From: a virus | Strand: one strand, 5' to 3' | DNA: 64,000 nt | Virus record (IMG/VR): IMGVR_UViG_3300017917_001123 | Location: 124,001 to 188,000 of that record | Shown here: positions 1 through 64,000 of the stretch, one piece after another | How the letters are laid out: the number at the start of each line of letters is the position of its first letter | How positions within the stretch are numbered: the first letter of the stretch is position 1 | Position numbers and translations under genes: made by a program | The notes under the pieces: generated by a model | The model's database searches: none | What the model was told of the DNA's origin: nothing | Seen by the model: only the letters and a program-made list of their open reading frames with translations

Positions 1-1
1 C

Positions 2-1222
2 CTTAAAACGCAAATGAAGGACACAAAAGATGCGATTACAGCAGAGTCTGCTCGCATTGAAGCTGTAAAAAATGCCAACGAAAACGTTCAAAAAAGCATT
101 GATAGCCTAAGTATCAAGAGTTCTGCTTGGGAAACTAAGAAAGAAGAAGAGCTAGAAAGGCTAGGCAAGGCAATTTTAGAATTAAGTTCTGTGGACATTG
201 ACGCAGAAATTAAACTACATGAAGAACTTAAGGCATGGTCTGACAAGAACAGTAAAGTTAAAGAGCTTACAAAACAAAAAGCGACTTTAGAGTCGGCGGT
301 CGGGCAAGCAGAAAAAGCAGTTAAGAAATACGAAAAAGAATTACTCCAACTTGCTGATAAAAAGTGCCCAGCATGTGAGCAAGAGCTTCACGATCATAAG
401 CATGAAGACATGCTGTCAAAGGCAACCAAGGACTTTGATGACGCAGTAATTTACTTTGACAAGGTTACCAAAGACTTTAAGAAAGTTGAATCCGAGTTCA
501 ACGAAGTAAACAATTTAGGCAAAAAGCCTATTACATTCTACGAAACACTTGAAGAAGCGTACAATCACAGAAACAACCTTGCTAACTTAGAGCAAAGCCT
601 AGAAGATACTATTAACAGAGCTAACCCTTACGTGGAACAAGTTAACGAGCTTAAGGCAACTGCTATTCAAGAAATTACTTGGGACGTAATTAACGAACTT
701 ACTAGAATTAAGGAACACCAAGAATTCTTACACAAACTGTTGACTAACAAAGATTCGTTCATCCGCAAGAAAATTATTGACCAAAACTTGAATTATCTAA
801 ACAAGCGTCTAAGCTATTACATTGACAAGATCGGACTGCCACATACTGTTGTGTTCCAGAACGACCTAAGTGTGTTGATTACTCAACTTGGACAAGAGCT
901 TGACTTTGATAATCTAAGTCGAGGAGAACGCAATCGATTAATTCTATCCCTGTCATGGGCATTCCGTGATGTTTGGGAGAACTTGTATCAACACGTTAAC
1001 TTACTATTCATCGACGAGCTTATTGACGCTGGTATGGATGCGGCAGGTGTTGAAGCAGGATTGGCTGTGCTTAAGAAGATGGCTCGTGAAAGAAACAAGA
1101 ACATATACTTGATTTCGCACAAAGACGAGTTAATTGGTCGTGTTAACAACGTGCTTCATGTTGTTAAAGAGAACGGATTTACCAGTTACTCAAATGATGT
1201 GGACTACGTTGAGTCGCAATGA
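2..1222 (+). CDS. 46: Recombination endonuclease subunit gp46 (Rad50/SbcC-like), 5' truncated by window edge
   Basis: This is the ATPase subunit of the gp46/gp47 (Rad50/Mre11-like) complex, which resects DNA ends for recombination-dependent replication. The frame is open to the window edge, so the N-terminal Walker A lobe lies outside; about 406 residues are visible, against about 560 in T4 gp46. Counting from the ATG at 14, a zinc-hook CPAC sits near residues 118-121 between two charged coiled-coil arms. The ABC signature LSRGERNRL is near residue 303, Walker B LLFIDELID near 331, and the ISHKDEL switch near 368. The order (coil, hook, coil, C-terminal ATPase lobe) is diagnostic of the Rad50/SbcC/gp46 family. 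The stop overlaps the next ATG (1219), suggesting translational coupling. gp47 would be expected just upstream, but this cannot be seen. Confidence 0.93.
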   Translation, partial: LKTQMKDTKDAITAESARIEAVKNANENVQKSIDSLSIKSSAWETKKEEELERLGKAILELSSVDIDAEIKLHEELKAWSDKNSKVKELTKQKATLESAVGQAEKAVKKYEKELLQLADKKCPACEQELHDHKHEDMLSKATKDFDDAVIYFDKVTKDFKKVESEFNEVNNLGKKPITFYETLEEAYNHRNNLANLEQSLEDTINRANPYVEQVNELKATAIQEITWDVINELTRIKEHQEFLHKLLTNKDSFIRKKIIDQNLNYLNKRLSYYIDKIGLPHTVVFQNDLSVLITQLGQELDFDNLSRGERNRLILSLSWAFRDVWENLYQHVNLLFIDELIDAGMDAAGVEAGLAVLKKMARERNKNIYLISHKDELIGRVNNVLHVVKENGFTSYSNDVDYVESQ

Positions 1223-1458
1223 TAAACAAGTACAAAGAACTTCACGAAAAACTAGTTGAAAAGTTTGTCGAATATCACAACGTTCATACTGCGTGGGTTC
1301 TTAGATTCTCGCAGGAGAAAACCATTACCCTGCGTCGAGTCTTAAGCGAGCTTCGCGTAATTGAAACTGAGTTACGAGCAGTAGCAAAAGAGATACAGCG
1401 TGAAGAAACAAAACGCAAACGTCAAAAATGGAATAGAGAAAAAGGAGACTCAGAATGA
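1219..1458 (+). CDS. Small charged protein coupled to gp46, unknown function
   Basis: This encodes 79 residues, mostly helical and very rich in Glu, Lys and Arg; the C-terminal half is basic (EETKRKRQKWNREKG). It begins with an ATGA overlap of the gp46 stop and ends with an ATGA overlap of the next ORF, so it sits in a tightly coupled operon, which is the main evidence that it is real. I recognise no domain. The neighbourhood suggests an accessory role in DNA metabolism, but that is inference from position only. Confidence 0.7.
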   Translation: MINKYKELHEKLVEKFVEYHNVHTAWVLRFSQEKTITLRRVLSELRVIETELRAVAKEIQREETKRKRQKWNREKGDSE

Positions 1459-1649
1459 GCGCAACCATTGAAGCAATCAAACAAGCACTTTCCGCATGGG
1501 AAGCCGAGGATACTAAATTTGAAAAAGGCAACAATGCCGCAGGTACTCGTGCTCGTAAGGCATTAGCAGAAGTTAGCAAACTAATCAAGCAACGTCGAAA
1601 CGAAATCACAGAAACTAAGAATGCCCGCAAGGAAGCTAAAGCAGGGTAA
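1455..1649 (+). CDS. Small protein of unknown function in the gp46 operon
   Basis: This encodes 64 residues, Ala/Lys/Glu-rich and predicted helical, with a basic C-terminus. A good ribosome-binding site (AGGAG at about 1441-1446) precedes the ATG, and the start overlaps the previous stop. The end overlaps the next gene's ATG by one base. No motif is recognisable. The tight spacing and the ribosome-binding site support it as a real gene; its function is unknown. Confidence 0.65.
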   Translation: MSATIEAIKQALSAWEAEDTKFEKGNNAAGTRARKALAEVSKLIKQRRNEITETKNARKEAKAG

Positions 1650-2074
1650 TGACTTGGTTCTATCAAGGAACCGTTGTTAATGAGCTACCTGAAGATTGTG
1701 TTGGATTTGTCTACATTATTACGAACACAATCTCAGGTCGCAAATACATCGGAAAGAAATTAGCAAAGTTTTCAAAGACAACTTATAAAGTAGTCAAGCT
1801 AAAGAACGGTACAAAGAAGAAGAAAAAAATTCGTAGTAAAGTAGACAGTGACTGGCAAGAATATTACGGCTCATCCCCAAACCTCACAGAAGACATACAG
1901 AAACTAGGCAAAGAACACTTTCACAGAGAAATTTTACACTACTGCACATCAAAAGCACAAACATCATATCTCGAAGCCAAAGAACAATTTGAACGCAAAG
2001 TTTTAGAAACAGAAGATTACTATAACGGACACATACAAGTCCGTGTACATGGCTCACACATCCTAAAAAAATAA
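1649..2074 (+). CDS. GIY-YIG nuclease-domain protein (Seg-like)
   Basis: This 141-residue protein has an N-terminal GIY-YIG motif, seen as FVYIITN (residues 20-26) followed by GRKYIGKK (30-37), with the spacing expected of GIY-YIG endonucleases. A Lys-rich insertion follows, then a DWQEYYGSSPNL segment typical of the short GIY-YIG proteins of T4-like marine phages, and a Glu-containing helix near residues 108-118 that could supply the metal-binding acid. Relatives are usually annotated as Seg-like homing endonucleases or stand-alone GIY-YIG nucleases, and a role in mobility or DNA degradation is inferred from them. It is the last gene of the gp46 operon and lies immediately upstream of a gene-free hairpin-rich region. 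It lacks a long C-terminal DNA-binding region, so it may have lost, or never had, homing specificity. Confidence 0.8.
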   Translation: MTWFYQGTVVNELPEDCVGFVYIITNTISGRKYIGKKLAKFSKTTYKVVKLKNGTKKKKKIRSKVDSDWQEYYGSSPNLTEDIQKLGKEHFHREILHYCTSKAQTSYLEAKEQFERKVLETEDYYNGHIQVRVHGSHILKK

Positions 2075-2090
2075 GGCACAGCAACAGTAT

Positions 2091-2545
2091 AGGCTCGCAC
2101 CGGCTAACATCGGGTGCCTAGCGACAACCCACGTTTAAGGTGGGGGACGGAAGACTCTGCGCTGTACAGAGCACTCAGCAACTATCCTTAACCGGACGAC
2201 GATCGCAAATGCCGCGGTTTTGCTGTTTGAATAGAGTGAACATGAGCTAAAATGATGTGGAAACTAACAATAACCACACCTTATACTACTATGTTAGCGT
2301 ATAGCAGTATAAGCGCCGTTGTGATAAGACGGGGATGGAGGTACCGGACAACCGCCTCTGCTAAAGACCCTAACGCTAAGTGACTTGCCGTACTCGGATA
2401 ATGTCCTTTTCTTAGCCCTTAACGGGCTAAGTGTGACCATTAGTATCTGGATAATAGTTAAAACACTTCGTGTTAGTATCAAGTTAAAGAATAGTGCTTC
2501 TGAGCGTTAGCGAAAGAAGCAAACGAGCTTTAGCTCGTTTTTCAA
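2091..2545 (+). ncRNA. Candidate large structured RNA with multiple hairpins and complementary loops
   Basis: No convincing gene lies between 2075 and 2584; instead there is a chain of hairpins. Exact stems visible are 2097-2101/2113-2117, 2128-2132/2140-2144, 2155-2159/2167-2171, 2190-2194/2215-2219, 2280-2287/2306-2313 (extended by 2289-2292/2301-2304), 2338-2341/2355-2358 with inner 2345-2347/2352-2354, 2411-2418/2424-2431, 2496-2501/2515-2520 and the terminator 2521-2528/2533-2540. Loops complement each other: GCTAACAT (2103-2110) matches ATGTTAGC (2291-2298), TTAGCGT (2294-2300) matches ACGCTAA (2373-2379), and CTAACGCT (2370-2377) matches AGCGTTAG (2503-2510). The element ends in an intrinsic terminator, which favours the plus strand. 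I cannot assign it to a known family; ornate phage RNAs such as GOLLD or ROOL are classes to compare. The 5' end is not defined. Confidence 0.6.
2521..2543 (+). terminator. Intrinsic terminator ending the structured region
   Basis: AAACGAGC (2521-2528) pairs perfectly with GCTCGTTT (2533-2540) around a TTTA loop, with T's at the 3' edge. It directly follows another 6-bp hairpin and precedes the late promoter of the next gene, so it separates the gp46/RNA unit from the downstream late gene. Confidence 0.75.
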
Positions 2546-2553
2546 TATAAATA
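2546..2553 (+). promoter_or_regulatory. T4-type late promoter box
   Basis: TATAAATA is an exact match to the T4 late -10 consensus recognised by the gp55 sigma factor. It lies just after a terminator, 31 bases before the ATG at 2585, with AAGGAT as the ribosome-binding site in between. Confidence 0.75.
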
Positions 2554-2584
2554 AAAACATTAACTCCACATAAGGATAAGTGTT

Positions 2585-3244
2585 ATGCGTATTCAAGATT
2601 TATTAGTAGAAACAAGTTTAAGCGAAACTCAATTAGATGAACTTAATGTTGCTCAAGGCATTGGGAAATTCGCGAGAGGCGCAGGAAAAGCCGTAGGTGG
2701 AGTTCAAGGGGCATGGAGCGGTGCTAAACAAGCATTTGGACAAGCACGTCAAACAACAGCTCAAAACGTACAACAAGCAGTATCGGGTCAGGCCGCTCCG
2801 CAACAAGCACCGGCACAACAGGCTCCTGCTCAAACACAACCAGGACAACCTGCCGCTCAAGTTGCTCCTGCTCAACAAGCACCAGTGGAACCTGCTCAAC
2901 AAGCGGCACCAGCAGATACTACTGCGGTTAATCCAGGTGTTCCAACTAGCGACGAACAAACACCACAGGCTAACCAAACTACAACAAATCCGGCGGCTGC
3001 TGGATCAAGAATTGGTGCTCCTGCTGGTAAACAAGCAGTTGATAACGCAATTAAGACTGTAAGTGCTGTCCGTACAGATCGCAGACAGGGTGTTATTGAT
3101 TATGCTCAACAGAAGCTAGATCAAGCAGAACAAGAATTGCTAGCACTTCGTAAGAACGCAGGTATTAAACAGCAACCACAGCTTCAAGTTCAGCAAGGTG
3201 GTAAAGCTCCTGCTCAAGCTCCGCAACAGCAAGCGGCAGTTTAA
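2585..3244 (+). CDS. Ala/Gln/Pro-rich late protein with a possible prohead-protease cleavage motif; unknown function
   Basis: This 219-residue protein is dominated by Gln, Ala and Pro repeats between about residues 60 and 140 (for example QQAPAQQAPAQ), with a helical basic C-terminus. The N-terminus MRIQDLLVETSLSE contains LVE, which fits the (L/I)-x-E consensus cut by T4 gp21 protease, so it could be targeted to and processed in the prohead like T4 internal proteins; this is inference. It has its own late promoter (2546-2553) and AAGGAT ribosome-binding site. Its stop codon overlaps the antisense stop of gp51. Other-frame ORFs inside it arise from the repetitive CAA/GCT composition. No known domain is recognised. 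Confidence 0.8.
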   Translation: MRIQDLLVETSLSETQLDELNVAQGIGKFARGAGKAVGGVQGAWSGAKQAFGQARQTTAQNVQQAVSGQAAPQQAPAQQAPAQTQPGQPAAQVAPAQQAPVEPAQQAAPADTTAVNPGVPTSDEQTPQANQTTTNPAAAGSRIGAPAGKQAVDNAIKTVSAVRTDRRQGVIDYAQQKLDQAEQELLALRKNAGIKQQPQLQVQQGGKAPAQAPQQQAAV

Positions 3245-3471
3245 AAGAACGCAACTCCAGTTTCTTTAGCAGTTTCTAAATTACTTGCGATTATCTTTTG
3301 TATAATCTCAATGTCTTTGCGGTCAATAGATAGCAACTGTTCTATAGTTACACCACCCCGCATAAACCAACTACATCTATAAAGTTCTTCTTTTACGGCT
3401 TCTACTTCTTTTTCCATCTCTGACGTTAGCTCTAAAATTTCTTCAAAGCTAAGTGGTAGAAGCCTTAGACG
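3241..3471 (-). CDS. 51: Baseplate hub assembly protein gp51-like, likely expressed by -1 frameshift from gp26
   Basis: Reading the minus strand from 3471 gives 76 residues beginning RLRLLPLSFEEILELTSE and ending TGVAFF, including an MRGG motif; this resembles gp51 of T4-like cyanophages, the catalyst of baseplate hub assembly. The first in-frame ATG (3417) would discard the well-formed N-terminal helix. Upstream of it the frame has no ATG, GTG or TTG before a TGA at 3489-3487. The frame is -1 relative to gp26 and joins it exactly after a U UUU UUC heptamer (3477-3471), so a gp26-gp51 fusion is the simplest way to make the full sequence. The alternative is a shorter 58-residue protein from 3417. 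Its stop overlaps the convergent stop of the 2585 gene. Family assignment is from memory of the sequence style. Confidence 0.7.
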   Translation of the reverse strand, partial: RLRLLPLSFEEILELTSEMEKEVEAVKEELYRCSWFMRGGVTIEQLLSIDRKDIEIIQKIIASNLETAKETGVAFF

Positions 3472-4331
3472 AAAAAATTTGCAGCGTCAAATACAAAAGG
3501 AACTTCAATTTCGGGCGGTGCGCCCTTTTCAAGCATCTCCGGTGTGCTTTGGAATTTCAATGGAGGCAACGCATTTCTGTCGTTCATTTCTCCGACATGC
3601 TTTTTAACTTTTTCAAAAATTTCTGCGTCACAGCCTCTCATGAATTCGCTGATAAATTCTGGGTTATCAGTTGTACCAGCAGACGATTCAATTTTATAAA
3701 CCGCTCGATTAACCAAATCTAAGGCTTTGGTTGAAATTTTGTCAAACGTTTGCTTAAATGCGTTGAGTTTTACATCTTCTTCAAGGTCTTGGTCACGAAG
3801 AATTGTCATCATCCGCTGTGTTTCAAATTCAGTGATCTGTGTTGTAGACTGTGTTCTGTAGTCAATTGGTTTAACATAGAGAACTAGATCAGGTCGAACT
3901 TCAACGCGGTCTTCCCAAGTAACTGTAGACTGAAGTCTATCAAGTATTTCACGAAGGTTAGCTTGGAAATCCATCGGCCCTTCCATAGTTTCGTGGTTAA
4001 CTTCTAATGTCAAATTCTCACCGTAGGTTGCCATTCTAATTGCTACAAGGATAACATCTAAGTCAATTTGCGGAGCTTCCCAAGCATCGATGATGTTGGG
4101 CATACAACTTTGAATAACATCAACAACACCTTGTCCATTGAGCAGAGCATCTGGAGTTTTAAGAATAATCTCATCTCTAGCAGTCATTGAATACACAGGA
4201 TATTCTCCGTTAATTGTGGGATTTAAACTGCCCTCGCGCCAGTATTTTCCGCCACTTGGTAAAGTGATGTAGACTTTAGGTTGTCTTAACATTGACAACA
4301 GAGGATTTGTTTTAGGTGTGTTTTCTGACAT
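3465..4331 (-). CDS. 26: Baseplate hub subunit gp26-like
   Basis: This 288-residue protein opens with a low-complexity N-terminus followed by LPSGGKYW (residues 24-31) and a DEIILKTPDALLNGQG segment. This pattern is characteristic of the T4 gp26 baseplate family in T4-like phages; T4 gp26 is about 208 residues, so this version is longer. gp26 acts in assembly of the baseplate hub with gp51, gp28 and gp29. The start has GGAG seven bases upstream and a GATAAATA late box at 4377-4370. It is transcribed divergently from the tape-measure-like gene. The last codons contain a slippery run that could feed ribosomes into gp51. A hub/tail-chaperone role is inferred from family and neighbours. Confidence 0.8.
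   Translation of the reverse strand: MSENTPKTNPLLSMLRQPKVYITLPSGGKYWREGSLNPTINGEYPVYSMTARDEIILKTPDALLNGQGVVDVIQSCMPNIIDAWEAPQIDLDVILVAIRMATYGENLTLEVNHETMEGPMDFQANLREILDRLQSTVTWEDRVEVRPDLVLYVKPIDYRTQSTTQITEFETQRMMTILRDQDLEEDVKLNAFKQTFDKISTKALDLVNRAVYKIESSAGTTDNPEFISEFMRGCDAEIFEKVKKHVGEMNDRNALPPLKFQSTPEMLEKGAPPEIEVPFVFDAANFFV
3471..3477 (-). promoter_or_regulatory. Candidate -1 ribosomal frameshift site joining gp26 to gp51
   Basis: On the minus strand the heptamer T TTT TTC fits X XXY YYZ in the gp26 frame and lies two codons before the gp26 stop (3467-3465). Slipping back one base moves the ribosome from ...NFF directly into CGT CTA AGG, the start of the gp51 frame. Confidence 0.6.
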
Positions 4332-4342
4332 TTTTTAACTCC

Positions 4343-4350
4343 GATAAATA
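4343..4350 (+). promoter_or_regulatory. Late promoter box for the tape-measure-like gene
   Basis: GATAAATA on the plus strand lies 55 bases before the ATG at 4406. It forms an inverted pair with the minus-strand GATAAATA at 4377-4370, so the two promoters diverge and their expected transcripts overlap by a few bases. Confidence 0.65.
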
Positions 4351-4369
4351 GAATGTACGATGGTATGAA

Positions 4370-4377
4370 TATTTATC
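4370..4377 (-). promoter_or_regulatory. Late promoter box for gp26/gp51
   Basis: TATTTATC on the plus strand reads GATAAATA on the minus strand, 38 bases upstream of the gp26 ATG (4331). A GGAG ribosome-binding site lies between. It mirrors the plus-strand box at 4343-4350. Confidence 0.65.
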
Positions 4378-4405
4378 TACCAACATAATCAGGGATTTTT
4401 ATCTA

Positions 4406-6850
4406 ATGGCTCAAGTCGTAAAAGGTTTCATAGCCGATCAACCGGTTGAATTAAACAATGCCGCAACAGAAGCAACGCTGACTGCGATGCTAGCTATTGC
4501 TAAGAAAGATAGCACAATTCTTGCGGCTATGGCTAGGAAAGCCGGTGTAGACGCAGAAGTAATCAAAAAAGCATCTAAAGCATTGGAACAGCAAGCGGCC
4601 GCTGGCACACAAGCAGGGCAAGGATTAGGCAATCTTGTTCCTAAGGCTAATATTTTAGGCGGCTTCTTAATGGACATGGGGCAGTCTGTAATGAAGACTG
4701 CTGGAAACTTAATTGATTTCGGTGATGAGTTATTAGAAGGTAAAGCTCGTGCTAGCGACTTGTTTAAAGCATTTAAAGACTTACCATTAGGTCTTGGTCT
4801 ACTTGCTACAATGTTCCAAAAAGCAATGCAGTATCAAGAACGAAATCTTGATGTTTACCGACAGATCAGCGATACCGGCGCAGGCCTTAATGGAAGTTTA
4901 AACAGTTTAAGAATACAAGCGTCGGGTATGTATCTAACCCTAGACGAGTTTGCTGATGTTATGAAAACTAACAGTGATGTTTTTAGACAGCTAGCAGGTA
5001 ATGCCGGTTCTGGAGCAAAAACATTTCAAGGTATTAGTCAAGCATTGATGAAAAGTCAACTGGGCGACGAACTGTTAGCACTTGGATTTAATTTTACTCA
5101 GGCAAATAATTTAATTGGGTCTTACATTAGAACTAGTGGTGATGGTGTGCGAGCAGGAAAAAATGTAGCAGAAGAACATGCTAGACTTGCTAAAGCATCA
5201 GCACAATACGGTAAAGATTTAGATTTCCTTGCTAGACTAACTGGCGAAAGTAGAGAAGCCGCACAGAAAAAGCTAGAAGAAGCACAAATGGAAACCAGCT
5301 GGCAAATGTTTGTTAACAGCATCACAGATCCTGTTAGAAAACAGAATATTCAGCAGGCATTAATACGAGCACAAGCAACAGGTGATAAAGGCGTTGTCGA
5401 TCTCTTTAAAGCTAGAATGATGAATTTTGCCGGCGGATTTTCTGATGAAGCGGCAACTGTTCAGTCAATGTTCCGCGGCGCATCTGAAATGGTTGAAGGA
5501 TTTGTTAGAATTGGTAACTCTAATATGAGTCGAGAAAAGGCACAAGCTGAGTTAGATAGACTACAGGCTAGAGGTACCGCAATGACAATCAAGGAGCTGG
5601 AAAGCTATAAAAACATTGTTATGGCAACGGGTCAAGGCGCCGAAGGAACAAATAAACAGCTAATGGCAATGCAGGATCTTGCTAACAAGTATAATCAAGC
5701 AGGAAAAAAGAACGAGGCTCAAATTTTACAAAGTATTATCGACGCAAGATCTAAAGGTGATGCTGACGCAAAAGCTGCCGCCGCAGCCGCCCAAAGCGAA
5801 AAACGCATGAAAGAATTAAGCCATCAGGTTAACATGGCTCTATTACCTGTATTAGAACTTTTAGTAGCCGCAGGAAATCGGTTAGTTAAAGCATTTTCGG
5901 AATTTGTCGGTGACAGCGGAATTTTGAAAAAATTATCAAGTGCAATCACTGCTGTGGCGAATTTTATCGACCTTGCGTTTAGAGATCCAGATGCCGCATG
6001 GAATAAAATTTCCTCTTGGTTTAAAGAATTATTAGGTAAGTTCTTTGACGCATTTAGTAAGAGTGCGCTAGGCAGAGCAATGTTTGGTAATCTAGCAGAA
6101 GGACTTCAGCGCGATGCTAAAATTGACGCTATGCGAGCTCTTGATCTAAAACGTTTAGAAGAGCTAGAAAAAAAGACAGAATTAAATCAGGAAGAAAAAG
6201 ACGAACTTCAAAAGATGAAAAAAACAATCGACGAAGGTCGAGTTGCTTTAGGGCAAAAGTTTAGAGAATCTGCTGATGAAGTTGTTGATAGATCTAAAGC
6301 AAGAAATGAAGCAATGGATGAAATTGCTAAGAAATACGGTGTAACTCGTCGAGAAGTTGATGTAGGTTATTCTGAAAGGTTGGGCGGAAATGTAAACCTA
6401 ACGAGAGAATATACAGATCTCATGAATAAAAAAATCGACGAACAAAAAGCTCTCGAAAAACGAATGAAAGATACAGCATCCGGACTCGAAGCTAACAGAT
6501 TTAGAGAGTGGAAACTACAGCAGATGGATCCGGCTAAGGCAAATAGCTTTGCCGGAGGAACCGCAAGTACAGGTAGTCTAATTCGAGATTTTGGAAAAGG
6601 AACTATTGCCGAGCTTCACGGAAAAGAGGCTGTGTTAACTGAAGACCAATTAAAAAATCTTGTGAAAAATTTGGAAAATTCTAAAGGTTTAATGCATGTT
6701 TCTACAGATCCTGAGCTTCAAAAACAGCTCACATCCGCCGTTATAGCCTTAAATAAACAACAAGAGAGAACTAATGTACTACTCGGTAGTATTGCCGATT
6801 ACACAAGAAGAACATCTGAAATGGGCTCTAATAAATTCGCAAGGGTATAA
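4406..6850 (+). CDS. Tail tape-measure-like protein
   Basis: This 814-residue, mostly helical protein has hydrophobic stretches (for example FKDLPLGLGLLATMF near residue 125 and LLPVLELLVAAGNRL near 480), long charged helices, and a C-terminal FAGGTAS...GTIAELHGKEAVLTEDQ segment (about 711-748). That ending is typical of phage tape-measure proteins, which set tail length and line the tail tube. Using the general rule of about 1.5 angstrom per residue, it would correspond to a tail near 120 nm; this is inference. An AGGGA ribosome-binding site and a GATAAATA late box precede it. It faces gp26/gp51, as expected for a tape measure beside its assembly chaperones, and the portal gene follows six bases later. 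It would be the functional counterpart of T4 gp29, though I see no direct sequence match. Confidence 0.7.
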   Translation: MAQVVKGFIADQPVELNNAATEATLTAMLAIAKKDSTILAAMARKAGVDAEVIKKASKALEQQAAAGTQAGQGLGNLVPKANILGGFLMDMGQSVMKTAGNLIDFGDELLEGKARASDLFKAFKDLPLGLGLLATMFQKAMQYQERNLDVYRQISDTGAGLNGSLNSLRIQASGMYLTLDEFADVMKTNSDVFRQLAGNAGSGAKTFQGISQALMKSQLGDELLALGFNFTQANNLIGSYIRTSGDGVRAGKNVAEEHARLAKASAQYGKDLDFLARLTGESREAAQKKLEEAQMETSWQMFVNSITDPVRKQNIQQALIRAQATGDKGVVDLFKARMMNFAGGFSDEAATVQSMFRGASEMVEGFVRIGNSNMSREKAQAELDRLQARGTAMTIKELESYKNIVMATGQGAEGTNKQLMAMQDLANKYNQAGKKNEAQILQSIIDARSKGDADAKAAAAAAQSEKRMKELSHQVNMALLPVLELLVAAGNRLVKAFSEFVGDSGILKKLSSAITAVANFIDLAFRDPDAAWNKISSWFKELLGKFFDAFSKSALGRAMFGNLAEGLQRDAKIDAMRALDLKRLEELEKKTELNQEEKDELQKMKKTIDEGRVALGQKFRESADEVVDRSKARNEAMDEIAKKYGVTRREVDVGYSERLGGNVNLTREYTDLMNKKIDEQKALEKRMKDTASGLEANRFREWKLQQMDPAKANSFAGGTASTGSLIRDFGKGTIAELHGKEAVLTEDQLKNLVKNLENSKGLMHVSTDPELQKQLTSAVIALNKQQERTNVLLGSIADYTRRTSEMGSNKFARV

Positions 6851-6856
6851 TAACAA

Positions 6857-8590
6857 ATGAGTTGGAAAAAATATTTCACACCAGTAGCAACTAATGGACA
6901 GATGAGCCCTATCAGCGGAAGCAACAGTGGAGCAAGCCCAAGCCGTTCAAACTATAGCTCTTATCTTCCAGATGTTTATACCGGTCACCCTAATCGTTTA
7001 GAGCGTTACAGCCAGTACGATACAATGGACGGTGACTCGGAAGTTAATGCGGCCTTAGATATTCTTGCTGAATTCTGTTCTCAAATGAACGAAGAAAACG
7101 GGACACCGTTTGAATTAAACTTTAAAGAACAAGCAACTCCGACCGAAGTTAAGATTCTTAAAAAGTATCTACAACAATGGACAAAGTTAAATCAGTTCCA
7201 TAAGCGTATTTTTAAAGTAGTACGTAATGTATTCAAATACGGCGACAGTTTCTTTATTCGAGATCCAGAAACGCAAACTTGGATCTATGTTGATCCTGCT
7301 AAAGTAGATAAGATTATTGTCAATGAAAGTGATGGTAAAAAGCCAGAGCAGTATGTTATCCGTGATTTAAATCTTAATCTACAAACTCTAGTAGCAACGC
7401 AAATCAATCCAAGTAATCAAAACGCACTACCTGGCGGGCAAACTTACGTCACAGGTGGCGCACAACAACGCGGTATGGTTGGCGGCATTCCACAGCAAAA
7501 CGGAAGCCGCTTTAGCATGAATCAAAACCAATATCCGATTGACGCAAAACACGTCATTCATATTAGTTTGAGTGAAGGCTTAGACAACAATTTTCCGTTT
7601 GGTAACAGCTTATTAGAATCAATTTTTAAAGTCTACAAGCAGAAAGAATTGCTTGAAGACGCTATTATTATCTATCGTATCCAACGTGCTCCTGAGCGTC
7701 GTGTATTCTATATTGACGTAGGTAACATGCCTACGCACTTAGCTATGGGCTTTGTTGAGCGTGTTAAAAACGAAGTTAACCAACGTCGTATTCCTAGCTT
7801 AACTGGCGGTGGAACAAACTTAATCGATAGTAGCTACAATCCATTAAGCATTAACGAAGACTACTTCTTTCCGCAGACAGCAGAAGGTCGTGGATCTAAA
7901 GTTGATGTATTACCAGGCGGTACTAATCTAGGAGAAATTGATGATTTACGCTACTTCACTAATAAACTTTTCCGTGCTTTACGCATCCCTTCAAGCTATC
8001 TACCTACAGGTCCGGATGACGGAGGTAGCAACTTCAATGATGGCAGAGTTGGCACAGCATACATCCAAGAGTTAAGATTTAACAAGTACTGCGAAAGACT
8101 ACAAAGTCTAATGAACGGTGCTTTTGATTTAGAATTTAAGCAGTATCTTACAAACAAAGGTATTAATATAGATCCTAATTTGTTTGATCTAGAGTTTAAT
8201 CCTCCACAAAACTTTGCGGCATATCGTCAAACAGAGATGGACGGATTGCGTATTAATACGTTTGGTAGCATTGTACAAATTCCGTTTATCAGTAAACGCT
8301 TTGCTCTAAAACGATTCTTAGGCCTAAGTCAAGAAGAGATTGCTGAGAATCAAGAGCTATGGGCAGAAGAGAATTTAGACGCAACTGAGCCAGTTAGCGC
8401 AGGCGCAGAGTTACGTGGCGCAGGCATTACAGCAGGCGGCATGAGCAGTGACTTAGATTCATTAGGCGGAGCAGATACTGGTCCTGAAGAATTACAAGCA
8501 GACGGTGATGTTCCAGCCGGTGGAGCGGCAACTGCTCCAACTTCTGGCGCGGCTCCTAGTGCTCCTGCCGGCGGAGCACCGGCAGCATAA
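6857..8590 (+). CDS. 20: Portal vertex protein gp20
   Basis: The 577-residue protein matches the T4 gp20 portal family: an N-terminal DGDSEVNAALDILAEFC segment (about residues 58-74), FKYGDSFFIRDPET (128-141), a DLRYFTNKLFRALRIPSSYL core (361-380) and an NFNDGR segment thereafter. The portal dodecamer nucleates prohead assembly and is the DNA channel for the terminase. It is longer than T4 gp20 (524) because of a C-terminal Gly/Ala/Pro-rich tail of about 60 residues after residue 515, which is low complexity and probably disordered. It begins six bases after the tape-measure stop, with AGGGT as the likely ribosome-binding site. The head genes that follow are in T4 order. Confidence 0.96.
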   Translation: MSWKKYFTPVATNGQMSPISGSNSGASPSRSNYSSYLPDVYTGHPNRLERYSQYDTMDGDSEVNAALDILAEFCSQMNEENGTPFELNFKEQATPTEVKILKKYLQQWTKLNQFHKRIFKVVRNVFKYGDSFFIRDPETQTWIYVDPAKVDKIIVNESDGKKPEQYVIRDLNLNLQTLVATQINPSNQNALPGGQTYVTGGAQQRGMVGGIPQQNGSRFSMNQNQYPIDAKHVIHISLSEGLDNNFPFGNSLLESIFKVYKQKELLEDAIIIYRIQRAPERRVFYIDVGNMPTHLAMGFVERVKNEVNQRRIPSLTGGGTNLIDSSYNPLSINEDYFFPQTAEGRGSKVDVLPGGTNLGEIDDLRYFTNKLFRALRIPSSYLPTGPDDGGSNFNDGRVGTAYIQELRFNKYCERLQSLMNGAFDLEFKQYLTNKGINIDPNLFDLEFNPPQNFAAYRQTEMDGLRINTFGSIVQIPFISKRFALKRFLGLSQEEIAENQELWAEENLDATEPVSAGAELRGAGITAGGMSSDLDSLGGADTGPEELQADGDVPAGGAATAPTSGAAPSAPAGGAPAA

Positions 8591-8593
8591 TTG

Positions 8594-8600
8594 GTAAATA
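8594..8600 (+). promoter_or_regulatory. Late promoter-like box (GTAAATA) very close to a start codon
   Basis: GGTAAATAA lies between the portal stop and the ATG at 8608. If used like a T4 late -10 box, the transcript would start about two bases before the ATG, leaving essentially no leader. Confidence 0.5.
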
Positions 8601-8607
8601 ATAGACT

Positions 8608-8850
8608 ATGTTGTTAAACGAATTCATTTATTTTTCAAAAGATCAAGAAGAAATGGAAGACAAGGGTCGTTATGATCCTATTAAAGACACGTCTGTAATT
8701 AAAGCAACTGATCTAAGAAAGACTCGTTTAACCTTACGTATGCTTAACGATCTACGTAAAGCTGGCGATGCTCGCGAAAGAGAAACGCAAGAAAATCTAG
8801 TTATTGTTAAGCAAATGTACGCAATGCCGACTGAAGAACCGGCGGCATAA
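8608..8850 (+). CDS. Small prohead protein in the gp67 position
   Basis: This 80-residue, charged, mostly helical protein contains a TRLTLRMLNDLRKAGDARE segment (about residues 40-58). It lies between the portal and the acidic gp68-position protein, exactly where T4 encodes the prohead core protein gp67, and T4-like marine phages carry a similar small protein here. A core or scaffold role is inferred from position; I do not see clear sequence identity with T4 gp67. No strong Shine-Dalgarno sequence precedes the ATG, only a GGTAAATAA box seven bases away. Confidence 0.7.
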   Translation: MLLNEFIYFSKDQEEMEDKGRYDPIKDTSVIKATDLRKTRLTLRMLNDLRKAGDARERETQENLVIVKQMYAMPTEEPAA

Positions 8851-8860
8851 TAACACATAG

Positions 8861-8958
8861 TTTAACTTGTTTTTTCTAAAGTTAAATATTTTAGACAAAA
8901 ACACTTCAAATCTGAACCAAACTGGTTCTGTCTCCTGCCAAAAATTGCGATTTTTGGC
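8861..8958 (+). other. Three consecutive hairpins in the gp67-gp68 intergenic region
   Basis: The 190-base gap 8851-9040 holds three perfect inverted repeats: TTTAACTT 8861-8868 with AAGTTAAA 8879-8886; GAACCA 8914-8919 with TGGTTC 8923-8928; and GCCAAAAAT 8937-8945 with ATTTTTGGC 8950-8958 around TGCG. The first is followed by an A/T-rich run and could be a weak terminator. Together they may end readthrough or protect mRNA ends upstream of the capsid operon. Confidence 0.5.
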
Positions 8959-8972
8959 CTATTTCGTATAAT
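8945..8972 (+). promoter_or_regulatory. Possible sigma70-like promoter upstream of the prohead operon
   Basis: TTGCGA (8945-8950) and TATAAT (8967-8972) are separated by 16 bases. The -10 is perfect; the -35 matches four of six positions and overlaps a hairpin. A late-type box follows at 8988-8994, so the operon could have two promoters. Confidence 0.35.
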
Positions 8973-8987
8973 TAAACAGTCGGTGCT

Positions 8988-8994
8988 GTAAATA
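8988..8994 (+). promoter_or_regulatory. Late promoter box (GTAAATA) for the gp68-position/21/22/23 operon
   Basis: TGTAAATAAA precedes the acidic core protein gene by 46 bases, with AGGAG (9027-9031) as the ribosome-binding site. A 10-codon ORF (9002-9034) starts seven bases after the box and stops six bases before the gene. Confidence 0.55.
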
Positions 8995-9040
8995 AACGTG
9001 TATGTTTATTCCACCCTTGCCTTATAGGAGATAACCCACA

Positions 9041-9976
9041 ATGAATAAATTCGAACAATTACTTGACTACATTGTCAATGAAGAAAAAGAAAAGGCAGAA
9101 GAACTATTCCATGAAATTGTTGTTGAGAAATCACGCGATATCTACGAAAGTTTAATTGCTGAAGAAACCCAAGAAGACGTAGCAGAAGCATCTGAGGATG
9201 ACAAAGATGATGCTACAGAAGAAGCTGCACAATCTGACGAAGATGACGCAGTAGAAGAAGCTTTTGGTATGGACGACGAAGCTGGTGACGAAATGGGCGG
9301 TGACGCTACAGACGACCTAGCTGGTGATGTTGCTGCAGACGACGGCGCTGAAGATGAATTTGGCGGTGAAGAAGGCGGTGAAGAAGTTCCTGCTACAAAG
9401 GCTGATGTACAAGATTTAGAAGACGCACTTGACGAGTTAAAAGCTGAATTTGAACGTCTAATGGCTGGCGATGACGCTGGTTCAGAAGAAGGCGAAGAAG
9501 CTGGTGACGACATGGGCGGCGAAGAAGAAGCCGGTGAAGAAGACGAAGGCGGAGATGACGAAGAAGGTAAAAACCCATTCGAATCACGTCAAGTAACTCG
9601 CGAATACCGTGAAACAATTGGCAAGCCATATGGTTCAGGCAACGGCATTTCTAACAAGAATGAACAAGGTGACGGCAAAGCAGGTCCGATCAACGCAAAT
9701 CCAAAAGATCGTCCAAGCTCAGGTGCTACAGCTAAGAACATCGCTCAAGGTGGTCAAGGCGGAGAAGGCATTAAAGGCGGAGAAGGTTTAGTAGGTAACG
9801 TTAAGGGCGAATTTACTAAAGGTGTAGAAAAGAACATTGCTTCTAGCAGTAAAGCTGGTATGAAGAGTGGTTCAACACTAGACGGTAAAGGCAAAGCCTA
9901 CGGCGCAGGTGGTGCAGCAACAAGCGAAACCGGTGCTGGTAACACTAAGTCTGTTGTAGATCATAAGATTGGTTAA
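9041..9976 (+). CDS. Acidic prohead core protein in the gp68 position
   Basis: This 311-residue protein has an N-terminal helical domain (FEQLLDYIVNEEKEKAEELF, then EKSRDIYESLIAEE at about residues 29-42). A long Asp/Glu/Gly-rich acidic middle follows (about 45-180), then a basic, Gly/Lys/Ser-rich C-terminus. Position between the gp67-like protein and gp21 is that of T4 gp68, a prohead core component, and the SRDIYESL helix recurs in core proteins of T4-like marine phages. The strong acidic-then-basic layout fits a scaffold that packs inside the prohead and is later cleaved. A clear AGGAG ribosome-binding site precedes the ATG. It is much longer than T4 gp68 (about 140 residues), so assignment is by position and N-terminal style. 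Confidence 0.7.
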   Translation: MNKFEQLLDYIVNEEKEKAEELFHEIVVEKSRDIYESLIAEETQEDVAEASEDDKDDATEEAAQSDEDDAVEEAFGMDDEAGDEMGGDATDDLAGDVAADDGAEDEFGGEEGGEEVPATKADVQDLEDALDELKAEFERLMAGDDAGSEEGEEAGDDMGGEEEAGEEDEGGDDEEGKNPFESRQVTREYRETIGKPYGSGNGISNKNEQGDGKAGPINANPKDRPSSGATAKNIAQGGQGGEGIKGGEGLVGNVKGEFTKGVEKNIASSSKAGMKSGSTLDGKGKAYGAGGAATSETGAGNTKSVVDHKIG

Positions 9977-9992
9977 TCAGGAATCGACCTAG

Positions 9993-10619
9993 ATGCAATT
10001 TTTAAGAGAACACCTAAGTTTTGATCAAGCTCAAGCGATCGTCGAGAGCGATGACAAAGAAGGCAAGAACCTTTACCTAAAGGGCATTGCTATTCAGGGT
10101 GGAATACGCAATCAAAACCAACGGGTATATCCGGTAAGGGAAATTGAAACTGCTGTCAAAACCCTCAATGATCAAATTCAAAATGGTTATAGTGTTCTTG
10201 GCGAAGTCGATCACCCAGATGATCTAAAAGTAAACTTGGACCGTGTATCGCATATGATTACTCAAATGTGGATGGACGGTCCAAATGGTTATGGAAAGAT
10301 GAAAATCCTTCCTACGCCAATGGGACAATTAATTCGCACAATGTTAGAAAGCGGTGTAAAACTTGGCGTCAGCTCACGCGGTAGCGGAAACGTTAACGAA
10401 GGTAGCGGCGAAGTGTCTGACTTTGAAATCATTACTGTGGATATTGTTGCTCAACCTAGTGCGCCTGGCGCATACCCAACACCAGTTTATGAGCATCTCA
10501 TGAACCATCGTGGTGGTTATCGTGCTATGCAAATTAGTAGAGAAGTGCAAAACGATCCTAAGGCACAGAAGCATCTCCGCGAGGCGATGTTAAACATAAT
10601 CAGTGGCCTTAAAGCCTAA
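9993..10619 (+). CDS. 21: Prohead core scaffold and protease gp21
   Basis: This 208-residue protein is close to T4 gp21 in length (212). It carries the family's catalytic regions: LGEVDHPDD with His at residue 74, and LGVSSRGSG with the nucleophile at Ser127 or Ser128; a conserved acid is likely in the VSDFEIITVDIV segment. The enzyme is made as a zymogen in the prohead core and, once activated, cuts scaffold and capsid proteins after (L/I)-x-E. Its own N-terminus contains AIVES (about residues 15-19), a plausible self-processing site. It sits in canonical order between the gp68-position protein and gp22, with CAGGAA as ribosome-binding site. Confidence 0.95.
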   Translation: MQFLREHLSFDQAQAIVESDDKEGKNLYLKGIAIQGGIRNQNQRVYPVREIETAVKTLNDQIQNGYSVLGEVDHPDDLKVNLDRVSHMITQMWMDGPNGYGKMKILPTPMGQLIRTMLESGVKLGVSSRGSGNVNEGSGEVSDFEIITVDIVAQPSAPGAYPTPVYEHLMNHRGGYRAMQISREVQNDPKAQKHLREAMLNIISGLKA

Positions 10620-10629
10620 GGAGAAATAA

Positions 10630-11730
10630 ATGGACGCATTCAAGCAATTGGTTGAAAGTGGTATTATTAGCGAAGACGTTAAGACTGAGCTAGAATCTGC
10701 TTTTAATCAAAAGATTCAAGAGAATCGCGACCAAGTAACCGCTGAACTACGTGAGGAGTTTGCTCAACGCTATGAACACGATAAAGGTGTTATGGTAGAA
10801 GCACTCGACAAACTAGTTGGCGAACGCTTAGCCGCAGAGCTAGGAGAGTTTGTGCAAGACCGCAAGGCATTAGCAGAAGCTAAAGCTGAGTACAAGCGCA
10901 AGATGACATCTGATTCTAAAACAATGGAATCATTTGTTATGACTCAACTAGCAAAAGAATTAGTTGAATTCCAGAACGATCGCAAGACTGTTTCTGAGAA
11001 TTTTGCTAAGTTAGAACAGTTCGTTGTAACTGCTCTAGCAAAAGAAATCGGTGAATTTGCTCAGGACAAGAAGGAAGTAGTTGAAACTAAAGTTAAACTA
11101 GTTCGTGAAGCTAAAGCAAAATTTGCTGAAGTTAAGAAAGAATTCATTAAACGTGCAGCCGCACAAGTTAGCGAGACAGTAGCTCGTCAATTGAAATCAG
11201 AAATGAGTCAATTGAAAGAGGACATTGAAAGTGCTCGTACTAACAACTTCGGTCGTCGTATTTTTGAAGCATTTGCACAGGAGTTTCAACATTCTTACCT
11301 AAACGAGAAATCAGAGACATCACGTCTATTGAAGATCGTTGACAAGAAAGAACAAGAAATCGCCGAAGCACAGGAAGCTCTTAACCAGACTAAAGCATTG
11401 GTAGAAAGCAAAGAACGTGAAATCCGTATTGCTGCCGACCGTGCCCAACGTTCACAGGTTATGGGCGAACTATTAGCACCTCTAAGTGCTGAGAAAAGAG
11501 CTGTCATGAGCGAATTGTTAGAGTCTGTACAAACAGCAAAACTAGCAACCGCATTTGACAAATACCTACCCGCAGTAATGGAAGGCGGTGTTCGTAAGAG
11601 CAAGCAAGTAATTGCTGAATCTAAAGAACAACAATCCGAAGTAACCGGAGACCGCGAGGTAAAAAATCAGCCTGAGGTAGGCTTTGACAACATTGTAGAC
11701 ATCCGCAAGTTAGCGGGTCTAGCAAAGTAA
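10630..11730 (+). CDS. 22: Major prohead scaffold protein gp22
   Basis: This 366-residue protein is almost entirely long charged helix and predicted coiled coil, with Ala/Glu/Lys-rich heptads through about residues 30-300, as in the T4 gp22 scaffold (about 269 residues). It forms the prohead core around which gp23 assembles and is later degraded by gp21. The repeated QLAKELVEF and ALAKEIGEF segments (about residues 105-145) indicate internal helical repeats. The N-terminus contains LVESG, fitting gp21's cleavage consensus. It has an ideal AAGGAGAAATAA ribosome-binding region and sits ten bases after gp21. The order gp21-gp22-gp23 makes the assignment secure despite low-complexity sequence. 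Confidence 0.93.
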   Translation: MDAFKQLVESGIISEDVKTELESAFNQKIQENRDQVTAELREEFAQRYEHDKGVMVEALDKLVGERLAAELGEFVQDRKALAEAKAEYKRKMTSDSKTMESFVMTQLAKELVEFQNDRKTVSENFAKLEQFVVTALAKEIGEFAQDKKEVVETKVKLVREAKAKFAEVKKEFIKRAAAQVSETVARQLKSEMSQLKEDIESARTNNFGRRIFEAFAQEFQHSYLNEKSETSRLLKIVDKKEQEIAEAQEALNQTKALVESKEREIRIAADRAQRSQVMGELLAPLSAEKRAVMSELLESVQTAKLATAFDKYLPAVMEGGVRKSKQVIAESKEQQSEVTGDREVKNQPEVGFDNIVDIRKLAGLAK

Positions 11731-11744
11731 ATTTTTAGGAGAAA

Positions 11745-12926
11745 ATGATGTCACAACTTCTGAACGAAAGATGGTCAGAAACCAAAGAAACCCTACTAGA
11801 GGGTCTATCAGGTAACCGTCGTAGTTCCATGGCAACTTGCTTGGAAAATACACGTAAGTACCTATCTGAAAGTGCTACTGCTGGTGCAACATCAGCTGGT
11901 AACATTGCAACACTTAACCGCGTGATTCTTCCAGTAATCCGTCGTGTTATGCCTACAGTTATTGCTAACGAAATCGTTGGCGTACAACCAATGACAGGTC
12001 CAGTTGGTCAAATCCATACTTTACGTGTCCGTTACGCTGACAACAGCAACGAAGTAACTGCAGGCGAAGAGGCACTAAGCCCATTCAAGATCGCTCAAGC
12101 ATATTCTGGTAACGACAATGCTTCTACACCACGTGCTGACACAACAGCCAAGTTAGAAGGTCAACCAGGTAAGCGCATGAGCATTCAAATCTTGAAGGCA
12201 CCAGTTGAAGCTAAGAGCCGCAAGCTATCAGCTCGCTGGACATTTGAGGCCGCTCAAGATGCACAAGCACAACAAGGTATCGATATCGAAGCAGAAATCA
12301 TGGCTGCTCTAGCACAAGAAATCACTGCTGAAATCGACCAAGAAATCCTAGCAAGCCTACGTGCTTTAGCTAGCGTCGAAGAAACATATGACCAGTCATT
12401 AGTTTCTGGTACAGCTACATTCGTTGGTGACGAACATGCCGCATTGGCAATTCAAATCAACCGTGTTGCTAACAAGATTGCACAACGCACACGTCGTGGT
12501 GCTGGTAACTGGGCTGTTGTTTCTGCGCAAGCATTGACAATTCTTCAGTCTGCTACAACATCAGCTTTCGCTCGTACTACAGAAGGTACTTTCGAAGCTC
12601 CAACAAACACTAAGTTCGTTGGTACACTAAACAACGCAATGCGTGTTTATGTTGACGCATACCTACCAGACACTGGTGCTGATGCTAACCAAGTTCTTAT
12701 TGGTTATAAGGGTCCAAGCGAAGCTGATGCTGCCGCTTTCTATTGCCCATATATTCCTCTAATGAGCTCTGGTGTTGTTCTTGATCCAGCAACATTCGAA
12801 CCAGTAGTTGGCTTCTTAACACGCTACGGCTATGTTGAGTTGACAAATACTGCTTCTTCTCTAGGTAACGCCGCTGACTATCTAGGCAAAGTATCTATTA
12901 CTTCTGCTAACGTTAGCTTCAAGTAA
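11745..12926 (+). CDS. 23: Major capsid protein gp23
   Basis: This is the HK97-fold major head protein. Visible family features are GNIATLNRVILPVIRRVMPTVIANEIVGVQPM (about residues 52-84), a YSGNDNAST region, ETYDQSLV, RRGAGNWAVVS and a FVGTLNNAMRVYVD C-terminal core. At 393 residues it is much shorter than T4 gp23 (521), as in marine T4-like phages that lack the T4 insertion domain. A likely gp21 cleavage site is YLSE followed by SATAG (after about residue 42). Two adjacent ATGs are possible; the second (11748) has the better distance to AGGAG. A strong terminator follows, fitting a very highly expressed gene. Confidence 0.97.
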   Translation: MMSQLLNERWSETKETLLEGLSGNRRSSMATCLENTRKYLSESATAGATSAGNIATLNRVILPVIRRVMPTVIANEIVGVQPMTGPVGQIHTLRVRYADNSNEVTAGEEALSPFKIAQAYSGNDNASTPRADTTAKLEGQPGKRMSIQILKAPVEAKSRKLSARWTFEAAQDAQAQQGIDIEAEIMAALAQEITAEIDQEILASLRALASVEETYDQSLVSGTATFVGDEHAALAIQINRVANKIAQRTRRGAGNWAVVSAQALTILQSATTSAFARTTEGTFEAPTNTKFVGTLNNAMRVYVDAYLPDTGADANQVLIGYKGPSEADAAAFYCPYIPLMSSGVVLDPATFEPVVGFLTRYGYVELTNTASSLGNAADYLGKVSITSANVSFK

Positions 12927-12949
12927 TCCTAAGAGGGATCGCAATAAAC

Positions 12950-12980
12950 AAAAAAGCCCACTTCGGTGGGCTTTTTGTTT
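12950..12980 (+). terminator. Strong intrinsic terminator after gp23
   Basis: GCCCAC (12956-12961) and GTGGGC (12966-12971) close a stable TTCG tetraloop; the stem is extended by an A-run pairing with the following T-run (12972-12976), then GTTT. This is a textbook terminator at the end of the capsid operon and may act in both directions. Confidence 0.92.
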
Positions 12981-12987
12981 GACTGAA

Positions 12988-12994
12988 GTAAATA
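12988..12994 (+). promoter_or_regulatory. Late promoter box (GTAAATA) upstream of the small virion-protein gene
   Basis: AGTAAATAAA lies directly after the gp23 terminator, 63 bases before the ATG at 13058. A 13-codon ORF (13003-13044) starts eight bases after the box, then AAGGAGATTAAA precedes the gene. Confidence 0.55.
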
Positions 12995-13057
12995 AACTTA
13001 CCATGCTAACCAAGAGGAGGTCCAACCGCTTGGCGCAGGTATAACAAGGAGATTAAA

Positions 13058-13462
13058 ATGGGACGTCCATTAGAAAAAAGACAATTTGGTAATACATCAG
13101 GATCTGGCGAACAGATTCAAGTAACAGCATACATTCCAGCGGCTAACGGCGGTGTCGCAGCCAAAACTGGATACATCAACAGACAAAAGAACGATACACG
13201 TTTTAATGTTACAACAGCCGACGGTACAGGTGTTTGCTCACTAACTACTGGAACTGTGACAGCAGGTTTAATGAGTATTGGCGGAGTTGATTCTGCTGGT
13301 AACAGCTACTTAGTTTCAAAGATTAGCGGACGCACAGCAACCGTTCATCGTGTAGCTGGCGGTTCTAATTATAAATTTGCCGACGGTGAAAAAGCACCTT
13401 GGTTGATTGGTGGAGCAACTCTACCATCAGGTGGCGAATGTATTGATCTAGGAAGTGCTTAA
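13058..13462 (+). CDS. Probable small virion protein following the capsid gene
   Basis: This 134-residue, mostly beta, Gly/Thr/Ser-rich protein has no recognisable motif apart from a two-Cys pattern (GVCSL near residue 65 and GECIDLG at the end). It lies between two strong terminators behind its own late box and an ideal AAGGAG ribosome-binding site, so it is probably expressed as a highly abundant single-gene unit. T4-like marine phages often carry a similar small protein right after gp23. A decoration or structural role is inferred from position and expression signals only. Confidence 0.7.
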   Translation: MGRPLEKRQFGNTSGSGEQIQVTAYIPAANGGVAAKTGYINRQKNDTRFNVTTADGTGVCSLTTGTVTAGLMSIGGVDSAGNSYLVSKISGRTATVHRVAGGSNYKFADGEKAPWLIGGATLPSGGECIDLGSA

Positions 13463-13464
13463 TT

Positions 13465-13492
13465 AAAGGGCTCTTAGGAGCCCTTTATTTTT
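13465..13492 (+). terminator. Intrinsic terminator overlapping the next gene's ribosome-binding site
   Basis: AAAGGGCTC (13465-13473) pairs perfectly with GAGCCCTTT (13478-13486) around TTAG, followed by ATTTTT. The next ATG (13493) begins immediately after the T-run, and its only Shine-Dalgarno, AGGAG (13476-13480), lies in the loop and 3' arm. Confidence 0.85.
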
Positions 13493-13759
13493 ATGAAGAT
13501 AGAAAATAGTTTAGATTGGCCTAAAGTAGAACAAGAGCTAATAAAGCTAGGAAATTTACTACCATCATTTAGGCATGATATAAAAAGAGTCTGCGATAAT
13601 GTTCGCGGAGAAATTACTACTCTAAGCAAATTAGAAGTAGAACACAGACGTTTACATAGCAATAGAACTGCTAAAGATTGTCAACAGCAAATAGATAAAA
13701 TCAACGAAATCCTAAAGACAGTTTCAAAATTTCACTTAATGGCCCTGCTAGCCCAGTAA
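13493..13759 (+). CDS. Small helical protein of unknown function
   Basis: This 88-residue protein is predicted all-helical: LDWPKVEQELIKLGNLLPSF near the N-terminus, then charged helices with regular Leu spacing (about residues 35-80). I recognise the style from T4-like marine phages, but not a function. Its ATG directly follows a terminator whose stem contains the AGGAG ribosome-binding sequence, so translation may depend on readthrough and on unfolding of that hairpin. The next gene follows after a GTAAATA box. Confidence 0.7.
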   Translation: MKIENSLDWPKVEQELIKLGNLLPSFRHDIKRVCDNVRGEITTLSKLEVEHRRLHSNRTAKDCQQQIDKINEILKTVSKFHLMALLAQ

Positions 13760-13760
13760 G

Positions 13761-13767
13761 GTAAATA
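13761..13767 (+). promoter_or_regulatory. Late promoter-like box (GTAAATA) five bases from an ATG
   Basis: AAGGTAAATA ends five bases before the ATG at 13773. If it is a late -10 box with T4 geometry, transcription would start on the A of the ATG. AAGG could alternatively serve as the ribosome-binding site in a readthrough transcript. Confidence 0.5.
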
Positions 13768-13772
13768 CTGGC

Positions 13773-14435
13773 ATGCCGCAGATTTATTCCCCACGAACTA
13801 TTGTCCAATACGCCGAATATCCAGAAACAGATGTTAGCTGGTCAAACAATCAGTCTGATTCTACTATTATTACCACCCCTGATTATAACTTAGCCAATCC
13901 AAACACTGGCGCAGGCAATAAAAACATTATACAATCTTTAAGAAATCTAACACATATACCTAATCCAACTCGTGGGCCAAAGCTGGATAAAACGTATTAT
14001 TTGAAGTGTACAAATTTTAATATTCAAAATTTGCCAGCAACAATCACAGGAATATCTGTAACAATTAACGCACAGCGTTATGGAAGAATAGTTGACGAAA
14101 CAATTTGTCTAGTACATAACGATCAAGTTATTAGCAATAATAAAACAAATCTCCAGGCTCTAAGAGAAGGGCATTTACGTAATGACAACGATCAAACATA
14201 CGGCGGAGAGAATGATTTATGGGGAGCAGAATTAACTAAACAAATGCTTGAAGATGAGAGCTTTGGGCTTTTACTACGATTTTCTAGCAACCCACTGTAT
14301 CCTCACAGAGATACAATAGAGCTTTATAGGATTATTCTAACAGTCCATCCTAATAATATATTTGTATTTGATCAAGGATCGGATATTGAATTTATTACTG
14401 AAGAGGATCCTAGCGACTATTTTAGTGTAGAATAA
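13773..14435 (+). CDS. Probable virion structural protein
   Basis: This 220-residue protein is rich in beta-forming residues and Asn/Thr. Segments include ITGISVTINAQRYGRIVDETICLV (about 89-112), GENDLWGAELTKQML and a hydrophobic IELYRIILTVHPN stretch, with an acidic C-terminus. I recognise no named domain. The beta-sandwich-like composition and location among fibre-associated genes suggest a virion component, possibly a neck or fibre accessory. It begins at the predicted start site of a GTAAATA box (13761-13767). Confidence 0.65.
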   Translation: MPQIYSPRTIVQYAEYPETDVSWSNNQSDSTIITTPDYNLANPNTGAGNKNIIQSLRNLTHIPNPTRGPKLDKTYYLKCTNFNIQNLPATITGISVTINAQRYGRIVDETICLVHNDQVISNNKTNLQALREGHLRNDNDQTYGGENDLWGAELTKQMLEDESFGLLLRFSSNPLYPHRDTIELYRIILTVHPNNIFVFDQGSDIEFITEEDPSDYFSVE

Positions 14436-14437
14436 CA

Positions 14438-14445
14438 AATAAATA
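14438..14445 (+). promoter_or_regulatory. Late promoter box for the 14467 gene
   Basis: AATAAATA lies 21 bases before the ATG at 14467, with AAAGGA as the intervening ribosome-binding site. Confidence 0.55.
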
Positions 14446-14466
14446 AAGCATAAAGGATTCTAAACT

Positions 14467-15492
14467 ATGTCTACTAATGTTGTTCGCGTACCAGGCGACT
14501 ATAAAATTGAAACAAAGCAGAACGGAAGAATTACCCTCGATACGGGTATAAACACTGGTACGGTTGTAATTACTGGTAGCTTAGACGTTCGCGGTACAAC
14601 AACAGTAGTTCAGGCAACAAACGCAAGTATTAAAGATAATACGCTAGTTCTTAACGCAGGTGAAACAAACAGCTACGTTACACTAGATACATCGGGTATT
14701 ATTATTGATCGCGGTAATAACGCAAGTTTGTCAAATGCGGCAAGCATCTTATATAACGATGCGGCAGGAGTTGACGGATTTACTTGGCGAACAACTGACA
14801 TTAGCCAACGTGGTATTTTTGAATTTAAAGTAGCAGGTAATACATCTGCTATTCGTGTTAACGCAATTCGTGTTGATGAAAACACAGCACCTCGAGTAGG
14901 CGGTTATCCTCGTTTAAACATTTTTGGTTCTGACAATCCGGCAACAGTTATTTCTGTAGCAGGTACGCTAAACTATGAAGATCGTGTTATTGATGACGAT
15001 GATATTCCAAACAAAGCATACGTTGATATCGCTGTTCAAACAGCCCAAACTACTGCTAACGTTCAAAAGATTGTTCAACAACAAACAAGTATTGGAGCTT
15101 ATGATAGTTCGCAGGGTGGATATCAAGGCAGTAACATTAGTGAAGTTGTAGTAGAATTCACTACAGGTATTCCGACTGTAAGATTTACTCCGGTATCTGT
15201 TAACTTTGGTGATAGCATCATTTTAACAGAAGGTACAATTACTCGTGCCGATCCAACAAGCGCCAACGCAAACTTGTTCTTAGAACCAAAAGGCAACGGC
15301 AGCGTTGTTGTTCGTAAAGCATTACAATTAACAGATCAAGCAATTCCTCCAACTCCACCAGCAAACGGAACAGCATTATATACAACCGGAGTCGTAGGCC
15401 CAGGTGGCACAGGAATTTATTACGTAAATAATCAAATACAAGGAGAATTTATTTCTCGTAAACGAGCAATCATTTACGGGCTAATATTTTAA
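14467..15492 (+). CDS. Fibre-like virion protein
   Basis: This 341-residue protein begins YKIETKQNGRITLDTG followed by GTVVITGSLDVRGTTTVVQATNASIKDNTLVLNAG (about residues 36-70). This beta-repeat module is also used in the giant fibres downstream, where a new element is introduced and its properties listed. The middle (VIDDDDIPNKAYVDIAV) and a Pro-rich PPTPPANGTALYTTG segment precede a C-terminal cap. A collar, neck or fibre role is inferred. A good AAAGGA site and AATAAATA late box precede it, and the next gene starts ten bases after its stop. No enzymatic motif is seen. Confidence 0.7.
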   Translation: MSTNVVRVPGDYKIETKQNGRITLDTGINTGTVVITGSLDVRGTTTVVQATNASIKDNTLVLNAGETNSYVTLDTSGIIIDRGNNASLSNAASILYNDAAGVDGFTWRTTDISQRGIFEFKVAGNTSAIRVNAIRVDENTAPRVGGYPRLNIFGSDNPATVISVAGTLNYEDRVIDDDDIPNKAYVDIAVQTAQTTANVQKIVQQQTSIGAYDSSQGGYQGSNISEVVVEFTTGIPTVRFTPVSVNFGDSIILTEGTITRADPTSANANLFLEPKGNGSVVVRKALQLTDQAIPPTPPANGTALYTTGVVGPGGTGIYYVNNQIQGEFISRKRAIIYGLIF

Positions 15493-15501
15493 GGATAGGA
15501 T

Positions 15502-15831
15502 ATGGCAATCACAAGTTCACAAGTTACAACATCTGGTAACCCACCAGTTCAAGTTTACGAATCTCAAGGACAAAATGCTATTACAAGCATGATGTTCTGT
15601 AATACAACAACAAACCAAACTGTAAACATTGACATCTACGTTGTTAGCGATGCTAGCGGCTTTGCTCCTGGCCCGCAAACTCAAATTTTAAAAGCAATTC
15701 CTATTCCTCCTGAAGAAACTTTTGTCATGGATACTGAAAAGTTTATCCTTGAAGATCTTGATGGTGTTTATGTTCGAGCCGATGTGCCAAACGCAATTAC
15801 AGTAACAGTGAGCTCAGTGAGCACAGCATAA
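15502..15831 (+). CDS. Small beta-rich virion protein
   Basis: This 109-residue, beta-rich protein has segments ITSMMFCNTTTNQTVNIDIYVVSD and a hydrophobic IPIPPEETFVMDTEKFILE core (about residues 71-89). The layout (introduction of a property, IPP motif, then a strand such as GVYVRADV) resembles the 128-residue protein at 27439, so the two may be distant paralogues that bracket the 3591-residue fibre. The ribosome-binding site is AGGATAGGAT. It is coupled to the next gene by a TAATG overlap at 15829-15833. Function unknown; probably virion. Confidence 0.65.
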   Translation: MAITSSQVTTSGNPPVQVYESQGQNAITSMMFCNTTTNQTVNIDIYVVSDASGFAPGPQTQILKAIPIPPEETFVMDTEKFILEDLDGVYVRADVPNAITVTVSSVSTA

Positions 15832-16544
15832 TGAGATACGTAAAACGTTTAAATTTAGATAGACAAAATCCTGTAGATTCTACTTGGGCAGTTGAAGCTG
15901 ACGGTAGAATTGTAACAGATAGCGTTGCTGAAATGCAATTACCTAAAGGTTCAACAGCTCAAAGAGTTGAGCCGTACAATAACGGTCAAATCCGTTACAA
16001 TACAGATGTCCATGAACTCGAAGCTTATATTAATGGACAATGGGAGTTGTTAAGAACTCGACGCCAGGGCAATATCACATTCCAAACTATCGCAACTGGA
16101 AACTATGTAAACTCAATCTTTGGTCCACTAAGCTATAGACAAGACCCAAATAAGCCACAGAATGTTTTTGTTTTTGTAGAAAACGTTTATCAAGTTCCAT
16201 CTATAAACTACAATTTAATAAATGATCCAACTGTTTCAAAATCAACTGTTGGTGTTACAAACCCAGGTGTTACAGTTTTAAACATTGACGACAAAGATGA
16301 TATTAATGTTGGACAAATTGTATCTGGAGACGTAAGTATTGCTCCGGGAACTTCTGTTGTATCTATTAGCACTACAACTAATGCTGTGACTTTAAGCGCG
16401 GCAACCTTAGGTACTATTCAAGCCGGCGTAACTGTTAACTTTGCTTTTAGTACTGGTACCTATGTTTCCTTTACCAGTGCTCCTCCCGAAAAACCAATCT
16501 ACGCATTGAACGGATTTGACGGCTACTTCCCTCCTTTTATCTAA
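15831..16544 (+). CDS. Fibre-associated virion protein of unknown function
   Basis: This 237-residue protein is coupled to the upstream gene by one base of stop/start overlap. The N-terminal half has QIRYNTDVHELEAYINGQWELLRTRR (about residues 53-78), a 'label and describe' motif frequent in structural proteins of T4-like marine phages. The C-terminal half is beta-repeat (VTVLNIDDKDDINVGQIVSG, then ISTTTNAVTLSAATLGTI) and ends in an aromatic GFDGYFPPF. A link or cap role for the giant fibre that follows is inferred from position. Confidence 0.65.
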   Translation: MRYVKRLNLDRQNPVDSTWAVEADGRIVTDSVAEMQLPKGSTAQRVEPYNNGQIRYNTDVHELEAYINGQWELLRTRRQGNITFQTIATGNYVNSIFGPLSYRQDPNKPQNVFVFVENVYQVPSINYNLINDPTVSKSTVGVTNPGVTVLNIDDKDDINVGQIVSGDVSIAPGTSVVSISTTTNAVTLSAATLGTIQAGVTVNFAFSTGTYVSFTSAPPEKPIYALNGFDGYFPPFI

Positions 16545-16549
16545 TATAG

Positions 16550-16556
16550 GTAAATA
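16550..16556 (+). promoter_or_regulatory. Late promoter box (GTAAATA) upstream of the 3591-residue fibre
   Basis: TAGGTAAATAAC ends six bases before a 14-codon ORF and 91 bases before the fibre's ATG at 16648. GAGGAGCTAGT provides a strong ribosome-binding site for the fibre itself. Confidence 0.5.
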
Positions 16557-16562
16557 ACTGTG

Positions 16563-16607
16563 ATGCCGCGTTTCGGCAGAACATACTGTGGTAAACCCGC
16601 AATGTAA
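16563..16607 (+). other. Short leader ORF (14 codons) between the late box and the giant fibre
   Basis: ATG at 16563 opens MPRFGRTYCGKPAM and stops at 16605-16607. A hairpin CCGTG/CACGG lies between it and the fibre start (about 16617-16629). It could be a leader peptide or chance; the main support is its position at the expected transcript start. Confidence 0.25.
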
Positions 16608-16647
16608 GGTGGTTATCCGTGAAACACGGTGGATATGAGGAGCTAGT

Positions 16648-19600
16648 ATGGCCGTAGGTCGAATTACAGGTCCGCTCTTAGCAAGCAATTTGTTAAGAGA
16701 CGGAGTAAATTTATCAGTAGAAACTGATCTCTTATACTTAGATGTTCAAACAGGTCGTATTGGTATCAAGACGTCTAGTCCGCAGTATGATTTAGATGTT
16801 AACGGTACAGCAAACATTGATGTATTGCGTGTATCAAATACCTCAACGTTAGGTTTACTAACAGTTACCAAATCCGTCACAAGTGGTACAATTGGATCAA
16901 CACTAGGTCCTATCAACATTGACCCAGCAAATAACGAAAAGATTTATTTAAAAGCCAATACAGAAGTTATTGGTAACTTACATGCCACTGGCGAAATCAC
17001 AGCCGACGGTAACATTCGACTAGGTGATACAACATCAACTGATACACTTAAAGTTGGTGCTGAGATTATTTCTAACCTAATTCCTCAAACACCAAACACT
17101 TACGATATAGGTTCACAAAGCCAAAATTGGCGTGCCGCTTATTTCCAACAATTATTCACAGGCAATCTACATCAGTTTGGCAACACAATTACAAACGTTC
17201 TTCCTCAGAACATTGATATTATTCCTCAAGGCGGAACATTAAACATCTACGGTAATGTTCGCATTTGGGAAGGAACACCTTTAGGTACTGCCCCTCAAAC
17301 TAACAACGTTTTATATGTAACAGAAAATGGCAGTGACACAAACGACGGTTCGGCAATGGACGCCTCTCGTGCTTGCCGTACAATCAGTGGTGCTGTTCGT
17401 AGTCCATTATACAAGCCAGGTACAAGTATTAAAGTTGCTCCTGGCCATTATCTAGAACAAAACCCAATTGAATTAAAACCTTACACATCTGTTATTGGTT
17501 CTGACCTACGTACAACATTTATTGAACCAATCAACAAGACACAAGACGTATTCCATGTTCGTTCTGGTTGCTACATTGCCCAGATGAATATCTTTAACGG
17601 TCGTTCTGGACGTTTCCCAGGAACTGGTTATCTAGCAGATACAAACCGCGGAGCCTACGCAGTTGCGTTCCCACCAAACGGCGACAACGGAGTTCCAGTA
17701 GACGTATTCCAATCTCCATATATTCAAAACTGTACAAACCAATCAGGTCCTTGGTTATATGACGGTACTATGTTTGTACCTAACCAAACAGTTCAAGTTC
17801 CAGAAGGTGTTGGTATCTCGACATACGAAGCTGGTACACAAGAAATTGAAGTAACATTATCTGAAGGTGAAATCTATGTTGGACAGAGCATTAACGGTGC
17901 TCCGCCAAATCAAGGATTCTTCAATGCTCGTACATTGTTATTATCAAACAAGCCGTTTATTCAAGAGCAAGTTGTTGCCTATGTTGACCAACAGTATGGC
18001 GGCCCATTCCAATACAACGCAGTCAAGTGCGCTCGCGACACTGGTCTTATCATTGACGGCCTAGGGTTAGATCTAGTTTACAACTCAACAAGCCAATCAG
18101 TATTCTCTGGTTTACAATATTGGAGCCAAACATCTTCACCGACACAGATTGCTGGTGAAGAAACTACAACAACAAACGCATTTAACTATATTAATAGTAT
18201 TGCTCAATTAGTTGTTCGTGCTCAAGCAGTTTCAACACCATACCAGAATACACTAACACAAGTTACTGCTCTTCCAGCCGGAGCTATTGGCGATGCTAAC
18301 AGAGTATCTTCGTTGTTTACAACTGCTACAAACATTATTGTTGAAGGCACATCTGGTATTAGCGACAAGATTATTTCAAACGGCGCAGTTACTTCTAACA
18401 CAAGTACACAGGCCGCTTACAATCTTCTACAGGCAAACAAAGAATTCTTAAAGGCAGAAGCCATTGCTTGGATTTCTGCTAACTCTCCGACCTTTACTTA
18501 CGACCAAGCAAAGTGTAAGAGAGATGTTGGCTATCTAGTTGACTGTGTATCGTTTGACTTACTACACGGTGGTAACCGTCAAGTAATTCAAGCAGGTACA
18601 TATTACTACGGTTACAGTTCTGTTAACAGCGCAATTCCGGGAGAACAGGCTCAGACAATTCTAGCATACAATTACATGAAGAATGTAATCTCTGCCGTTG
18701 TTCAAAGTCAGAAGCTAACACGCTTCTATCAATCTGAGATTCCTCAAGTACTTGATAATAACAACGCAGGGTCAGCTGCCGCCGCAACGACTATTACTGG
18801 AAATATTGATTTAATTACAAGATTAGTTCGAGTCGGTCCAGAAGGCGCACCAGCATTAGAGCCAATTGGTTTAACACGTTCAGTTGATACTGGTGTGTTA
18901 AATGCCTATGCTCTGTTAACTGCTAACATGGACTTTATTAAGGCAGAAGTTATTGCCTATGTAAACACATTACCTAACTTTGTTTACAACAAAGAGAAGT
19001 GCTACAGAGACGTTGGAATTATTATTGAAAACGTTTCCTTTGATGCGTTAAATGGTGGAAATGAAAAAGCACTTGAAGCAGGCTTGTCTTATTACAACGG
19101 TGTAACAAGTGTAATTCAAGGTCAAGAAACACAAACAGTTGGCGCAATCGAATATATTAAATTCTTAGCAAGAAAAGTTATTCGTAATCAAACTTGCCCA
19201 GACCTATTAAGCGGCCGCGGCGCAGAAAGCCAGCAAATTAACTATGTTTTAACTGGCGGTGGTATCGCTCAACCGGCATTAGATAAAGGCTTTGATCTTA
19301 TCACTGGTATCATTACTAACGGCCCATCTTTTGCTCCTACTTCTTATCCAGGATGCGCTGTCGATCCATACTTGATGAGTGCTGAAGTTCTATTACAAGC
19401 TAATAGAAGTTTCATCCAAGAAGAAATTGTTGAGTTTGTTAATAAGTCTTTCTTAACATTCCCATTCAACACATCTAAATGCCGCCGTGATACTGGTTTA
19501 ATTGTTGACGCAATCGCAATGGATATGATGTATCCCACTGCGTCAGACAGTCAATCAACATTCGCAGGTATCCAATACTGGAAGAACGGAAGCTATACTG

Positions 19601-22600
19601 GCGACATTGAAAAAGAATTAACAACAACAACAAATGCTATTAGCTATCTAAGTAGCCTAGCACAAAAATTAATTCTAAACGATATTTCTGGTCCACGTTA
19701 TCAGACAGCAGTTACACAAAATACAAGCCTTGCGTCTGCTACAGTTTCTGAAGCAGACATAATTGGAACAGATTTAGATCTAGTTATTTCAATTCTAAAT
19801 GATGGAACCGAAGGCATAACTGACAAAGTTATTCCAAACGGTCAACCTCTAACTACCCCTGGTGTAATTAACGCTTACGAAATTTTACAAGCTAACAAAG
19901 CATACATCCAAGCAGAAGTTGTTGCCTACGTTGAAGCAACCAAGACTCCTGGATTTACATACAGCCAAGTAAGTTGCTCGAGAGATGTCGGTTACTTAGT
20001 TGACGCAGTTTCCTTTGACTTATTACATGGCGGTAACCGTCAAGCAATTCAAAGTGGTGTTTACTACTATTCATTTGACGGCCTTGTTAGTGCTATTCCA
20101 GGTGAAACAACTCAAACTGTTTCAGCATACAAACACTTAAAATCAATTCTTGCTAACATCATTACAGGAACAACTGTAACAGAGCGTTACCAAAATGTTA
20201 TTAATCAGAACGTATCTTTAAGTGCTGGAGGAAGTACTCAGGTAACAACCGCACAAGGTTTAGTTGATACAATTATTGATATTATTTTAGTAGGTCCAAG
20301 TGCCGCTCCAGCCGCACAACCATTGAGCCTAACAGAAAGTTCTACAGCATTAACAGTAAATGCGGCAAAGATCATCTCAGCAAACAGAGACTTTATCAAA
20401 GCCGAAATTATTGCTTATATTAATAAGACTTTCCCAAGCTTCAGATACAACAGCGAAAAATGTGCTCGCGATACCGGCTTGTTAGTTGATGCTATAGCAC
20501 AAGATTTATTATTTGAAGGCAATACACAATCAGTATTCTCTGGTGTTCAGTATTGGAAACAAACTGGTTACACTGGTACTATCGCAAATGAATTAACAAC
20601 TACAACTAGCGCAATTAGCTATGTAAGCGACCTTGCTCAAAAAATTGTTAAGAATGTCACAAGCGGACCACGTTATCAGTCAGCAGTTACACAAAACACA
20701 GTTTTACCAGCCGCTACTACAATTCAATCATATAAGATTAGTAAAGAGTTTGAATTAATCTTAGAATTAATCAATGATGGATTACTAGGAGTTACTGATA
20801 AGATTGAACCTAACAGTTTAGTAGCAAGCGGCGATTCAAATGTCATTGCCGCATTTGATTTACTACAAGCTAATAAAGCATACATCCAAGCAGAAGCTGT
20901 GGCTTTTGTTGAATCAACTAAGACACCTGGCTTTACTTACGACCAAGCCAAGTGTTCTCGAGATGTTGGCTACATGATTGATAGCGTATGTATTGACTTA
21001 CTATACGGCGGTAACCGTCAAGCAATTCAAAGTGGTGTTTACTATTGGGATGCTTCAACTGGCGTTACCGCAATTCCGGGCGAAATTACTGAAACCCTTG
21101 ATGCTTACAACTATCTAAAGACTATTGTTGAAAAAGTAATCTTAGGTATACCAGCACCAAGAAGCCAAAGCAACAAGATTGTTCAAGTAACAAACTTGCC
21201 AACAGCGTCTGACACAGAAGTAACCTTATTAAGCAACAAAATTAATAAGATTACAAACATTATTCAAAACGGACCATCTGTTGTAACAGTTAAAGAACCA
21301 ATTAGCTTAGTTCGTACATCCGACGCAAACAAGAAACGTGCTTACGATTTGCTAATGGCAAACAGAGAGTTTATTGCTAGCGAAATTGTTTCTTACATCA
21401 ACGAAAAGTACAATGGAATTTCTTATTCTTACAACAAGGTTAAGTGTTTCCGTGATACTGGGTTGATTGTTGATAGTATTGTTACTGACTTAGGTTGGGG
21501 AACAAACGGATTTACACAAAGCAACTTTGCCGGTTTACAGTACTGGAACCAAAACGGTTATACTGGAGACATCCAACGAGAGCTAACAACCACAACTAAC
21601 GCAATCAACTATCTAAGCACACTTGCTCAGAAAATTGTTCAAAATGATTTAACAGGTACTCGTTATCAGTTTACACTAACTCAAAACATAAGTCTACCAG
21701 CCGCAACACCAATTGAAGCATCGGCTATTGCTTTAGACTTTAGCACCGTTACAAACATCTTGTTAAACGGAACAACTGGTGTAACAGATATTATTGTTTC
21801 AAATGGTATTACTGCTCTAAGTTCAGACGCACAACACGCTTACGATTTATTACAGGCAAACAAGGCATACATGCAGGCCGAAGTTATTGCTTGGGTCGAA
21901 GCAAACAAAGGCACTGGATTTGTTTATGATAGTACTAAGTGTTCAAGAGACACTGGCCTAATTGTTGATGCTGTGGTACAAGACTTATTGTTTGGCGGAA
22001 CAAGTCAAACAACATTTGCTGGTATTCAATATTGGAACCAAAATGGTTACGTAGGAACCATCGCAAGTGAGTTAACAACTACAACTAACGCAATTTCTTA
22101 TGTAAGCAGTCTGGCACAAAAAGTAATTCAGAACGATACACTAGGAACAAGATATCAGTCAACTGTAACACAAGTTACAAATCTTGATCCAGGTACCGTT
22201 ACAGAAGCGACTCGCGTTGCCAGCGACTTTACTGTAATTTTAGATATTTTACAAAATGGTACTGCTGGGGTAAGCGATAAGATTATTCCAAACGGTATCG
22301 ACGCAGACATTAATACTAATGTTCAAAATGCCTTTGCTGTTCTTCAAGCAAACAAGGCATACATTCAAACAGAAGCAGTAGCATTTGTTGAATCAACTAA
22401 GACACCTGGCTTTGTATATGATCAAGCTAAGTGCTATAGAGATGTTGGTTACATGATTGATAGCATCTGTATCGACTTGCTATATGGCGGAAATCGTCAA
22501 GCAATTCAAAGCGGGGTTTACTATTATGGTTACAACGGAAGTTCAAGTGCAATTGCTGGAGAACAAACAGAAACTATCGCCGCATACAATCATATCAAGG

Positions 22601-25600
22601 CAATCATAACCTCGATTGTTACTGGCGTAGAAATTACTAATCCTTATCAGCTAGCTGTTCCGCAGGTAAGAACACTATCTGCCGGTACAAGCGCAGAAGT
22701 AACAACTTCTCAAGGATTAATTGATGTTATTACAAATATCATTCAGAACGGCCCAACCGTTGCGGCAGCTCCTGCCCCATTAGGATTAACAAAGAGCTCA
22801 AACGCAAACGTTCAAAACGCGGCCGCAATGTTACTTGCTAACAAAGATTTTATTGTAGCAGAAACAATCGCTTATATTGATTCTACATACGCAAAAGGTT
22901 TTGATTACGATCAGGCTAAGTGCTATCGAGACATGGGTTATCTAATTGATAGTATCAGTTACGATATTCTATACGGCGGCAACAGACAAGCAGTCAACAG
23001 TGGTGTTTACTACTACGGATTTGATGCTTCAGCAAGTGCTGTAGCAAACGAGCAAGTACAAACCGCCGCGGCCTATAACAGATTAAAAGAAATTATTCCT
23101 TTAATCATTACTAACCAGCCAGTAGCACCGACAGACGGTAATGTAACAGAACAACAGTTCAACACATTTGGTTCAAATGAAGAAGTTAGCCAATTAACTT
23201 CTCAGATGATTCAGTTAATGGTTGACATTATCCAAGACGGCCCAAGTGCGGCGATAGCAAAAACTCCAATCGGTCTAACAGAGAATACTGATGCTAATAT
23301 CCAAAAAGCAATGGTACTATTACGTTTAAACAGAGAGTTTATCCAAAACGAAATCATTGCTTGGGTTGACGCAACATACAAGAAGGGCTACTTTAATTAC
23401 AGCCAAGAGAAGTGCTACAGAGATGTCGGCCTAATCGTTGATGCTCTATCTGGCGACCTATTAATTGGCGGAAACTTAAAGACAATCGAAGCAGGTGTTA
23501 CTTATTGGCTTGGCGGCGTTAACGCAGTTGCTAACGAAATACCTCAACAAAATGCTTCTTTAGATTATCTAAAGACCGTTGTTGCTAAGGTTGTATCTAA
23601 TCAAGAATTAGCTTCTATTAGCGGAGCACGTCAGATTATTAATCCTTACTTTGCTGGCGGACAATACACAACAGAAAACTTAAACAGATTAATTGACATT
23701 CTTAAGACAGTTATTTCTAAAGGTCCTGCTTTTGCTCCACAAGGGTATCAAGGAAGTGGTGCTTTCGCAACAAGTAACTCGTCGGTTGATTACATCCAAC
23801 CAGCAAGTACAGTTCTTGAGGTAACTGATTTAGGCGGATATCGTTACAGAGTTTATCTAAGCAAGCCTATCCTAGGCCCAGGAAATAACGCAACATTGTT
23901 CTTTGGACAAACATCAGTTTATCCTTTACTAGATAAGAATGTTCCAGATCGTTGGAATCAACGACGCATTGACCCATACGGTTCTGTAGGCGGTGCCCTA
24001 ATTGACGGCGCAGTTGTTTCTAAGCGTTCTCCAATTCAGTCGTTTGTTTTTGACGCATATACTCAACTTAACCAAGGCGGTATTGGAATTAAGATTACAA
24101 ACAGCGGTTACGCACAGCTAGTATCGGTGTTCACAATCTTCTGCGGAACATCTGTTATTGTAGAGAACGGCGGTATTTGTTCTATTACCAACTCTAACGC
24201 GAACTTTGGTGACTTCTGTCTAGTTGCTAAGGGTTACAGTAAGCGCGAGTTCTTCGGTGAAGTTTATAACCCACCAGTTCTACCTTACTATCCAAATGGA
24301 TTCTTCCCGCAGACACAGATTGTTGAAGTGTTCTGTCCAGACCCAGAAAACAGACCGCACATTGGTCAGATTATGGAAGTTGTTCCTCCTGAGGGATATA
24401 CTAACGCACAAGGTCTACCAGGATTCTTATCTGCGGCAATCAACACAAGCACATTAACAACTGGATCAATTAGCATAAGTGGAATTGATACAGAAGGTGT
24501 TGTTATTGGTCAAAACATTTATGTTCGCGACCAGTACGGTTCATACACTGATATTAACGGAACACGTTATGTTCCAGAAGGTACTATTGTAACAGATGTA
24601 TCATTTAAGACAATTACACTAAGCGAAAGTATCACATCGGGCGGTGGAGAACTTGGAAATCCAAACTACTTTACAATGTATGTTGCTGGTAATGCTTATT
24701 ACACAGTTCGTTCAAGCGAACTTGCTCCGGATCCAATTCCTCCTGGAACTTTCCGATTAGGCCCAAGCGCAACAGAACAAGGTAACGATCAAGGCGATGA
24801 AGAAATTCAAGCACTTCAATACCTAAACAATCTAGCAAATAAAGTTGTTAGCAATCAGCTAATTAGTGCGGCTCAAACAACATCAACTCAAGTAACTAAC
24901 TTGACATTAAGCGGTGGTGACCAAGCAACCATTAGAATGGGTGAATTGTTTACAACTCTACAAAGCATTATTACAAATGGTCTAGATGCGGCACCTGCTA
25001 TTAAGAAAGAAGGTGTTGTTCCGCCTGGAGCAGATAGCGCAAGTTCTTTACTAACTGCGAATACTCCGTTCTTACAAGAAGAAATCATAAAATATATTAA
25101 CAGTCAATACTTTGTATATGATCATGATCTATGCCGTAGAGACTTAGGTTACATTTTAGATGGCTTTGGTTGGGACGTTTTATTCCAATCTAACTACCAA
25201 GCTATTAAGTGCGGTAATGCTTATCTAAGAAATGTACCTGGAAGCAAGTATGTTTTAGAAAATGAAAAAGCACAAACAGTCGATGCTATTGATAGAATCG
25301 CTGACTTAACAAACGGTCTAAGTGGTATTAATACTGTTACTGGCGCTATTTCTGTTATTAACTTAGACGGTATCTACATCCAAAATATTATCAACGGCGC
25401 AGGCGCACCAGCATATAGTATGCCTAACCCGGCAGGCCTTGATAACGGCATAGCAAGTGCTAAGAGTTTAATTTTAGACAACTTAGCTTACATTAAAGAA
25501 GAAGTTATTGGATGGATCGATGCTACATATCCAACATTCACTTACGATCAAATTAAATGTAAGAGAGACATTGGTTTAGTATTAGACGGTGTAAACTGGG

Positions 25601-27423
25601 ATATCCTTTTAGGAACCAACTACCGTAGTATTAAATCCGGTCAAGCATACTTCCGTGGAAACGCAGAAGCATTATTAGCAAATGAAAAAACTCAGACAAT
25701 TGCCGCGTTTGGTTTTGTAAAAGATTACTTGTTAAATCTTTCAGTTGTTCAAGCAAGCACAACTGCTACACAAACTGTGACAAATGACTTTAATAATATC
25801 ATTGCTATTCTAAACGGAGGCATTGCGGCAAGCCCAACAGTAACATATACAATTCCGCCAGGCACAGTAACAGGCTTCTCAAGTGCAAGCCAGTTGTTAC
25901 AAGCAAACCGCGCATTTATTATGGCTGAGGTAGAAAATTACATTCATGTAACTTATCCAAGTCATGTATATGATCGAGCTAAGTGCGAAAGAGATGTTGG
26001 TTTAATTTTAGATGCTTTAATCTATGATTTAACTTACGGCGGAAACTCAATGACTGTTGATGCGGCTCTTCAATACTTTGATAACGCAAATAACAATGTT
26101 CGTGTAAATCCTAACGAAGTACCTGAAACAGTTGCTGGTATTAATTACATTAACACTATTTGCCAACGTATTATTCAAAACTTGGCTCCTGTAGTAAGCT
26201 ATCAAGTAGCTGTAACTCAAACATTCAATCCAAGTTGGCCACAAGGTTCTGTAGCTGGACCTACTGTTGCTGATCTTGTAAGCGATATCGCAAACATTGT
26301 TCAGAACGGTCCGTCTGCTACTCCGTTGATTACTGAGCCATCATATGCTTGGGCAAGTCCAAGTCAGATTCTGGCAAGAACAGAAATTGATGATTCTAAG
26401 GAACTGATTGCTACTGAAACTATTGCGTTCATTAATGATGAATATACAGTATTCAGTTACGATAAAGCAACATGCCGTCGCGATATGGATTATGTAATTC
26501 ATAGCATGATCTATGATTTAATTTACGGCGGAAATTGGCAGACAGTTGATGCTGGTTTAAATTATTGGAAAGGAGCTACTAGCTTAATTCCGGGTGAACA
26601 AGATCAAACAGTTGGCGCATTTACCTACATGCTTCAGTTAATGAAACGTGTTTCTCTAAATCAAGCACCAACACAGAGCTATCAGAACATTTACACACAA
26701 TTCTTTAATCCGTTATTGCTTGATGGACAAAATGCTCATGGTAAGTTAGAGGCGTTAACTGTTATTCTAAATAACATTATTCAAAACGGAACAGGCGTTG
26801 CTCCAGCAATTGAGTATCCTGGCACAACAGGATATAGTTCAACATTATTAAATGTTAAGAACATTATCGAAACACAAAAGACAAACTTGGTCAACCAGGT
26901 AATTACGTATATTGATAACAAGTATAACGGTTTTGAATATAACCAAGCGTTGTGTAAGCGTGACGTAGGGTTTGTAGTAGAAGCAATTGCCGCAGACTTA
27001 GTAAGTGGTGGAAACTACAACACAGTCTTATGTGGTCAGAGCTACTACGCAAGAGAAGGTACACACCACTATGTGACTATCGAAGATAACGTAGCAGATG
27101 CTACACTATTCCCAGATAAGGCACATATTAATTTCTATCGTCGTTCTTACATGTCTGCTTCTGGTTACTTGTTTGAATATGTAGGTGCTGGTTCTAACTA
27201 CGGTGCTCTACCTTATGTAGGACGATTTGATCCTAACCAAGAAAGAGAAACTGTACAGTTGAATAACGGTAAGGTATTCTTTACAAGTACTGACCAAAAC
27301 GGTGACTTCCGAATTGGTCCAGGATTGGTAATTAGCCAGGCAACTGGTGTGTTATCAGGACGTACATTTACGAAGTCATTGTTTGCTAACTTGACACCGT
27401 TCATCTTAGCAATTGAAGGATAA
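16648..27423 (+). CDS. Giant virion fibre protein with a 17-fold Cys-containing repeat (3591 aa)
   Basis: The first about 220 residues are fibre-like beta modules (VETDLLYLDVQTGRIGI, then SSPQYDLDVNGTANIDVLRV). A beta-helix-type module follows (YVTENGSDTNDGSA..., KVAPGHYLEQ..., about 222-330), similar to one in the 4437-residue fibre. Then come 17 copies of a largely helical repeat with the core (K)C-x-RD-x-G, beginning at about residues 460, 620, 784, 944, 1107, 1270, 1434, 1599, 1764, 1926, 2089, 2254 and, after a beta-rich interruption (about 2330-2740), 2826, 2969, 3112, 3274 and 3436. The C-terminus (NNGKVFFTSTDQNGDFRIG, from about 3537) is the same closing module as in the other giant fibre. 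It is almost certainly a virion appendage; host binding is inferred. No enzyme motif was seen. Confidence 0.8.
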   Translation: MAVGRITGPLLASNLLRDGVNLSVETDLLYLDVQTGRIGIKTSSPQYDLDVNGTANIDVLRVSNTSTLGLLTVTKSVTSGTIGSTLGPINIDPANNEKIYLKANTEVIGNLHATGEITADGNIRLGDTTSTDTLKVGAEIISNLIPQTPNTYDIGSQSQNWRAAYFQQLFTGNLHQFGNTITNVLPQNIDIIPQGGTLNIYGNVRIWEGTPLGTAPQTNNVLYVTENGSDTNDGSAMDASRACRTISGAVRSPLYKPGTSIKVAPGHYLEQNPIELKPYTSVIGSDLRTTFIEPINKTQDVFHVRSGCYIAQMNIFNGRSGRFPGTGYLADTNRGAYAVAFPPNGDNGVPVDVFQSPYIQNCTNQSGPWLYDGTMFVPNQTVQVPEGVGISTYEAGTQEIEVTLSEGEIYVGQSINGAPPNQGFFNARTLLLSNKPFIQEQVVAYVDQQYGGPFQYNAVKCARDTGLIIDGLGLDLVYNSTSQSVFSGLQYWSQTSSPTQIAGEETTTTNAFNYINSIAQLVVRAQAVSTPYQNTLTQVTALPAGAIGDANRVSSLFTTATNIIVEGTSGISDKIISNGAVTSNTSTQAAYNLLQANKEFLKAEAIAWISANSPTFTYDQAKCKRDVGYLVDCVSFDLLHGGNRQVIQAGTYYYGYSSVNSAIPGEQAQTILAYNYMKNVISAVVQSQKLTRFYQSEIPQVLDNNNAGSAAAATTITGNIDLITRLVRVGPEGAPALEPIGLTRSVDTGVLNAYALLTANMDFIKAEVIAYVNTLPNFVYNKEKCYRDVGIIIENVSFDALNGGNEKALEAGLSYYNGVTSVIQGQETQTVGAIEYIKFLARKVIRNQTCPDLLSGRGAESQQINYVLTGGGIAQPALDKGFDLITGIITNGPSFAPTSYPGCAVDPYLMSAEVLLQANRSFIQEEIVEFVNKSFLTFPFNTSKCRRDTGLIVDAIAMDMMYPTASDSQSTFAGIQYWKNGSYTGDIEKELTTTTNAISYLSSLAQKLILNDISGPRYQTAVTQNTSLASATVSEADIIGTDLDLVISILNDGTEGITDKVIPNGQPLTTPGVINAYEILQANKAYIQAEVVAYVEATKTPGFTYSQVSCSRDVGYLVDAVSFDLLHGGNRQAIQSGVYYYSFDGLVSAIPGETTQTVSAYKHLKSILANIITGTTVTERYQNVINQNVSLSAGGSTQVTTAQGLVDTIIDIILVGPSAAPAAQPLSLTESSTALTVNAAKIISANRDFIKAEIIAYINKTFPSFRYNSEKCARDTGLLVDAIAQDLLFEGNTQSVFSGVQYWKQTGYTGTIANELTTTTSAISYVSDLAQKIVKNVTSGPRYQSAVTQNTVLPAATTIQSYKISKEFELILELINDGLLGVTDKIEPNSLVASGDSNVIAAFDLLQANKAYIQAEAVAFVESTKTPGFTYDQAKCSRDVGYMIDSVCIDLLYGGNRQAIQSGVYYWDASTGVTAIPGEITETLDAYNYLKTIVEKVILGIPAPRSQSNKIVQVTNLPTASDTEVTLLSNKINKITNIIQNGPSVVTVKEPISLVRTSDANKKRAYDLLMANREFIASEIVSYINEKYNGISYSYNKVKCFRDTGLIVDSIVTDLGWGTNGFTQSNFAGLQYWNQNGYTGDIQRELTTTTNAINYLSTLAQKIVQNDLTGTRYQFTLTQNISLPAATPIEASAIALDFSTVTNILLNGTTGVTDIIVSNGITALSSDAQHAYDLLQANKAYMQAEVIAWVEANKGTGFVYDSTKCSRDTGLIVDAVVQDLLFGGTSQTTFAGIQYWNQNGYVGTIASELTTTTNAISYVSSLAQKVIQNDTLGTRYQSTVTQVTNLDPGTVTEATRVASDFTVILDILQNGTAGVSDKIIPNGIDADINTNVQNAFAVLQANKAYIQTEAVAFVESTKTPGFVYDQAKCYRDVGYMIDSICIDLLYGGNRQAIQSGVYYYGYNGSSSAIAGEQTETIAAYNHIKAIITSIVTGVEITNPYQLAVPQVRTLSAGTSAEVTTSQGLIDVITNIIQNGPTVAAAPAPLGLTKSSNANVQNAAAMLLANKDFIVAETIAYIDSTYAKGFDYDQAKCYRDMGYLIDSISYDILYGGNRQAVNSGVYYYGFDASASAVANEQVQTAAAYNRLKEIIPLIITNQPVAPTDGNVTEQQFNTFGSNEEVSQLTSQMIQLMVDIIQDGPSAAIAKTPIGLTENTDANIQKAMVLLRLNREFIQNEIIAWVDATYKKGYFNYSQEKCYRDVGLIVDALSGDLLIGGNLKTIEAGVTYWLGGVNAVANEIPQQNASLDYLKTVVAKVVSNQELASISGARQIINPYFAGGQYTTENLNRLIDILKTVISKGPAFAPQGYQGSGAFATSNSSVDYIQPASTVLEVTDLGGYRYRVYLSKPILGPGNNATLFFGQTSVYPLLDKNVPDRWNQRRIDPYGSVGGALIDGAVVSKRSPIQSFVFDAYTQLNQGGIGIKITNSGYAQLVSVFTIFCGTSVIVENGGICSITNSNANFGDFCLVAKGYSKREFFGEVYNPPVLPYYPNGFFPQTQIVEVFCPDPENRPHIGQIMEVVPPEGYTNAQGLPGFLSAAINTSTLTTGSISISGIDTEGVVIGQNIYVRDQYGSYTDINGTRYVPEGTIVTDVSFKTITLSESITSGGGELGNPNYFTMYVAGNAYYTVRSSELAPDPIPPGTFRLGPSATEQGNDQGDEEIQALQYLNNLANKVVSNQLISAAQTTSTQVTNLTLSGGDQATIRMGELFTTLQSIITNGLDAAPAIKKEGVVPPGADSASSLLTANTPFLQEEIIKYINSQYFVYDHDLCRRDLGYILDGFGWDVLFQSNYQAIKCGNAYLRNVPGSKYVLENEKAQTVDAIDRIADLTNGLSGINTVTGAISVINLDGIYIQNIINGAGAPAYSMPNPAGLDNGIASAKSLILDNLAYIKEEVIGWIDATYPTFTYDQIKCKRDIGLVLDGVNWDILLGTNYRSIKSGQAYFRGNAEALLANEKTQTIAAFGFVKDYLLNLSVVQASTTATQTVTNDFNNIIAILNGGIAASPTVTYTIPPGTVTGFSSASQLLQANRAFIMAEVENYIHVTYPSHVYDRAKCERDVGLILDALIYDLTYGGNSMTVDAALQYFDNANNNVRVNPNEVPETVAGINYINTICQRIIQNLAPVVSYQVAVTQTFNPSWPQGSVAGPTVADLVSDIANIVQNGPSATPLITEPSYAWASPSQILARTEIDDSKELIATETIAFINDEYTVFSYDKATCRRDMDYVIHSMIYDLIYGGNWQTVDAGLNYWKGATSLIPGEQDQTVGAFTYMLQLMKRVSLNQAPTQSYQNIYTQFFNPLLLDGQNAHGKLEALTVILNNIIQNGTGVAPAIEYPGTTGYSSTLLNVKNIIETQKTNLVNQVITYIDNKYNGFEYNQALCKRDVGFVVEAIAADLVSGGNYNTVLCGQSYYAREGTHHYVTIEDNVADATLFPDKAHINFYRRSYMSASGYLFEYVGAGSNYGALPYVGRFDPNQERETVQLNNGKVFFTSTDQNGDFRIGPGLVISQATGVLSGRTFTKSLFANLTPFILAIEG
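18000..27050 (+). repeat. Coding repeat array: 17 copies of a ~145-165-residue Cys module
   Basis: The protein core YDxxKCxRDxGyxxDxxxxDL recurs about every 490 bases from about 18 kb to 23.4 kb (12 copies), then five more copies from about 25.1 to 27.0 kb after a unique region. Each copy holds one conserved Cys and is flanked by ANKxFIxAE and E...T..Ay helices. Copies are diverged in DNA sequence, so this is old duplication rather than a recent tandem expansion. Confidence 0.8.
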
Positions 27424-27438
27424 TAAGGAAAATATAAA

Positions 27439-27825
27439 ATGGCACTAATTCCATTAAACACGTTTAAAACTAAAACATTTGTTTTAACAACTACAACTAA
27501 CGCAACGGTTTATACTGCTCCAGTAGGAGTAACTTCGATTGTTTTGATGGCCAACGTTGCGAACGTTAGTACAAATACAAATGCTAGCGTTACGTTTGCT
27601 CACCATAGAAATCTTCCAGTGCTAGCAGATGCTCAAGGAAACGGCGGCCAACCCGGCAACGTAACGACTGAGCTAGTTAAGAATTTTGAAATTCCTCCAA
27701 GCGATGCTGGAAACATGCTAGTAGGAAAAATGATTGTTGAAAGTCTAGACAGCATTAGAGCATACGCAACAGTTGAAGGCACACTAAAACTTACAATGAG
27801 CATTCTAGAAACAGCTAACCAATAA
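27439..27825 (+). CDS. Small beta-rich virion protein between giant fibre genes
   Basis: This 128-residue protein has NATVYTAPVGVTSIVLMANVANVST (about residues 21-45), then FEIPPSDAGNMLVGKMIVESLDSIRAYAT, a beta-sandwich-like pattern. The same order of elements is seen in the 109-residue protein at 15502, suggesting distant paralogy. AAGGAAA provides the ribosome-binding site. Located between the 3591- and 2296-residue fibres, it may be a connector, but this is inference. Confidence 0.65.
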   Translation: MALIPLNTFKTKTFVLTTTTNATVYTAPVGVTSIVLMANVANVSTNTNASVTFAHHRNLPVLADAQGNGGQPGNVTTELVKNFEIPPSDAGNMLVGKMIVESLDSIRAYATVEGTLKLTMSILETANQ

Positions 27826-27837
27826 TAGGAAATAACA

Positions 27838-30800
27838 ATGCCAGGATTACTAAGCGGCCGTGTAAAAGTATCAGCAGGTACTAATTACACTATTAACAAT
27901 TATATTAGTCTAAACCAAGCGCAAGCAGGCTTAGGCGTTACACCTACATCTGGTACAGGATACACACTGGTTATTGGTCCAGACGGTGTAGCAACCTTTA
28001 CAAATACTTTAGGTAACATTGGATTTGAAAACGGTGTTATAACCTCGCAAAGTACAACTGGTGACTTAACATTAAATCCAAGTGGTACTGGTACTATTAC
28101 ACTTAATGGTCCTGTTAATATTCCTGATGGTATTATTGGTTCTGGTTTTAAGAAAGAAGTTGTTGTTGCGTCAACTAGTGATGTTCTTGTTAACACATCA
28201 ACAAGTTTGATTGTTGTTGATGGTTTCAAATTAAATTATTTAGATCGTGTTTTATTAAAAGCACAAGCAAATCCTGCGCAAAACGGTATCTATTATGTAA
28301 GTACAGCATCGTTAGTTAACGATGTATTCACTGCTTCGGCATACAGCACTTCGTCTAACTGGGACGGTACTGTAATTGCGTTTGATAATCCGACTCCATT
28401 TATGGCACAGTTGCTTGATAAAGTAACTGCCGGTACAACATTCTTTGTCTATGACTTAGACAACGTTGCTTATAACGTAACGCTATCATCAGAATTTACG
28501 CAAAGCAACGGAGCCTATACTGCCACCACAGTAATTGCTTCCCCTACATCGGTTGTTAGTACAATTAGTCAAGCAATTTTTATTGCTACTAGCGCAACAA
28601 ACGCAGTATTGACACGTACTACAGACGCTGACAGTACAAGAAAATTAAATCACGTAGCTGTTCCTGTCCTGTACGGAACTAGCGGCGGCCGTTTATTCTT
28701 TACTAATTTTACTTCGTTTGGAATAGTTGATGTAGATCCAGTTAACTGGTACGAAATTGTTGACTCAGTATCTGGACAAAATGTTGCTAACAAAATTTTA
28801 GATGCTTCGTCAATTGGTATAAACACTCCAGGCGTCGGTAGATTTACATATCTAGACGCAGTTACTCAATTAGCAGTTTCAGCATCTACTGATTCAACCG
28901 CAACTGACAATGGTGCTGTCACTGTAGCCGGCGGCGTTGGAATTACAAAGAACTTATGGGTCGGCGGAGCAACAAACATTGCTGGCAGCTTAAATGTTTT
29001 AAGTCAAGCAAATCTAAGTCCAACAGGAGCAACAGTCTTTATTCAACCAAGCGGTGCTGGTTCTGTTGTAATTAATCCAGCAACAAAAGGTACAATGGAC
29101 AATGTTGACATTGGAAACGTAATTCCTGCCAACGGTACCTTTAATATTTTAAATGCGACAACACAACTTCGTGTAACAACAAGTACAAATTCTACAAGTA
29201 CAACAACCGGTGCTCTTGTTGTTGATGGCGGTGTCGGTATTGCCGGCGATTTAGTACTAGGCGGACAGTTAATCTTTAGTGGTGCGGCTGACGAATTTAT
29301 TGTAAACAATTTCCGTGCTCTAGGACAAGTTCTGTTTACAACAAGTACTAATTCAACTTCAACAACCACAGGCGGCTTAGTTGTATCTGGCGGTGTTGGC
29401 ATTGCTCAAGACTTAGTATTAGGCGGTAGTTTAATATTTGACGGCGACGCCGGAGAAATTCGTGTACGTCAATTAAAAGTTACTAGCACTCTAAGTTCAA
29501 CTTCTACTACAACCGGTGCTATTGTTGTAACAGGTGGCCAAGGTATTGGTGAGAACTTAAACGTCGGTGGCGATGTTACCATTGGCGGTAATTTGATCTT
29601 TACTGGTGAATCGCCTGATCTACGTGCTCAACAGTTGCGTGTAAGCGGAACAGCAACTTCTACAAGCACAACAACTGGTGCTTTACAGGTTGTAGGCGGT
29701 GTAGGTATTGGTCAAGATCTATGGCTAGGCGGAAACTTAAACTTTGCTAGTGCTCAAGGACAAATTAATGCCTTCCAAGTCCGAGTAACTGGAACAGAAA
29801 CTTCTACAAGTACGCAAACAGGCGCACTTGTTGTTGACGGTGGTGTAGGTATTGGCAAAGATGTTGTAATCGGCGGAAACTTAGATTTAGGCGGTCAATT
29901 AACATTTAACAAATCATTTACAGCAACCTTTGTTGCCCTACACATAACAAGTACAGCAAGCAATGTAAGTGACTTTGAAGATAACGCAGTTTATGTCGAA
30001 GGCGGCCTATCGCTTAAGAAAGATCTAAGTGTTTACGGAAATACTGTTGTTAGCGGTAACTTAACAGTATTAGGAACACAGACTTTTGTTGACAGTACTC
30101 AAACATATATTATTGACCCTGTATTGGACATTGGTACAGGAATCGGTAATACAGCTTTAACAACCAACGACGGTTTAGATCGAGGAATTTTATTACATTA
30201 TAATACAGGTGCGTCAGAAGCAACAAACAATCACGCATTCCTTGGTAGAGATGCTTCTACAGGTGACTTGGTTTATAAGTTTAACGTATATCCTGGCCCA
30301 GGTGAAGACTTTGCTCCGGCGTTTGCTGGCACAGGAACATTTGGTACAGCAAGATTTGGAACCCAGCGACTAGTTGGCGGAGTTGCTTCAATTAGCACCA
30401 ACACAGGCGATCTTCAAGTACTTGGTGGTATAGGTGTAACTAAGACTTCTTATTTTGCTGATCGTGTAACTCTGGCAAGCACTTTAGCAAATTCAACACA
30501 AACTGCCAACCATGCGTTAGTGGTCCCAACAGGCGGCATTGGTGTAGCAGGCGATTCTTACTTTGGTGGTATTGTACGTTTTGGAAACGGAACAGCAACA
30601 ACAAGCCCAACAACCGGCGCAGTATTGTTTAACGGTGGCCTTGGAGTGGGCGGTGGTGCTCAGATTTCTGGTCCTGTCAAGATTTTAAACGGAACAGCCG
30701 CAACAAGTACAACAACTGGCGCTCTACAAGTTGTTGGTGGCGTAGGTATTCAAGGCGATCTGTATGTTAGAAACGTCTATACATTAGATGGCGAAAACAT

Positions 30801-33800
30801 TGAGCGTTTTAATGGCGGAACAATTACTGCTCCGTTGTTAGTTGACAATACCTCAAACGCATTTAGTACAACAACTGGTGCTGTCGTAGTAACAGGTGGT
30901 CAAGGCATTGGTAGAGATCTATGGGTCGGCGGAACAGGTTTCATGGGAGACTTGTTTGTTAACGGCGCAAGAGTATTAACTACAGCAACTCCAACCGGAT
31001 TTAACGGTGGTACAATTATCTATCCGTTACAGATTGGTTATACTACTTCAACACTAAACACAACAGGTCTAACTGTTAACTCAGACATTAACGCTGTAAG
31101 CACTGACACAGGTGCTATTGTAACAATAGGCGGTATTGGTTTAGGTAAAGACTTGTGGATTGGCGGAACAATTTATCGTAACAACGATGTTACTAAACCT
31201 ACTTGGGGCAACGACGGTATTGCTGTAAACTTAGGAAGTGCTACATTTACAGACAATCAAGGATCTGGTAATTTTACAAATACACAAATGGTCTATGTTG
31301 GTCAACCAACATTTAGAGGACAGTTTGGTATTAACTACGATCGTGCCCAAACAATCTTTATTGAAGGTGCTCCGAAAGAAGGACAAAACACAACGATTGC
31401 TGACTCTTACGCAATTTGGGTCAATGATGGTAGAGTTCATATTGCTTCTTCAGCAACATCAGCAACAAACTATCTAAACAACGCACTGAGTGTTGATGGT
31501 GGTATTGGTGTTAAGGGCGGTGTTCAAATCACTGGTGACATTAAAGCCCAAGCAGTCTTTGATAACGGTAATCGTGTAGTTAGTTTTGTTGACCTTCAAG
31601 CAGGCAACGACGGAATTTTAGTTGCTCAAAGCCCAGCAGGCGGCCCAACAGCAACAATTTTTGTAAGCAACGCAGGTGTTGTTGAGGCAAATGCCGGAAC
31701 TGGTATTAACTTAGATCAGAGCCGCGGCACAATTACAATTACAAACATAGGTGTTACAGATTTAACTCCGACACAAGGTATTGGAATCTCAACAAGTACT
31801 GGTTCCGTTTCAATCTTTAACCTAGGTGTTACAAGTTTAACAGCTGGCACAGATACTGCGGTTTCAAGCACAACAAGTAATGTTGTAATTTGGAATACAT
31901 CGACTCTAGAAACAGTAACAGGTCGTGGCGGTTCAACACCTAACCCGATTGAAATTACAAACACAACAAGCAACGCATTTACAGTTGCTGGTACAGCAAA
32001 CTTTAACAATGTAACAGTTGGCGGTACATTAAGTGCTGGTAGTTCAACATTCTTTGGAAGTACAGGTTCTTTCATTGACTTAACGGTTTCTGGAAGCACA
32101 TTACTAAATGGTAATGTTACTATCGCTGGTACAGCAACTTATGTAAACAGCCAACAATTAACTGTAGTTGACCCAGTTATTGATATCGGAACTAATGTTA
32201 ATAACTCTCCGTTATTAGCTAATGACGGTTATGACCGCGGTATGTTAATCCACTACAATAGTGGAGCTGACATTACAGGAGATGCTCACGCATTCTTAGG
32301 TCGTGTAAACAGTAGCGGCAAACTAACATATCGTACAAACATTTGGCCAGGCGGCATAACTGATGTTCCAAATCCTTTTGGTTCAACAGGCACACTAGGA
32401 TCAGCGTTATTTGCTGGACTAGAATTACAAGGCGGCCTAGCATCAAGTGGTCAAGGAACTGGCGACTTACAAGTTACCGGCGGAATCTACGCAGGCGGAA
32501 ATTCTTACTTAGACGGTAAACTTCGTTTAGCAGATACACAAAACGCTATTTCAACACTAACCGGCGCACTAACAGTTGCTGGTGGTATTGGTGTTGGTAA
32601 GAACGTTTATGTTGACGGAGACGTTATTGTTCGTGGCTACGTTTTAACAACAGCAACAGCGTATAACGGCGGCGAAGTTTATAATCCAGTTGTTATTACA
32701 AACGGAACACCGGCAACAAACACACTAACAGGTGCGTTAATTGTACACGACGGTGGCGCAGGTATTGGTGGCGATGTTTGGGTAGGCGGAAGTGTAAATG
32801 CTTCAGCATTCTTTATTGATGGTCGTCCAGTAACAACCGACATTCACTTAGTAACTGGCCCCGGTTTAATTGGTGATGTTACAACAGCTACAAACGGTGT
32901 TACAATTACTATGACCAACACAGGTGTATTAACACTTGAAGGCGGCCCTGGTATTAACATTTGGAACACAGGAACAAGCGGAGTTACTACTGTAACTAAC
33001 GTCGGTGTTGTAACGTTAGACACAAGTGGCCCTGGATTACGTGCTACAACAAGCACAGGTTCTGTAACATTAATTAACTTAGGTGTTACAAGTGCTATTG
33101 CTGGAGCAGGTATTGGTGTAAGTCAAAGCACTGGCTCAGTTATTATTAACAACTTAGGCGTTTACAGCATTGGTATTATCGGCGATGGCTTAACAGCAAC
33201 AACATCAACTGGTTCTGTATTCTTAATTAACTCAGGTGTTACAAGTTTAACAGCTGGAACAGATACAGCGATTACCCAAACTACTGGCGCTATCGAAATT
33301 TGGAATACCTCAACATTACAGACTGTTACAAATCGTGGTAACGAAACAACAAATCAACTTTATCTAAACAACACTACACAGGCTAACAATACATTTAGTG
33401 GCGCACTACAAGTATTAGGCGGTGTTGGTATTGGTAAGAACCTGTATGTTGCTGGTAAGATTGTTGGTCAAGGCGGATACGAAGGATTAAATCCACCGGC
33501 TATCTTTGTAAACACAAGCTCTGTAACTGTTTATGATTCTGGTACAGTTCGTCAAGTTGACGTTGTAATTGCTAACAATACAACAACGGTGTTTAACAAT
33601 ACTGGCATTAACGTTAAAACAAACGTCGAAGCAACATCGACTGGAACTGGAGCAATTACAGTACTAGGCGGTATCGGTGTAAGCGGCACAGTTTATGGTG
33701 CGGCATTTAACGGTCCAAACGATACTGTAAGTATTACAAGTGGAACAACTGTCGGAGCAAGCCTAACAGCGACAGGTAAGATTTACGCTATTGGTGGTTA

Positions 33801-34728
33801 CGAAGGTCTAAATCCGTTCAAATTGTTTACTGGAACAAGCAGTTTAACTGTTGTTGACACAGGAGTTGAACCTCGTTATGTTAATGTTAATGTTAGCGGA
33901 ACTAACGTAACCAACTTCTATCAGTCTAATGTTTATATTCCTGTAACATTAAACGCAGACGACGTTGTTTCTACAGGAACAATTACTCGTAGCGGAAATA
34001 TAACTCAGGGCGCTTGGGGAACAACTGGTGTAGGTATTAGCGTACCTTCAGCAACTTATACTGATTCTAACAGTAACGGTAGTGTAGCAAACGCACACAT
34101 TAGTGCGTTTGGAGCACCGACTATTGCTTCTTCAAATACAGTAAGTTTTACTAATGCTTCAACTGTTTATATTGGCGGAGCACCGACAAGTGGCGGCGCA
34201 AACACAACTCTAAACAATGCTTGGAGCTTGTATGTTGCTAACGGTAAAGTTAAGATTGCAGATACTACTTTAAGCAATTCTGCGTCTACCGGAGCATTAC
34301 AGGTAGAGGGCGGTGTAGGTGTTAAGGGCAACATTAACGTCGACGGTTACTTAGATGTAAACAGCGAAGTGATGTATGTTGGAAACAGCGAAATCCGTAC
34401 ATATACAAGTGCTGAAATTACAGCACAAACTACTGTAAACTTAGATACATTTGCTACAGGAACTTATCAATCAGCCAAGTACTTTATCCAGGTTGTTGAT
34501 AACACATCGGTTGGACAGCCAAACAGAATGTATGTAACTGAGCTAATTGTTTATCATGACAGTATTGGCGGAGTGTACATCCAAGAATACGGTATGAGCA
34601 GTAACTTTGGAGACCTAGGAGATTTTGAAGCTGTTCTAAATGGCTCAGATATCCAGCTAAGATTTACTCCAAATTACGACCCAACTAGCATGGTTGTTAA
34701 GGTACATAGAACTACTCTAAGTCGCTAA
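27838..34728 (+). CDS. Large modular tail-fibre protein (2296 aa)
   Basis: This protein is built from about 20 copies of a beta module with the core TSTTTGALVVDGGVGIGxDLxxGG, a fibre repeat common in T4-like cyanophages. Two larger modules of the type 'DP..DIGT...NDG.DRG.L.HYN.G....HAFLGR' occur near residues 755-840 and 1440-1525; a third copy is in the next gene. Other sections use 'TSLTAGTDTAVSSTTSNV' repeats. The N-terminus (MPGLLSGRVKVSAGTNYTINNY) is short and probably a virion attachment end. The C-terminus (about 2165-2296) is unique and ends in a compact VKVHRTTLSR. No S74 chaperone is seen, so folding may need another protein. AGGAAATAAC serves as ribosome-binding site. Receptor binding is inferred. 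Confidence 0.8.
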   Translation: MPGLLSGRVKVSAGTNYTINNYISLNQAQAGLGVTPTSGTGYTLVIGPDGVATFTNTLGNIGFENGVITSQSTTGDLTLNPSGTGTITLNGPVNIPDGIIGSGFKKEVVVASTSDVLVNTSTSLIVVDGFKLNYLDRVLLKAQANPAQNGIYYVSTASLVNDVFTASAYSTSSNWDGTVIAFDNPTPFMAQLLDKVTAGTTFFVYDLDNVAYNVTLSSEFTQSNGAYTATTVIASPTSVVSTISQAIFIATSATNAVLTRTTDADSTRKLNHVAVPVLYGTSGGRLFFTNFTSFGIVDVDPVNWYEIVDSVSGQNVANKILDASSIGINTPGVGRFTYLDAVTQLAVSASTDSTATDNGAVTVAGGVGITKNLWVGGATNIAGSLNVLSQANLSPTGATVFIQPSGAGSVVINPATKGTMDNVDIGNVIPANGTFNILNATTQLRVTTSTNSTSTTTGALVVDGGVGIAGDLVLGGQLIFSGAADEFIVNNFRALGQVLFTTSTNSTSTTTGGLVVSGGVGIAQDLVLGGSLIFDGDAGEIRVRQLKVTSTLSSTSTTTGAIVVTGGQGIGENLNVGGDVTIGGNLIFTGESPDLRAQQLRVSGTATSTSTTTGALQVVGGVGIGQDLWLGGNLNFASAQGQINAFQVRVTGTETSTSTQTGALVVDGGVGIGKDVVIGGNLDLGGQLTFNKSFTATFVALHITSTASNVSDFEDNAVYVEGGLSLKKDLSVYGNTVVSGNLTVLGTQTFVDSTQTYIIDPVLDIGTGIGNTALTTNDGLDRGILLHYNTGASEATNNHAFLGRDASTGDLVYKFNVYPGPGEDFAPAFAGTGTFGTARFGTQRLVGGVASISTNTGDLQVLGGIGVTKTSYFADRVTLASTLANSTQTANHALVVPTGGIGVAGDSYFGGIVRFGNGTATTSPTTGAVLFNGGLGVGGGAQISGPVKILNGTAATSTTTGALQVVGGVGIQGDLYVRNVYTLDGENIERFNGGTITAPLLVDNTSNAFSTTTGAVVVTGGQGIGRDLWVGGTGFMGDLFVNGARVLTTATPTGFNGGTIIYPLQIGYTTSTLNTTGLTVNSDINAVSTDTGAIVTIGGIGLGKDLWIGGTIYRNNDVTKPTWGNDGIAVNLGSATFTDNQGSGNFTNTQMVYVGQPTFRGQFGINYDRAQTIFIEGAPKEGQNTTIADSYAIWVNDGRVHIASSATSATNYLNNALSVDGGIGVKGGVQITGDIKAQAVFDNGNRVVSFVDLQAGNDGILVAQSPAGGPTATIFVSNAGVVEANAGTGINLDQSRGTITITNIGVTDLTPTQGIGISTSTGSVSIFNLGVTSLTAGTDTAVSSTTSNVVIWNTSTLETVTGRGGSTPNPIEITNTTSNAFTVAGTANFNNVTVGGTLSAGSSTFFGSTGSFIDLTVSGSTLLNGNVTIAGTATYVNSQQLTVVDPVIDIGTNVNNSPLLANDGYDRGMLIHYNSGADITGDAHAFLGRVNSSGKLTYRTNIWPGGITDVPNPFGSTGTLGSALFAGLELQGGLASSGQGTGDLQVTGGIYAGGNSYLDGKLRLADTQNAISTLTGALTVAGGIGVGKNVYVDGDVIVRGYVLTTATAYNGGEVYNPVVITNGTPATNTLTGALIVHDGGAGIGGDVWVGGSVNASAFFIDGRPVTTDIHLVTGPGLIGDVTTATNGVTITMTNTGVLTLEGGPGINIWNTGTSGVTTVTNVGVVTLDTSGPGLRATTSTGSVTLINLGVTSAIAGAGIGVSQSTGSVIINNLGVYSIGIIGDGLTATTSTGSVFLINSGVTSLTAGTDTAITQTTGAIEIWNTSTLQTVTNRGNETTNQLYLNNTTQANNTFSGALQVLGGVGIGKNLYVAGKIVGQGGYEGLNPPAIFVNTSSVTVYDSGTVRQVDVVIANNTTTVFNNTGINVKTNVEATSTGTGAITVLGGIGVSGTVYGAAFNGPNDTVSITSGTTVGASLTATGKIYAIGGYEGLNPFKLFTGTSSLTVVDTGVEPRYVNVNVSGTNVTNFYQSNVYIPVTLNADDVVSTGTITRSGNITQGAWGTTGVGISVPSATYTDSNSNGSVANAHISAFGAPTIASSNTVSFTNASTVYIGGAPTSGGANTTLNNAWSLYVANGKVKIADTTLSNSASTGALQVEGGVGVKGNINVDGYLDVNSEVMYVGNSEIRTYTSAEITAQTTVNLDTFATGTYQSAKYFIQVVDNTSVGQPNRMYVTELIVYHDSIGGVYIQEYGMSSNFGDLGDFEAVLNGSDIQLRFTPNYDPTSMVVKVHRTTLSR

Positions 34729-34735
34729 AAACCCG

Positions 34736-34799
34736 AGTTTCCCTCTCTTTGGTAAATAAAGCATAAAGCAATATTTTGCCATACGTGGAGAGGGAAACT
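34736..34799 (+). promoter_or_regulatory. 12-bp inverted repeat sequestering the 4437-aa fibre's ribosome-binding site
   Basis: AGTTTCCCTCTC (34736-34747) and GAGAGGGAAACT (34788-34799) are perfect complements. The 3' arm contains most of the GGAGAGG ribosome-binding site and ends two bases before the ATG (34801). The 40-base loop contains a GTAAATA late box, so only readthrough transcripts would carry both arms. Confidence 0.8.
34752..34758 (+). promoter_or_regulatory. Late promoter box inside the hairpin loop
   Basis: TGGTAAATAAAG lies between the arms of the inverted repeat. Transcription started here would begin at about 34764 and lack the 5' arm, freeing the ribosome-binding site of the giant fibre. 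Confidence 0.6.
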
Positions 34800-34800
34800 A

Positions 34801-37800
34801 ATGGCTTCGTATAACGACGATTTTATAGTCAAGAACGGCCTCATTGTCAGGGCCAACAACTTATCAAATTACCAATCAACTAGCACAACAACCGGTGCGA
34901 TAGTAACACCCGGCGGAGTGGGCATTGGCGGTGATGTAAACATTGGAGGAAGACTCAATGTTGATACATCTGCTACGCTAGCTGAATTATCTGTCGAAGG
35001 CATTACGAAAATCCTTTCAACAGCAACAAATACCGCAACAATAACTCCCGATGGCAATGCTCTACAAGTGTTTGGCGGAATCTACGCCGAAAACATTAAT
35101 TTATCTGGCATTGGTTTAATCAAAGGTTCTCGAATCTTAACGGTTGCTGAAGGCTTCCAGGGCGGTATCATCGCCGAACCGTTAATTATTAACACAACAA
35201 CTAATTCTACAAGTACCACAACTGGTGCTTTAGTTACTCCTGGCGGTATTGGTGTTGGCAGTGATGTTCATATCGGTGGCAGCGTTTGGACTACCGGAAC
35301 ATCGTATGTAACTGGTAGTATTTTTGGCGGCGAAAAACATGTACTAAACACAGTACAGTTTAACGGTAACAGCTACGTTTCAGCAAAAGTAGTTCAAAAT
35401 GGTTATACTGCTACTGTAACCTTAACTAACACCGGTGTAACAAGCCTTGTTGCTGGAACAGGTATTAGTGTCAGTACATCTACAGGAACCGTAACAGTAG
35501 GTAATACTGGTGTTCTAAGTATTATTTCGGGCGGTGGCGAGCTTCAAGTTGACCAAGCAACCGGAAACGTAACATTAACTGTTGCTAGTACTCTACAAGA
35601 CGTTGTCCTACGTGGCAATCAAACTGACCAAACTATTGCGATTAACAACCCAACCGATGTTTTAACTACATCAGGAAACGCACTAGATGTATTAGGAAGT
35701 ATTGGCGCCTACAGAATTAACGTAGTAACAACTTCATACGTTGCTGGCGCACAAATTGTTACAACTGGAACTATTAACCAGTATATTGGCGGAACAATTA
35801 CTCAGCCGCTAAGAATTGCTAACACAACAAGTTCTATTAATACACAAACTGGCGCACTAGTAGTCGATGGCGGTGTCGGTATTGGTGAAAATTTAAATGT
35901 TGGCAAGAATTTTACACTAGGCGGAGACGCAGTAATTTACGGTGGATTGACTGTTGTCGGAAGTTACACAACTGTATTAGTTAACTCTACACAAACAGTT
36001 ATCAGCGATCCTGCTATTGATTTAGGCGCAGGATTTAACGGTGCTCCTCTCGAAATAAACGACGGTTTAGACAGAGGTCTTGTACTTCACTTTAACACTG
36101 GAACTTCTGTACTACACGAAGGTCACGCATTCTTAGGTCGGCAAGCAACTAGCGGTGAATTAGTCTTTTTAACAAATCTAACAACAGGAACATCACACTC
36201 AGTTCCGAATCCTTATTCTGGAGATTGGGGCAATGTAAGATTTGGCCAGCTACGCTTAACTAGTAGCGAAAACGCATCGAGTACAACAACTGGTGCTCTA
36301 GTAACTGTTGGTGGTATTGGTGTCGGCGGCGATGTATATGCCACAAGAGTGTTTGATGGCGGAGCAAGAGTTGTTAGTGTTGTTAATATTACAACAGGCT
36401 CTGGATTAGCAATCACAAGTTCTGTAAACACAGGACCTAATGTAAGTTACGCAATAACAAACACAGGTGTTCTTTCTGTAACAACTGGTAATGGTATTTT
36501 AATTACAGGCGATGCTCAAAATCCTGTAGTACAAAACATTGGTGTTGTTAATTTACAAGTATCAACAGATCCAACTGAAAACGATTTAAGCGTTTCTTCA
36601 AACGGAATTAGAACATTCTTTGTTGGAAACACAAGTACATTACAAACTGTAACTGCTCGCGGAAATGAAACTACTTCTGAAATTATTATTCTAAATCAGA
36701 CAACAAGTACCGAAGTAACTTCAACTAACGCATTACAGGTACTTGGCGGTATTAGTGCTAAGACATTATTAATTACAGACAAGGCATATTTAAATGGTGC
36801 TGAAGTTGTTACTTCTGCTACAATTAATGCTTTCTCTGGTGGTACAATTAACAACAGCTTAAAGATTAACTCAGGTGAAACATCAACAAGCACAAGTTCT
36901 GGTGCGTTAGTTGTTAACGGAGGTTTAGGTGTAACAGATAACATGAATATCTGGAACACAATTAAGCAATGGAACACAAATACAACTGGTATTGTTGCTT
37001 ACGGTACTTCTGAATTTCACAATACTCTTTTTGCTAACACACTATCTGCTCTTTCAACAAATCTAAACATTGTAAGTCAAGGAACTGGTTCAGTTTATAT
37101 CAACGGTGTTAATCTGTTAGCATATGATGCCAACGTGTGGTATGTATCTGAAGCAGGAAGTGACTCTAGCGATGGTCGAAGAATTGCCAGCGCATTCAAA
37201 ACTATTAAACACGCTCTAAGTGTTGCCCAGCCAAGTGATGTTGTCTTTATTGAAGCAGGCACATACGAGGAAGTATGGCCATTAACAGTCCCACAAGGTG
37301 TAACTGTTAAGGGTGCTGGTGTTCGTGCTACTATTGTTAAGCCGACTGTTGGTACAAATACACAGAACGGTTTCCAATTAAATGGCGAAACAACAGTCAG
37401 CGACCTTTGTGTTGAAGGTTTCTTCAAACCAGGTTACGCATTTACATTCGCTACTGGCGCAAAGATTACAACAAAGAGTCCATACGTTGAACGTGTAAGT
37501 GTTATTACACGCGGTAGCTCAACAAGCTCAACAGATCCTTATGGATTTGCGGCAGCTGATGCGGGTAACGGTGCTAAACTTGATGCTGGTGTATTAGATC
37601 CAACATCATTAGAACCAGCAATGTTATGGAACGAGGTAACATTCATTGTTCCAAACGCAACTGGTTGGTATATGACCAACGGTGCTCGTGCTGAAATTCT
37701 AAACGGCTTCTCATATTTTGCTGACAAGGCAATTCACGCAGTAGCAGGTACAACAGGTTACGGTGGTGTAGGTAAGACAAGACTTAAACTTGAAAATATC

Positions 37801-40800
37801 AACGGCGTGTTTAAGTCTGGTGAAACAATTACTTACGAAGATCCAAATAATAACATCCTTGCCCAAGGTACTATTTCAAGCACAGCAAGCGGATACATCT
37901 TTATCACTGGTCCAAGCTACGGCTTTGAAACAATCACTGATCGTGCTGGTAAGACTGTAACAACGTATGGCGACGCAGTACAAAGTACAATCCAGAAGAA
38001 GTTTGGTACAACTGCCGGTAAGTTTGACGGCAACGGTGATTACCTAGAAGTACTAAGCGACACAGACTTAGTGCTAAATGGTCAAGACTACACTATTGAA
38101 GCATGGGTGTATCTAAGCGGACTAGGAAAAACACAACGTATTGCTCGTAAAGGTGTTTCAACTCCGGCGGCATATGAGTTAGCAATTACAAGCTCGAACG
38201 TAGTTGCCGCGTACCATGGCGGAACAACTATTGTTGGTACTACAGCGTTAACAACAGGTCAATGGTACCATGTTGCTCTGTCTAGACAGAATTCGTCAAA
38301 TACAATTAAATTATATCTAAACGGTACATTAGAAGCTTCAAGTACAAGTGCTAGCGGTGGAGTATCAAATACAGATCCGTTAAGTATCGGTGGCTGGGCA
38401 TCAGTGGCAGCAGATTCCTTAAACGGTTACATGGATGACTTCCGCGTTAGTAACAACTATCGCTATCCAAGCAACTTTACTGCTCCAACAACAGAATTAA
38501 TTTCTGATGCCAATACAGTTCTGTTACTAAACATGAATGGTGGTAACGGTGTTACTGGGTTTATTGATACTGCTGAAGGTTCACAAGACATTTATTCAAG
38601 TGGCGGAGCAACTGCTACAAGAATTGCCCTAGCCGATTATCATCAGTTTGGTGCTGAATTACGTTGTATTGGTTCTGCGGCAGTATTTGGTAATAGCGGT
38701 GTTGTTGCTGACGGTACTGGTACTAACTTAAAGATCATTGCCTTCAACATGAGCCACATTGGTTCGGGCGGTGACTTGTCAGATGACGATAGTCTACACA
38801 ACCAAGCCAACGAAGTTATTATGGTTAACAATGGTAAGGTTTATTACCAGACTGTTGACCACTTAGGCGACTTCCGTGTAGGCGAGCAATTCATTGTTAA
38901 CCAACGTACAGGTAATGTAAGTTTTGGTAACGCACAAGTTAACTTGAGCGGATTAAATCAATTAACAATTACCGACGGTACAAATAACGCAACAATTCTT
39001 CCACAAAGTATTAGTGTTGGTAATTTATCTTTAGCAGGAAATACAATTTCCTCATTGAGCGGAAACCTAACACTTGATCCGGCAGGAACATTAACAACAG
39101 TTAACAGCGACCTAGCAGTCAATGGTTCATTCTCTGTTCAAACACTAGCAGTTCCTGGAGTTGATCAATCAACTTCAACATTAACTGGAGCAATGACTGT
39201 TGCAGGTGGAGCAGGCATTGGCGGCAACTTAAATGTTGGCGGAACATTTACAACTTATGTAACAGCAAGCTCTACATCAACAATTGCCAATAACGCAATC
39301 CAAGCAGTTAATGGTGGCGTTGGTGCGAAAACAATCTACATTGAAGAAGACGGTTGGATCGGAACTAACCGCATTGTTACAACAGCAACTATTGGAGCAA
39401 GTTTAGGTGGTATTGTTCCAAACGCAATTCATATTACAAATACCGACGCCAACTTTGGAAATACAACTTCCGGTGCTCTAATTGTTGACGGTGGTGCGGC
39501 TGTTGCTGGAAACTTAACAGTCGGTGGCGACTTAACATTATTAGGCGGCGGTTCTGTATTGACTAATGTTGCGGTAACTACTGATGCCTATATTGGGGCA
39601 AGCGTAGTTAAGGCAGGTACAACTGCTACAATTAACATTGTTAATTTGGGTGTTCAAAGCCTAACAGCAGGATCTGGTATTGCTGTGTCTGCTTCAACTG
39701 GCACAGTGACAATCGATTCGACAGATACCTTAGGGGACGTAACATCACGTGGTGCTACAACTGCTGACGCAATCTCATTAACAAGTACTGCTTTAAACAG
39801 TTCAACTATTGCTAACAACGCTCTTTCAGTTAGCGGCGGGATTGGTGCTGATAGTTTATACATTGCTCGCTTCGGTTGGTTAGCAGGTAGCGAAATTGTT
39901 ACAACTGCTACACTAGGACAGGCATTTAACAGCTCAACACAAGTTACTGGACAGTTTAACATTACCAACACATCAAGCAACGCCTTCTATGTTGCTGGTG
40001 GAGGTACAGTTGGCGGAAACTTTACAATTGGTGGAAACTTAACTGTAAACGGAACTGTAACTTCAGTAGACAGTAACTCAGTTAACATTGGTAACAAAGT
40101 TGTTTATCTATCAACACTAACTGGTAGTGCGGCTCTTTCTGCAGGTTCTGGTATTATTGTCGGTAAGGATGATAATAATCCAACAACTGACTGGGCAACA
40201 TGGATTTATGACGGCGGCGAGCCGGGCTTCTGGACAACTACAAACGGCATCAAGCCGATGCGTGATGATCTAGAATTTGGAACTGTCAACGGATATTGGT
40301 GGAAGACCGGCGCAATCAAAGACTTGTACTTTGATCAAGCAGTATCTACAAGCACATCATTTAACACAGCAACAGTAGCAGGAAATGCTCTTCGCCTACC
40401 AAACGGCGGTATTGGTGCTAAGACTCTACACTTAACAGATGAGGGTTGGATTGCTGGTGCTAAGATTGTTACTTCTGCTAACTTTAATCAGTTTGCTACA
40501 GACTTTGATGGCGGAACAATCAGCCAAGCTCTGGTTATTAATAACAATACTCCGGCAACAAATACAACAACTGGTGCGTTAGAAGTATTAGGTGGCGCCG
40601 GAATTGGACAAGCACTATATGTTGGCAAGAGTGTTTATATTAACGAAACATTAGACGTAACAGGAAGTGCTTTAATTCAAAGTGTAACAACATCGACAGC
40701 AATTAACAACGGCGCATTAGTTGTTAATGGCGGTGTTGGTATTGGTCAAAACTTGCGTGTTAACACTAGCGTTGACATCGGCGAAGCGTTACGTGTAACT

Positions 40801-43800
40801 GGAGATGTTTACGCAAATAGCGGAAAGATCTATCTGCCAAGTGGAACACAGTTTGCTGATGACGGAATTGGCAACGCAACAGTTTCTGGTTCTTCATTAA
40901 CATTAACAGCAAATACAAGCTCAGTTGTAATTAACAGCGTAACTGGAACAAAAGTTAACGGCGGATTTAGCGCAACTGGTGTTGTTCAAGTACTTGACGC
41001 AACTGTAGCATCAAGCACAACAACAGGTGCCCTACAGGTAGTAGGCGGCATCAGCACACAGGATGGAATATATTCTGCTAAAGATATTACTACTAACGAA
41101 AGCATAATTGCTGGCGGCGCCTATAAGAGCACTAGCTCAATTGCTGGTAATGTTATTACAGCTCCGAACGGCGGTATTGGCGCCCAGACGCTATATCTAA
41201 GCGAAAGCGGTTATATCAACGGCGCACAGATTATTACAAGTGCTACATTGAATAGCTTCACTGGTGGCGCAATTAACAACAGCTTATTTGTAAACAACGA
41301 CACACAATCAACAAGTACAGTAACAGGTGCTTTAGTTGTAACAGGCGGTGTTGGTATTGGTAAGAACTTGTTTGTTGGCGGAAACACCTACTTACAAGGA
41401 GACTTATTCATTGACGGCGCATCATTTATGCTGTCAAGCAACACTATTCAGACTGGTGATAAGTTAATCTACGTAAGTACAGGAGCTACAAGTTCTCTAC
41501 TAGCAACAAACTCTGGTATTGGAGTTGGTCCAGTAGGTTCAGCATACGCAACATGGTTGTTTGATAACGCATCTACTTCGTGGAAGTCAACTGTAAACAT
41601 CACAGGCGACGCATCACACAGCTTAGGTATTGCTCTAAATCCTTGGGGAACTGCTTACGTTAATACAGTTTATGTAAGAAGTAATATTACAGCTACAAAT
41701 ACAACAACTGGCTCTTTACAAGTACTAGGTGGTATTTCAGCAAGCGAGAATTTATTCTTAGCAAGCACACGTAGCAACACATTAACAAATACAGCAAATG
41801 CTCTAACAGCATTAGGCGGAGCATGGATTGGCGGCGAACTAAACGTAGCAGGCACAACTGGTTGGATCAATAATAGCCCAATCATTACTGCTAACAGTCC
41901 GTTTGATGTAATTTTAACAAGCACAACAGATGCTTCTGCTACCAACACCGGAGCACTACAAGTTGTAGGCGGCGTTGGCATTGGTAAGAACTTAGTTGTT
42001 GGAGAGAAGATTGTTGTACCTAACTTACTAGGTTCAACTTCGACTGCTAACGACAACGCTCTAGTAGTAAGTGGCGGTGGCTACTTTGACAGTCTAATGG
42101 TTAATACTGTAGCAACAGTAGCCGGCGGCATTGTAATTACAACAGCAACAATTGGCGACTACGCATTTAATGGCGGTACAATTAACAAGCCAATCGTTAT
42201 TAACTCTGCCACACAGTCTATTAGCACAACAACAGGTGCTTTACAGATTGTCAACGGCGGAGCAGGCGTTGGCGGAAACGTTTATGTCGGTCAAACATTA
42301 TATGTTGCTGGAACAAGCACATTCTTCCAGACTTCAACATTTAAGACAATCGTTGCTGGTACAGCAACATTTACAACAGCAACCGTAACAAGTGCTATTG
42401 CTAACACATCAACTGCGGCAGGCAATGCCTTCCAAGTAACAGGCGGTGGTAGCTTTGGATTCCTGCGTGTTGCTAACCAAGCATGGGTTAACGGTTCTCC
42501 AGTAATTACTGCGGCTAACATTAATCAGTTTAGCGGCGGAACTATTACTAATGACCTAACTATTGATAGCCCAACACAATCACTAAGCACAATAACTGGT
42601 GCGTTCCGTGTAATTAACGGTGGCGTTGGTATTGGCGGAAATGTATTTGCTGGCGGATCATTAAACACAATTGATCCGACTGGATCTGTTGACGGATTCT
42701 TTGGTCCAAACGATTTATTAACAGCATTAGAGATTGGTACAAACACTCTAAACAAACCTGTTGATATTATTGTTAACAATGTTCCTGTAGCAAGATTTAC
42801 AGATAGTCAAAACTTTGCGATTGGTGGAAATCATAACCCAATTTACGGTGTTGATGTTTATACACCAAGTGCTCCTACCTGGGCCGCAAACACAGTTTCT
42901 AACTTATTAAGTCTACGTTCAAGCCAGTGGGCAGATTTATATTCATCAAATGTTTCTAGATTTGCTATTGGAGCAATTTCAACAGACTTTGGTTCAACAT
43001 TTGAACACTGGATTACTTCGGGCGAACAAACAGCAGGTAACGCAGAACCATTAGTATTTGCTGGCGGCGCATGGGCAGACAGTAACGACGGTGCGACAAA
43101 CACAGTAACTGAATGGGCTCGCTTTACTGCTACTGGTAACTTTACTGCTAAGAACTACATTATTACAACTAATGCGGCAATCAACACAGCAACAATTAGT
43201 GGTAATGCTCTTCAAGTCACTGGCGGTATTGGCGCAAGTAGTTTATTAATCAACGGTAAGGCATGGGTAAGAAGCGGAGCAACAAGCTACGAAGTCATCC
43301 ACGCAGGTAACGTTAACCAGTTTGGTTTTAACGGCGGAACTATTACTCAACCGTTGTATGTAAACACAAATACTCAGGCAGTAAACGCAACAAGCGGTGC
43401 TATCAGAACTGCTGGCGGTATCTCAGCAGTTGGTAACATTTACGCAGGTGCTAACTTCTACGGTAACTTAATTGCTACAAACATCACAGCAACAAACATT
43501 AATGCTCGAGGCAATGAAATTACAATTGGCGGTCCAGCAATTTTCTCAACCGCAACAACAGCAACACAAACTGGTGGTGTTATTGGTGGAGCCGGTGTAC
43601 AGGTTACAGGCGGCCTAGCAGTAAATCAAAATGCAATCGTAGGCGGAAGTTCGTTCAGCTTAACATCAATTGAAGGCAACGCAGTCCAAGTACCAAACGG
43701 TGGACTAGGAACTGCTTACTTGTATGTTGCTAATGAGGGTTATATCAACGGAGCTCAGATTGTTACATCAGCAACAATTAACAGCTTCTCAGGCGGTGAA

Positions 43801-46800
43801 ATTGCTAACGCACTATACCTAAGCAATACAACTGATGCTACAAGCACATCAACAGGTGCTCTAAGAGTAGCAGGCGGTGTTGGCATTGGTAAGAACTTAT
43901 GGGTAGGTGCCGACGTTAACATTTTAGGTAACTTATATGTTGACGGAACCTCTTACACATTAAGCTCAACTAATATTGAAACTGGCAACAAGGTAATTTA
44001 CCTAAGTACAAGTTCACCAAATGCCGCAGGAGCAGTTAACGCAGGTATTGCTGTCGGTAACACAGTCGCTCCTTGGGCATCGTTCTTCTTTAACGGTATT
44101 AACTCTTGGAGCTCTCAAGGTAATATTATTCCAAGTACCGCAGGCGGATTTGGTCTAGGTGACTCAACAACACCGTGGAATACTGTACACTCACAAAACG
44201 GTAGATTCTATGCCACAACAGATGCTAGCTCAACACAAACTGGCGCATTACAAGTTGTAGGTGGCGTAGGAATTGGCAAAAAATTAGTTGTAGGAAGTTC
44301 AGCAACTGTTCTAAGTTCTGAATTTAACCTAACAACATCGACCTTCAATGCCCTAACAGTAGTTGGTGGTATTGGTGGTCGCTACTTAACAATTGACGTA
44401 GCAGGTTACATTAACGGAAGCCAGATTATTACTGCGGCTAACATCGGTGGCTATGCTTACAATGGCGGTATTGTTAATACTCCAATTGTACAAAACTCAA
44501 CACTTGATGCTACATCATTAAGCACCGGTTCTATTGTAACAGCAGGCGGTGCGGCAATTAACAAACAACTTCAAGTTGGTTACACAGCAACTATTGCAAG
44601 TTCTGCGTTTAGCACAAGTACTATTGCTAATAACGCACTAGCAGTAACTGGTGGTATCGGTGCTCGTTCGCTATACTTAACAACAGAAGGTTGGATCAAT
44701 GGTAGCCCAATTATTACTGCGGCTAACATCAACAGCTTCTCTGGCGGTACAATCAACAGCACACTGGCAATTAACAATGCTACACAGGCAATTAACACAA
44801 CCACTGGTGCTTTACAGGTTATCAACGGTGGCGTTGGTATTGGCGGCAACGTATGGGCGGGCGGCACAGGTAACTTTGGCGTTACAACAAATGCCGCAGG
44901 TACATTAGGAACAACTGCTTCTGGTTCGCTAACTGTTTTAGGTGGCGCAAGTGTAAGCGGTCTAATGAACGTAGGCGGTGCGGCATGGTTTGGTGGTAAC
45001 GTTGGTGTTCAAACAGCTACCCCTGGTGTTGCTCTTGAAGTTAACGGAAACTTTGTAGTAGGCGCTTATAACAGCTCACGTGTTCAGATTGTTAACGCAG
45101 GCGGAACAAACGCAATCTATGAAGTATCAACAACTGAATCTAACCCACGTTGGACAATTGGTCGTGACTTACTAGGCATTGGCGTAGCAGGTTTAGGCTT
45201 CATGAACGCTAACCAGGCATTAGGTACTGGTGGTGCGGCAGTTGGCGCAGTTTCTGCTTCAACAGGATTCTTAGGTCTATACACAACAAACGGAACTTCG
45301 CAGACATTACGAGCAGTAATCGACAGCGGCGCTTCTGGCGGTAACATGGGCTTAGGTATTACAAGTAGCTTACAAGGTAAGTTACACGTTCAAGGAGCTG
45401 CCGCAACAGGTTACGGCATCTATGCTCGTGGCGCACAAGATCACGTGTTCTTATCAAACAACGCGGCCAACTATTCAAATATTCAAATTTCGAGAACAAC
45501 AAGTGGTGTTGGCTCGGCCGCAGATATTAGAATTGGTGCCGCAGGCGGAGCAAGTAACTTCCTACCAACAGCCGTACAAGGCGATGCTGTAATTACATTC
45601 GGTCAGAAAGTACTATTTGGTCAACAAAGTGCGTTTGAAGTTGCTAGAATTGACGGAACAGGTATTGCTATTGCTACTGCTACTTCAGCAATTAGCGTTT
45701 CAAGCGGCGCATTGCGTGTAACAGGTGGTGCTGGAATTGGCGAAAACTTATATGTTGGTGGCTTATTCAGCGCAACAGGTACTGCGTTCGTTGGAAGCGC
45801 AATCGCAAGCACAAGTACTAAGGCAGGCAATGCTCTTGTTGTTACCGGTGGTATTGGTGCTGCAAGTTTATGGTTAGATAATAACGGTTGGATCAACGGT
45901 TATCAAATTGTTACAACTCAAAACATTGGCGCCCTAACTGGTGCGTTCAATGGTGGTACAATCACTAATCCATTGTATATTAACAATACAACTGACAGCG
46001 GTTCTACAAGCTCTGGAGCATTGTACACAACTGGTGGTATTGGTATTACTAAACAACTTTATGTTGGCGGTACTACAACTTTAGCAGGTGCTACTAATGC
46101 AAGCGGTATTGTAACAGTTATTAACGCAACAGCCGCAGTAAGCACAACAACTGGCGGCTTGAAAGTAACTAACGGTGGCTTAGGTGTAGGCGGTGCTGGT
46201 TACTTTGGAACATTTATTAACTTAGACAGTAACACTACAACACCTACGTTAATTGGTTCTGGTAATATTGGCCGTTCAGGCGGCGACCTAACTGTTCAGG
46301 CGGGTGCTACAACATTTAGTGCTTCTAGAGCTTACGCTCAGTTTATTAATGGCGGTGGCGTTACACTATACGGCGGCGGTGTCGGCACAACAGGTAACAT
46401 TACATTAGACGGTGGCGCAAGTGAAGTTGTTGTTTCTAAGATAACTAACGCAACTAACACAGCAACAGGTGCCTTACAGGTACGTGGTGGCGTAGCAGTC
46501 GGTAACGGATTAGTTGTAGGCGGACAAGCAACAGTTATTGGAGCAACAAGTCTTCAAGGAACAACTATTGCTGGCGTAACACAAATTACTAATATTACAT
46601 CAGCTACAAGCACATTAACTGGCGCTTTACAAGTGTTTGGTGGTGTCGGCGTTCAAGGCGATATCTATGCTCGTAACATCTACGCTAACGGTGTGCTAGT
46701 TGGCACAGGTGGCGGTGGCGGTGGCGGTGGATCGTCAACACTAACAGAATACATTTCTGTAACAAGCTCAACCGTAGCACTATCAACCACAACTGGCGCA

Positions 46801-48114
46801 GTTCGTGTAACAGGTGGTGTTGGTATTGGTAAGAACTTATTTGTTGCTGGTCCAATAACAGTTGGCGGATCTACATCGTTTATTGACACAAGTGCCCAAA
46901 TTCAAGCTAATGGCGGAATTCAAGCATCCGGTTCTGTTGTTGGTAAAGACATGTATGCTTCTGGTGGTAACCTACTAGTTCAAAGCTCAGACTTTACACA
47001 GGCTAACTGGGCTAAGTTTAACAGCACAGTACAAGCAGGTTCTACAATTAGCCCAGACGGTACACTAAATGGTACTAAGTTAATCGAAACTGCGGCAACT
47101 GGTGGTCACTACTTCCAGCAGACAATTAGTCAAACTGGTCCGATTACATTTAGCGCATTCTTAAAAGCAGGTGAACGTACATTTGCTATCTTGAACGCTA
47201 CTGTAGCAGGTCAACCACATGCGGCTTGGTTCAACTTAACAACAGGTGCTCCAGCAACTAAGCAGGAAAGCCTATACAAAGTTGATAGTCGTTGCGAACT
47301 TCTACCATACGGAGCAAGTTCAGGATGGTATCGTTGCTCAATCACTGTGTGGGCTCCAACAAGTGCTACAACAACTGCTGTAGGTATCTATACAGCATTG
47401 GGCAGTGAAAGTGTAATTACTGGTACATTAAGTTCTTATACAGGTACAGCTGGTAACGGTTTATATGTATATGGAGCACAAGCTGAGCCAGGTTACTATC
47501 CAGGTGACTATTTTGCTACTGCGGCATCAACAGTTGCTCCAACAGCTAATAGCTATGTAGGTGGAAGTCTATATGTTGCTAACACAGGTACAGTTGGTGG
47601 TTCACCGATTGTAACTTCAGCTAACCTAATGACATACTGGGGTGGCACAAGTGCTAACACCTTACAGATGACAAATACAACTAACGCAACAAGTACACAA
47701 ACTGGTGCGTTACAAGTTGTAGGTGGTGTTGGCATTGGCAAAGATGTTTGGATCGGCGGTACATTATATGCTACTGCTAAGAGCTTCTTAATTGATCACC
47801 CAAGCAAACCTGGTTACAAGTTACAATACGGTTCGCTAGAAGGTCCAGAAAATGGTGTTTATGTACGTGGACGCTTAACAGGCAAAGATACAATCGAACT
47901 TCCATACTACTGGAAAGACCTAGTTGACGAATCAACAATTACTGTTGATCTAACACCTATTGGCAAACATCAGAAACTTTATGTTGAAGAAATTGTTGAT
48001 AACACCGTAGTAGTCGGCAACGACAACTTACTAGGTAAGGCAATCGACTGCTTCTACGTAGTTTGGGCAGAACGTAAAGATGTAAACAAATTAACAGTAG
48101 AACGCAAGGAATAA
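34801..48114 (+). CDS. Giant modular tail-fibre/adhesin (4437 aa)
   Basis: At 13.3 kb this is the largest gene in the window. It begins with a virion-end sequence (MASYNDDFIVKNGLIV) and then carries dozens of TSTTTGALVVxGGxGIGxNLxVGG beta modules. Distinct inserts are: a 'DP.IDLG...NDGLDRG' module (about residues 395-460); a beta-helix region opening VWYVSEAGSDSSDGR (about 776-960); a LamG/concanavalin-like domain with YTIEAWVYLSG...GQWYHVALSR...LYLNGT (about 1095-1235); a closing NNGKVYYQTVDHLGDFRVG module (about 1341); an SPNIETGNKVIYLST-type module in three copies; a Gly run near 3971; a carbohydrate-binding-like LLVQSSDFTQANW domain (about 4058-4240); and a terminal domain KSFLIDHPSKPGYKLQYGSLEGPENG (about 4327-4437) known at the ends of phage fibres. 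Host-surface binding is inferred; expression is probably late and hairpin-controlled. Confidence 0.85.
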   Translation: MASYNDDFIVKNGLIVRANNLSNYQSTSTTTGAIVTPGGVGIGGDVNIGGRLNVDTSATLAELSVEGITKILSTATNTATITPDGNALQVFGGIYAENINLSGIGLIKGSRILTVAEGFQGGIIAEPLIINTTTNSTSTTTGALVTPGGIGVGSDVHIGGSVWTTGTSYVTGSIFGGEKHVLNTVQFNGNSYVSAKVVQNGYTATVTLTNTGVTSLVAGTGISVSTSTGTVTVGNTGVLSIISGGGELQVDQATGNVTLTVASTLQDVVLRGNQTDQTIAINNPTDVLTTSGNALDVLGSIGAYRINVVTTSYVAGAQIVTTGTINQYIGGTITQPLRIANTTSSINTQTGALVVDGGVGIGENLNVGKNFTLGGDAVIYGGLTVVGSYTTVLVNSTQTVISDPAIDLGAGFNGAPLEINDGLDRGLVLHFNTGTSVLHEGHAFLGRQATSGELVFLTNLTTGTSHSVPNPYSGDWGNVRFGQLRLTSSENASSTTTGALVTVGGIGVGGDVYATRVFDGGARVVSVVNITTGSGLAITSSVNTGPNVSYAITNTGVLSVTTGNGILITGDAQNPVVQNIGVVNLQVSTDPTENDLSVSSNGIRTFFVGNTSTLQTVTARGNETTSEIIILNQTTSTEVTSTNALQVLGGISAKTLLITDKAYLNGAEVVTSATINAFSGGTINNSLKINSGETSTSTSSGALVVNGGLGVTDNMNIWNTIKQWNTNTTGIVAYGTSEFHNTLFANTLSALSTNLNIVSQGTGSVYINGVNLLAYDANVWYVSEAGSDSSDGRRIASAFKTIKHALSVAQPSDVVFIEAGTYEEVWPLTVPQGVTVKGAGVRATIVKPTVGTNTQNGFQLNGETTVSDLCVEGFFKPGYAFTFATGAKITTKSPYVERVSVITRGSSTSSTDPYGFAAADAGNGAKLDAGVLDPTSLEPAMLWNEVTFIVPNATGWYMTNGARAEILNGFSYFADKAIHAVAGTTGYGGVGKTRLKLENINGVFKSGETITYEDPNNNILAQGTISSTASGYIFITGPSYGFETITDRAGKTVTTYGDAVQSTIQKKFGTTAGKFDGNGDYLEVLSDTDLVLNGQDYTIEAWVYLSGLGKTQRIARKGVSTPAAYELAITSSNVVAAYHGGTTIVGTTALTTGQWYHVALSRQNSSNTIKLYLNGTLEASSTSASGGVSNTDPLSIGGWASVAADSLNGYMDDFRVSNNYRYPSNFTAPTTELISDANTVLLLNMNGGNGVTGFIDTAEGSQDIYSSGGATATRIALADYHQFGAELRCIGSAAVFGNSGVVADGTGTNLKIIAFNMSHIGSGGDLSDDDSLHNQANEVIMVNNGKVYYQTVDHLGDFRVGEQFIVNQRTGNVSFGNAQVNLSGLNQLTITDGTNNATILPQSISVGNLSLAGNTISSLSGNLTLDPAGTLTTVNSDLAVNGSFSVQTLAVPGVDQSTSTLTGAMTVAGGAGIGGNLNVGGTFTTYVTASSTSTIANNAIQAVNGGVGAKTIYIEEDGWIGTNRIVTTATIGASLGGIVPNAIHITNTDANFGNTTSGALIVDGGAAVAGNLTVGGDLTLLGGGSVLTNVAVTTDAYIGASVVKAGTTATINIVNLGVQSLTAGSGIAVSASTGTVTIDSTDTLGDVTSRGATTADAISLTSTALNSSTIANNALSVSGGIGADSLYIARFGWLAGSEIVTTATLGQAFNSSTQVTGQFNITNTSSNAFYVAGGGTVGGNFTIGGNLTVNGTVTSVDSNSVNIGNKVVYLSTLTGSAALSAGSGIIVGKDDNNPTTDWATWIYDGGEPGFWTTTNGIKPMRDDLEFGTVNGYWWKTGAIKDLYFDQAVSTSTSFNTATVAGNALRLPNGGIGAKTLHLTDEGWIAGAKIVTSANFNQFATDFDGGTISQALVINNNTPATNTTTGALEVLGGAGIGQALYVGKSVYINETLDVTGSALIQSVTTSTAINNGALVVNGGVGIGQNLRVNTSVDIGEALRVTGDVYANSGKIYLPSGTQFADDGIGNATVSGSSLTLTANTSSVVINSVTGTKVNGGFSATGVVQVLDATVASSTTTGALQVVGGISTQDGIYSAKDITTNESIIAGGAYKSTSSIAGNVITAPNGGIGAQTLYLSESGYINGAQIITSATLNSFTGGAINNSLFVNNDTQSTSTVTGALVVTGGVGIGKNLFVGGNTYLQGDLFIDGASFMLSSNTIQTGDKLIYVSTGATSSLLATNSGIGVGPVGSAYATWLFDNASTSWKSTVNITGDASHSLGIALNPWGTAYVNTVYVRSNITATNTTTGSLQVLGGISASENLFLASTRSNTLTNTANALTALGGAWIGGELNVAGTTGWINNSPIITANSPFDVILTSTTDASATNTGALQVVGGVGIGKNLVVGEKIVVPNLLGSTSTANDNALVVSGGGYFDSLMVNTVATVAGGIVITTATIGDYAFNGGTINKPIVINSATQSISTTTGALQIVNGGAGVGGNVYVGQTLYVAGTSTFFQTSTFKTIVAGTATFTTATVTSAIANTSTAAGNAFQVTGGGSFGFLRVANQAWVNGSPVITAANINQFSGGTITNDLTIDSPTQSLSTITGAFRVINGGVGIGGNVFAGGSLNTIDPTGSVDGFFGPNDLLTALEIGTNTLNKPVDIIVNNVPVARFTDSQNFAIGGNHNPIYGVDVYTPSAPTWAANTVSNLLSLRSSQWADLYSSNVSRFAIGAISTDFGSTFEHWITSGEQTAGNAEPLVFAGGAWADSNDGATNTVTEWARFTATGNFTAKNYIITTNAAINTATISGNALQVTGGIGASSLLINGKAWVRSGATSYEVIHAGNVNQFGFNGGTITQPLYVNTNTQAVNATSGAIRTAGGISAVGNIYAGANFYGNLIATNITATNINARGNEITIGGPAIFSTATTATQTGGVIGGAGVQVTGGLAVNQNAIVGGSSFSLTSIEGNAVQVPNGGLGTAYLYVANEGYINGAQIVTSATINSFSGGEIANALYLSNTTDATSTSTGALRVAGGVGIGKNLWVGADVNILGNLYVDGTSYTLSSTNIETGNKVIYLSTSSPNAAGAVNAGIAVGNTVAPWASFFFNGINSWSSQGNIIPSTAGGFGLGDSTTPWNTVHSQNGRFYATTDASSTQTGALQVVGGVGIGKKLVVGSSATVLSSEFNLTTSTFNALTVVGGIGGRYLTIDVAGYINGSQIITAANIGGYAYNGGIVNTPIVQNSTLDATSLSTGSIVTAGGAAINKQLQVGYTATIASSAFSTSTIANNALAVTGGIGARSLYLTTEGWINGSPIITAANINSFSGGTINSTLAINNATQAINTTTGALQVINGGVGIGGNVWAGGTGNFGVTTNAAGTLGTTASGSLTVLGGASVSGLMNVGGAAWFGGNVGVQTATPGVALEVNGNFVVGAYNSSRVQIVNAGGTNAIYEVSTTESNPRWTIGRDLLGIGVAGLGFMNANQALGTGGAAVGAVSASTGFLGLYTTNGTSQTLRAVIDSGASGGNMGLGITSSLQGKLHVQGAAATGYGIYARGAQDHVFLSNNAANYSNIQISRTTSGVGSAADIRIGAAGGASNFLPTAVQGDAVITFGQKVLFGQQSAFEVARIDGTGIAIATATSAISVSSGALRVTGGAGIGENLYVGGLFSATGTAFVGSAIASTSTKAGNALVVTGGIGAASLWLDNNGWINGYQIVTTQNIGALTGAFNGGTITNPLYINNTTDSGSTSSGALYTTGGIGITKQLYVGGTTTLAGATNASGIVTVINATAAVSTTTGGLKVTNGGLGVGGAGYFGTFINLDSNTTTPTLIGSGNIGRSGGDLTVQAGATTFSASRAYAQFINGGGVTLYGGGVGTTGNITLDGGASEVVVSKITNATNTATGALQVRGGVAVGNGLVVGGQATVIGATSLQGTTIAGVTQITNITSATSTLTGALQVFGGVGVQGDIYARNIYANGVLVGTGGGGGGGGSSTLTEYISVTSSTVALSTTTGAVRVTGGVGIGKNLFVAGPITVGGSTSFIDTSAQIQANGGIQASGSVVGKDMYASGGNLLVQSSDFTQANWAKFNSTVQAGSTISPDGTLNGTKLIETAATGGHYFQQTISQTGPITFSAFLKAGERTFAILNATVAGQPHAAWFNLTTGAPATKQESLYKVDSRCELLPYGASSGWYRCSITVWAPTSATTTAVGIYTALGSESVITGTLSSYTGTAGNGLYVYGAQAEPGYYPGDYFATAASTVAPTANSYVGGSLYVANTGTVGGSPIVTSANLMTYWGGTSANTLQMTNTTNATSTQTGALQVVGGVGIGKDVWIGGTLYATAKSFLIDHPSKPGYKLQYGSLEGPENGVYVRGRLTGKDTIELPYYWKDLVDESTITVDLTPIGKHQKLYVEEIVDNTVVVGNDNLLGKAIDCFYVVWAERKDVNKLTVERKE

Positions 48115-48117
48115 AAT

Positions 48118-48765
48118 ATGATTGTTAACGGACCATATGTACCACTTACTGGATTAGTTTTAATGGCTGATCCTAGAAATAGTAAATGCTATTCTGGAGC
48201 AGGTACTGCTGCCTTTAATCAAGTTGATAACGGATCACTAACTTTATCGTCTATTGGTTATAACAGCGGATATTGGACAAACGCGGCCGCAGGAGCAGTA
48301 GTATCGGGCACATATAACTTATCGTTAAGTTCGGGGTACACAGTTATTCAGTGGTTAAATTTAACCACAACCAGCGGAGGATTCTTTAGTTATACTTCGG
48401 GGTCCAACGCAATTAACTTATATGCTGGCGGCTCTACCCAAATGCGCTGGGAATCTTATCTAACAGGCGGTGACCTAAACAGTAACACTTTAATTCCTAC
48501 AGGAACCTGGGCAATGTGGGCAGGAAGTTTTAGCGGAACAGGATCTGCGGGTGGCTCAGGAACAAGTAAGATATACTACAACGGAAACGTGGATGCTACT
48601 GGAACCTTAGCTGGAACAGCATCAAATTCCGCTACATTCCAAATTGGAGTTCATAGCGGTCCGATGAACGGTAGTATTGGGCCTACGTTATTTTATAACA
48701 GAGCACTTTCTGATACAGAAGTTAGAAACGTATTCCAGGCTTACCGCAGAAGTTTTGGATTATAA
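48118..48765 (+). CDS. LamG/concanavalin-like lectin-fold virion protein
   Basis: The 215-residue protein reads as a single jelly-roll domain: TYNLSLSSGYTVIQWLNLTT (about residues 65-84), GTWAMWAGSFSGTG (about 128-141), KIYYNGNVDATGT, then IGPTLFYNRALSDTEVRNVFQAYR (about 189-212), the usual end of LamG-type domains. Such domains bind sugars, which suits an adhesin tip. It starts three bases after the giant fibre's stop with AAGGAATAAAAT as ribosome-binding site, so it is probably translated with it and may attach to it. Confidence 0.8.
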   Translation: MIVNGPYVPLTGLVLMADPRNSKCYSGAGTAAFNQVDNGSLTLSSIGYNSGYWTNAAAGAVVSGTYNLSLSSGYTVIQWLNLTTTSGGFFSYTSGSNAINLYAGGSTQMRWESYLTGGDLNSNTLIPTGTWAMWAGSFSGTGSAGGSGTSKIYYNGNVDATGTLAGTASNSATFQIGVHSGPMNGSIGPTLFYNRALSDTEVRNVFQAYRRSFGL

Positions 48766-48771
48766 TACTCA

Positions 48772-48778
48772 ATAAATA
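48772..48778 (+). promoter_or_regulatory. Late promoter box upstream of the S74 fibre
   Basis: CAATAAATATAG is 21 bases before the ATG at 48800. The only ribosome-binding candidate is a weak CGAG. Confidence 0.5.
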
Positions 48779-48799
48779 TAGAGACAATGGACTAACGAG

Positions 48800-51256
48800 A
48801 TGGCATTAACAGATCGCAACATATTAATTTCCCCAAGCAGAGGTGCTAGTAACGAACCTTTAATTTCGTTCACAGGCGGCACGGCATTAACATCTGCTAC
48901 AAATTATCTAAGAGTTTTAGACGACGGTACTATTTCGTTTGAGGGCTCCGCAGGTCAGCTGTGGAGTGTACAGAATACACTATCTGGTACAATTTACTCA
49001 ATTAACGACCGAAGCGGAATTCCAAGTTTAACAGTTGACGCAGACGGCGCGGTAAGAATAGCAAAATACCAAGGCATTGTTTACATCGGAAACAACACTC
49101 CATCAACAAATACGCAAACTGGCGCCCTACAAGTGTTGGGTGGTATTGGTGTATCAGGTAATTTAAACATCGGCGGCTCTTTTGCCATGAACGCTAACTT
49201 AGGTGTCGGCGGCGCTGGATCTACTTACGGTATTACTGTTTCTACAACAACTAATGTAGCTGGCTATTTTTATAATTCAGGCGATTCCGAAGGCATAGCG
49301 ATCCAAGTTGGAGCATCGGCTAATCCTTTAGGAATTGGGTTTAATAGTTATAATAACGTAGGAACAACCTACGTAATGGGAACAGGGCATCATGCTCAAG
49401 CTCAACTATCGGCAGGTTCTTTAAACTTCTTAATTTCTAGTGCTAGCCAATCGGCTGGTTCTATTGCTACACAAATACAAGGCCTTGGAATCTCCGCATC
49501 TGGTATCACAGTTCCGGTTTCTACTGCGGCGCCTACTAACGGTACAACCGGTACTGGTGCTATAATTACATATGGTGGTATTTCAGCAGGAGGAAATATT
49601 GCAGCAGGCGGTGATTTATGGGCCGCAGGTGTTAGAGTAGGTCGAGGTTCTGCCGCAATCGCAACAAATACAGTTATTGGTAATGCGGCAGGTGCTGGAT
49701 TATTAACAGGTGGTGGTAACTTATTAATTGGTTATCAAGCTGGTACTGCTCTAACAAGTGCGGCAAACAATACTGCTATTGGTTATCAAGCACTATTAGC
49801 ACAAACAGCAACAGGCGGAAACAACGTTGCTATTGGTTACCAAGCATTATATACCGCAAACAATGCTTCGATGACTAATAACACCGCAATTGGATACCGT
49901 GCTCTAGGATTAGGTAACGGCGCATTCTACGGTAATACCGCAGTCGGCTATCAAGGTCTAGCAAACGTAAGTTCAGGTTATTATAATACAGCAATTGGTT
50001 ATAACGCAGGTAACCAACTATCTACTGGTGCTCAGAACGTAACTATTGGTTATAACTCAGGAAACGCTCTTGGCGGACAAAACAACGTTGTTATTATCGG
50101 CGGAGCATCTGGATCGACTGTTGAGAACGGTCGTATTATCCTGTCAGACGGAGCAGGTAACATACGTATCGATTTTAACGGTACTTCAGGTGATGCTAGA
50201 ATTTATTCTACAACAGCGGCAAGTACAACAGCAGGCACAGGTGCTTTACGTGTCGACGGCGGCCTAAGTGTTGCTTCTGGAATGAACTTAGCAGGCGCAT
50301 TATATGCGGCTAACTCTGCTGGTACTAGCGGACAGTTCTTAAAATCAACAGGTACTGGCATTGCTTGGGACAACGCGGCTCAAACAGTTGTTGATGATAC
50401 AACAACTAACGCAACACGTTATATTCAGTTTACAAATTCTGTAAGCGGCACAATTACAACAACGTATGTAAGTTCTTCTAAGTTAACATATAATCCAAGT
50501 ACAGGTATTATTACAGGAGCATTTAGTGGACCACATAACGGTACTGTTGGTGCTACAACAGCGGCTTCTGGTAATTTTACAACATTAGCCTGTACGCAAT
50601 TTACAGCTACAAACGGTGGAACCACACACGCAATTACTGGTCCTGCCTCTAACGCATTAACAGTAAGTAACGGTGTTGGTAACGGATCAGGTGTTTGCTT
50701 AAACGTAGCAGGTTCGGGCGATATTCAAGTAACAGGTGGTGGTTCTCTAATGTTTGGAAACTACAACTACGCTGGATCTACGTACATCCGAGGTTACACT
50801 AACGGCGAGATGTACATCTACAGAGCAGGTGCTAACTTGTTCCAAACAGTCGCTGGAGGAATGCAGGTAAACGGGACGCTCTATGTAACAGGCGACGTTT
50901 ACACTAACTATTCAGATATCCGCTTAAAAGATGTTAAGGGTCCTATAACAAACGCTTTAGATAAAGTTATGCAGTTAGAAGGATTCTATTACACAGCTAA
51001 CGAAATTGCCCAAGGTTATGGATTTACAACAGAAACTAAAGTTGGTTTAAGTGCTCAAGCTGTATTAAAAGTTCAGCCAGAAGCAGTTACACCTGCGGCT
51101 TTTGACGTAACTGAAGACCGTAAAGGATCAAAATCGGGAGAAAACTACCTAGGTGTTGACTACGAACGCCTAGTTCCGTTGCTTGTTGAAGCAATTAAAG
51201 AGCAACAAGCGCAAATTGAAGGTTTAAAAGCCGAGCTAAAGGCTTTAAAACAATAA
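48800..51256 (+). CDS. Tail fibre with C-terminal S74 intramolecular chaperone
   Basis: The 818-residue protein starts with fibre beta modules (TGALQVLGGIGVSGNLNIGG near residue 110). A run of NTAIGYQAL / NVAIGYQAL / NTAVGYQGL repeats (about 310-420) resembles the head repeats of trimeric adhesins. It ends in a Peptidase_S74 domain: SDIRLKDVKGPI (about 705-716), GLSAQAVLKVQPEAV and YLGVDYERLVPLLVEAIKEQ, followed by a coiled coil. S74 domains trimerise the fibre and then cut themselves off at the Ser of the SDIRLK motif, with the Lys completing the dyad; both residues are present. The mature fibre would therefore end near residue 704. The Gly-rich 51283 protein follows. Confidence 0.9.
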   Translation: MALTDRNILISPSRGASNEPLISFTGGTALTSATNYLRVLDDGTISFEGSAGQLWSVQNTLSGTIYSINDRSGIPSLTVDADGAVRIAKYQGIVYIGNNTPSTNTQTGALQVLGGIGVSGNLNIGGSFAMNANLGVGGAGSTYGITVSTTTNVAGYFYNSGDSEGIAIQVGASANPLGIGFNSYNNVGTTYVMGTGHHAQAQLSAGSLNFLISSASQSAGSIATQIQGLGISASGITVPVSTAAPTNGTTGTGAIITYGGISAGGNIAAGGDLWAAGVRVGRGSAAIATNTVIGNAAGAGLLTGGGNLLIGYQAGTALTSAANNTAIGYQALLAQTATGGNNVAIGYQALYTANNASMTNNTAIGYRALGLGNGAFYGNTAVGYQGLANVSSGYYNTAIGYNAGNQLSTGAQNVTIGYNSGNALGGQNNVVIIGGASGSTVENGRIILSDGAGNIRIDFNGTSGDARIYSTTAASTTAGTGALRVDGGLSVASGMNLAGALYAANSAGTSGQFLKSTGTGIAWDNAAQTVVDDTTTNATRYIQFTNSVSGTITTTYVSSSKLTYNPSTGIITGAFSGPHNGTVGATTAASGNFTTLACTQFTATNGGTTHAITGPASNALTVSNGVGNGSGVCLNVAGSGDIQVTGGGSLMFGNYNYAGSTYIRGYTNGEMYIYRAGANLFQTVAGGMQVNGTLYVTGDVYTNYSDIRLKDVKGPITNALDKVMQLEGFYYTANEIAQGYGFTTETKVGLSAQAVLKVQPEAVTPAAFDVTEDRKGSKSGENYLGVDYERLVPLLVEAIKEQQAQIEGLKAELKALKQ

Positions 51257-51259
51257 ATA
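51253..51259 (+). promoter_or_regulatory. Late promoter box overlapping the S74 fibre stop
   Basis: CAATAAATATATG places ATAAATA across the TAA stop of the fibre gene, 23 bases before the ATG at 51283, with TAGGAT as ribosome-binding site. Confidence 0.5.
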
Positions 51260-51282
51260 TATGAAATTAATAGGATACTAAC

Positions 51283-52404
51283 ATGCCTTTATATATTGGT
51301 AATACAAACATTATTCCGGGGATTTATCCTCTACCTAGCGCAGACGTTTATAGTCGCGGTGCTACTCTTGTAACTGACGGAACTATTGCGTTCTGGACTT
51401 ATCCAGGTAGCCCATCAGGAAACCCACAAGCAGGTTATAGATACCGTAGTATTCTTACTCACGGTTTTAGCTGTGCTGGATATAAAGGTTCAAATGCTTG
51501 GCGTGCTCTAAACAAGACTTGGCATACTACAGACATTACATATTACTGCGGTGAACAGGTTGACCGTTCAGGTGACTACATGGACGGATTCTATTCAGAC
51601 TACAACGGATATGCGTTAGGAATGAACAACAGCTTTGGCGGTTCTAACAATCACACATCAAGCTTCAACTTATATACAGGTATTAGCCGTACTTGGGGCG
51701 GTGGCACATTCAGTCCATATTCATTCGGTTACACCGGCGATAATCCAAGAGACGTTATGGGCTACGGTACAGTAGGTGGTTGGGACATGTCAGTTGCTCG
51801 TCGTGTGTTTGGCGCAACAACTGCGGCAACATATCAATACGGTTACGCAACAGGTGGTGGATCTCAAGGCACTGAAAAGATGCACATGCCTACAGAAATT
51901 ATGTACACAACAAACGGTAACAACCGCGGCGGATCAAACGCTTGCGGCGGCGGTGGAGAAAACATTAGCTGGTGGTCAATTAACGGCGGTAACAGTGGTA
52001 TGTATCACTCAAACGACAGCTGGTTTGCTGGCCCAATTGGCGTTACACCGGACGGATTTATGAAGCACTTGACTTCTAAATACGGCTGGCACTACGTTGG
52101 TACAGGCAATAACGTACAACAAGGTCGTGTACAATTTAATGAAACAAGCGGTGCGGCAATTGCTTACTTCTCACAGTTATCAGCTTACGGTGAAGACGTT
52201 ATGATGGCAGGCCAAGACTGGGGTTACATGACTGGTCAATATGATGGTCAGCAAAACAACATGTGTGACAAGACAACTTATAATAACAACGCACAATCAC
52301 GTATGGGTCCAGCAACACGTAACAAAGGACACTACGGCGCAAGCTCGGGCTTTGCGGCAAGTGCGGCGGCAACAGTAGCGGCATCAGGACGTCCAGGAGT
52401 ATAA
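51283..52404 (+). CDS. Gly/aromatic-rich candidate receptor-binding protein
   Basis: This 373-residue protein is strongly enriched in Gly, Ser, Asn, Tyr and Trp, with repeated loops such as WGGGTFSPYSFG, GGGSQGTEK and ACGGGGENISWW (about residues 140-240), then an Ala-rich C-terminus (GFAASAAATVAASGRPG). Its place right after an S74-processed fibre, together with Gly-rich loops, resembles gp38-type adhesins at the tips of T2-like fibres, where Gly-rich loops set host range. That is an analogy: I do not see specific homology. It has a late box and TAGGAT ribosome-binding site. Confidence 0.6.
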   Translation: MPLYIGNTNIIPGIYPLPSADVYSRGATLVTDGTIAFWTYPGSPSGNPQAGYRYRSILTHGFSCAGYKGSNAWRALNKTWHTTDITYYCGEQVDRSGDYMDGFYSDYNGYALGMNNSFGGSNNHTSSFNLYTGISRTWGGGTFSPYSFGYTGDNPRDVMGYGTVGGWDMSVARRVFGATTAATYQYGYATGGGSQGTEKMHMPTEIMYTTNGNNRGGSNACGGGGENISWWSINGGNSGMYHSNDSWFAGPIGVTPDGFMKHLTSKYGWHYVGTGNNVQQGRVQFNETSGAAIAYFSQLSAYGEDVMMAGQDWGYMTGQYDGQQNNMCDKTTYNNNAQSRMGPATRNKGHYGASSGFAASAAATVAASGRPGV

Positions 52405-52405
52405 T

Positions 52406-53341
52406 ATGGCAGAAGAACTACAATCACAGAGCGGTAACTTTTCAGTTGACTACTGGGACGTAACAGTCGTTCAAAACGTCGAGGCATTACCCCCAGCACT
52501 TTACCAAGGCCCGGTAGTTGGTGAAAATCCATTCATTAAGGCTGGCAAGGTCTATATGATTGTTGGTTGTAACACAATCGATCCTAAGTATTTTGATACA
52601 AGCACAGGAGATCCTGCTCTTTGGTGTCAAGAACTTTATCAGTTAATGGGCGTTACTTGCGTCTGTATGAGCGAACATCTTTACAATACGTTAAGCCCAT
52701 ATTGGCAACACGAAAAAGTTACATTAATTACAGAAGAAGTTGCGTTAAATGGTCGTCAATTTTTTGCTGACTTCCGTGCGGCAGCTAAAATTTGGGTTCC
52801 AAACACTCAAGCTACAGTAGACCCAAATGCTCCTAACTATGTTAAACGTGAAGTGGCATTAACAGACGATGTCATTTCTCAAGTTGTAGAGTTTATGTTT
52901 ATTTTTGCTCGTGAAATTATCAACGACGAATTTGAACGCCGTTTCTTACGTATGCGTCCAGGCGGTTATGTTGAACAAGTTTCTTGGGAAACACAAAAAC
53001 ACGAAGCACGTGAGTGGTTAGCAAATCTAGGACAAAACGGTAGTCGTACACCATTCTTAGATTACCTAGCCGCAGAACACGGAAAAGATAAAACCGAACT
53101 AGCAAATAAAATTTTAGAAAAAGCAGAAATTTACCAAGATGCCTTATCTGATCTTTTAGTACAAGAACAGAAAGTTATTAAGGAATTCAAGAACTGTGCC
53201 ACTGTGTGGGATATGAACGTTAAATACGAGCAGTATTTAGGCATGCCGATCCCTATCAAGCAAGCTCAAGCAATGGGATTAACTGAGGGACCGGAGTCTA
53301 ACATTAGAACAACCGAGGTACCTCATGGATTCCAATTCTAA
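52406..53341 (+). CDS. Conserved-looking protein of unknown function
   Basis: This 311-residue protein has a beta-containing N-terminal half with AGKVYMIVGCNTIDPKYFDTSTGDPALWCQELYQLMGVTCVCMSE (about residues 46-90) and a helical C-terminal half (EFMFIFAREIINDEFERRFLRMRPGGYVEQ..., about 165-250). I recognise no domain. It starts two bases after the upstream stop with an ideal CAGGAG site and overlaps the next gene by 17 bases, so it is co-expressed with the fibre-tip protein and the 53325 protein. A fibre assembly or chaperone role is possible but unproven. Confidence 0.7.
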   Translation: MAEELQSQSGNFSVDYWDVTVVQNVEALPPALYQGPVVGENPFIKAGKVYMIVGCNTIDPKYFDTSTGDPALWCQELYQLMGVTCVCMSEHLYNTLSPYWQHEKVTLITEEVALNGRQFFADFRAAAKIWVPNTQATVDPNAPNYVKREVALTDDVISQVVEFMFIFAREIINDEFERRFLRMRPGGYVEQVSWETQKHEAREWLANLGQNGSRTPFLDYLAAEHGKDKTELANKILEKAEIYQDALSDLLVQEQKVIKEFKNCATVWDMNVKYEQYLGMPIPIKQAQAMGLTEGPESNIRTTEVPHGFQF

Positions 53342-54134
53342 AGAAAATTTAACAGTTTCAACACCAAAAGCAGATAGCGTAGACGCAGAATTCTTAAATC
53401 GATACGGTTTAGATAGTTTCGAAAAAGATATTATGTCCTACGCTATTCATAGCAATATGGGCATGACTGCCTATCAATGTGCTAACTTTGTAGCCCGCGG
53501 CCAACTAACACCGTGGAGACAAGTTCGTCAAGCATACATGGAACTTGAAGTACGTTACCATGCTTATCAAGAAATCAAAACAAGTCTACGCAAAGCAGAA
53601 CTAATTCGTAAGAAGTGGCTTCGCGATCAGGCCGAAGCAACAGATGAAATTGCTAAAGAAATGCTTCAAGTTGATATTGATAAAAACGATTACGATATTA
53701 CAATTTACAAACGTAAAATGCTTCAAGCAGAACGCGAAATTAATGCGTTCCTAGATGTTGTTAAGCATTTTGCTAAATCTGAAGAAGATCTTAAATTCTA
53801 CGCAGACGACAATCCAGAAGAAGAACGTAAGTATTGGATTGCTCGTATGGCAAAACAAGCGGCAATTGATGTAATTTCCTATGGCCGTGTAGGATCTGGT
53901 AATATGGACAGCATCGCAATGATGCCAGAAGAAGATCAAGTCGAAGCTCTAGCAATGGCCATGAAATATTCCGGTATGGTCCAAGCAGGCATACATAATA
54001 TATCACTGGGCGTACAAGGCCAGATTGACCAAATGTTAGAGAGCAAAGATGAAAAACTACCAGACATCTGCGAAGACGCAAAAAATATTCAGCTTACCGA
54101 TCAACCCAAAATTAACGGAACAACAATACTATAA
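53325..54134 (+). CDS. Helical protein of unknown function
   Basis: This 269-residue, mostly helical protein has long charged helices at about residues 60-150 (AYMELEVRYHAYQEIKTSLRKAELIRKKW...) and a C-terminal tail. It starts inside the previous gene behind a GAGG site that is part of a perfect GAGGTACCTC palindrome. Its last 86 bases also encode the start of the U32/methyltransferase gene. No known domain is recognised. Tight coupling with the 52406 protein suggests the two act together. Confidence 0.7.
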   Translation: MDSNSKENLTVSTPKADSVDAEFLNRYGLDSFEKDIMSYAIHSNMGMTAYQCANFVARGQLTPWRQVRQAYMELEVRYHAYQEIKTSLRKAELIRKKWLRDQAEATDEIAKEMLQVDIDKNDYDITIYKRKMLQAEREINAFLDVVKHFAKSEEDLKFYADDNPEEERKYWIARMAKQAAIDVISYGRVGSGNMDSIAMMPEEDQVEALAMAMKYSGMVQAGIHNISLGVQGQIDQMLESKDEKLPDICEDAKNIQLTDQPKINGTTIL

Positions 54135-55746
54135 CTTTTTAGATTTTTGTAAAAAGTATAAGGAGTATATCTTTGATGTGTATTTTACATCAAGGATTGC
54201 TCCTTTTAATCAGGATGCAATGGGCGATGTTTTCTTAATGGAAACAGACTACATTTCAGCAATTGAAGCCGCCCTAAATATCCAACACGAAACAGGCATT
54301 ACTGTTTGTGCTACATTTAACAACATTCAAATTCCGCCAACACAGCAAAATTTAGATATTTGGCTAGATGCTTTCCAGCCACTGTACGATGCCGGTGTTC
54401 GTTCTGTTATTCTTCCTCACATCCATTGGATGGCAACTGGTCAAGTTAAGAAACGTTATCCTGATCTTTATGTTAAAAATACTATTCTTAGAAATGTAAC
54501 AACGCCGTCAGAACTAGTAGCTCATGCTAAAGCTGGTTTTGACTACATTTGTATTGATCGTGATTTAATGAGAGATCAAGAAGCTCTTCTAAGACTCAAA
54601 ACGGCCAAAGAGTGGGTTAAAGAAAACTTAGGTAAGGATATTGCTATTAGCCTATTAGCAAATGAAGGGTGTCTTGGTGCGTGTCCAATGATGGACGAAC
54701 ACTACGAGTTTAACAATACTCGAGATTTTAATCGTCCACAGTATTTTAACGATGCTATTAGTCGTGTAAGTTGTCCTAAGTGGGACCACGAAGATCCGTC
54801 AGTTCCATTAAAAACTGCTAACCTTCCTCCTTGGAGAGAAGATTGGTTAGAATTTTTAGACCTAGGTATTGATGTTTTTAAGATGCACGGCCGTGAAAGC
54901 ATTAATCGATTCCACGAAACTCTCGACATTGTTAGTAAGTATGTCGATGGCAAAGAAATCTTATTTGACGGATTTGAAGAGTTCATTGAAGATACAAACT
55001 TAGTAGAAAAGCCAATTAACGTCTGGCGTCAAAAAATTAAGACTTGTAAGTTTGATTGCTGGGAATGCCAATACTGCGATAAAATTGTAAGCAAGAAACA
55101 GCAACAAAAGATGAGCGAAAAAGTTCAGCAGGCTGTAACATCTGTGATTGAAAGCGCATACACAAACATTGGCGTTGATGTTCCTGGTTTAACTTCTGCT
55201 AAGATGGAAAGTTTAATCAACAAGATTGCTAGTCATTCAACCAAATACTTAGAAATTGGAAGCGCATTAGGAGCAACAGCGAGCGCGGCTCTAACAGGTA
55301 ATAATATTGAAGCAATCTGTATTGATACATGGCAAGACACATATCAGCCTGCTAACGGTATTTTTGAAATGCCGCCTAATAACAAAGAAGATTTTATTAA
55401 GAACGTTAAACGATTTAAGGGCGATAACAAGGTCGTTGTCTACGAGTGCGATATGTTTGATGTAAACCGTGATGAAATTCGTGATGTTGACTTTTTCTTC
55501 TACGACGGTCCGCATGATATTGGAAGCACAATTAAAGCAATCAAATACTTTACTCCGTGCCTGGCAGATGAAGCATTTATTCTTGTAGATGATGCTAACT
55601 GGGAAGGTGTTGTTGCTGGAACGGACGAAGCAATTAGAGCCGCAGGTTTAGATGTTCTATATTCTAAGGTTGTGCTAAATGCTCAGGAAGATTTAAAGGC
55701 GTGGTGGAACGGTTTCTACTTGCTAGTAGTTAAAAAATCACGCTAA
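54049..55746 (+). CDS. U32-peptidase-like / class I methyltransferase fusion
   Basis: The 565-residue protein has two parts. Residues about 15-350 read as a U32-family TIM barrel (ITVCATFNNIQIPP, AGVRSVILPHIHW, AGFDYICIDRDLMRDQ) with clustered cysteines: C208 and C212 in GCLGACPMMDEHY, C242, then C333, C337, C340 and C343 in TCKFDCWECQYC. U32 enzymes such as UbiU/UbiV carry an Fe-S cluster and act in hydroxylation of ubiquinone, tRNA or rRNA. Residues about 375-565 are an SAM methyltransferase of the Methyltransf_24 type: KYLEIGSALGATASAAL (about 398-414), CIDTWQD, VDFFFYDGPHD, FILVDDANW. The substrate is unknown. The start overlaps the 53325 gene by 86 bases, and no better start is visible. 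Confidence 0.6.
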   Translation: MKNYQTSAKTQKIFSLPINPKLTEQQYYNFLDFCKKYKEYIFDVYFTSRIAPFNQDAMGDVFLMETDYISAIEAALNIQHETGITVCATFNNIQIPPTQQNLDIWLDAFQPLYDAGVRSVILPHIHWMATGQVKKRYPDLYVKNTILRNVTTPSELVAHAKAGFDYICIDRDLMRDQEALLRLKTAKEWVKENLGKDIAISLLANEGCLGACPMMDEHYEFNNTRDFNRPQYFNDAISRVSCPKWDHEDPSVPLKTANLPPWREDWLEFLDLGIDVFKMHGRESINRFHETLDIVSKYVDGKEILFDGFEEFIEDTNLVEKPINVWRQKIKTCKFDCWECQYCDKIVSKKQQQKMSEKVQQAVTSVIESAYTNIGVDVPGLTSAKMESLINKIASHSTKYLEIGSALGATASAALTGNNIEAICIDTWQDTYQPANGIFEMPPNNKEDFIKNVKRFKGDNKVVVYECDMFDVNRDEIRDVDFFFYDGPHDIGSTIKAIKYFTPCLADEAFILVDDANWEGVVAGTDEAIRAAGLDVLYSKVVLNAQEDLKAWWNGFYLLVVKKSR

Positions 55747-56166
55747 GATATCAAGAACGGTATCGATCTTTGCTTTAATAATCTTGTTACTCAAAGTCAC
55801 TCTAACACCGTTATGTAGTGGCTTTGGCCAACGATCTAAGTCACACCAACAATAGCCGCTATGTTCTTCGTTGAGTTTAGGAATAAACTCTTCTTTTACA
55901 ATTAGCAAGTATGTGTGATAAAAGAATTGGTCGTCCTTTGATGTGTACCATTCAAGTGGGATGAACTTTTCAATATCCGGTACAAAACCAATTTCTTCAG
56001 TTAGTTCTCGTCTAAGTGTGTCAATGGGGGCAGAATCACCCGGCTCATTTTTGCCACCAACAATGCCCCAAGTTCCTGCGGTCTTACCTTGTGTTCGTTG
56101 TAAGAATAAAAATCTTTTTGTATCTTTTGCTAGGAACAAACCACCACTACAAACTATATTACTCAT
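55738..56166 (-). CDS. Nudix hydrolase
   Basis: The 142-residue protein carries a Nudix box, GGKNEPGDSAPIDTLRRELTEEIGF (about residues 37-61, abbreviated here: GGKNEPGD, then RRELTEEIGF), on a strand-helix scaffold with a C-terminal acidic helix. The box has Asp where Glu is usual and one extra residue before RREL, while the metal-binding REL-x-EE core is intact. Nudix enzymes hydrolyse nucleoside diphosphate derivatives; the substrate is unknown. The ATG at 56166 overlaps the gp15 stop (ATGA) and is preferred over an upstream TTG at 56181. The 3' end overlaps the convergent methyltransferase gene by nine bases. Confidence 0.85.
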   Translation of the reverse strand: MSNIVCSGGLFLAKDTKRFLFLQRTQGKTAGTWGIVGGKNEPGDSAPIDTLRRELTEEIGFVPDIEKFIPLEWYTSKDDQFFYHTYLLIVKEEFIPKLNEEHSGYCWCDLDRWPKPLHNGVRVTLSNKIIKAKIDTVLDILA

Positions 56167-57593
56167 AGAATTAATCGCCAATCCTGTGGAAGATATTCGC
56201 CCTCAAAGCTCTTACTCCACATATCACCATCCCAAACGTATTGAATTCCGGTGCGTAAATTAGTTATATAAGTCAAATCTGTTACACTTGATGAATTGAA
56301 GATAACTTCCCAAGCAGTTCCGTTCCATGTTATTATATCGTTAGCACGGGCAACAAGATATGAGTTGTCTTGATTTTGCCATGCCTTTGCCGCAGTACCA
56401 TCTTGTAATGCTATACTCAAAGAAGGATCTGTGTTAATGTCTTCTAAAATTAAGTATCTAATTCCTGCGGCAGGATTAGATGGCGCAAAAGTTGTAGGAT
56501 CTACAATAGCATCAACATACGTTTTTCCACTTCCTGCCGGAACTTCTGTGTTAGCAGGAATTGTATCTGCGTCAATGTCTAAATGCATTACACTTTCGTC
56601 TGTTGGGTCTAAACTAATACGAGCTGAGATTTCTTGTCCCGATGGCTTTTTAATTTTTAGTTGACTTAGCCCGGCAACAAACTTTCCTGGGTATAAATCT
56701 AAAATTCTTAACCAGCTAATGTTAACACCAAACTTAACAGGGACATCTTCTGTTCCTAAGTGTTCTCCGATATCTACTAGTTTAGCAGTATTGTTGAGAA
56801 CAAGTAATCTATAGTTACCAATAGTTGTTCCCTTAACGCTGGCTGCTTCTCGTCCATCAAAATAGTCAACGCTGTCGGTGTGAGCATAGTCACCTGCTTC
56901 AATAGCACCGGGCGGCTCAACAAAGATACTTGTAATAATACTGGTAACAATTCCCATCTGTTTTACCTTAGCAGGAGTTGTTAACCAAATAGGTGTTGTA
57001 AACTGTAATGTTGCAATGTCTATGTCTTGTTCAACTCCTGCCGGAACTTGTCTCGAGGTCCAAGTTAAATCAGTTAGTTCAAGAGTGCTTAAACTTGTCC
57101 AGTCTAAGTAATTGTCTGTTGTTTGTAATTCTAAACTTGGTCTAAACAATACTAACAACTGTTCTAAAATTTGTAACTTTTGATCAGTGTTTGTTGACCA
57201 AACATCTGCTTGAAATGTTAGATTGTATGGAACAGGCATTAGGCGTTCAACTGTATAATTTTCGCCCATTGTATTAATGTATTCTTCTTGGCCTGTAGTA
57301 GGATTAATCCAAGTGTCGCGTTCTTTAATATGAACTTTGCTTACGTGAGTTGGCTCTTGTAATCTATCTCTAGCTATTTGAAGATTCTTAATATAGCAGG
57401 CAATCATAGGGGCACTAGCAACAGTATTCTCGCTGTTCTTGCGCTGAATCTGTGCTACTTGTCGATTCATATCGCCATAGCGAACAGGAATCTGTACAAG
57501 TTTGCCTTTAGAATCTTTGTAGCAGAAGCTACTCATTAATCTCATAAACTGAGTTAAGTATCTTCTAATTTGAGCATCGTAAAAATGTTGCAT
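56163..57593 (-). CDS. 15: Proximal tail sheath stabiliser gp15
   Basis: The 476-residue protein opens MQHFYDAQIRRYLTQFMRLMSSFCYK followed by VQIPVRYGD. This matches the T4 gp15 pattern (FYN...RRY...M..LF..I, then a basic VPI-Y segment). gp15 forms the ring that caps the finished tail, holds the sheath extended and joins to the neck. It is longer than T4 gp15 (about 272) because of a C-terminal extension of about 200 residues that reads as beta-rich WNGTAWEVIFN / VWDGDMWSKSFEG modules, probably exposed. The start overlaps the gp14 stop and the end overlaps the Nudix start, so gp14-gp15-Nudix form one minus-strand operon. Confidence 0.85.
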   Translation of the reverse strand: MQHFYDAQIRRYLTQFMRLMSSFCYKDSKGKLVQIPVRYGDMNRQVAQIQRKNSENTVASAPMIACYIKNLQIARDRLQEPTHVSKVHIKERDTWINPTTGQEEYINTMGENYTVERLMPVPYNLTFQADVWSTNTDQKLQILEQLLVLFRPSLELQTTDNYLDWTSLSTLELTDLTWTSRQVPAGVEQDIDIATLQFTTPIWLTTPAKVKQMGIVTSIITSIFVEPPGAIEAGDYAHTDSVDYFDGREAASVKGTTIGNYRLLVLNNTAKLVDIGEHLGTEDVPVKFGVNISWLRILDLYPGKFVAGLSQLKIKKPSGQEISARISLDPTDESVMHLDIDADTIPANTEVPAGSGKTYVDAIVDPTTFAPSNPAAGIRYLILEDINTDPSLSIALQDGTAAKAWQNQDNSYLVARANDIITWNGTAWEVIFNSSSVTDLTYITNLRTGIQYVWDGDMWSKSFEGEYLPQDWRLIL

Positions 57594-58804
57594 TAATTAT
57601 CCGCCTTTGGTCTTAGCACCTTTGATAGAGCCTGGCGCTGAACCACAACCTTGTTAGCAATAGTTGCAGTTGATGTATTGTTAATAAATCCAGAAACTTG
57701 TGTTTGTCTTGTTTCACTCTTAGGATGAGTGTCAGTTCCATCAACTGGCTTATTAGTTATATCCATTCTAACGTTGTCTTCAAACTTAATCCAATGTACT
57801 CCGTTAAATCTAAACATTCTATTTGGAAAAAAGTCTGTACGTAAGTGGAATTGTCCAAGAACTGGATTTGTTGGCCACTCAATGCCAAAACTATACGGAG
57901 CACCATTTGGCGGTGTACCGTCTTCGGTTAAGTAACCTACGTAAAATTCTTTGTCAGGAGTTCGAAGTACAACTGATGCGTCAATTGCTCCTTCGTGTGT
58001 AATATCAACATCAGTATCACTAGCATCTTCAATGTCAACTTTGCCTTCTTCATTTAATGGAACAACAAAGAAAGGAGTCGTATCGTATCCGCTACGTGGA
58101 GAATCTGCTTCTGCTTGAGCAATTACAGCTTCGTTAACAGCAATAGCATTATTAACAGTTGATAGTAGATCTCTAATTGTATCGTTAGTTTCTTCGCCTG
58201 TGCTTTCGTCAACAACTTTCTTGTCAAAAATTTCAGCAAACTCTTGACTGTCGATCATCGGAGCACACTTTAATCTAAGCAAGTGCGGATACCATGTTGG
58301 ACTAAAACCTGCCGCAGGGCGAGTTACGTCTTGAACAACATAGAAACGCTTTAGAGCTACCATAGCATTGTCTAGGGCATATTCGTCTTTTAGGTGTGGC
58401 AATTCTAAAACGTCTCCAGCCATAATCTTGCGTCCTAAAAGTTCAACGCTAGATCTTAGGTGTACGTGAATGAAGATGTTGTCGTTTTGTAAAAAGATAC
58501 CAAACTGACTTAGGTTAAAGTCGATGTCCTGCATTTGATAGATAGCACGGCAGATGTAAACATCGGGGCTGTAATGTCTATCGCGGTTTTCCATAAACAA
58601 CAAATCTTGAATTCCTAGCTCAGGAATAGGATTTGTGTTTGTAGGTAGCGACGGACTAGACTCTCCGTCTTCGGGAGCCACAGGACCCATATATTTGTGG
58701 ATGTAGATATCAGTTCCGCCCACTTGAAACTGCTCGTTAATTACACGATCTAGAAACTTAAAATCTGGGCCTTTTTCTGGCTTGTACAGGGAAAGTCTTG
58801 GCAT
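57593..58804 (-). CDS. 14: Neck protein gp14
   Basis: The 403-residue protein begins MPRLSLYKPEKGPDFKFLDRVINEQFQVGGTDIYIHKYMGP, followed by DIDFNLSQFGIFLQNDNIFIHVHL (about residues 104-127) and AGDVLELPHLKDEYALDN. This sequence is characteristic of gp14 neck proteins in T4-like marine phages; T4 gp14 is 256 residues. gp14 with gp13 forms the neck that joins head and tail. The C-terminal half after about 235 is extended and includes a GVHWIKFEDN segment seen in other virion proteins here. A minus-strand TATAAATA (58819-58812) ends seven bases before the ATG, with no Shine-Dalgarno between. Confidence 0.9.
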   Translation of the reverse strand: MPRLSLYKPEKGPDFKFLDRVINEQFQVGGTDIYIHKYMGPVAPEDGESSPSLPTNTNPIPELGIQDLLFMENRDRHYSPDVYICRAIYQMQDIDFNLSQFGIFLQNDNIFIHVHLRSSVELLGRKIMAGDVLELPHLKDEYALDNAMVALKRFYVVQDVTRPAAGFSPTWYPHLLRLKCAPMIDSQEFAEIFDKKVVDESTGEETNDTIRDLLSTVNNAIAVNEAVIAQAEADSPRSGYDTTPFFVVPLNEEGKVDIEDASDTDVDITHEGAIDASVVLRTPDKEFYVGYLTEDGTPPNGAPYSFGIEWPTNPVLGQFHLRTDFFPNRMFRFNGVHWIKFEDNVRMDITNKPVDGTDTHPKSETRQTQVSGFINNTSTATIANKVVVQRQALSKVLRPKADN

Positions 58805-58811
58805 AGTGATG

Positions 58812-58819
58812 TATTTATA
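58812..58819 (-). promoter_or_regulatory. Late promoter box for gp14-gp15-Nudix
   Basis: TATTTATA on the plus strand is TATAAATA on the minus strand, an exact T4 late consensus. Only seven bases separate it from the gp14 ATG, so transcripts would have a leader of about two bases. Confidence 0.75.
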
Positions 58820-58820
58820 G

Positions 58821-58827
58821 GTAAATA
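58821..58827 (+). promoter_or_regulatory. Late promoter box for gp13
   Basis: TAGGTAAATAAT ends five bases before the gp13 ATG (58833), placing the expected start site on that A. It is back to back with the gp14 box within a 28-base intergenic gap. Confidence 0.6.
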
Positions 58828-58832
58828 ATCGT

Positions 58833-59591
58833 ATGAGTGATATTCAAACTGCCCGCACGGAAATAACCGAATACTGTAAATCTATGCTAGGATCTGGCAT
58901 GGTAGATGTTGAATTGGACCCAATTCACTACAAAACAGCTATTGATCGTGCCCTATCAAAATTCCGTCAGCGTAGTTCTAATTCTGTAGAAGAGAGTTAC
59001 TGTTTCCTAACTACAGATCAGGATGTAAACGAATACACGCTAGCACCGGAAGTTATGAGTGTTCGAGAGATTTTCCGTCGCAGTATTGGTAGTAGAACAG
59101 GCGGCGGAGATACAGGTACATTATTTGAGCCGTTCAACCTAGCTTATACAAACACTTATTTGTTAAGTTCTAGCAACATGGGCGGTCTTGCTACCTACGA
59201 ATTATTTGCTGGCTATCAAAAACTTGTTGGTAAAATGTTTGGTAGCTATATTATGTTTAACTTCAACCCGGTTACAAAGAAGTTAACAATTCAACAGCGT
59301 CCGAGAGGACAAGAAACATTATTGCTTTGGGTTACTAACTACCGCCCAGAGTTTCAGTTAATTAAAGATCCATACGCAGAACTGTGGATTAAAGACTACG
59401 CTTTAGCAAACTGTAAGGTTATGCTAGGCGAAGCTCGTGAAAAGTTTGGAACTATTGCTGGCCCACAAGGCGGTACAACTTTAAACGGTGCTCAACTAAA
59501 AGCAGAAGGTCAAGCGGCAATAGAAAAATTAGAACAAGACATCATGAACTATGTAAGTGGTGAAACACCTATGTGGTTTGTAAGAGGTTAA
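58833..59591 (+). CDS. 13: Neck protein gp13
   Basis: The 252-residue protein contains KFRQRSSNSVEESY (residues 43-56), a hallmark of the gp13 family in T4-like phages, then GYQKLVGKMFGSYIMFNFNP and a long C-terminal helical region ending NYVSGETPMWFVRG. gp13 binds the portal after DNA packaging and, with gp14, makes the neck for tail attachment. It is shorter than T4 gp13 (309). The start lies at the predicted transcription start of a GTAAATA box. The next gene begins one base after its stop. Confidence 0.92.
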   Translation: MSDIQTARTEITEYCKSMLGSGMVDVELDPIHYKTAIDRALSKFRQRSSNSVEESYCFLTTDQDVNEYTLAPEVMSVREIFRRSIGSRTGGGDTGTLFEPFNLAYTNTYLLSSSNMGGLATYELFAGYQKLVGKMFGSYIMFNFNPVTKKLTIQQRPRGQETLLLWVTNYRPEFQLIKDPYAELWIKDYALANCKVMLGEAREKFGTIAGPQGGTTLNGAQLKAEGQAAIEKLEQDIMNYVSGETPMWFVRG

Positions 59592-59592
59592 T

Positions 59593-59979
59593 ATGCGAGC
59601 AAAAGAATTCATCAATGAAGCAAGCCGAGGCAAAATGACTAAGCGTCAGCAACAAGCAACACGAGGTGTTCACAAGTTTTCTGACGCAGAACATTGGAAC
59701 GGTGACTATAAAATGTATCGCATGGGCCTTGCTCTAGCCTGTACCGACGGCGAATCGATGCCAGATGTAGATTTTGAAAGTTTTGTTGGCCGCTGGAAAA
59801 TGGCCTATCCCTATTCTGATTTAGAAGTAGACATGTTAAAACGTGCCTATGAAGCAACAAAATCAGCGTATGTGGATTTAAACAACGGCGATCTTAAGAG
59901 TCAAGAACTTCCATCTACAAACACACAAAGTCCAGTATCAAACTGGAATCCGCGAAACAATCCCAAGAAAGCCAAATAA
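59593..59979 (+). CDS. Small late protein with candidate prohead-cleavage N-terminus
   Basis: This 128-residue protein starts MRAKEFINEASRG. The INE-A sequence fits the gp21 cleavage rule (I/L)-x-E followed by Ala, and such MRAKEF(I)xE starts recur in T4-like marine phages. The rest is helical with DFESFVGRWKMAYPYSDLEVDMLKRAYEA (about residues 60-88) and a disordered C-terminus rich in Asn/Pro. It follows gp13 by one base with an AGAGG site. A virion or internal-protein role is inferred; the function is unknown. Confidence 0.7.
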   Translation: MRAKEFINEASRGKMTKRQQQATRGVHKFSDAEHWNGDYKMYRMGLALACTDGESMPDVDFESFVGRWKMAYPYSDLEVDMLKRAYEATKSAYVDLNNGDLKSQELPSTNTQSPVSNWNPRNNPKKAK

Positions 59980-59981
59980 GG

Positions 59982-60010
59982 TTGACCTTGTAACACGTTT
60001 GTAATAAAAT
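59982..60010 (+). promoter_or_regulatory. Sigma70-like promoter for gp1
   Basis: TTGACC (59982-59987) and TAAAAT (60005-60010) are separated by exactly 17 bases, followed by an AT-rich start region and a GGGAG ribosome-binding site before the ATG at 60033. It stands out among late-type promoters and fits early expression of a nucleotide-metabolism enzyme. Confidence 0.65.
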
Positions 60011-60032
60011 ATAGCATCACTCGGGAGATGTT

Positions 60033-60689
60033 ATGATTATAGGTGTGTGCGGTTTTATCGGGTCAGGCAAAGATACTATTGCTGACTATCTTGTAAATTT
60101 TCACGGTTTTAGAAGAGAGAGCTTTGCTAACAGCCTTAAAGATGCTGTGGCTCATGTATTTGGGTGGGACAGGACTATGCTAGAAGGGCGCACAAAGCAA
60201 GCCCGCGAATGGCGTGAACAAGTAGATCCTTGGTGGGCAGAACGCCTAAACATGCCTAACTTAACTCCTAGATTAATGCTCCAGCTATGGGGCACAGAAG
60301 TATGCCGCAAGGGCTTCCATGACGATATTTGGATTGCTTCTCTAGAAAATAAACTCCGTAACTCAACTGACGATATTGTTATTTCAGATTGCCGATTTCC
60401 TAACGAAATTAAATCAATTCGTGATGCTGGTGGAATTATTGTGTGGGTTAAGCGCGGAGAATTGCCACATTGGTACGATTGGGCATTGAGCGTAAACAAG
60501 GGCGAAGTTCAAAATTTTAGTTGGGCTACAAGTAAAGCTAAACTAGAGCAGGCAGGAATTCACGCTAGTGAAACAGCATGGGTAGGAACAGAATTTGATG
60601 CCGTTTTAGGTAATGACGGTAGTATTGATGATCTGTTTGAAAAAGTTAAAGGTCTGGTCGAAGATCACCCCGTTTCCAAGGCAGCTTGA
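60033..60689 (+). CDS. 1: Deoxynucleoside monophosphate kinase gp1
   Basis: The 218-residue protein has an N-terminal P-loop GFIGSGKDT (residues 7-15), an ESFANSLKDAV helix, LMLQLWGTEVCRKGF, then DDIVISDCRFPNEI. This layout matches T4 gp1 (241 residues), which phosphorylates dGMP, dTMP and hydroxymethyl-dCMP to diphosphates for DNA synthesis. Whether the hydroxymethyl-dCMP activity is kept here is unknown. It is an early-type gene lying between structural genes and carries its own sigma70-like promoter. Its 3' end overlaps the convergent HNH-like gene by 44 bases. Confidence 0.88.
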   Translation: MIIGVCGFIGSGKDTIADYLVNFHGFRRESFANSLKDAVAHVFGWDRTMLEGRTKQAREWREQVDPWWAERLNMPNLTPRLMLQLWGTEVCRKGFHDDIWIASLENKLRNSTDDIVISDCRFPNEIKSIRDAGGIIVWVKRGELPHWYDWALSVNKGEVQNFSWATSKAKLEQAGIHASETAWVGTEFDAVLGNDGSIDDLFEKVKGLVEDHPVSKAA

Positions 60690-60984
60690 GTTTGTGTAAG
60701 ATTCGCTGACAGTTAGCACACACCGTTTTTAAGTTTGCGAATCTACAATTATTCGGATCGCCGTCGACGTAATAGACGTTAAACTGTTCGGGATACTTGC
60801 TGGTGTAAGAGCACCTATCGCAAGTATCCTTTTTCTTATACCCGGCTAATTGCCACTTAGGCTTACCGGGTTGTCTATTTCTAGCACAATGATCGCACAT
60901 CGATCGATAAAAAGTCTTACCTTCTTTACGGTAATTTACAGCAACCGGTCTTTCACCGCAATTTTTACATAAATTCCTAATCAT
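60646..60984 (-). CDS. HNH-family zinc protein with degenerate active site
   Basis: Starting at the ATG at 60984 gives 112 residues beginning MIRNLCKNCGERPVAVNY. Two zinc ribbons are visible: C6-x2-C9 with C30-x2-C33, and C55-x2-C58 with C89-x2-C92. The segment VYYVDGDPNNCRFANLKTVCANCQ (about residues 70-93) follows the HNH pattern of short phage HNH proteins, but Tyr replaces the first His and Gln the last, so nuclease activity is doubtful. An upstream ATG (61104) would add 40 unrelated residues and overlap the gp18 promoter and start, so the inner start is preferred. Relatives are common in T4-like cyanophages. Confidence 0.75.
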   Translation of the reverse strand: MIRNLCKNCGERPVAVNYRKEGKTFYRSMCDHCARNRQPGKPKWQLAGYKKKDTCDRCSYTSKYPEQFNVYYVDGDPNNCRFANLKTVCANCQRILHKLKLPWKRGDLRPDL

Positions 60985-61043
60985 ACCCGCCCTTTTTGTG
61001 CCCTTTTCATAGGTATTTAACACGCAGAAATCTGGTACATCCA

Positions 61044-61050
61044 CTAAATA
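61044..61050 (+). promoter_or_regulatory. Late promoter box for gp18
   Basis: CTAAATA, a late-box variant common in T4-like cyanophages, lies 35 bases before the gp18 ATG. GGGAGATGGAAAG supplies the ribosome-binding site. Confidence 0.6.
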
Positions 61051-61085
61051 CTGATACGAAAACCATTGTATGGGAGATGGAAAGA

Positions 61086-64000
61086 ATGGCCACATTAAAT
61101 TCACCAGGCGTATCAGTTAGCATTATCAACGAGAGTTTTTATACTCCAGCGGCACCGGGAACTGTGCCTCTACTTGTTGTAGCAACCGGCGCCAACAAAG
61201 CTAATGCTTCAGGTACAGGTACAGCGCCTGGTACAACAAGTGCTTACAAAGGCAAGGTATGGACAATTACTAGTCAGCGAGATTTAACTGACACCTTTGG
61301 AACACCTAAGTTTTATAGAGATTCTAACAATAATCCAATTCACGCAGGTGAATTAAACGAATACGGCTTACAAGCCGCTTACTCATTGTTAGGAGTAAGT
61401 TCAAAGGCATTTGTCCTACGTGCTGATGTTGATCTAAATCAACTAGTAGCACAAACAGATGCTCCAGCAGGTCCTCCAGCAAGCGCAAGTTACTGGTTAG
61501 ACAGCTCAAATACAAAGTTTGGTGTATTTGAATGGAACAAGACTTCAGGAACATTTACTAATAAAGTTCCTACAGTAGTTGATGGTTCTAACGCAAGTTT
61601 ATATACAACAAACGGTGACGGTGTAACCCTAAAGGGCAGTTTTGGTGCTGTAGGCTCTTACGCTATTACAACAGACAAAGGCAACACAAATGCTGTTCAT
61701 TACAAAAACAGCGACGGCAACTGGGTTAAGGTTGGTTCAGCAGGCGAAACAAGTTTTGCGTTATTAACTAATACTTCAACTTTCGTTTCTACAACATGGC
61801 AAACAAGTCACCCTGTAGTAACTGGTACTGCCGCAAATCCATCATTTGTTTCAGCCGCAGGTAGTTTAAGTGTTAACGGTCAACCTGTTCCAGTATCAAC
61901 TGGTTCAACTGTTCTTTCTATCGCAGGTGACATTAACGCAGGATTAAACAATCTAGGTGTTGGTGCTAAAGCAAATAGTCAAGGTAAACTAGAAATTTAC
62001 GCAGACGCAAATCCAGGTTTAGTAACAATTACAGGTACTGCCGCAACATTAAGTGCTCTAGGTATTACAGCAGGAACATATCAGAACGCAGAATTAACTA
62101 TTGCTCCTCACACACAATATCCAGACTACACAGGATTCCCAACAGGTTCTGTTTATGTTAAGACAACAAGTCCTAACAATGGCGCAAGCTGGGTAGTAAA
62201 ACAATATAGTGGTACTGCTCAAGCATTTAATCAAGTTTCAAGCCCAATCTACACAGATTCAGCATCAGCAATTTACGCAATCGACAGAACAGGCGGTACA
62301 GCAATTCCTGTAGGAACAATTTATGTTGAAGGTAACTTCAACGGCGGAACATCTGCTTCTACATCAAGCGGTCTTGTTTCATTAGCTGAATTCCGTGTTC
62401 AGCGTCGTGCCGCAGTTGCTCCAACAACAATTACAAGCACAGCAGGTCAAAGCGCACCAGTTCTACCAAACGGTGCTCAACTAACTGTTAAAGAATCTTT
62501 AGCTGGTTCAGCAACGTTATCAGCTGCCAAGACAATCGTTCTAAACGGAACAACTGTTGAAGCTCTTGTAACACAAATTAACTCAGCAGGATTTACAAAC
62601 GTTTCTGCCGCAGTTAATGGCAATGGCACAATTAGCATTAGCCACAGACTAGGTGGTGAGATTCTATTCAAAGATCCAGGCAACATTATGGGTGCCGCAG
62701 GATTTACTGCTTATGCCTATAACTCAAACACTGATGTTTGGGCAGGAACAGAAAATCTATATACAGCAGGTTCAAACATTGCTGACGGCTACACTCATAG
62801 AGCAAGTAACTGGCAACCACTAGTTTACACAGCTTCAGCTAGAGCACCAGAAACTGATCCAGTTGACGGAACACTATGGTACAGCTCTGTAATTAACGAA
62901 GTTGATATTATGTATCACAACGGTACTACTTGGGTAGGTTACGCAAATGCGTTCCCTCAAACAGATCCAAATGGTCCAATCGTTACAGCAAGCGAGCCAA
63001 CAGCACAAAGCGACGGCACACCTCTAGTAAACGGCGACATCTGGGTCAAGACAGGAAATACTGATCGCTATGGTCAAGATTTCTATGTATTCAACGGTAC
63101 AACATTACGTTGGGAACAACAAGATCCAACAGACCAAACATCACCGAACGGTTGGGTGTTTGACGATGCTCGCTGGGCAACAAGCGGTTCTTCTACAGAG
63201 CCATCAACAATCGTTGCTCTACGTAGTTCAAACTATGTAGATCCAGATTGTCCAGATCCAGCAAACTATCCACGTGGCACACGCCTATGGAACCTACGTC
63301 GTAGTGGTTTCAACGTTAAGAAGTTTGTTAAGAATCATATCGACATTTATAGCAACAACGGACAGAACATTCGTTTCAACAACGAACCAATGGACGGTTC
63401 TAACGCAACTGTTCCATACAGTCCAGATCGTTGGGTTTCTGTAAGTCCAAACAACGCAGACGGTTCAGGCACATTTGGTCGTCACGCACAACGTTCGTTT
63501 GTTGTATCAGCTCTAAAATCAGAATTTGATACAAACCAAGAAATTCGTGATACAGATACATTGATCTTTAACTTAATTGCTTGCCCAGGTTATCCTGAAG
63601 TAATTTCAAATATGGTAAACCTAAATAACGATCGCGCACAAACAGCGTTTGTTATCGGTGATACACCATTCCGCTTACAGCCTACAGGCTCTGAGTTAGC
63701 GGCGTGGGGTGGAAATACAGCAAGAGCAACAGACAACGGCGACAAGGGCGCAGTTACATATAACGAATATATGGCAATGTTCTATCCAAGTGGTTATACA
63801 AATGACAACTTAGGAAACTACATCGTTGTTCCTCCAAGCCACATGATGTTACGTACATTTGTAACAAGTGACCAGAAGAGCTACCAATGGTTTGCTCCAG
63901 CAGGCGCACGTCGTGGTATTGTTGACAACGCAACTGCAGTTGGCTACGTTAACGCAAGCGGCGAGTTTACTCCTGCGGCGCTACCACAAGGCTTGCGCGA
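61086..64000 (+). CDS. 18: Tail sheath protein gp18, 3' truncated by window edge
   Basis: The frame from ATG 61086 stays open to the window end, giving about 971 residues. It starts MATLNSPGVSVSIINESFY, the usual sheath N-terminus (SPGV...E). It contains the C-terminal sheath core: LWNLRRSGFNVKKFV (about 735-749), CPGYPEVISNMVNLNNDRAQTAFVIGDTPF and SYQWFAPAGARRGIVDN (about 931-947). gp18 forms the contractile sheath that drives the tail tube into the host. T4 gp18 is 659 residues; here extra beta-rich domains, including TYQNAELTIAPHTQYPDYTG and DGTLWYSSVINEVDIMYHNG repeats, are inserted in the middle and are probably exposed on the sheath surface. A CTAAATA late box precedes it. Confidence 0.93.
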   Translation, partial: MATLNSPGVSVSIINESFYTPAAPGTVPLLVVATGANKANASGTGTAPGTTSAYKGKVWTITSQRDLTDTFGTPKFYRDSNNNPIHAGELNEYGLQAAYSLLGVSSKAFVLRADVDLNQLVAQTDAPAGPPASASYWLDSSNTKFGVFEWNKTSGTFTNKVPTVVDGSNASLYTTNGDGVTLKGSFGAVGSYAITTDKGNTNAVHYKNSDGNWVKVGSAGETSFALLTNTSTFVSTTWQTSHPVVTGTAANPSFVSAAGSLSVNGQPVPVSTGSTVLSIAGDINAGLNNLGVGAKANSQGKLEIYADANPGLVTITGTAATLSALGITAGTYQNAELTIAPHTQYPDYTGFPTGSVYVKTTSPNNGASWVVKQYSGTAQAFNQVSSPIYTDSASAIYAIDRTGGTAIPVGTIYVEGNFNGGTSASTSSGLVSLAEFRVQRRAAVAPTTITSTAGQSAPVLPNGAQLTVKESLAGSATLSAAKTIVLNGTTVEALVTQINSAGFTNVSAAVNGNGTISISHRLGGEILFKDPGNIMGAAGFTAYAYNSNTDVWAGTENLYTAGSNIADGYTHRASNWQPLVYTASARAPETDPVDGTLWYSSVINEVDIMYHNGTTWVGYANAFPQTDPNGPIVTASEPTAQSDGTPLVNGDIWVKTGNTDRYGQDFYVFNGTTLRWEQQDPTDQTSPNGWVFDDARWATSGSSTEPSTIVALRSSNYVDPDCPDPANYPRGTRLWNLRRSGFNVKKFVKNHIDIYSNNGQNIRFNNEPMDGSNATVPYSPDRWVSVSPNNADGSGTFGRHAQRSFVVSALKSEFDTNQEIRDTDTLIFNLIACPGYPEVISNMVNLNNDRAQTAFVIGDTPFRLQPTGSELAAWGGNTARATDNGDKGAVTYNEYMAMFYPSGYTNDNLGNYIVVPPSHMMLRTFVTSDQKSYQWFAPAGARRGIVDNATAVGYVNASGEFTPAALPQGLR

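Follow-up and report, generated by a model that had tools for sequence, protein, structure and literature searches.

What lies between a GIY-YIG gene and the baseplate genes of a giant freshwater phage, in a stretch without any convincing gene? The DNA analysed, referred to below as the window, is 64 kb from a viral record of 331,570 bp. A first-pass annotation of its letters had proposed that 2091-2545 is a large structured phage RNA with long-range loop pairing, perhaps an undescribed one, and could not place it in GOLLD or ROOL. The hairpins and complementary segments that it described are present, and a check of open reading frames agrees on the lack of a convincing gene, the frames in homologues being short. 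The folding energy of the single sequence is unexceptional (z = -1.47; 7 of 100 shuffled sequences were equally good), so that an RNA is not proven by one sequence and the proof comes from homologues.

At least 352 viral contigs or loci with the 3' core were recovered by pattern scans of IMG/VR, in which one pattern for the 5' domain, two for the 3' domain and one for a second type of the RNA (type B, see below) were used. Covariation was assessed in 108 non-redundant copies of the type found in the window (type A) by the G-statistic with APC, the null being alignments simulated on the tree. At E < 0.05 there were 22 column pairs, a few of them of a lock-step or other non-canonical kind, and they fall in P1, P3, P4, P5, P6, P7, P9a, P9b, P11, PK8 and PK0. 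With a counting tool and a separate alignment of 36 sequences, 89.6% of cells were paired, compared with 36-45% for slid structures, and the covariation score was 0.460 against 0.185 when shuffled (0/500). The helices were also checked in a hold-out of 58 copies that had no part in defining them: each was 81-100% paired, compared with means of 25-64% for slid structures. Similarity and covariation span the full length, with compensatory changes in the stems and in one long-range contact, and four pseudoknots and about ten helices hold in both the discovery and the hold-out sets. A chance structure or a coding region, which the unremarkable folding energy would have allowed, is already refuted by this covariation, by the out-of-sample pairing and by the short frames, and we give it practically no credence. 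The region 2083-2545 is a conserved, pseudoknotted, structured noncoding RNA, vertically inherited, from a lineage of T4-like jumbo phages. Its parts and its upstream neighbour are as follows.

1649-2074, + strand: upstream gene, SegE-type GIY-YIG (Pfam PF19835), context outside the RNA (GIY-YIG found in 168 of 191 loci)
2083-2545, + strand: whole RNA, from 5' tail to terminator-like hairpin and T run (length conserved, with covariation, in the 108 copies; hold-out of 58)
2092-2228, + strand: Polynucleobacter-1 match (Rfam RF01718), forming the 5' domain in type A (89.1 bits over model positions 1-141)
2097-2117, + strand: helix P1, 2097-2101 with 2113-2117 (98% paired, covariation E < 0.05)
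2155-2171, + strand: helix P3, 2155-2159 with 2167-2171 (covariation and pairing counts)
2176-2225, + strand: helix P4, 2176-2180 with 2221-2225, enclosing P4a and P5 (covariation and pairing counts)
2185-2196, + strand: P4a, 2185-2187 with 2194-2196, inside P4
2201-2219, + strand: P5, 2201-2206 with 2214-2219, inside P4
2257-2277, + strand: helix P6, a variable hairpin, 2257-2260 with 2274-2277 (covariation and pairing counts)
2280-2313, + strand: hairpin P7, 2280-2292 with 2301-2313, its loop being half of the long-range contact (365 cells with two-sided change)
2314-2459, + strand: 3' core domain, common to types A and B (matches of model R1 to type B)
2332-2370, + strand: helix P9a, 2332-2334 with 2368-2370 (2332:2370 is the strongest covarying pair)
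2338-2358, + strand: helix P9b, 2338-2341 with 2355-2358, within P9a
2411-2431, + strand: hairpin P11, 2411-2418 with 2424-2431, between the twin segments (97% paired)
2495-2521, + strand: hairpin with a GC-GTTA-GC top, conserved as GAGC-N2-5-GCGA (z = -3.2; alignment)
2521-2545, + strand: terminator-like hairpin 2521-2540 and T run (z = -4.0)

The RNA is about 460 nt long and exceeds the span first drawn, as the evidence for pairing begins at 2084, seven bases 5' of 2091; its 5' end at 2083 was inferred from pairing, not mapped. The sequence of the 3' hairpin varies widely, 77 different versions being seen among 104 copies (an automatic pick in which some are misassigned). Four pseudoknots tie the structure together.

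2084-2165, + strand: PK0, 5' tail 2084-2087 with P3 loop 2162-2165 (95% of cells paired, 82 cells with two-sided change; 81% in the hold-out)
2092-2105, + strand: PK1, 2092-2095 with P1 loop 2102-2105 (87% paired, 89% in the hold-out, about 26% in slid controls)
2294-2379, + strand: long-range pseudoknot, P7 loop 2294-2300 (TTAGCGT) with junction 2373-2379 (ACGCTAA)
2318-2352, + strand: PK8, 2318-2322 with P9b loop 2348-2352 (98.9% paired)

For PK0, which begins outside both the Rfam model and the span first drawn, the pair 2086:2163 exceeds every value of the tree-based null, and in PK8 the positions 2320 and 2350 changed on the same branch in every one of 16 cases. The contact 2294-2300:2373-2379 was one of three that had been proposed as kissing loops. 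It is conserved with compensatory changes: 96.4% of cells are paired in the 108 copies and 98.2% in the 58 hold-out copies, where 46 of 50 are fully paired, and its best single pair, 2298:2375, gives E = 0.075 with 8 of 10 changes on the same branch. A comparable, weaker pairing is seen in type B. As the strand 2373-2379 is a junction, this contact is a long-range pseudoknot rather than a pair of kissing hairpin loops. The other two contacts were rejected because their pairing is not conserved: 2103-2110:2291-2298 is 73% paired in the 108 copies and 71% in the hold-out (1 of 57 fully paired), and 2370-2377:2503-2510 is 67% and 71% paired respectively (2 of 37 fully paired). The initial picture of a large RNA with long-range loop pairing stands, having missed the set of four pseudoknots, the shared 3' domain and the twin loops described below.

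The Rfam search showed that part of this RNA already has a name. The full-length match to RF01718, well above the gathering cut-off of 37 bits, is the sole above-cut-off match in the window, and homologues score 55-100 bits (L119 100 bits, L125 55.6). In 1900-2800 the GOLLD model is absent among matches at E up to 5, and neither ROOL nor any intron family is matched. The idea that the RNA was undescribed is therefore wrong for the first third, previously known as Polynucleobacter-1, and right for the remainder, which is new. Missing from the Rfam model are the pseudoknot of the 5' tail, the long-range one, the twin loops and all of the 3' domain; the RNA does not end near model position 141, since conserved pairing runs well past that point, and on the 5' side PK0 straddles the model's boundary.

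The distribution of the RNA was examined further. RF01718 is tabulated for Burkholderiales, whereas the copies collected here sit in phage contigs, at the 3' end of an operon. A scan of genome contigs with the core pattern gave 7 pattern matches, of which only one, a 4.5 kb MAG contig with phage neighbours (L241), is plausible. There was no real match when the window segment and two other copies were compared by BLAST with 50,697 annotated phages, and nothing was obtained with a pattern taken from the type A copies that diverge most (L014-like). The window's record has a single copy, and there was one in each of nine records searched (160-355 kb). As far as tested, this is a phage RNA.

Two types have the 3' domain in common and differ in the 5' domain, which is Polynucleobacter-1 in type A. 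A second sample, partly chosen with the type B pattern, contained 69 type A copies, 81 of type B (two of these calls being weak) and none that was neither. A covariance model of the 3' domain, R1, was built from type A copies alone and nevertheless recovers type B copies, with E values of 1e-9 to 1e-18, and nothing significant in control loci or other phages. It is thus the 3' domain that defines the family. The 5' half of a type B copy (L128) has no Rfam match. By these comparisons the 3' domain is joined to either of two unrelated 5' domains, Polynucleobacter-1 or an unnamed one. The type B 5' domain (e.g. L128:3600-3870, L140, L155) is conserved, about 200 nt long and upstream of the shared core; by eye it has two subgroups, one L128-like and the other L140/L155-like.

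The genomic position of the RNA is fixed at the 3' end of the gp46/GIY-YIG gene cluster. The recurrent order is gp46, small genes in some cases, GIY-YIG, the RNA and then baseplate genes on the opposite strand; baseplate/m58 genes occur in 158 of 191 loci, always on the opposite strand. Public phage records widely label the SegE-type GIY-YIG family (PHROG 447) as 'NAD synthetase', in conflict with the Pfam match. Just 5' of the GIY-YIG gene in the window is a 64-aa gene (1455-1649) matching Pfam Hc1, a histone H1-like protein (2.5e-15).

Weinberg et al. (2010, PMC2864571), who described Polynucleobacter-1 from Burkholderiales and from fresh water and estuary, scored it as probably an RNA and probably cis-regulatory ('y'), a classification by the authors that is outside the Rfam model. 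The label of a cis-regulatory 5' leader is disfavoured, because the direct downstream neighbour of the RNA is a convergent gene in 51 loci; the RNA sits 3' of a stop codon. A cis role of another kind, as a structured 3' UTR governing the stability or the timing of the gp46/GIY-YIG operon mRNA, has to be weighed. In 51 of 101 copies the first pairing strand of the RNA, that of PK0, meets or contains the end of the upstream stop codon, which makes coupling to translation termination conceivable, and where another gene precedes the RNA that gene also ends at its edge in most loci. A promoter scan of 1500-2700 gave no sigma-70 promoter above chance, and the RNA ends in a terminator-like hairpin. 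The RNA probably forms the last part of an operon transcript, or else its transcription starts inside the upstream gene. Against a stability element, the preceding gene varies while the RNA stays (in L005, L043, L066 and L115 the usual GIY-YIG match is missing and the RNA is retained), and two lock-step loops and exchangeable 5' domains would be hard to explain. We consider the cis-acting 3' UTR rather doubtful.

The adjacent homing-endonuclease-like gene, together with the multi-pseudoknot fold, could also suggest a catalytic RNA or a mobile intron tied to that gene. No group I or group II intron model is matched, the RNA is intergenic at one fixed locus with no gene interruption among the loci examined, and the GIY-YIG family occurs in 497 other phage records, six of which were searched whole with R1 and have no copy. 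This explanation is very improbable.

The most unusual feature of the 3' core is a pair of identical segments.

2396-2402, + strand: twin 7-mer 1 (GGATAAT), in a likely hairpin loop (same as twin 2 in 334 of 338 copies)
2449-2455, + strand: twin 7-mer 2 (GGATAAT), predicted local fold unsettled (same as twin 1 in 334 of 338 copies)

The 7-mer varies between phages, yet is the same at both places within one phage: the twins are identical in 175 of 177 and 159 of 161 copies, against about 43 and 45 after shuffling (about 25-28%). At 2396/2449, 18 of 18 inferred changes fall on the same branch and are the same substitution; at 2400/2453 and 2402/2455 the figures are 8 of 9 and 9 of 11, also identical. 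The bases immediately flanking the twins stay different (C and T before, G and A after), which makes simple gene conversion unlikely. When single segments are folded the 7-mers are mostly unpaired (mean 0.65 and 0.64). No complement that could form a third strand occurs within the RNA beyond chance, and the 7-mer is not enriched in flanking DNA; the partner is therefore not a neighbouring strand. Among the GIY-YIG, m58, baseplate hub and gp46 proteins no residue changes together with the loops beyond multiple testing. CsrA-sponge and box C/D readings, leads taken from general knowledge, and a homing intron were dropped for want of conserved GGA or TGA motifs or of a model match. From the pattern of change we infer that one partner acting in trans reads both loops, or that the loops meet by like-with-like pairing.

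OLE, a large ornate RNA, has protein partners. The RNA described here differs from OLE in having no match to its model. OLE dimerises, and GOLLD is likewise large, phage-associated and pseudoknotted, with a conserved 3' region and a variable 5' region (PMC12286853). The same division is found here, as R1 finds types A and B alike and the type B 5' half belongs to no Rfam family. ROOL, a large ornate RNA of phages and prophages, has covarying long-range loop pairs (PMC12286853). An RNA-only homo-oligomer, a nanocage or dimer like those of GOLLD, ROOL or OLE, would fit this style. Against it, there is no Rfam similarity to GOLLD or ROOL, the RNA is shorter than GOLLD and differently located, no tRNA gene is present in the 64 kb window (GOLLD is often, not always, near tRNA genes), and the twin loops have no self-complementary partner. 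We regard such an oligomer as unlikely.

The architecture is well supported, and the function suggested by the sequences is that of a machine or scaffold. The best explanation overall, and probably the correct one, is a trans-acting scaffold RNA with twin recognition loops, encoded at the 3' end of an operon. The RNA would be transcribed either as the last part of the operon message or from a promoter located in the upstream gene, with transcription stopping at the terminal hairpin. It would then work in trans as a rigid scaffold whose pseudoknotted 3' core displays two matching loops (core RGATRAW), both read by one partner, for example a protein dimer or a protein or RNA present in two copies, while the exchangeable 5' domain would supply a second, type-specific contact. 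A more specific form of this scaffold proposal is put forward tentatively. In it, Polynucleobacter-1 would be a head, exchangeable for at least one other, of an RNA that is widespread among jumbo phages. The two 7-nt loops of its conserved core would stay identical because they recognise a single partner in a strictly symmetric way, or because they touch each other through a homo-base (A-A, G-G, U-U, C-C) contact. Such a bivalent RNA scaffold would be without a described precedent.

What was a small Rfam motif without a function can now be described as a complete RNA: its fold is defined, its place in the genome is constant, and a second class of it carries another head. Hundreds of contigs from environmental phages have it. 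The lock-step loops offer a definite starting point in the search for a partner, and the RNA is a tractable new case for the question, asked for GOLLD and ROOL, of why large phages keep ornate RNAs.

Two other phages have long gene-poor stretches near a baseplate hub gene. In Sinorhizobium phage Phosso (L252:6224-7237) about 1 kb without annotated genes shows several hairpins by eye; it has no Rfam match and no relative among annotated phages. In Pseudomonas phage Cassandra (L254:5529-6873) a long stretch with tiny annotated ORFs only lies in the equivalent place, beside a T4-type baseplate hub gene, and has no match to Rfam or R1. It is 99% conserved in 11 PA5oct/MIJ3-like records, and inspection by eye shows part of it framed by a TTGACA-17-TATAAT promoter and a T-run terminator; a further large noncoding RNA may occupy this site.
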